20,761 nt of DNA from a virus, in IMG/VR virus record IMGVR_UViG_3300049793_000148, positions 1-20,761 of that record. One strand, 5' to 3'. The notes beneath the pieces are model-generated. The model was not told where the DNA came from. It made no database searches and saw only the letters and a program-made list of their open reading frames with translations. Positions 1 through 20,761 of this stretch are shown in pieces; position 1 is the first letter of the stretch, and every line of letters begins with the position of its first letter. The translations under genes were made by a program, and so were the position numbers.

Positions 1-7
1 CGATGGG

Positions 8-1570
8 ATGTCGGTCGATGGGGAATTTGCCCCGGTCGAACCGAACACGCCGACCGGCTCCCAATGGGGCGGCGATCCGGCCGAACCCCCGACCGACATC
101 AATCCCGGCGGCGAGGACATCGGCAGCGATCCGGCCGGCGCGCCCGGTGGGGGCGGCGATGACATGGACACCGATCTCCTGGCGCCCTGTCTGCCGTTCA
201 CGACGCGCCAGGTCAATATCGCGCTCTCGCGCATCGGCGTCAGCAAACAAATCGCGCTGCTGGCGACGGAGATCGGCCAGGAGGCCATCGTCGCGCGGCT
301 CCATTACGCCGAGGCGCTGAAGGCCACGTTGCGCGATTTTCCGTGGCCGTTTGCCACGCGGTATGCCGACCTGGTGCTCCTGGCCGGCTCGGTGGCGACG
401 CCGGTGAACCGCGATTGGACCTACGCCTATCGGCAACCGAGCGATTGCGTCTTCGAGCGGCGCCTGGTCGTGACGCGGGACGGGGCAGTGAACTCGACGC
501 CGCCGCCGTTCCAACTGAGCTATGACAACGCGCTGCAAATCAACCGGATTTTGACGAATGAGCCGAGCGCCCGGCTCGAATACACGGCCCGACCGGAATG
601 TAGCGCGGGCCGCGGCGATCCGCTCTTCCGGGACGCCTTCCAGTGGAAGCTGGCCTCGATGTTTGCGGCCCCGCTCTCGCGCATGCCGGACGTGGTGAAG
701 CACGCCAACGATCAATACGAGGCGGCGATTCAGAAGGCGATCCAGGTCCTGCGCCCCGGCAATCCCGGCCCCCGTCGGGCCCTCGACAATCAGGACGTGG
801 CGACCGGCTGCGGCGCGGCGAACGTGGCCGTCGTCAACCTGGCGCTCGTCCGCATCGGCGCGCAGACGATTGCGAACCTCGATACGGAGCAGAGCCGCGA
901 GGGCGAGGCGGCGCGGGTGATTTTCGAGACCGAGCTGCGGGCCACCTTGCGCGATTTCCCGTGGCCCTTTGCGACCAAATACGAGACCGCGCTCGTGCTG
1001 GTCGCCGGCACGACGGCGGTCCCGGCGAATCAGGACTGGACCTACGCCTATCGCTACCCGGCGGATGCCGTCTTTGTGCGGCGCATCGCCACGCCGAGCG
1101 CGCAATCCTCGAGCTACATCGGCCCGCGGGCGCAGCCCGTGCAGGGGCGCGGCTTCGATCCCAACCCGGCCCAATACCGGGTCGGCAATGATCTGGTGGG
1201 CAACTTGCTCTACACGAACGAACTCACGCCGACCATCGAATACACGGCGCGGATTCCCTGTGCGGTCAGCCGCGGCGACGATCTCTTTCGGGATGCCCTG
1301 GCGTGGCGGCTGGCGGCCTCCCTGGCGCCCTCGCTCGCCCAGGTGGACCCGGCGGCCATCGAACAAGCCGGGCGCGGCCCCCAGGACCGCCCCCGCGAAC
1401 GGAAGGCCACGGAGGCGCAGCTCCGGGCGCGGGCCGCCGAAAGCGCCTGGCGGATGTATTACGGCGTGCTGGCCAAGGCGAAGAGCACCGCGGCGAACGA
1501 ATCCCAGAAACCGCCGGACGGGGATGCGCCCTGGATTACGGGCCGCGACACCGGCGGCGGGGGCTGGTAG
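8..1570 (+). CDS. Tail tubular / head-tail adaptor protein with tandem duplicated domain (T7 gp11 / P22 gp4-like)
   Basis: Probable tail-tube adaptor that sits under the portal and joins the head to the nozzle. Residues 1-60 are a Pro/Gly/Asp-rich, probably disordered leader. Two copies of the same domain follow, at about residues 60-250 and 268-460. Both carry the order: helix with ALxRIG, the motif ATLRDFPWPFAT (residues 106-117 and again from 312), a DWTYAYR strand, RR(L/I)(V/A), TNE...EYTAR and a GD.LFRDA..W.LA helix. The order and motifs match podoviral tubular protein A; the family assignment is from recognition, not alignment. A single-domain member is about 200 residues, so this protein is a fused tandem. 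The tail (about 460-520) is charged and Gly-rich. The frame is open to the window edge upstream of the ATG at 8 with no visible RBS, so the true start may lie further upstream. The nozzle gene begins 3 bases after the stop. Confidence 0.77.
   Translation: MSVDGEFAPVEPNTPTGSQWGGDPAEPPTDINPGGEDIGSDPAGAPGGGGDDMDTDLLAPCLPFTTRQVNIALSRIGVSKQIALLATEIGQEAIVARLHYAEALKATLRDFPWPFATRYADLVLLAGSVATPVNRDWTYAYRQPSDCVFERRLVVTRDGAVNSTPPPFQLSYDNALQINRILTNEPSARLEYTARPECSAGRGDPLFRDAFQWKLASMFAAPLSRMPDVVKHANDQYEAAIQKAIQVLRPGNPGPRRALDNQDVATGCGAANVAVVNLALVRIGAQTIANLDTEQSREGEAARVIFETELRATLRDFPWPFATKYETALVLVAGTTAVPANQDWTYAYRYPADAVFVRRIATPSAQSSSYIGPRAQPVQGRGFDPNPAQYRVGNDLVGNLLYTNELTPTIEYTARIPCAVSRGDDLFRDALAWRLAASLAPSLAQVDPAAIEQAGRGPQDRPRERKATEAQLRARAAESAWRMYYGVLAKAKSTAANESQKPPDGDAPWITGRDTGGGGW
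323..1053 (+). repeat. Intragenic tandem duplication (unit about 206 codons)
   Basis: Two direct copies of the adaptor domain are visible at the DNA level. The stretch from 323 (gccacgttgcgcgatttt) matches the stretch from 941 (gccaccttgcgcgatttc), 618 bases apart. The stretch from 413 (gattggacctacgcctatcg) matches 1034 with one mismatch in 20, 621 bases apart. The copies are diverged elsewhere, so conserved patches on a GC-rich codon bias could explain part of the DNA identity. Confidence 0.8.
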
Positions 1571-1573
1571 GCG

Positions 1574-3787
1574 ATGGCCTATCCGCCCGTCCAGGAAGGC
1601 GTCATCCAGCGCGCCTTCGGCGCCGGCGAGCTGGCGCCGGTGCTCCACGCGCGGGCCGACAACGTCAAATACACGACCGGCCTGCGGACCTGCCGGAACT
1701 TCCTCGTGCTCCGGGGCGGCGGCGTCAGCAACCGCGCCGGCACCCGCTATATCGGCACCTGCAAGACGAACTCGCCGACCGTGCAACTCATCCCATATCT
1801 CTCGGAGCTGGCCGGCGAGTCGATGGTCATCGAGTGCGGCTCGGGCTATCTGCGCTTTTTCAAGAATGGGGCCGCCGTGAACGTCGCCGGCGTGCCGGCC
1901 TGGAACGGCGCGACGCCGTATGTGCCCGGGGATGTCGTGAGTAATGGCGGCGTGAATTACTGGGCGAAGCAAGGCTCCCTGAACCAGGCGCCGCCGAACG
2001 CCACGTATTGGGCGCCCCTCACCGGCACGCTGCTCGAGATTCCCACCGTCTTCGGGTCCACAGACCTGCCCTACTGGAGCCAGAGCGGCCGGACGATTAC
2101 GCTCACCCACGAGCTGCATCCGCCGCAGGAGTTGACCTATCAATCGGTGGCGCACTGGTCGCTGACGGCCGTCAATACGGCGCCCACCGGGGCCCCCCCG
2201 ACCGGGCTGGTGCTCACGCCCGGCGGCGCGGGCGCGCGGCGCTTTGCGTATGTGGTAACCGTGGCGCTGGCCTCGAGCTATGAAGAGTCAATCGCGAGCG
2301 GCGTCGTCGTGAACCTCGGCTGTGCCCAACCGACGGAGGCGGCGCCGAACGTGCTGACCTGGACGCCGGTCGTCGGCGCGGTGGAGTATTACGTCTATTG
2401 CGACCCCTACGGCAACGGGACCTTCGGCTTTCTCGGCACGGCCACCGGCGCGGCCAGCTTCAACGATGTCGGCTTCGTGCCGGACTTCACGATTACGCCG
2501 CCGCTGCCGCGCGTGCTCTTTGCGAGCGCGGGGAACTATCCGAAGGTCTCGACCACCTACAAGCAGCGGCGCTTCTTCGGTTACACCATCAATCACCCCG
2601 ACGGCATCGACGCCAGCCGGGTCGGCTTCCCGTCGAATTTCGCGATCAGCTCGCCGCTCCAGGATGACGACGCCCTGGCGTTTACGATCGCCGGCGGCCA
2701 GCACAATCCCGTGCGACATCTCGTCGGTCTCAAGCCGCTGATCGTCCTGACCGATGCCGGGGAGTGGAGCGTGGTGGGCGAAAATGGCGTGCTCGCCCCC
2801 AACACCATCATCGCGGACCAGCAGACCTTTGTCGGCTGCGCGCCCATCCGGCCGGTCGTGGTGGGCAATTCGATCATCTACGTGCAGGCCCGAGGCTCGA
2901 TTCTGCGGGATCTCCAGTTCGATATCGCCGTCGAAGGGCTCGCCGGCCGGGATCTCACCGTCTTCAGCTCGCACCTGGTCGATGGCCACACCATCCGCGC
3001 GCTGACCTTTGCTCAGGCGCCGCATTCCATCGTGTGGGCCGTGCGCGAGGATGGCGTGCTCCTCGGCCTGACGTATCTGCGCGAGCAGGAAGTCTGGGGC
3101 TGGCACCGGCACGATACGGACGGGTTTTTCTGGGACGCCTGCGCGGTGGCCGAAGCCACCGGCGACATGGTGTATTGCATCGTGCGCCGGACGATCAACG
3201 GCGCGACGGTGCGCTACCTCGAGAAACTCGAGAAGCGCGAGATCGGCGTCTTTGACGTCGATTGTTTTTTCGTCGATGCGGGCCTGAGCTATTCCGGTCC
3301 GCCGGTCGGCAACGTCGCCGGCCTCGACCATCTCGAGGCGAAACGCGTCGCCGTGGTGGGCGACGGCGCGGTGATCTCGGACGGGGTCACCGGCACGGCC
3401 TACGTGGTGACCGGCGGCACGCTCGTGCCCGCGCTGCCGGCCACCTATGCGAATATTCATGTCGGGCTGCCGATTTTGGTCGTGGAAATCGAAACCCTCG
3501 ATCTCGACGTGCAGGGGGCGAATGTGCGCGACAAACAGAAACGGCTCGGCGGGCTCGACGTGTTGATTGACCAGAGTTCCCGGAGTTTCAAGGCGGGGCC
3601 GGACGAAAACCATCTCATCCCCTACGCGCCGCCGCTCTATGAGCCGGCGTCGGATACCTTCACCGGCCAGGTCGAATTGAATCTGACCTCCGCGTTCAAT
3701 CGCTACGGCCGGGTCCTGATTCGGCAGACCGATCCCTTACCGCTGACGATTCTCGGCGTGATCCCCCACGTCGAGCTGGGAGGGTAA
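1574..3787 (+). CDS. Tail nozzle / tail tubular protein B (T7 gp12 / P22 gp10-like)
   Basis: Structural protein of the short tail that forms the nozzle below the adaptor. The N-terminus (residues 11-60, with AFGAGEL, LRTCRNF and GGGVSNRAGTRYI) is the classic nozzle signature of an R/G-rich strand set. Residues about 109-150 (WNGATPYVPGDVV...YWAK...YWAPL) look like a small CBM5/12-type carbohydrate-binding insert. Residues about 205-312 resemble an FN3-like module. The core has DDDALAFTIAGGQ (from 364), YVQARGS (from 436) and LTYLREQEVWGWHRHDTDG (499-518), all of which I recognise from phage nozzle proteins. The 737-aa length is within the usual range. The ATG lies 3 bases after the adaptor stop, with only a weak RBS (ggtaggcg), which suggests translational coupling. 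Family assignment is firm; the function of the insert is inferred. Confidence 0.88.
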   Translation: MAYPPVQEGVIQRAFGAGELAPVLHARADNVKYTTGLRTCRNFLVLRGGGVSNRAGTRYIGTCKTNSPTVQLIPYLSELAGESMVIECGSGYLRFFKNGAAVNVAGVPAWNGATPYVPGDVVSNGGVNYWAKQGSLNQAPPNATYWAPLTGTLLEIPTVFGSTDLPYWSQSGRTITLTHELHPPQELTYQSVAHWSLTAVNTAPTGAPPTGLVLTPGGAGARRFAYVVTVALASSYEESIASGVVVNLGCAQPTEAAPNVLTWTPVVGAVEYYVYCDPYGNGTFGFLGTATGAASFNDVGFVPDFTITPPLPRVLFASAGNYPKVSTTYKQRRFFGYTINHPDGIDASRVGFPSNFAISSPLQDDDALAFTIAGGQHNPVRHLVGLKPLIVLTDAGEWSVVGENGVLAPNTIIADQQTFVGCAPIRPVVVGNSIIYVQARGSILRDLQFDIAVEGLAGRDLTVFSSHLVDGHTIRALTFAQAPHSIVWAVREDGVLLGLTYLREQEVWGWHRHDTDGFFWDACAVAEATGDMVYCIVRRTINGATVRYLEKLEKREIGVFDVDCFFVDAGLSYSGPPVGNVAGLDHLEAKRVAVVGDGAVISDGVTGTAYVVTGGTLVPALPATYANIHVGLPILVVEIETLDLDVQGANVRDKQKRLGGLDVLIDQSSRSFKAGPDENHLIPYAPPLYEPASDTFTGQVELNLTSAFNRYGRVLIRQTDPLPLTILGVIPHVELGG
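3778..3784 (+). promoter_or_regulatory. Ribosome binding site for the gp14-like gene
   Basis: The sequence gggaggg ends 7 bases before the ATG at 3792 and lies in the last codons of the nozzle gene. It supports that start. Confidence 0.6.
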
Positions 3788-3791
3788 CGCG

Positions 3792-4394
3792 ATGGCCGTG
3801 CTGACTGCGATCGCCATCGGGAGCCTGATTTACGGCGCGGTGACGAAGACCGCGAGCCAAATCAAGCAGGGCAACGCGGCGAAAAAGGCCGCCGATGCGT
3901 CGGCCTCGGCTGCCAGTGACCAAGCGGATCTCACCGACTGGAACGCGAAAGTCGCCGACCTGCAGGCCGCCGATGCGGTGACCCGCGGGGCGATGGAGGA
4001 AAGCCGTTTCCGCGAAGGGGTGCGCACCATGATCGGCAAGCAGCGCGCGGGGATTGCCGGCGGGAATATCGACGTCAACACCGGCAGCGCGGTCGACGTG
4101 CAGGCCGACACCGCGAATCTCGGGGAGCTGGACGCGCTCACGATTCGCACCAATGCCGCCCGGCAAGCCTGGGGCTATCAGGTCCAGGGCCAGGATCTGC
4201 GCCGCCGGGCGATCATCACGCGGAAGGAAGGCGCGAACATCGCGGCGGCGGGTCAGGTCGCCCAAAGCGCCTCACGCTGGGCGGCGGCCGGCACGATTGT
4301 CTCGAGCGTCGGCGATGCGGCGATCATGGCCCAGCGTTACGGGTTCGGCGATAAATCCCCCACCACGACGCAAAACGCGCCCCCGATCGGGTAG
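3792..4394 (+). CDS. Internal virion core protein, T7 gp14-like
   Basis: Probable small core/ejection protein that enters the outer membrane at infection. The N-terminus (residues 1-17) is hydrophobic and could insert in a membrane. An Ala/Lys/Gln-rich helical segment follows. The diagnostic block is residues 79-131, with IGKQRAGIAGGNIDVNTGSA, then VDVQADTANLGELDALTIR and NAARQAWGY; I recognise this pattern from gp14-like proteins of many podoviruses. Residues about 160-180 (WAAAGTIVSSVGDAAIM) form a second apolar stretch. The 200-aa length is typical (T7 gp14 is about 196). A good RBS precedes the ATG. The position between nozzle and gp15-like genes fits the T7 order 12-14-15-16, with no separate gp13-like gene. 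Confidence 0.78.
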   Translation: MAVLTAIAIGSLIYGAVTKTASQIKQGNAAKKAADASASAASDQADLTDWNAKVADLQAADAVTRGAMEESRFREGVRTMIGKQRAGIAGGNIDVNTGSAVDVQADTANLGELDALTIRTNAARQAWGYQVQGQDLRRRAIITRKEGANIAAAGQVAQSASRWAAAGTIVSSVGDAAIMAQRYGFGDKSPTTTQNAPPIG

Positions 4395-4400
4395 CCCACG

Positions 4401-6275
4401 ATGCCGACTGTCCAAACCTACGGCCCGCGCAAAGTCGCCCTCGAGCCGCTGCCGGGCGTGCAAAAGACGGCCGCTGAGACGCCGCTCTCGCAAGGCGCGG
4501 GCATCGCGGAAGCGCAGGGGCAGAAGGCCGCCGTCATCGGGCAGACCGGCCAGCAGATCGAGCACGTCGGCGCGCAGTTCGCCCAGATCGCGCTCGAAGA
4601 AAAACAGAAGGCCGACAACACGGCGGCCACCGCGTTCGATAATAGTCTGGCGCGCTGGGAGAACGACCGGCTCTACGACCCTGAGAAAGGGGCGCTGCTC
4701 GTCAAGGGCCAGGACGCGATGCCGCTGCCGGAGTCGGTCGGCACGGAGTTCGAGAGTTACGCCAGCACGCTCATGGACGGGGCGAAGACCCCCGAACAGC
4801 GCGCGGCGTTCGAGAAGATCCGCGCCCAGCGCGGCACGGGCCTCGACCTCACCCTCCGCCGGCATGTCGCCACGGAGTTGCAGGCGGTGCATGCGAACGA
4901 GCTGAACGATTTCGTCAAAAACAACAGCCAGGAAGCCGTCGCCGCCGCGCTCGATCCCCAGACCGTCGGCCTCAAGTTGAACGCGGTGACCGATAAGCTG
5001 GCCGCCTCGGCGAAGATGATGGGCTGGGGGCCCGAGGAGCTGAAGCAAAACATCGCCGCCGCGACGACCTCCGTCCACGTCGGCGTCATTCATCGGCTGC
5101 TCGCCGCTGGCCAGGACGTGAAGGCTCAGGCGTATTTCGATCACACCAAAGACGCCATCACGACCGGCGACGCCCGCGCCTCGATCGAGCAGGCGCTCGA
5201 TGCCGGCACGACGCAGGGCGAGGGCCTGCGGACGTCGGAAACCCTCTGGTCGGCCCTCGGTCCGAAGGGCGACAACGATCCGATTAATCTCGACGCGATG
5301 GAAACGGCGGCGCGGACGAAGTTTGCGAACGACCCGAAGACGTTGGACGCGACGATTAAGTTTCTGCGCGAGCGCAAAGCCGGCGTCGATGCCAGTCGAC
5401 AGGACCGGAAAGAAGCGACCGCCGGCGCCGTCTGGACGGCCGCCAGCCAGGGCGCCACACTCGCGCAGATCAGCACGATGGCGGAGTTCACGAAATTGAC
5501 CGGCCAGGAGCAGGCCCGGATTGGTGATTACGTCGTCGCCAAAGTCGAGCACGAGGCGAACCGCGACATCGCAGCCACGAACCGCGCCTACACCGCTGAG
5601 CAGCGCGCCCAGCAGCTCAAGGAACGCCAGGGCTGGACGTCGTATTGGGACTTGTCGAATCCGGCCCGGCTCGACAGCACGAGCGAAGACGCCCTGCAGG
5701 CGATGCGCGGCAGCCTGGGGGATGAACTCGTCAACCGGCTGATGACGCAGAAGCGATCGCTGTCGAAATCGGAGGACACAGTGCGCGCCGCGACCATCGA
5801 CGATGATCTCTTCAAAGTCGTGGCGAAGAGCGCCGGGCTCGATCCCTACACGCCGAAGACCGACGCCCAGAAGTCTGATCTCGGGATGCTGAAAAACGAT
5901 GTCGAGAGCGCGATCGACATCGAGCAGCGCAAAGTCGGCAAGGAGCTGACCCGCGATCAGAAACAGAAAATCATGCACGACATCGTCGATCGGAAAGTGC
6001 TCCTGAATTACTGGGGCCCCGATCCGACCAAGATCGCGGCGATGGTCACCGACCCCGAGGATCGCAAGAAGGCATATGTCCCACTCGCCCAGGTCCCGGC
6101 CGCGGCCATCACCGCGGGCCTGAACTACGTGCGTGGCATCAGCCCGGCCACCGGCAAATTGACCGAGCCGCAACTCCGGGCGCTGGCGGCCCCCCGCATC
6201 CAGCGCGCCTACGCCCTCCGGTTGATGGGCGGCACCCAAGCCGAGATCGAGGCGGCCATGAAGGGCGAGGAATAG
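4401..6275 (+). CDS. Internal virion core protein, T7 gp15-like
   Basis: Probable second ejection protein, which in T7 forms a ring in the periplasm around the DNA conduit with gp16. The 624 residues are almost entirely helical and charged, with no signal peptide and no clear membrane segment. Recognisable is the block at residues 79-106 (FDNSLARWENDRLYDPEKG and KGQDAM), which is recurrent in podoviral core proteins. The middle (about 230-400) looks like short helical repeats, for example AYFDHTKDAITTGDARASIEQ and KTLDATIKFLRERKAG. The C-terminus (from about 560, VPLAQVPAAAITAGLNYVRG then GKLTEPQLRALA) resembles the end domain of the same family. No lytic transglycosylase or peptidase motif is seen. 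T7 gp15 is about 747 aa, so this is slightly shorter. The RBS is weak (gggtagcccacg), 6 bases after the previous stop, so coupling is likely. The call rests mainly on context. Confidence 0.7.
   Translation: MPTVQTYGPRKVALEPLPGVQKTAAETPLSQGAGIAEAQGQKAAVIGQTGQQIEHVGAQFAQIALEEKQKADNTAATAFDNSLARWENDRLYDPEKGALLVKGQDAMPLPESVGTEFESYASTLMDGAKTPEQRAAFEKIRAQRGTGLDLTLRRHVATELQAVHANELNDFVKNNSQEAVAAALDPQTVGLKLNAVTDKLAASAKMMGWGPEELKQNIAAATTSVHVGVIHRLLAAGQDVKAQAYFDHTKDAITTGDARASIEQALDAGTTQGEGLRTSETLWSALGPKGDNDPINLDAMETAARTKFANDPKTLDATIKFLRERKAGVDASRQDRKEATAGAVWTAASQGATLAQISTMAEFTKLTGQEQARIGDYVVAKVEHEANRDIAATNRAYTAEQRAQQLKERQGWTSYWDLSNPARLDSTSEDALQAMRGSLGDELVNRLMTQKRSLSKSEDTVRAATIDDDLFKVVAKSAGLDPYTPKTDAQKSDLGMLKNDVESAIDIEQRKVGKELTRDQKQKIMHDIVDRKVLLNYWGPDPTKIAAMVTDPEDRKKAYVPLAQVPAAAITAGLNYVRGISPATGKLTEPQLRALAAPRIQRAYALRLMGGTQAEIEAAMKGEE
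6267..6272 (+). promoter_or_regulatory. Ribosome binding site for the GTG-started giant gene
   Basis: The sequence gaggaa sits 4 bases before the GTG at 6277, inside the end of the gp15-like gene. It favours this GTG start, 1 base after the upstream stop, over any later ATG. Confidence 0.5.
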
Positions 6276-6276
6276 C

Positions 6277-9200
6277 GTGGGCGATCTCTCGCTCTTTCCC
6301 GAGACCGCGCCACCGGCGACGAGTGAAGTCACCAAACTCGCCCCGGCCCAGGAAGCGCAATTTCAAAGCTGGGTGCAGACCAACGGCATCACGGACGTCG
6401 ATCACCCTGACAGTCACTACGACTATCGGGGGTTCTGGCAGGCGTCGGGCGGCGCCCCGCATCCTACCGGCACCCACTACCCCGACACCTTCAAACAGCA
6501 CGGGCATCCGACGTTCTCGGTCGAATCGCAGTATTCGACCGGGCCGGACGATGGCGGGCGCTGGAACGGCGACACGTTCCAGCCCTCCGGTGGCGGGATC
6601 TCGCTCTTTCCGACCGATACGCAGGACCCGCTCAATCAGGCGGTCGCCCGCGCGCCGGGCACACCGGCCGATACCGCCGCGCGCATCTTCAAACTGCGGC
6701 TGCAGACCGGGCTGCCGACCGAGCTGATCAGCCGCAATCTCGAGGAGGTCGAGAAGCAGGCCGCCACGACCGGCTTCAACGCGGCGCAGTTCCGCCAGCA
6801 AACGCCCGCGCTCGCGCAGTGGCTCGGGGCCGATCCCCTCCACGCCGCCGTCAGCCAGGACGATCTGGCGAACATGGGTGCGCTCGAATGGCTCGTGAAG
6901 ATGCCGGCGCACGCGATTGCCCAGGCGATGAACGAACAAGCGTATGGCGTGTTGCGCTCGAAGGAAGTGCTCTTCGGCGGACTCAGCCCCCAGGAACACG
7001 ACCAGCTCGAAAGTTATAAATTCCAGGTCGCGCACGACGCCGATCTCGGGGCCGGCGAGGGCTGGTTTGCCGGTGCGCTCACCAAAGGCATGAAGCTAGT
7101 GACCGCGCTGACGCTGCCACAGGCTCGCCAGACGGCGATCGGCGCGGTCGTAGGTGGGACCCTCGGCGGCGCGGCTGGGGCCCTGGCGGGACCGGAGGCC
7201 ATCCCGGCGGGCATTGTGCAAGGCGCCCGGTTCGGCGCCAAAGCCGGCTATACCGTGGGTCTGGCGCAGAACACGTTTCTGGCGACCGTCGGCCCCTCCT
7301 ACGACAAATTCCTCGCGCTCCCCGATGAGTTTGGGCACCCCCTGGACCCCGCCGTAGCCAAAGGCGCCGCGGTGCTCGAGGCGACGATCAACAGCGGGCT
7401 GATGGTGGGCGCCGGTGAAGTCGCCCTGCACGCGATCCCGGGGTGGGAAAAGTTGACCGGCTCGTTCGCGCGCTCCGCCATCGAGACCGCGCTGCAGCAG
7501 CCGACCGTCCGCCAGAAGCTCGCCCAGGCCGTGCTCGCCAGTGGCAAGACGTTGACGGCCGGGGCCGCGCTCTCGCTCGCCCAGGAAGGGCTGAGCATTA
7601 TGACCGAGTCGCTGGCGAAGACGGCCAGCGGGCAACCCTTCGCGCCGCTCAGCACCGAGGAGGTCAAGCAGCGGATGGGGCACGCGTTCGCCGAAGGCAT
7701 CCAGAGTTTCGCGCTCCTGGCGGCCGGCGGGCCCGCGCTGGCGCTCCCGGCCGAGCTGCGACGGGCCCAGGCGGGCGCGGCCAATCAGGCGGTATTTACC
7801 GCGCTGGCTGAAGGCGCCAGCCAATCGAAGACGCTGGCGCGCTCCCCGGATGCCGTCCAGGCGTTTCTCGCCCACGCCACCAAGGACGGCCCAGTGCAGG
7901 ACGTCTATGCCCCGGTCGCCGACTGGACGACGTATTGGCAGAGCAAAGGGATTGACCCGGCGCAAATGGCCGAGAAGGTCGGCAGCTCGCGCGAGGCGTA
8001 TCAGCAGGCGGTGGACGCGGGGCACGACCTGATGATTCCGACCGCGGGTTACGCGGCGACCCTGGCCGCCACCGAACACGCGCCCCACTTTGCCGAGCAG
8101 CTCAAGCTGCATCCCGACGAAATGAACGGGGCGGAAGCGAAGGCGTATCTCGAGGCGCAGGCCCAGGCCGCGACGGTGCCACCGGTGTCCGCCGAAGCGC
8201 CGCCGTCGGGGGCGACGACGCAGATGCACGCCGACCTCGTCAATCAGCTTCAGGCGACCGGGATGACTGCGACCGACGCGAACACGAACGCGGCCGTCGT
8301 GTCGCAGTTCCTGGATAAATTCATCGAAGGCCGCGCGGGGTTGCCGGCCGGCCCGCTCTTTGAGGCCCGCTTCGGCGGAGTCGAGCGGACGCCCAGCCCG
8401 GAGACGATCGGGCTAGGACAGCCCCCCGTCGGGCCGCTCTCGGAAGCGGAGATTACGCAGCTCCTGGCCACGCCGGAAACCGTGCATGCGCTCGATCGTC
8501 GGACGTCCGAGGCGCTGAGTCTGCCCCCGGGCGGGGTCGAGCGCCGTCAGCCCCGATCGGCGGATGAGATTCTCGCGGCCAACCGCGCGGCGTCCGATGA
8601 GCCCATCAATGCAATGGCGGACGTGGCCGCCGCCGCTCGGCGGATGCTGGCCGAAGACCCGAACATCCGACAGCGCGCCCAGGATCTGGCCGCCCGCGAT
8701 CGCGCCGTTCGGTCCGGGGTCGTGCCGCCCGACGCGCCCTATAGCGGCACGCCGACGTTCTGGGGCTATGAGCCCGGGCCCGATGGCCAGCCACTCGCGA
8801 AATTCACCGTGCAAACCGAGACCGGGCCGACGCAGCGCTCGAAGGCCGATCTCGAGGCGCTCGGCATGACGGTGCCCGACCCCCCGCCCCCGCCAGTGAA
8901 ACAACTCAGCGGCGACGAGCTGCGGCGTCTGGCCCTGGCGGCCCGTGCGACCGGCACGCTGTATCAAACCGTGCCGCCGGATAACCAGGAGCCGGCGCCG
9001 ACGTTTTTCTCGCGCATCGTGCGGGCGGTGGAAACGAGCAGCCTCGCCAAAGCGAGCGGCAGCCAGTGGGTCGCGACGATCAAGAACGCGAAGGCTGGCA
9101 TCAACGCCGAGGAGTTTGCGGCGCTCAATGTCGCCGGCCTGGCGCCGCCCGTGAAAGACGTCGGGCAGCTCGGGCTCTTCAGTGGCCAGACGCAGCTTGC

Positions 9201-12200
9201 CGGCGAGAAGGTCTATACGAAGCAGGAGGTCCTCGACTACCTGGCCGAGAACACGCTCAAAGTCGAGCCGGTGATCCTGGGCGGGGCGACCGTGACGGAC
9301 GATCAATTTTCTGATGAAGTCGATCGTTTAGTCGATGAGGCGGTGGAATCTGAAGCGGACAGGCTCCGAGAAAATTACGACGATTCCGATCAAATCGATC
9401 GGTTAGATGAACAATTCGATTATCCGCGGTCGGCGGTGACCTACAACGAAGACGATCAACTCTTCCATGTCACCGTCGGGGGCGAGGAAATCGACACCGG
9501 ACCCTTCGACACCAAGACCCAAGCCGAGGACGGCCTTCAGGAACACCTCGACGTGCTCCGCAACGAGTTCATCGACGAGAACTACGAAAAACCCGACTTC
9601 GAGGAGATGGCGCGGCGGAATATCGACCGCGATGATTTCGAGGAAGTGGCGCGGGAAAACCTCGGCGGCACGGGCGAGGGCGCGACACACTACGGCACCT
9701 ACTCCGTCAAGGGTCCACGCGAGGAATATCAGGAAGTATTTCTCACGGTGCCGAATGCGCCCGCGCCAGGCGCTTCGGCGGCCGGCGAGACCGGCCCCAC
9801 GATACGCGTCGCCGAGCGCACGATCCCGGAGCAAGGGCGCTTCACAAACGCCGGCCCAGGCGCCGGCAACGTGCCAGGCGGACGCATTCCTTACGACCCC
9901 AACGCGGAGATCACCGTGCGTCCGGCGGGCGGCAACGAACAGACCGGCGCCGGGTTCGCGATCTTCATCGACGGCCAGAAGTGGCTCGATGCCGATGGCG
10001 AAATCGTGCGACCTGGAGGACAGAACGCCGAGGAGGCACTCCAGGAGGCCCATGCTCTTTATCGAGAGGCCGGGCTGCCGGCGATCCGGCCCACTGGCGA
10101 GCCCGCGCCGACGGCCGGCTGGGAAGACGGGCACGGCGATTACAAAGACATCGAGAATCCCTGGGTGCGGCTCCGCGTGGATACACGCTACTCGACCGGC
10201 GGCGAAGGCGCGGCGCTGAAGGTGCTCTTCATCAACGAGGCCCAACCGCCCCAGAAAGACCAGCAGGAGAAGATCCCGGTCATCCTCAAAGGCGCGGGCG
10301 GCAAGATGCCCTATCAGGCCGCGCTGAAGTGGGCGCTCCTGCACGCGGTGGCCACCGAACACGACGCGATTGCGTGGGCGACTGGCAAACAGTCCGCTGA
10401 TTTTTATTCCCTCGAGCGCCAAATCGCCCGCATCGCCTGGGGTCCCGCCGATCCAAATTCCCCCGGGCGCCGCGCCGAGGGCGGCGTGAAGTGGATCACG
10501 TTTGAACCGAAGGATGGTGGCACGATTCGCATCACCGTCGACGCCGAGAACCGCATCACCGACAGCTCGCACGAACGGCTGCGGAATGAAGCCCTCGCGA
10601 GTGTCGTCGAACAGGAATACGTCGACCAAATTGCCGCCACCCCAGCGGGCGATCTGACCGGCCCGAAACTGGTCTATGGCGGCGCTGGCCTGAAGCGGCT
10701 CTACGACAAAGACCTCGTGAACATCGCGAACAGCCTGGCGCCGATGAAGGCGGCGAAGGCGCGCGTCGGCGCGGTCTCGATTGACGCACGAGACCCCAGC
10801 TATCGCTCGACGCCGCAGGGTGAGAACCCCGTCACGGGCATCATCCCCGACGACAACGGGGGCCTCACGCTCCAGCTCGCCGATGGCACCACCTGGGGGC
10901 ATTACGAGATGACCGCAGGGGCCGAATCGGCACGCGATCGGTGGAATGCCGACATCGAGGCTCGCGGCTCTCAGACATCCGCCCAGCCGGGCATTGTCCT
11001 TACGCCCGAGCTGAAGGCAGCGCTCAGGGGCGGCGTGCCGATGTTTCAAAGCGCGTCAGGCGAACCGCAGCGCCGCGCCGGCATCACCTTCGATCCCACG
11101 ACTGGTCGCGCCCTAATTTCACTCTTTGCGAAGGCGGACCGGACCAGCTTCCTGCACGAGTTCGCCCACCTCGGGCTCGAGCTGACGGGGGATGTCGTCG
11201 ATGAGCTGACGAAACTCGCGCCCGGCGATCGCAGCCCTTCGCAGCAGCGCGTGCTGGATGACTTTGAAAAGATTCTGCTGCCCTGGCTGGGCGTGAAAAC
11301 CCGCGCCGACATTGGTCCCGCCCAGCACGAGCAATTCGCCGAGGCGTGGGAAGACTACCTGATGGCCGGCAAGGCCCCGAGCGCCGAGCTGCGGCCCATC
11401 TTCGCGCGCCTTAAAGCCTGGATGATTGGGGTCTACAAGAACGTCCAGCGCACGGTCACGCTCACCCCGGACGTGCGTGGGTTCATGGACCGGCTGCTCG
11501 CCAGCGACGAGGAGATTGCGGCCCAGGAGGCCCAGGCGCGCTTCACCCCGATTTTCACCGATGCGAAAGCCGCCGGCATGACGCCGGAAACCTTCGAGCT
11601 GTATCGCAAGACCGTCGAGGCTGCCAGCACGCAGGCGCGCGAGCAGCTCGACCGCCAGGCTGTCACCGACTATCGACGCGAGCAATCGAAAACTTACGCC
11701 GACCAGCGCGCCGGCGTCGAGGCCGCGGTCACCGCCGAGCTGCATCAGCAGCCGGTCTACCAGGCGCTGGCGGCGATTCGGTATGGGACCGAGCCCAACG
11801 GCGATCCGATCGAACCAGCCACCGCCGACACCCCGCCGGTGCCGATGAAGCTCGATCGGGCCGAGGTCGTCAAGATTCTCGGGGAAGCGAAAACAAAAAC
11901 GCTGCCGCGGCCGTATGTCTACACGCGCGAGGGTGGCATGGACCCGCGCGTGGTCGCCGATGCGTTCGGGTTCTCGAGCGCGCACGAGCTGCTCACCGCC
12001 ATCGCGGACGCGCCAGCCCTCGAGGATGCCATCCGTCAGACCACCCAGGAGCGGATGCTGGCGGAGCACGGCGGGCTCTTCCTCGACGGGACCCTCCCGG
12101 AGCAGGCCCAGCTCGCCCTGGCGAACGATGCCCGCGATCGCCTCATCCGCGTCGAGCTGCGGGCGCTGGGGAAACTCAAGCGCACCGTCGCGCCGTTCGT

Positions 12201-14997
12201 CCGGGCGGCCGAAGCCGGCAAGCAAACTCAAATCAACGCCCTGGCCGACCAGGCCACCGCGCAGGCTCGCGCGACCCGGCGAGGGCCCGCCACGATTGCC
12301 GCCGGGGTGCCGCCGCAAGCGGTGATTGAACAGGCGGCCCAGGCGCGTATCGCGCAGACCAAACTCCAGGACCTGCGCCCCGAGGTCTTCTGGTCGGCCG
12401 CCAGGGAGGCCAATCAGCGGGCGATCGCCGCTGCCGCCCGGCAGGACTTCCAGGGCGCCATCACCGCGCAAACCCAGCATCTGCAAAACCTCGCCTTCTA
12501 CCGCGAAGCCAGGAAAGCGCTGTCTGATACCGAGACCCGCGTCCTGACGGCTCGCGCGCTCGACTCGGTCGCCTCCCGCAAACGCCTCGGCCGCGCGGGG
12601 CTGGGGATTCAAGCACAGATCGATGGCATCCTCGATCGCTACGACTTCGCGACGATCACGGGCCCCGCACTCACGCGCCGGCTCTCGATGCGCGACTGGG
12701 TCGCCAATCTCGAAGGGCAGGGGCTGCCGGTCGATCTCCCCGACGCGGTGCTCGATGATGCGCGCCGGGTGAATTACAAAGAGCTGACGCATGCCGAACT
12801 GGTGGACGTGAGCGACGGGCTGCAGCAGCTCGTGCATCTCGCGCAGATGTCCAACCGGCTCTTCAAGAGCAAACAGGCGGCGACCCTCTCTGAGCTGGCG
12901 ACGACCTTGTCCGGGTCGATTCGAGAGTCCTTCACCGGGACGCCGCCGACGATTGCCCGAGACCGAAGCACCGGCGAGAGCGGCCGGCTCTGGAGCAACT
13001 TCGGACTGTCGCATGTCCGCCTGGCCGATTTCATGCGCCAGCTCGACGGCGGCGAAGACGGCGGCCCGATGTCCACCGCCTTCAGCCTGCCGCTCAACGA
13101 AGCCGGCGCGCGGGAAGCGGACCTGAATGCCGAGGCCACCCGCCGGCTGGGCGACACGGTCGAAACCGCGTATCCGCGCTCGGAGAAGGCCCGGCTCTAC
13201 GAGAAGCAGGCCATCCCCGCGCTGGGCGCCGGCGTCAGTCTTTCGCGCATGGAACGGCTGATGATTGCGCTGAATTGGGGGAATGAGGGCAGCCGCGACC
13301 GCCAGCGCGCGTATGAAGGCTGGAGCGATCAGCAAGTGCAGGCCATCCTCGATACCCTCGACGCGCGCGATCTGAAATTCGTCCAGGGCGTGCTCGACCA
13401 AATCAACAGCTACAAGGGCGAGATCGTCGCCAAGCAAACGCGCGTTTACGGGGTCGCGCCGACGATGATCGACCCGGCGCCCATCACCGCGAAGGCCGGC
13501 ACGATTCCCGGCGGCTACTTTCCGCTGAAGTATGACGACCGGCTCTCGGCGACCGCCGCGCGCAACCTCGATCTGGAGGCCGGGAACCTCGCGAAGCTGG
13601 CCGCCTACACCACCGCGACGACCGCGCGCGGCTTCACCAAAGAGCGGTTGTCATATGTGAAGCTGCCCATCCGCCGAGACTTCGGGCCGATCTACGAGCA
13701 TCTCGGGCAGGTGATTCACGACCTCACCCATCACGAGGTCCTCATCGATCTCGGGCGCGTGCTGAACCGCCCCGAGGTCCAGGGCGCCATCTACGGGACC
13801 TACGGCGACCAGACCTACAAGGAAATCAAGAGCGCGATCCGCGATGTCGCCTACGGCACGGCCGGCCCGCAAAACGGGTTCGAGCGCGCGATGGGGTCGT
13901 TCCGATCGGGGTCGGCCATCTCGGCCCTCGGCTGGAGCCTTACGGTCCCGCTCCTGCATCTCTCCGGGGCGCTGCCCAAAGGCATCAACCGGGTCGGCGC
14001 CGGCTGGTTCGTGCAGGGCCTGGGGCGCTGGGTCCGTGGGCCGGAGTCCATGCAAGGGACGACCGAATGGATCTACGCGAACAATCGCGGTATGGCCAAT
14101 CGGGGCCGCACGCAGCAGCGCGAGATCAATGAAATCCGCAACAGCGTCGGCGTCCACACGGGGCGCTTCTCTGGCTGGGTCGCGGAGGCGATCGACAAGG
14201 CCAGCTTCGGCCTGGCCGACAAGCAGAAAATCGTCGACAGCTATTTCTACCTGGTCGCGAAAAGCCAGCAGGTCGCCGACATCAGCGTGTATCTCGGGCA
14301 GTTCGAGAAGAGCCGGGCCGCCGGCGAGCCCGAGCCCCGCGCGCATGCGATCGCGGAGCAGGCGGTGCTCGATGCTTTCGGTGGGGGGCAGATGAAAGAC
14401 CTGCCGGCGGTGATGCGCGGCGGCGCGCTCCTGAAGGTCTGGACCACGTTTTACGGGCCGTTCAATTCGACGTTCAACCTCATGCGGGCGGCGACCAAAG
14501 GCACGACCTTCAGCGATCCGGTGTCGGTCGGCCGGCTGGCGGTCGACTATCTGATGATCTGGAGCGCGCCGGCGATCCTCGGGCTGGGCGTCCGCTACGC
14601 GCTCAATCCGAACGCGACGCCGGATGATTGGGACCTCGCGAGCGAATTTGCGAAGGCGCATCTCTCGTATCTCGCCGACATGATGCTCGGGACGCGCGAG
14701 CTGGCCGGCGTGATTCACGGGTATCACGGCTACGAAGGGCCGGCCGGGGCGAGTCTCTTTGCGAAACTCACGAAAGCCTATGAACAGGGCGCGACCGCGG
14801 TCGGCCATCTGCGCGAAGGCGCCCCGGCGAGTGAAGCGCTGCCGCCGCTCTTCTGGGCCGCGGTCGATGCCGGCGGCGTGCTGTTTCACTACCCAGCGGC
14901 CCAGCTCCAGCGCACCGCGGGCGGTCTGGCGGCGCTCCTCGAGGGTCAGACCATGAACCCGGCCGTGCTCGTCACGGGCGCCCCGAAGGCTCCCTAA
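6277..14997 (+). CDS. Giant gp16-like ejection protein with polyvalent region and HExxH metallopeptidase-like motif
   Basis: Probable largest core/ejection protein (2906 aa; T7 gp16 is about 1318). Residues about 37-93 ([23 protein letters not shown]) form an N-terminal domain I know from phage virion proteins. Residues about 287-313 are a Gly/Ala-rich apolar stretch, and the region to about 700 is helical. A polyvalent-protein region runs from about 880 to 1500: THYGTYSV (1137-1144), [13 protein letters not shown] (about 1365-1377) and [11 protein letters not shown] (1468-1478). After LTPELKAAL and GVPMFQ comes [12 protein letters not shown] with H1627, E1628 and H1631, and a downstream [10 protein letters not shown] (E1689) that could give the third zinc ligand. 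The rest is helical, with GYFPLKYD and apolar stretches near 2549 and 2754 that could be membrane-active. No lytic transglycosylase motif was found. Start is GTG. Domain calls come from recognition of motifs; roles are inferred. Confidence 0.8.
9685..10710 (+). other. Polyvalent-protein domain region inside the giant protein
   Basis: Encodes residues 1137-1478, between THYGTYSV and [12 protein letters not shown] recognise these landmarks, plus the [11 protein letters not shown] strand-helix, from the large polyvalent proteins of phages and conjugative elements. Their biochemical activity is not established to my knowledge. An extra beta-beta-alpha segment (about 1209-1264) sits between the THYG motif and the [10 protein letters not shown] strand. 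It resembles another such unit at about 1051-1092. Confidence 0.55.
11155..11169 (+). other. HExxH zinc-metallopeptidase-like motif
   Basis: Encodes H1627-E-F-A-H1631 within [12 protein letters not shown]. HExxH with flanking apolar residues is the zincin signature, and a Glu (E1689, in FAEAWEDYL) lies 58 residues after the last His as a candidate third ligand. Similar AD.(S/T)(S/T)FLHE(F/S).H segments recur in large phage virion proteins. Activity is inferred. Confidence 0.6.
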
Positions 14998-17312
14998 TGC
15001 CGCGCGACAAAGCCAGCAAAGCGCGCTCGACCGTCATGCCGGTGCGGCAGCAAGACGGCACCCCCGTCGAGGATCTCTTTGGCACCGCCCCCGGCTCTGG
15101 GCTCCTCCCGCAAGGGCCGCCAGGTCTCGAAGGCATCGAGGGCGAACCTGGCGATCCGGGACCCCCAGGGCCGTCTGGTCCGGCCGGTCCTGCGGGCGCA
15201 CCAGGCGCACCAGGCGCACCAGGCGCTCCCGGTGGGCCGAGCGGGCCAGCAGGTGGGCCTGGTCCCGATGGCGAGATGGGGTCCGATGGTGAGATGGGGC
15301 CGCCGGGGCAAACCGGCCCGACCGGTGCGAGCGGCGCAAAGCTCCTCCTCTATGAGGCCACAGGGACCAGCACGAGCGCGGTGCCGGTCACGCTCGATAG
15401 TTACAACTTCGCGGCGGGCGATCTCACGGACGCTGACACGATTGAACTCGTCATCGAGGTTGAAGCGGTCGCGCAGAACGTGCCCAAAATCGACGTCGAG
15501 CAAATCACCGATGCGGTGTCCCTTACGCAACGGTTGCACGGGCTCGGCGGCGGGCTCGGCATCCCCGCCGGACAGGCCGCCTACACGTCGATGCTCGTGA
15601 GTCGCGCGCCGTCATCAGCCCTAGTGATCGGCGCGATCGGCGTAGGGAGTTTTCCCGGGGCGTTTGCCGCTCCCAATCTCGCCGTCCTCGAAGCCTGGAC
15701 GGCGGCCTGGGCGATCGGGCTGACGACGACCGGGATCCCTGCCGGCGGCACGATCCTCTGGCACTGGAAGCTCTACAAGGTGCGGGGTCACGGGATTAGC
15801 TTCGCCGGGGTGCCAGGGCCGACCGGGCTCGTCGGGCCAATGGGTCCGTCCGGGGCGCCCGGGGTGATCGGCGATGAAGGCCCCGAAGGCCCACCAGGGC
15901 CGCCGGGGCCACAAGGCCCCATCGGTCCCGCGTCGTGCGGCATCGGCGAGGGCCGAGAAACGGCCATCGAAACCGGCGTGCTCGATGGCCTCATCGACAA
16001 TCTCGGACAACCGCCCTGGGCTGACACCGTGCCGGATCTCTCAGGCACGCAGTCGAACGTCAAATGCTTCGCGTCGCTCGGGAACGGCATCGTGCTCGCC
16101 GGCACCGGGAACGGCGGGCATCTCTGGCGCTCGACGAACTACGGTCGGAGCTGGACCGATCTCGGCTCGCAGTTCGGCGCCGATCTCGTGATCTGCCTGA
16201 TGCATCTGGGCAATGGGATCGTGATTGCCGGCACCGGCTCCGTGCAAGGGCATCTCTTGCGCTCGACCGATTACGGGCAAACCTGGGCCGACCTGGGCCA
16301 GCAATTCGGCCAAAGCAACATCACCTGTCTTGCCTACTGCGGGAACGGCATCGTGCTCGCCGGCACGCAGATCAACGGGAAGACGCTGCGCTCGACCGAC
16401 TACGGGGCGACCTGGACGGACCTGGGCGACGTCACCGGCGCCGGGCAGCAAATCATCACGGCGCTGGTGTATCTCGGGAACGGCATCGTGCTCTCGGGCA
16501 CCTACAATGCCGCGCATATCTATCGCTCGACCGACTACGGGGCGACCTGGACGGACCTGGGCGCCATGTTCGGCCAGGAGCAAATCCAGACGCTCTGCCG
16601 CGTGGGATCGTGCGGTGTCGTCGTGGCGGGCACGCACGGGGTCGCGGGCGGCACGCGGTTACGATCGACCGACTTCGGGCTCTCCTGGGTGAATCAAGGC
16701 GTCTTCGGCGCCGAGACCTTCATCTACGCGTCCGCCTATCTCGGGGCGGGCGTCGTGCTCCTGGGCACGCGCCCGACCGGGCTGATTATGCGATCGCGTG
16801 ACGCCGGCGTGACCTGGGTCACAACCGGACCTTTCGGCAATTCTGGGGTGATTTACTCGCTCGCCTATCTCGGGGAAGGCATCGCGCTGGCTGGGTCGGA
16901 CGACAACATCACCTTCGGCGCCCGGCTCTGGCGCTCGGTCGGGTGGCGTGAGGGTCGCGTCATCCCGACGGCGCTCCAAGGCCCGCCAGGACCGCCCGGG
17001 GATGATGGGCTCGACGGTGACATGGGGCCCCCAGGACCGCCAGGTTGGCCTGGGCCGGCCGGTCTCCCTGGGATCATGGGTCCGCCAAGCCCGGACGGGG
17101 ATGAAGGCCCAGAAGGGGCGCCAGGCCCCCCGGGACCACAAGGGGCGATCGGTCTGACCGGCGTCGGCCTCGACGGGGCCCAGCCAGACGACCTCCTGGC
17201 GCTCCTCCGCTATGCCTTCGAGCGGATCAACTTTTTGGAGGCGGCCCTGAAGGTGAGTTATAAATCGCACGATATTCTCGTGCCGGAGCAAATCCGTTTC
17301 CTGGAAAGGTAG
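14997..17312 (+). CDS. Collagen-like tail fibre with Asp-box (BNR) beta-propeller
   Basis: Likely trimeric fibre or receptor-binding protein. Architecture of the 771 residues: short leader (1-39); collagen-like Gly-X-Y segment 1 (about 40-115); beta-rich domain (about 116-266); Gly-X-Y segment 2 (271-312); propeller (about 351-656); Gly-X-Y segment 3 (662-724); helical C-terminus (about 730-771). The propeller has six Asp boxes of the form RST(D/N)(Y/F)GxxW (W386, W430, W473, W518, W564 and W607, the last as RSRDAGVTW). A degenerate seventh is [11 protein letters not shown] (about 643-653). Spacing is 43-46 residues and each blade contains [10 protein letters not shown]-like strands, so seven blades are implied. 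Asp-box folds include sialidases, but I see no sialidase catalytic set, so binding is as likely as catalysis. There is no typical T7 gp17 N-terminal attachment domain. The ATG overlaps the giant's stop by one base (taatg), implying translational coupling. Confidence 0.8.
15114..15341 (+). repeat. Collagen-like Gly-X-Y segment 1
   Basis: Encodes about 25 Gly-X-Y triplets at residues 40-115 (such as [16 protein letters not shown]). The phase slips by one residue at Gly79-Gly80. The DNA contains three exact copies of the 9-mer gcgcaccag (15196-15222), which suggests growth by slippage or unequal exchange. Confidence 0.85.
15807..15932 (+). repeat. Collagen-like Gly-X-Y segment 2
   Basis: Encodes 14 uninterrupted Gly-X-Y triplets (residues 271-312), including [17 protein letters not shown]. 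It links the beta-rich domain to the propeller. Confidence 0.85.
16080..16563 (+). repeat. Near-identical propeller blade repeats
   Basis: A 40-base perfect direct repeat lies at 16389-16428 and 16524-16563, exactly 135 bases (45 codons) apart. A 26-base perfect repeat lies at 16080-16105 and 16341-16366. They encode Asp-box and strand segments of successive blades. Confidence 0.85.
16980..17168 (+). repeat. Collagen-like Gly-X-Y segment 3
   Basis: Encodes 21 triplets (residues 662-724), with one Gly replaced by Ser at residue 698 (codon agc at 17088-17090). It joins the propeller to the helical C-terminus. Confidence 0.85.
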
Positions 17313-17319
17313 ATCGATC

Positions 17320-18003
17320 ATGGACGTGTTACTGCAAGCGCGTATTCGCAAAATCCTCGAAGCGGTCGACGCGGAAGCCGTCGGCACCGACGAACAAGAA
17401 CTCGTGCTGTCGTCGCAGCTCGAGCTGCTGATTGCCTTGGGGGCGACCGGCATGCAGGAAATCGTCCGCGTCGGTCGGGCCTTTCATACCGGCACCACGG
17501 TGGCGCTGGCGGCAGTCGTCGCCATCCCCACCACTGGCGTCATGCTCGCCCTGTGGAATAGCGCGGAAGATGGCGGTCGGTCGCTGGTCATCGACTGGGT
17601 CGCGGCGAGCGGCGTCGCGAAGACGGCGGCGGCGGGGCAGCAACAGCTCCTCGGGCTCATCGGGCAAGTGCGCGAAGCGGCGCCAACCGATGCCGCGCTC
17701 ACGATCAAGAAACGCAACGGCTTGGGGTCGCCAGGAAGCGCGCGGCCGGACACGAAAGCGATCACGAGCATAACAGCCCTTCCGGCCACAACCGGCCTCG
17801 CAGCGAACTGGTGCCCGATCGGGCCGGCCTTTGGATCGCCAGGCGCCGGTGCGACGCCTGGACATGGCGCGTTCCAGAAAGTCGACGGCGACTTCATCGT
17901 CCCGCCCGGCCGGTTTTTCGCGATGCACGTCCTTGCCGATGTTGTCGGATCGACCTATCTCGGATTCATCGGCTATCACGAAAAACAGCTCGCGCTTGGT
18001 TAG
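17320..18003 (+). CDS. Putative virion-associated protein, unknown function
   Basis: A 227-residue protein. The N-terminus (residues 1-45) is helical and acidic. The rest is beta-rich with a two-part pattern: FHTGTTVALAAVVAIPTTGV (about 51-70), then LVIDWVAASG, LLGLIGQ, ANWCPIGPAFG, DGDFIVPPGRFFAMHVLAD and GFIGYHEKQLALG at the end. This resembles phage virion proteins of unknown role that sit next to fibre genes in environmental phage genomes; that is recall, without a search. No signal peptide or membrane segment is seen. The RBS ggaaagg (17303-17309) ends 10 bases before the ATG and overlaps the fibre stop. It could be a fibre-associated or capsid decoration protein. Confidence 0.55.
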   Translation: MDVLLQARIRKILEAVDAEAVGTDEQELVLSSQLELLIALGATGMQEIVRVGRAFHTGTTVALAAVVAIPTTGVMLALWNSAEDGGRSLVIDWVAASGVAKTAAAGQQQLLGLIGQVREAAPTDAALTIKKRNGLGSPGSARPDTKAITSITALPATTGLAANWCPIGPAFGSPGAGATPGHGAFQKVDGDFIVPPGRFFAMHVLADVVGSTYLGFIGYHEKQLALG

Positions 18004-18017
18004 AAAGGGCGTGATTT

Positions 18018-18317
18018 ATGTGGGTGAGTGAAGGTGTGAAAATCGATCCGATGGGCGGCGACATTCTGGCCGACACCGGCCAGCTCGCCGTTGAAACCAA
18101 ACCGTTCACCGTCGTCGCGTGGACGGATGCCGGCGACGCGGAACTAGAGGTCGTGCTCCGCGATGAAACCGACACCACAGACGTGAACGTGCAGCGCGTG
18201 CGTGCGCAAACCACGCCGGTCTTTGCGATGCCGCTGACGCTCACACCCAATCAGCGGCTCATTGTCCGGCTGCGGGTCGATCTGGCCGGACATATCCAAG
18301 TCAGTATTCTCGCGTAA
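18018..18317 (+). CDS. Small beta-rich protein, unknown
   Basis: A 99-residue protein that I do not recognise. Predicted strands alternate with charged turns (KPFTVVAWTD, AELEVVLRDE, NQRLIVRLRVDL, HIQVSILA), which suggests a compact beta-sandwich. There is no signal peptide or membrane segment. The RBS gaaaggg (18003-18009) ends 8 bases before the ATG. It lies between two likely virion proteins, so a structural role is plausible by context only. The annotated start is the first ATG; no in-frame upstream start fits better. Confidence 0.5.
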   Translation: MWVSEGVKIDPMGGDILADTGQLAVETKPFTVVAWTDAGDAELEVVLRDETDTTDVNVQRVRAQTTPVFAMPLTLTPNQRLIVRLRVDLAGHIQVSILA

Positions 18318-18331
18318 ACTCGACGACGTCC

Positions 18332-18339
18332 AGAGGAGA
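18332..18339 (+). promoter_or_regulatory. Strong ribosome binding site for the 114-aa protein
   Basis: The sequence agaggaga ends 8 bases before the ATG at 18348. It is the best Shine-Dalgarno in the window and lies in its largest gap (30 bases). No hairpin or terminator is visible in that gap. Confidence 0.75.
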
Positions 18340-18347
18340 CCGATCCG

Positions 18348-18692
18348 ATGCCTAAAACTCCGAAGCGGATTGTCGGTCCGGCCCAAGTGGCGACAGGACC
18401 GGCGACCGTCTACACCGTGCCGGCGCTCACGAAGACCGTGCTCCGCTATCTCCACATTCAAAATCCCTCCGCGTCGCCCGTCAACCTCAGTATCTCGATC
18501 GGGGCTGATGCGGCGGCCACGCGCATTTACGACACGTATTCGATCCCGGCGAAGGCGGCAGGCGTGACGGACTCCGTGCGCCAGATCTGGCTCAACGAGC
18601 CGATGGAAGCCGCAGAGATTTTGCAGCTCTCTGCCGGCACGAATAACGTGCTCGTCATCACAATCACGGCCGACGAATACACCCTCGGCTAA
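18348..18692 (+). CDS. Small phage beta-sandwich protein, likely virion component
   Basis: A 114-residue protein. After a basic start (MPKTPKRIVGP) the pattern TVYTVPALTKTVLRYLHIQN, then VNLSISIGADAAATRIYD, is common in small phage virion or capsid-decoration proteins and in fibre-tip domains. WLNEPMEAAEILQLSAG and VLVITITADEY close the fold. The specific function is unknown. A strong RBS precedes it, so it may be made at a higher level than its neighbours. The last base of its TAA stop is the first base of the next gene's ATG. Confidence 0.6.
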   Translation: MPKTPKRIVGPAQVATGPATVYTVPALTKTVLRYLHIQNPSASPVNLSISIGADAAATRIYDTYSIPAKAAGVTDSVRQIWLNEPMEAAEILQLSAGTNNVLVITITADEYTLG

Positions 18693-19201
18693 TGACCGAC
18701 GACGCCATCATCGACGGCGTCGAGCTGCGCGAGGGTTGGCCGGCGTTCACGAACGACCCGGCCGACCTCGGCGGTCCGACCAAGGGCGGCATCACGCTCG
18801 AGACGCTTCGACTCTGGCGACACGATCCGACGTTGCTGACGGCCGACCTCCAAGGGCTCGAGGAGCCGGAGGCGCGGGCGATCTATCAGTTCATGTTCGT
18901 GCAGCCGTTTCATCTCATCACCGATGACGCGCTGCGCGCGTGCCTGGTCGACCTGGCGGTCTTGCGTGGACCGCGGAAATCCGCGATCATGTTGCAGGAG
19001 ATTGTGGGGGCGCTGCCGGCCGATGGCTGGATTGGCCCAGCGACGCTCGCGGCGCTCGCGCCGTTTCAACCCTTCGCGCTCGTCATGCTCATCGGTGCAC
19101 GGTTCACGCATATCGAAGGCCGCATCCGGGAGACCCCCTCACAGGCCAAATACCGGGATGGCTGGCGCGCTCGTAACGCAGCCTTTTTACCGAGGGGGTA
19201 A
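18692..19201 (+). CDS. Endolysin, GH108-type N-acetylmuramidase with peptidoglycan-binding-like C-terminus
   Basis: Probable cell-wall hydrolase for host lysis that cleaves the peptidoglycan glycan backbone. Residues 11-35 read E-L-R-E-G-W-P...NDPADLGGPTKGGIT, a match to the GH108 signature that normally reads EGGY..DP.D.GG.T..GIT. E14 is the expected catalytic acid, but the following GY is replaced by WP here. Residues about 85-135 (LVDLAVLRGP..SAIMLQ, then DGWIGPATLAAL) match the PG_binding_3-type C-terminal domain that usually follows GH108. The 169-aa length is typical. There is no signal peptide, so export needs a holin. The start overlaps the preceding stop (taatg) with no clear RBS, which indicates translational coupling. 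The lysis role is supported by the next gene, a one-TM protein. Confidence 0.82.
   Translation: MTDDAIIDGVELREGWPAFTNDPADLGGPTKGGITLETLRLWRHDPTLLTADLQGLEEPEARAIYQFMFVQPFHLITDDALRACLVDLAVLRGPRKSAIMLQEIVGALPADGWIGPATLAALAPFQPFALVMLIGARFTHIEGRIRETPSQAKYRDGWRARNAAFLPRG
19192..19198 (+). promoter_or_regulatory. Ribosome binding site for the membrane/coiled-coil lysis candidate
   Basis: The sequence gaggggg ends 9 bases before the ATG at 19208 and overlaps the end of the endolysin gene. Confidence 0.55.
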
Positions 19202-19207
19202 CGCTTC

Positions 19208-19615
19208 ATGGTGCTCGCACAGTCGGCGCCGGCGCTGTTTCCAGGACTCGATCTCGTTACGATCAAAATCACGCTCATCAGTGGGGCCATCGCCACGGTC
19301 ATCGGCGCCGCCGGCGCGGCCATCGTGACGGTCATTCGTGCCCTCGCTGAAATCAAACTCCAACAGGCGGCCACCGCGGCGCGGCAAATCGAAAATGCGG
19401 CCGTGATTACTTCAGTCGCGAAAGATACAGAGGCCATCAAGGGCCACGTCAACAGCGAAAAGACGGCGTCCGACGGTCGAGAAGCGGCCCTTCGAGCAGA
19501 GAATGACATGCTGCGCCAGATCATCGCGGAGAAAAAAGCCACCGCGGATCTCCTCGCGCAGGCCGCCGCCCAAGTGCTCGGCGTGCCGGCGCCCGTGATT
19601 CCTCCGAAGCCGTGA
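19208..19615 (+). CDS. One-TM, coiled-coil membrane protein; holin or spanin candidate
   Basis: A 135-residue protein with one apolar segment (residues about 20-44, ITLISGAIATVIGAAGAAIV). A charged helical region follows (about 46-125) with heptad-like Leu/Ile/Ala spacing, and the protein ends with a Pro-rich tail (VPAPVIPPKP). Arg and Lys just after the membrane segment favour an N-outside, C-cytoplasmic orientation, which fits a holin better than an i-spanin; the N-terminal TM plus long coil could still be an Rz-like spanin. The position immediately after the endolysin gene supports a lysis role. No embedded Rz1-like lipoprotein is visible. The family is not recognised from sequence alone. 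Confidence 0.5.
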   Translation: MVLAQSAPALFPGLDLVTIKITLISGAIATVIGAAGAAIVTVIRALAEIKLQQAATAARQIENAAVITSVAKDTEAIKGHVNSEKTASDGREAALRAENDMLRQIIAEKKATADLLAQAAAQVLGVPAPVIPPKP

Positions 19616-19624
19616 GGTCTTAGC

Positions 19625-20761
19625 ATGAGTCAACTCCAGGTCCGTGACGAGGCCGGGCAGCCGCTCGCCCGCATCAACATCCGCATCGCCCCAGGCATTG
19701 CGCCCAGCGATGCGGCGATTTACGACGTCACGACCGACCCGAGCGGCAATACGGGCTGGCCGATTCCGTTCTGGCCGGTGCGCCGCTATACGCTCTACGT
19801 GAACGTCGATCCCCTCTGGGCCGACACGCGCTACGGCACCGCGGCGGTGCTGGTCGACCATGATCGGGACGTGCTGATTACGCTCAGCCGCCTGAGCCGG
19901 CGCCCGGCCGCCAAGCGGCAACTCCCGCTGCCGCCGTTCGATCGCAACGATGGCGGCGGCGACGTGGCCATCGTGCTCCCGCCCGAGCAGCAGCTCCCGA
20001 CGGCATCTACTCGGGAGTTCTGGATCGGGGATGCCTGGGGCGTGACCCTCGACGAGACCCCGCCGTTCGTCGAGGGGGCCAACACGACCCCGCGCGAGAT
20101 GGTAATGAGCTATCTCCTCCCGCTCTACGATCGCGTGTGGCAGGACAAAATCCTCACCGGGCACGCCGAGCGCGGGCTCTCGCATTTTCACCTCGATCAA
20201 CCCACCTGGGAGAAAGCCGGCAAGAGCGTTGCGGAGATGGTCGACCTGTTCAAATACATCCAGTCCTGGGGATTCTTTACAAGCTGGTGGGCGACCGGCT
20301 CGAAGAGTCCGCGTAATCAGAATTGGCAGGGCCTGCGCGGGATCATCGAACCGTTCCTGCGCGCCCTCATTGCGGCCGGAGAGTCTGAGAAATCGATCTG
20401 TCTGGTCGGCGAGGAATTAAATAGCTGGAACCGGCCCGGCCCGGACGGCCTCGATGACATCATCGCGAACGTCTGCGCGATCTGTAATCCGGTCGACTTG
20501 CCGGTCTGGTTGCACTTCACGTCCAACATCCCGAGCTGGCAACCGGACGGGATGACGCCGGAAGCCTGGTGGCGGTCCTGGGCGGGACGCGTCAAAGGCT
20601 GTTGCTGGCAGTCCACGCCGAGCGAGCCGGCCGGGACGATGGCCGCCCGCATGTGGGACACGCGCAAATACCTCGGCGCCGCCGATTCGAGCCTGCTCGT
20701 GTCGGCCTGGGAGCTGCGCGGCGAAGAGCAGCTCTATGGCCGCTGCACCGAAGCGCAAGGC
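19625..20761 (+). CDS. Ig/CnaB-like plus putative TIM-barrel hydrolase-like protein, 3' end outside the window
   Basis: The frame stays open from the ATG at 19625 to the window edge (379 codons seen). Residues 1-93 look like an Ig- or CnaB-type beta-sandwich (LQVRDEAGQPLARINIRIAP, DPSGNTGWPIPFWPVRRYTL). A basic, Pro-rich linker follows (about 94-128). The rest is Trp-rich and resembles glycoside-hydrolase-like (beta/alpha)8 segments: SHFHLDQPTW, WGFFTSWW, CLVGEELNSWN (E263 and E264, candidate acidic residues after a beta strand), PVWLHFTSNIPSWQPDG and WAGRVKGCCWQS. I recall similar sequences in environmental phage proteins near fibre genes. The function is unproven; a surface-glycan hydrolase or a tail-associated binding protein is possible. 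RBS gtgaggt (19612-19618) ends 6 bases before the ATG. It follows the lysis cassette. Confidence 0.6.
   Translation, partial: MSQLQVRDEAGQPLARINIRIAPGIAPSDAAIYDVTTDPSGNTGWPIPFWPVRRYTLYVNVDPLWADTRYGTAAVLVDHDRDVLITLSRLSRRPAAKRQLPLPPFDRNDGGGDVAIVLPPEQQLPTASTREFWIGDAWGVTLDETPPFVEGANTTPREMVMSYLLPLYDRVWQDKILTGHAERGLSHFHLDQPTWEKAGKSVAEMVDLFKYIQSWGFFTSWWATGSKSPRNQNWQGLRGIIEPFLRALIAAGESEKSICLVGEELNSWNRPGPDGLDDIIANVCAICNPVDLPVWLHFTSNIPSWQPDGMTPEAWWRSWAGRVKGCCWQSTPSEPAGTMAARMWDTRKYLGAADSSLLVSAWELRGEEQLYGRCTEAQG

Follow-up and report, generated by a model that had tools for sequence, protein, structure and literature searches.

The window, which is the whole stretch of DNA analysed here, is a 20.8-kb IMG/VR fragment of 20,761 nucleotides. 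Its features are listed in Table 1. The upstream genes encode homologues of tail proteins (phrog_394 and phrog_376), a gp14-like protein, a lysis-like protein, and a giant protein of 2906 aa, which belongs to phrog_9880 and also carries LPD22. Behind the giant gene lies a frame of 771 aa, which begins with an ATG, is open throughout, and overlaps with its start the stop of the giant gene in a TAATG. A 227-aa protein, two small proteins, and a GH108 endolysin are encoded downstream. At the end of the window, a large open frame (19625-20761) had no match in Pfam, NCBIfam, or the named phages, and, judged by eye, its product seems to have a small Ig-like domain ahead of one that resembles glycoside hydrolases.

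The phrog_376 and phrog_9880 proteins matched Bbp13 and Bbp10 of Bordetella phage BPP-1, and also proteins of Caulobacter phages. In BPP-1, bbp10 is followed by bbp9, which we take to be the tail-fibre gene, and then by mtd, whose product Mtd is the attachment protein of this phage. The 771-aa frame holds the bbp9 position, directly behind the Bbp10-like giant gene. Thus, the chain occupies a fibre locus of a tailed phage and, as described below, contains Gly-X-Y runs well above chance, two of the features that mark a collagen-like phage fibre. No close relative of the whole chain was found in IMG/VR or among the named phages.

Table 1. Features of the fibre locus in the window (residues refer to the 771-aa chain)
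Feature	Position	Strand	Basis
Giant virion-type protein, 2906 aa, Bbp10-like	6277..14997	+	phrog_9880; stop overlaps the fibre start
Collagen/propeller tail-fibre gene, 771 aa	14997..17312	+	Open frame; Pfam Collagen and BNR_6/BNR/Sortilin-Vps10; PHROG tail fibre families
N-terminal peptide M[AP]RDK...R.QD, residues 1-39, probable virion anchor	14997..15113	+	Recurs in the gene at this place in sister contigs G012 and G013/G014, whose distal parts differ
Collagen segment 1, residues 40-115 (76 residues), 26 triplets with one slip, about 22 nm if triple helical	15114..15341	+	Gly-X-Y runs; Pfam
Beta-rich domain without known relative, residues 116-270	15342..15806	+	Low-confidence beta-rich model
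Collagen segment 2, residues 271-312 (42 residues), 14 triplets, about 12 nm if triple helical	15807..15932	+	Gly-X-Y runs; Pfam
Seven-bladed Asp-box propeller, residues 341-647	16017..16937	+	Alignment; AlphaFold2 model; fold matches
Collagen segment 3, residues 662-724 (63 residues), 21 triplets with one Gly-to-Ser break, about 18 nm if triple helical	16980..17168	+	Gly-X-Y runs; Pfam
C-terminal coil/cap ending ...VPEQ, residues 725-771, and stop	17169..17312	+	Match to the C-terminus of the L086 collagen protein
227-aa protein, candidate fibre partner or tip	17320..18003	+	Position; weak resemblance to the same-place gene in sister contig G012

Modular architecture of the 771-aa chain

The Pfam search of the chain returned Collagen in four stretches (E=8e-22), BNR_6 (E=7e-12), Sortilin-Vps10 (E=2e-9), and BNR. 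Gly-X-Y runs were located at residues 40-81 (14 triplets), 80-115 (12), 271-312 (14), 662-697 (12), and 701-724 (8). The reading slips by one residue near 80 in the first segment, and a Gly is replaced by Ser at 698 in the third. Shuffling the sequence 2000 times at constant composition gave a longest run of 3.7 triplets on average and of 8 at most, compared with the 12-14 triplets observed in the fibre. The three collagen segments of the original prediction are therefore borne out by runs beyond all of the shuffles and by the Pfam match.

The original prediction also placed a beta-rich domain between the first two collagen segments, and such a domain is present. It had no match in Pfam, NCBIfam, the named phages, or any fetched locus, its PHROG scores were weak only, and it had no similarity to the C-terminus of the SR18 fibre. 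The single-sequence model of this domain was beta-rich but unreliable (pLDDT 51), and too poor for a fold search.

In the propeller, six canonical Asp boxes were recognised at residues 379, 423, 466, 511, 557, and 600, with a blade period of 43-45 aa. A seventh unit keeps the blade sequence and has lost its Asp box. Ahead of the first unit lies a strand similar to WTDLGQQ, the outer strand of the other blades, and residues 341-343 of this N-terminal closing strand supply the outer strand of blade 7. The same layout was seen when the propeller was aligned with 16 relatives (n=17, some rows partial): wherever the rows extend over the parts concerned, an N-terminal closing strand precedes seven units, of which the final one lacks the Asp box. 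With this alignment, AlphaFold2 returned a closed ring of an N-terminal strand and seven blades (pLDDT 88.3, pTM 0.89), in agreement with an Asp-box propeller, whose seven blades are four-stranded. Ring closure had been set beforehand as a point on which the prediction could fail. In the model, the ring closes and the seven blades stand, and the count of Asp boxes is corrected to six.

The PDB fold matches of the propeller model were Ycf48, GH74 propellers, and sortilin, in agreement with the profile search, and structural realignment to other propellers gave Z values up to 32.8. Among viral structure models, 218 matched at E<=0.001, and the second-best BFVD match was the protein of Vibrio phage VP2. 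PhiKZ gp131C, also a seven-blade propeller (PMC4901313), was not among the fold matches listed, which excludes nothing. VPS10/sortilin proteins have ten blades followed by a 10CC module, and the window chain, with seven blades followed by collagen, was not assigned to them. The conserved positions of the propeller (RS.D.G..W) are structural, so they mark no ligand site.

The blades are approximately 50% alike within the window propeller, hardly above the 48% to those of other phages; a recent blade duplication was therefore rejected, and the window blades are, judged by this divergence, old. A recent foreign origin of the propeller was also rejected, since its GC3 of 0.846 falls within the 0.83-0.86 of the backbone genes. 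Elsewhere, blades were 95% identical within one protein of L026 (2947-3882, 129-nt period) and 74% identical within one protein of L024 (1923-2897), and L015 likewise had near-identical blades, which suggests that blades were recently duplicated, or homogenised by gene conversion, in these sequences.

Exchangeable fibre ends and spread of the propeller

A scan for close relatives of the last 265 aa of the giant protein gave none, and relatives were found later through the tail protein. In these sister contigs, the giant protein is 48-53% identical to that of the window. In G012 and G013/G014, the gene after the giant gene begins with the same M[AP]RDK...R.QD peptide and then continues into quite different proteins; the peptides share nine invariant columns, a count from three short sequences only. 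In G015, G016, and G020, no gene with such a peptide lies directly after the giant gene. Since a peptide that stays constant at a locus while the distal parts change is the usual pattern of an anchor, residues 1-39 are probably a virion anchor whose distal parts have been exchanged.

At the other end of the chain, the C-terminal cap has a counterpart in contig L086, where a 122-aa collagen protein ends in a stretch of 59% identity (54 aa aligned). This contig yielded no homologue of the tail protein of the window and was counted as an unrelated phage. There (4794-5815), the collagen stub with the same cap is directly followed by a 222-aa protein, and the two may be a connector and tip pair. 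Global alignment of the 222-227 aa proteins downstream of the fibre or cap in the window, G012, and L086 gave z values of 1.4 to 3.8. This signal is weak, and a common origin was not adopted. By sequence, the two termini of the chain thus resemble authentic ends of a fibre, and an assembly chimera is less likely for this reason. Because the N-terminal peptide and the C-terminal cap each recur in other phages, the 771-aa frame is a real, complete, modular tail fibre.

The spread of the propeller was followed with DNA patterns for the blade type, run on IMG/VR and microbial contigs, and approximately 40 IMG/VR contigs and six microbial contigs were obtained. The carriers, whose types were assigned by eye, included baseplate-like and tail-tip proteins, fibres, and T4-like proteins. 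An Asp-box module with the motif WTDLGQQ was seen in L004-L028, L036-L044, and L079-L085, which are very different phage tail proteins. Moreover, phrog_8700, annotated as 'unknown function', matches the Asp-box module. An unannotated propeller module of this kind would thus be widespread in environmental phage tail proteins.

The original prediction had proposed an architecture search, and this search recovered collagen with the same propeller type, in one chain or locus, in three other IMG/VR phage lineages, all uncultured. The chain of L011/L019/L047 consists of an anchor, the propeller, long collagen, and a beta-helix-like end. In L038, the propeller is followed by >400 residues of interrupted collagen. 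L041/L048 has a small domain, collagen, and then propeller blades with an interrupted frame, the order nearest to that of the window fibre; in L048 (G005:C1:9500-15000, 2391-3744, minus strand), this interruption is a broken gene or a sequencing error. In L047 (161-4839; contig G003), a neighbouring fibre gene carries a very similar N-terminal module and long collagen without a propeller, suggesting that the propeller was inserted between the N-terminal module and the collagen.

Among 50,697 named phage records, propeller homology was confined to Vibrio phages, and collagen was absent from the reading frames checked in these. A full-text literature search, outside which most subscription journals lie, returned no description of the propeller-collagen combination in phages. 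The separate parts are known, as had been stated at the outset, with collagen-domain-collagen in EPclB (PMC3368898) and Asp-box proteins in Vibrio phages. The order of these parts in one protein had been called unusual, and the absence of the combination from the named records by propeller homology agrees with this; nevertheless, the combination is rare and not unique, since it recurs in the three IMG/VR lineages and is reported for the fibres of extracellular contractile injection systems (eCIS). The window fibre is therefore a variant of known fibre kinds, new, and rare but recurrent.

Proposed function and alternative readings

We consider it reasonably likely that the virus is a BPP-1-like podovirus with a homotrimeric fibre, anchored by its N-terminal 39 residues and assembled through its three collagen triple helices and its C-terminal coil. 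Since a collagen triple helix requires three chains, each fibre would carry three propellers. Since blade 7 takes its closing strand from the N-terminus of the propeller and its other strands from the C-terminus, the chain would enter and exit at one blade, and each propeller could hang sideways from the rod while the rod stays unbroken. The propellers, perhaps together with the beta domain, may bind a surface glycan or another host feature weakly but multivalently, and flexible collagen joints would let the three heads swing to meet their target. The best reading of the locus, which we hold to be fairly probable, is thus that a trimeric fibre serves adhesion through three pendant propellers, which probably bind glycans and lack catalysis. 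Being small and expressible, such a fibre would allow the contribution of flexible multivalent lectins to adsorption to be tested.

We favour binding over cleavage since the chain carries no catalytic signature of sialidases or GH74. That the propeller is an enzyme trimming capsule or another polysaccharide, like endosialidase spikes or GH74 xyloglucanases, is suggested by the presence of GH74 and sialidases among its fold and sequence relatives and by a weak NCBIfam match to the F510_1955 glycosylhydrolase. However, this match scored 53.7 bits, far under the family cut-off of 175. A GH33 sialidase was rejected because the chain lacks the [FY]RIP motif and has seven blades instead of six. In a GH74 xyloglucanase, the catalytic cleft lies between two tandem seven-blade propellers, whereas the window chain has one. 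We therefore regard an enzyme as quite improbable. A serious alternative, though an unlikely one, is that the collagen/propeller chain serves as stalk and spacer, and that the receptor is bound by the 227-aa protein encoded next, which would dock on the C-terminal coil and act in attachment as Mtd does in BPP-1. The order of a fibre followed by a small protein is shared by the window, G012, and L086, the last with the same cap, and mtd comes after bbp9 in BPP-1. However, the three downstream proteins lack clear homology to each other, and this reading leaves the propellers unexplained.

The fibre could also be mounted in reverse, or on the head instead of the tail, given that the C-terminal cap is kept between phages as well and that head-protein annotations exist for some collagen virion proteins (phrog_38766). 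It is the N-terminal peptide and not the cap, however, that stays constant at the locus in the sister phages, and the gene lies directly behind tail and internal-protein genes, which makes such a mounting highly improbable. An assembly chimera formed through the low-complexity collagen repeats might be feared, because the source is a metagenome assembly fragment and such repeats can collapse. Against this, the frame is open across its full length, each end is independently related to sequences in fibre contexts, and the GC3 of the propeller matches that of the backbone genes; a chimera is extremely improbable.

Beyond the window, the adhesion reading would extend to the module itself. We tentatively propose that the Asp-box propeller roams among tailed phages as an adhesion module, a self-closing domain that would fit into fibres, baseplate proteins, and tail tips alike since its ends meet at one blade. 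Mounted on collagen shafts, it would form trimeric lectins that swing freely, an arrangement that the eCIS fibres would have in common with it and that is undescribed for phages. The spread of the module could otherwise be explained if the propeller were a structural spacer or a protein-protein docking domain.

Comparison with known systems

In gene position, the window fibre corresponds to BPP-1 Bbp9, directly behind the Bbp10 giant gene. However, Bbp9 has another N-terminal domain, and its sequence contains neither collagen nor an Asp box. Ycf48/Hcf136, GH74, and sortilin share the fold and the Asp boxes but are cellular proteins with other blade numbers or functions. Closer to phages, the 'outer capsid protein' of Vibrio phages phiVC8/OVC8/VP2 and the protein of vB_VmeM-32 belong to the same propeller superfamily (30-33% identity). 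These differ from the window fibre in that no collagen was found, in their annotation as capsid protein, and in the two Asp-box sets of vB_VmeM-32. The latter protein (L045:5104-7188) is 694 aa long, and its twelve Asp boxes, arranged six and six, suggest that it contains two such propellers.

The receptor-binding protein (RBP) of Staphylococcus phage phi11 is a homotrimer with three propellers at a triple-helical stem (PMC4901313), and in 80alpha collagen (FibU) and propeller (RBP) are on separate proteins (PMC7048315). The display of three propellers around a stem, as in these RBPs, is proposed for the window fibre as well. However, the RBPs are five-bladed, have a coiled-coil stem and tower domains, and sit on a Gram-positive baseplate, and the window fibre, with seven blades and a collagen stem, is not of the phi11 type.

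Phage-borne collagen fibres are represented by two E. coli O157 prophage proteins, EPclA, a proven collagen trimer with trimerising domains, and EPclB, in which Col-domain-Col units form beads on a string (PMC3368898), as in the window fibre. They carry PfN/PCoil/Pf2/PfC domains, and no propeller is mentioned for them (PMC3368898). In a search of Pfam profiles, the terminal pieces of the window fibre had no match, and no PfN or PfC was seen.

A close counterpart is the eBAP3 fibre of eCIS, in which beta-propeller lectins and collagen-like triple-helix shafts are reported to occur in one fibre, a combination that the authors call undescribed in phages (PMC12923769, 2026). Aromatoleum buckelii is among the sources of such fibres named there. 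Compared by description only, the window fibre shares the propeller and collagen in one chain. eBAP3 differs in belonging to contractile injection systems and in having a TNFR-like C-terminal domain. A shoulder-like attachment domain also marks eBAP3 fibres, and the window chain has only its 39-aa N-terminal peptide. If the proposed reading is true, this propeller-on-collagen design, reported in 2026 for contractile injection systems, is employed by phages as well.
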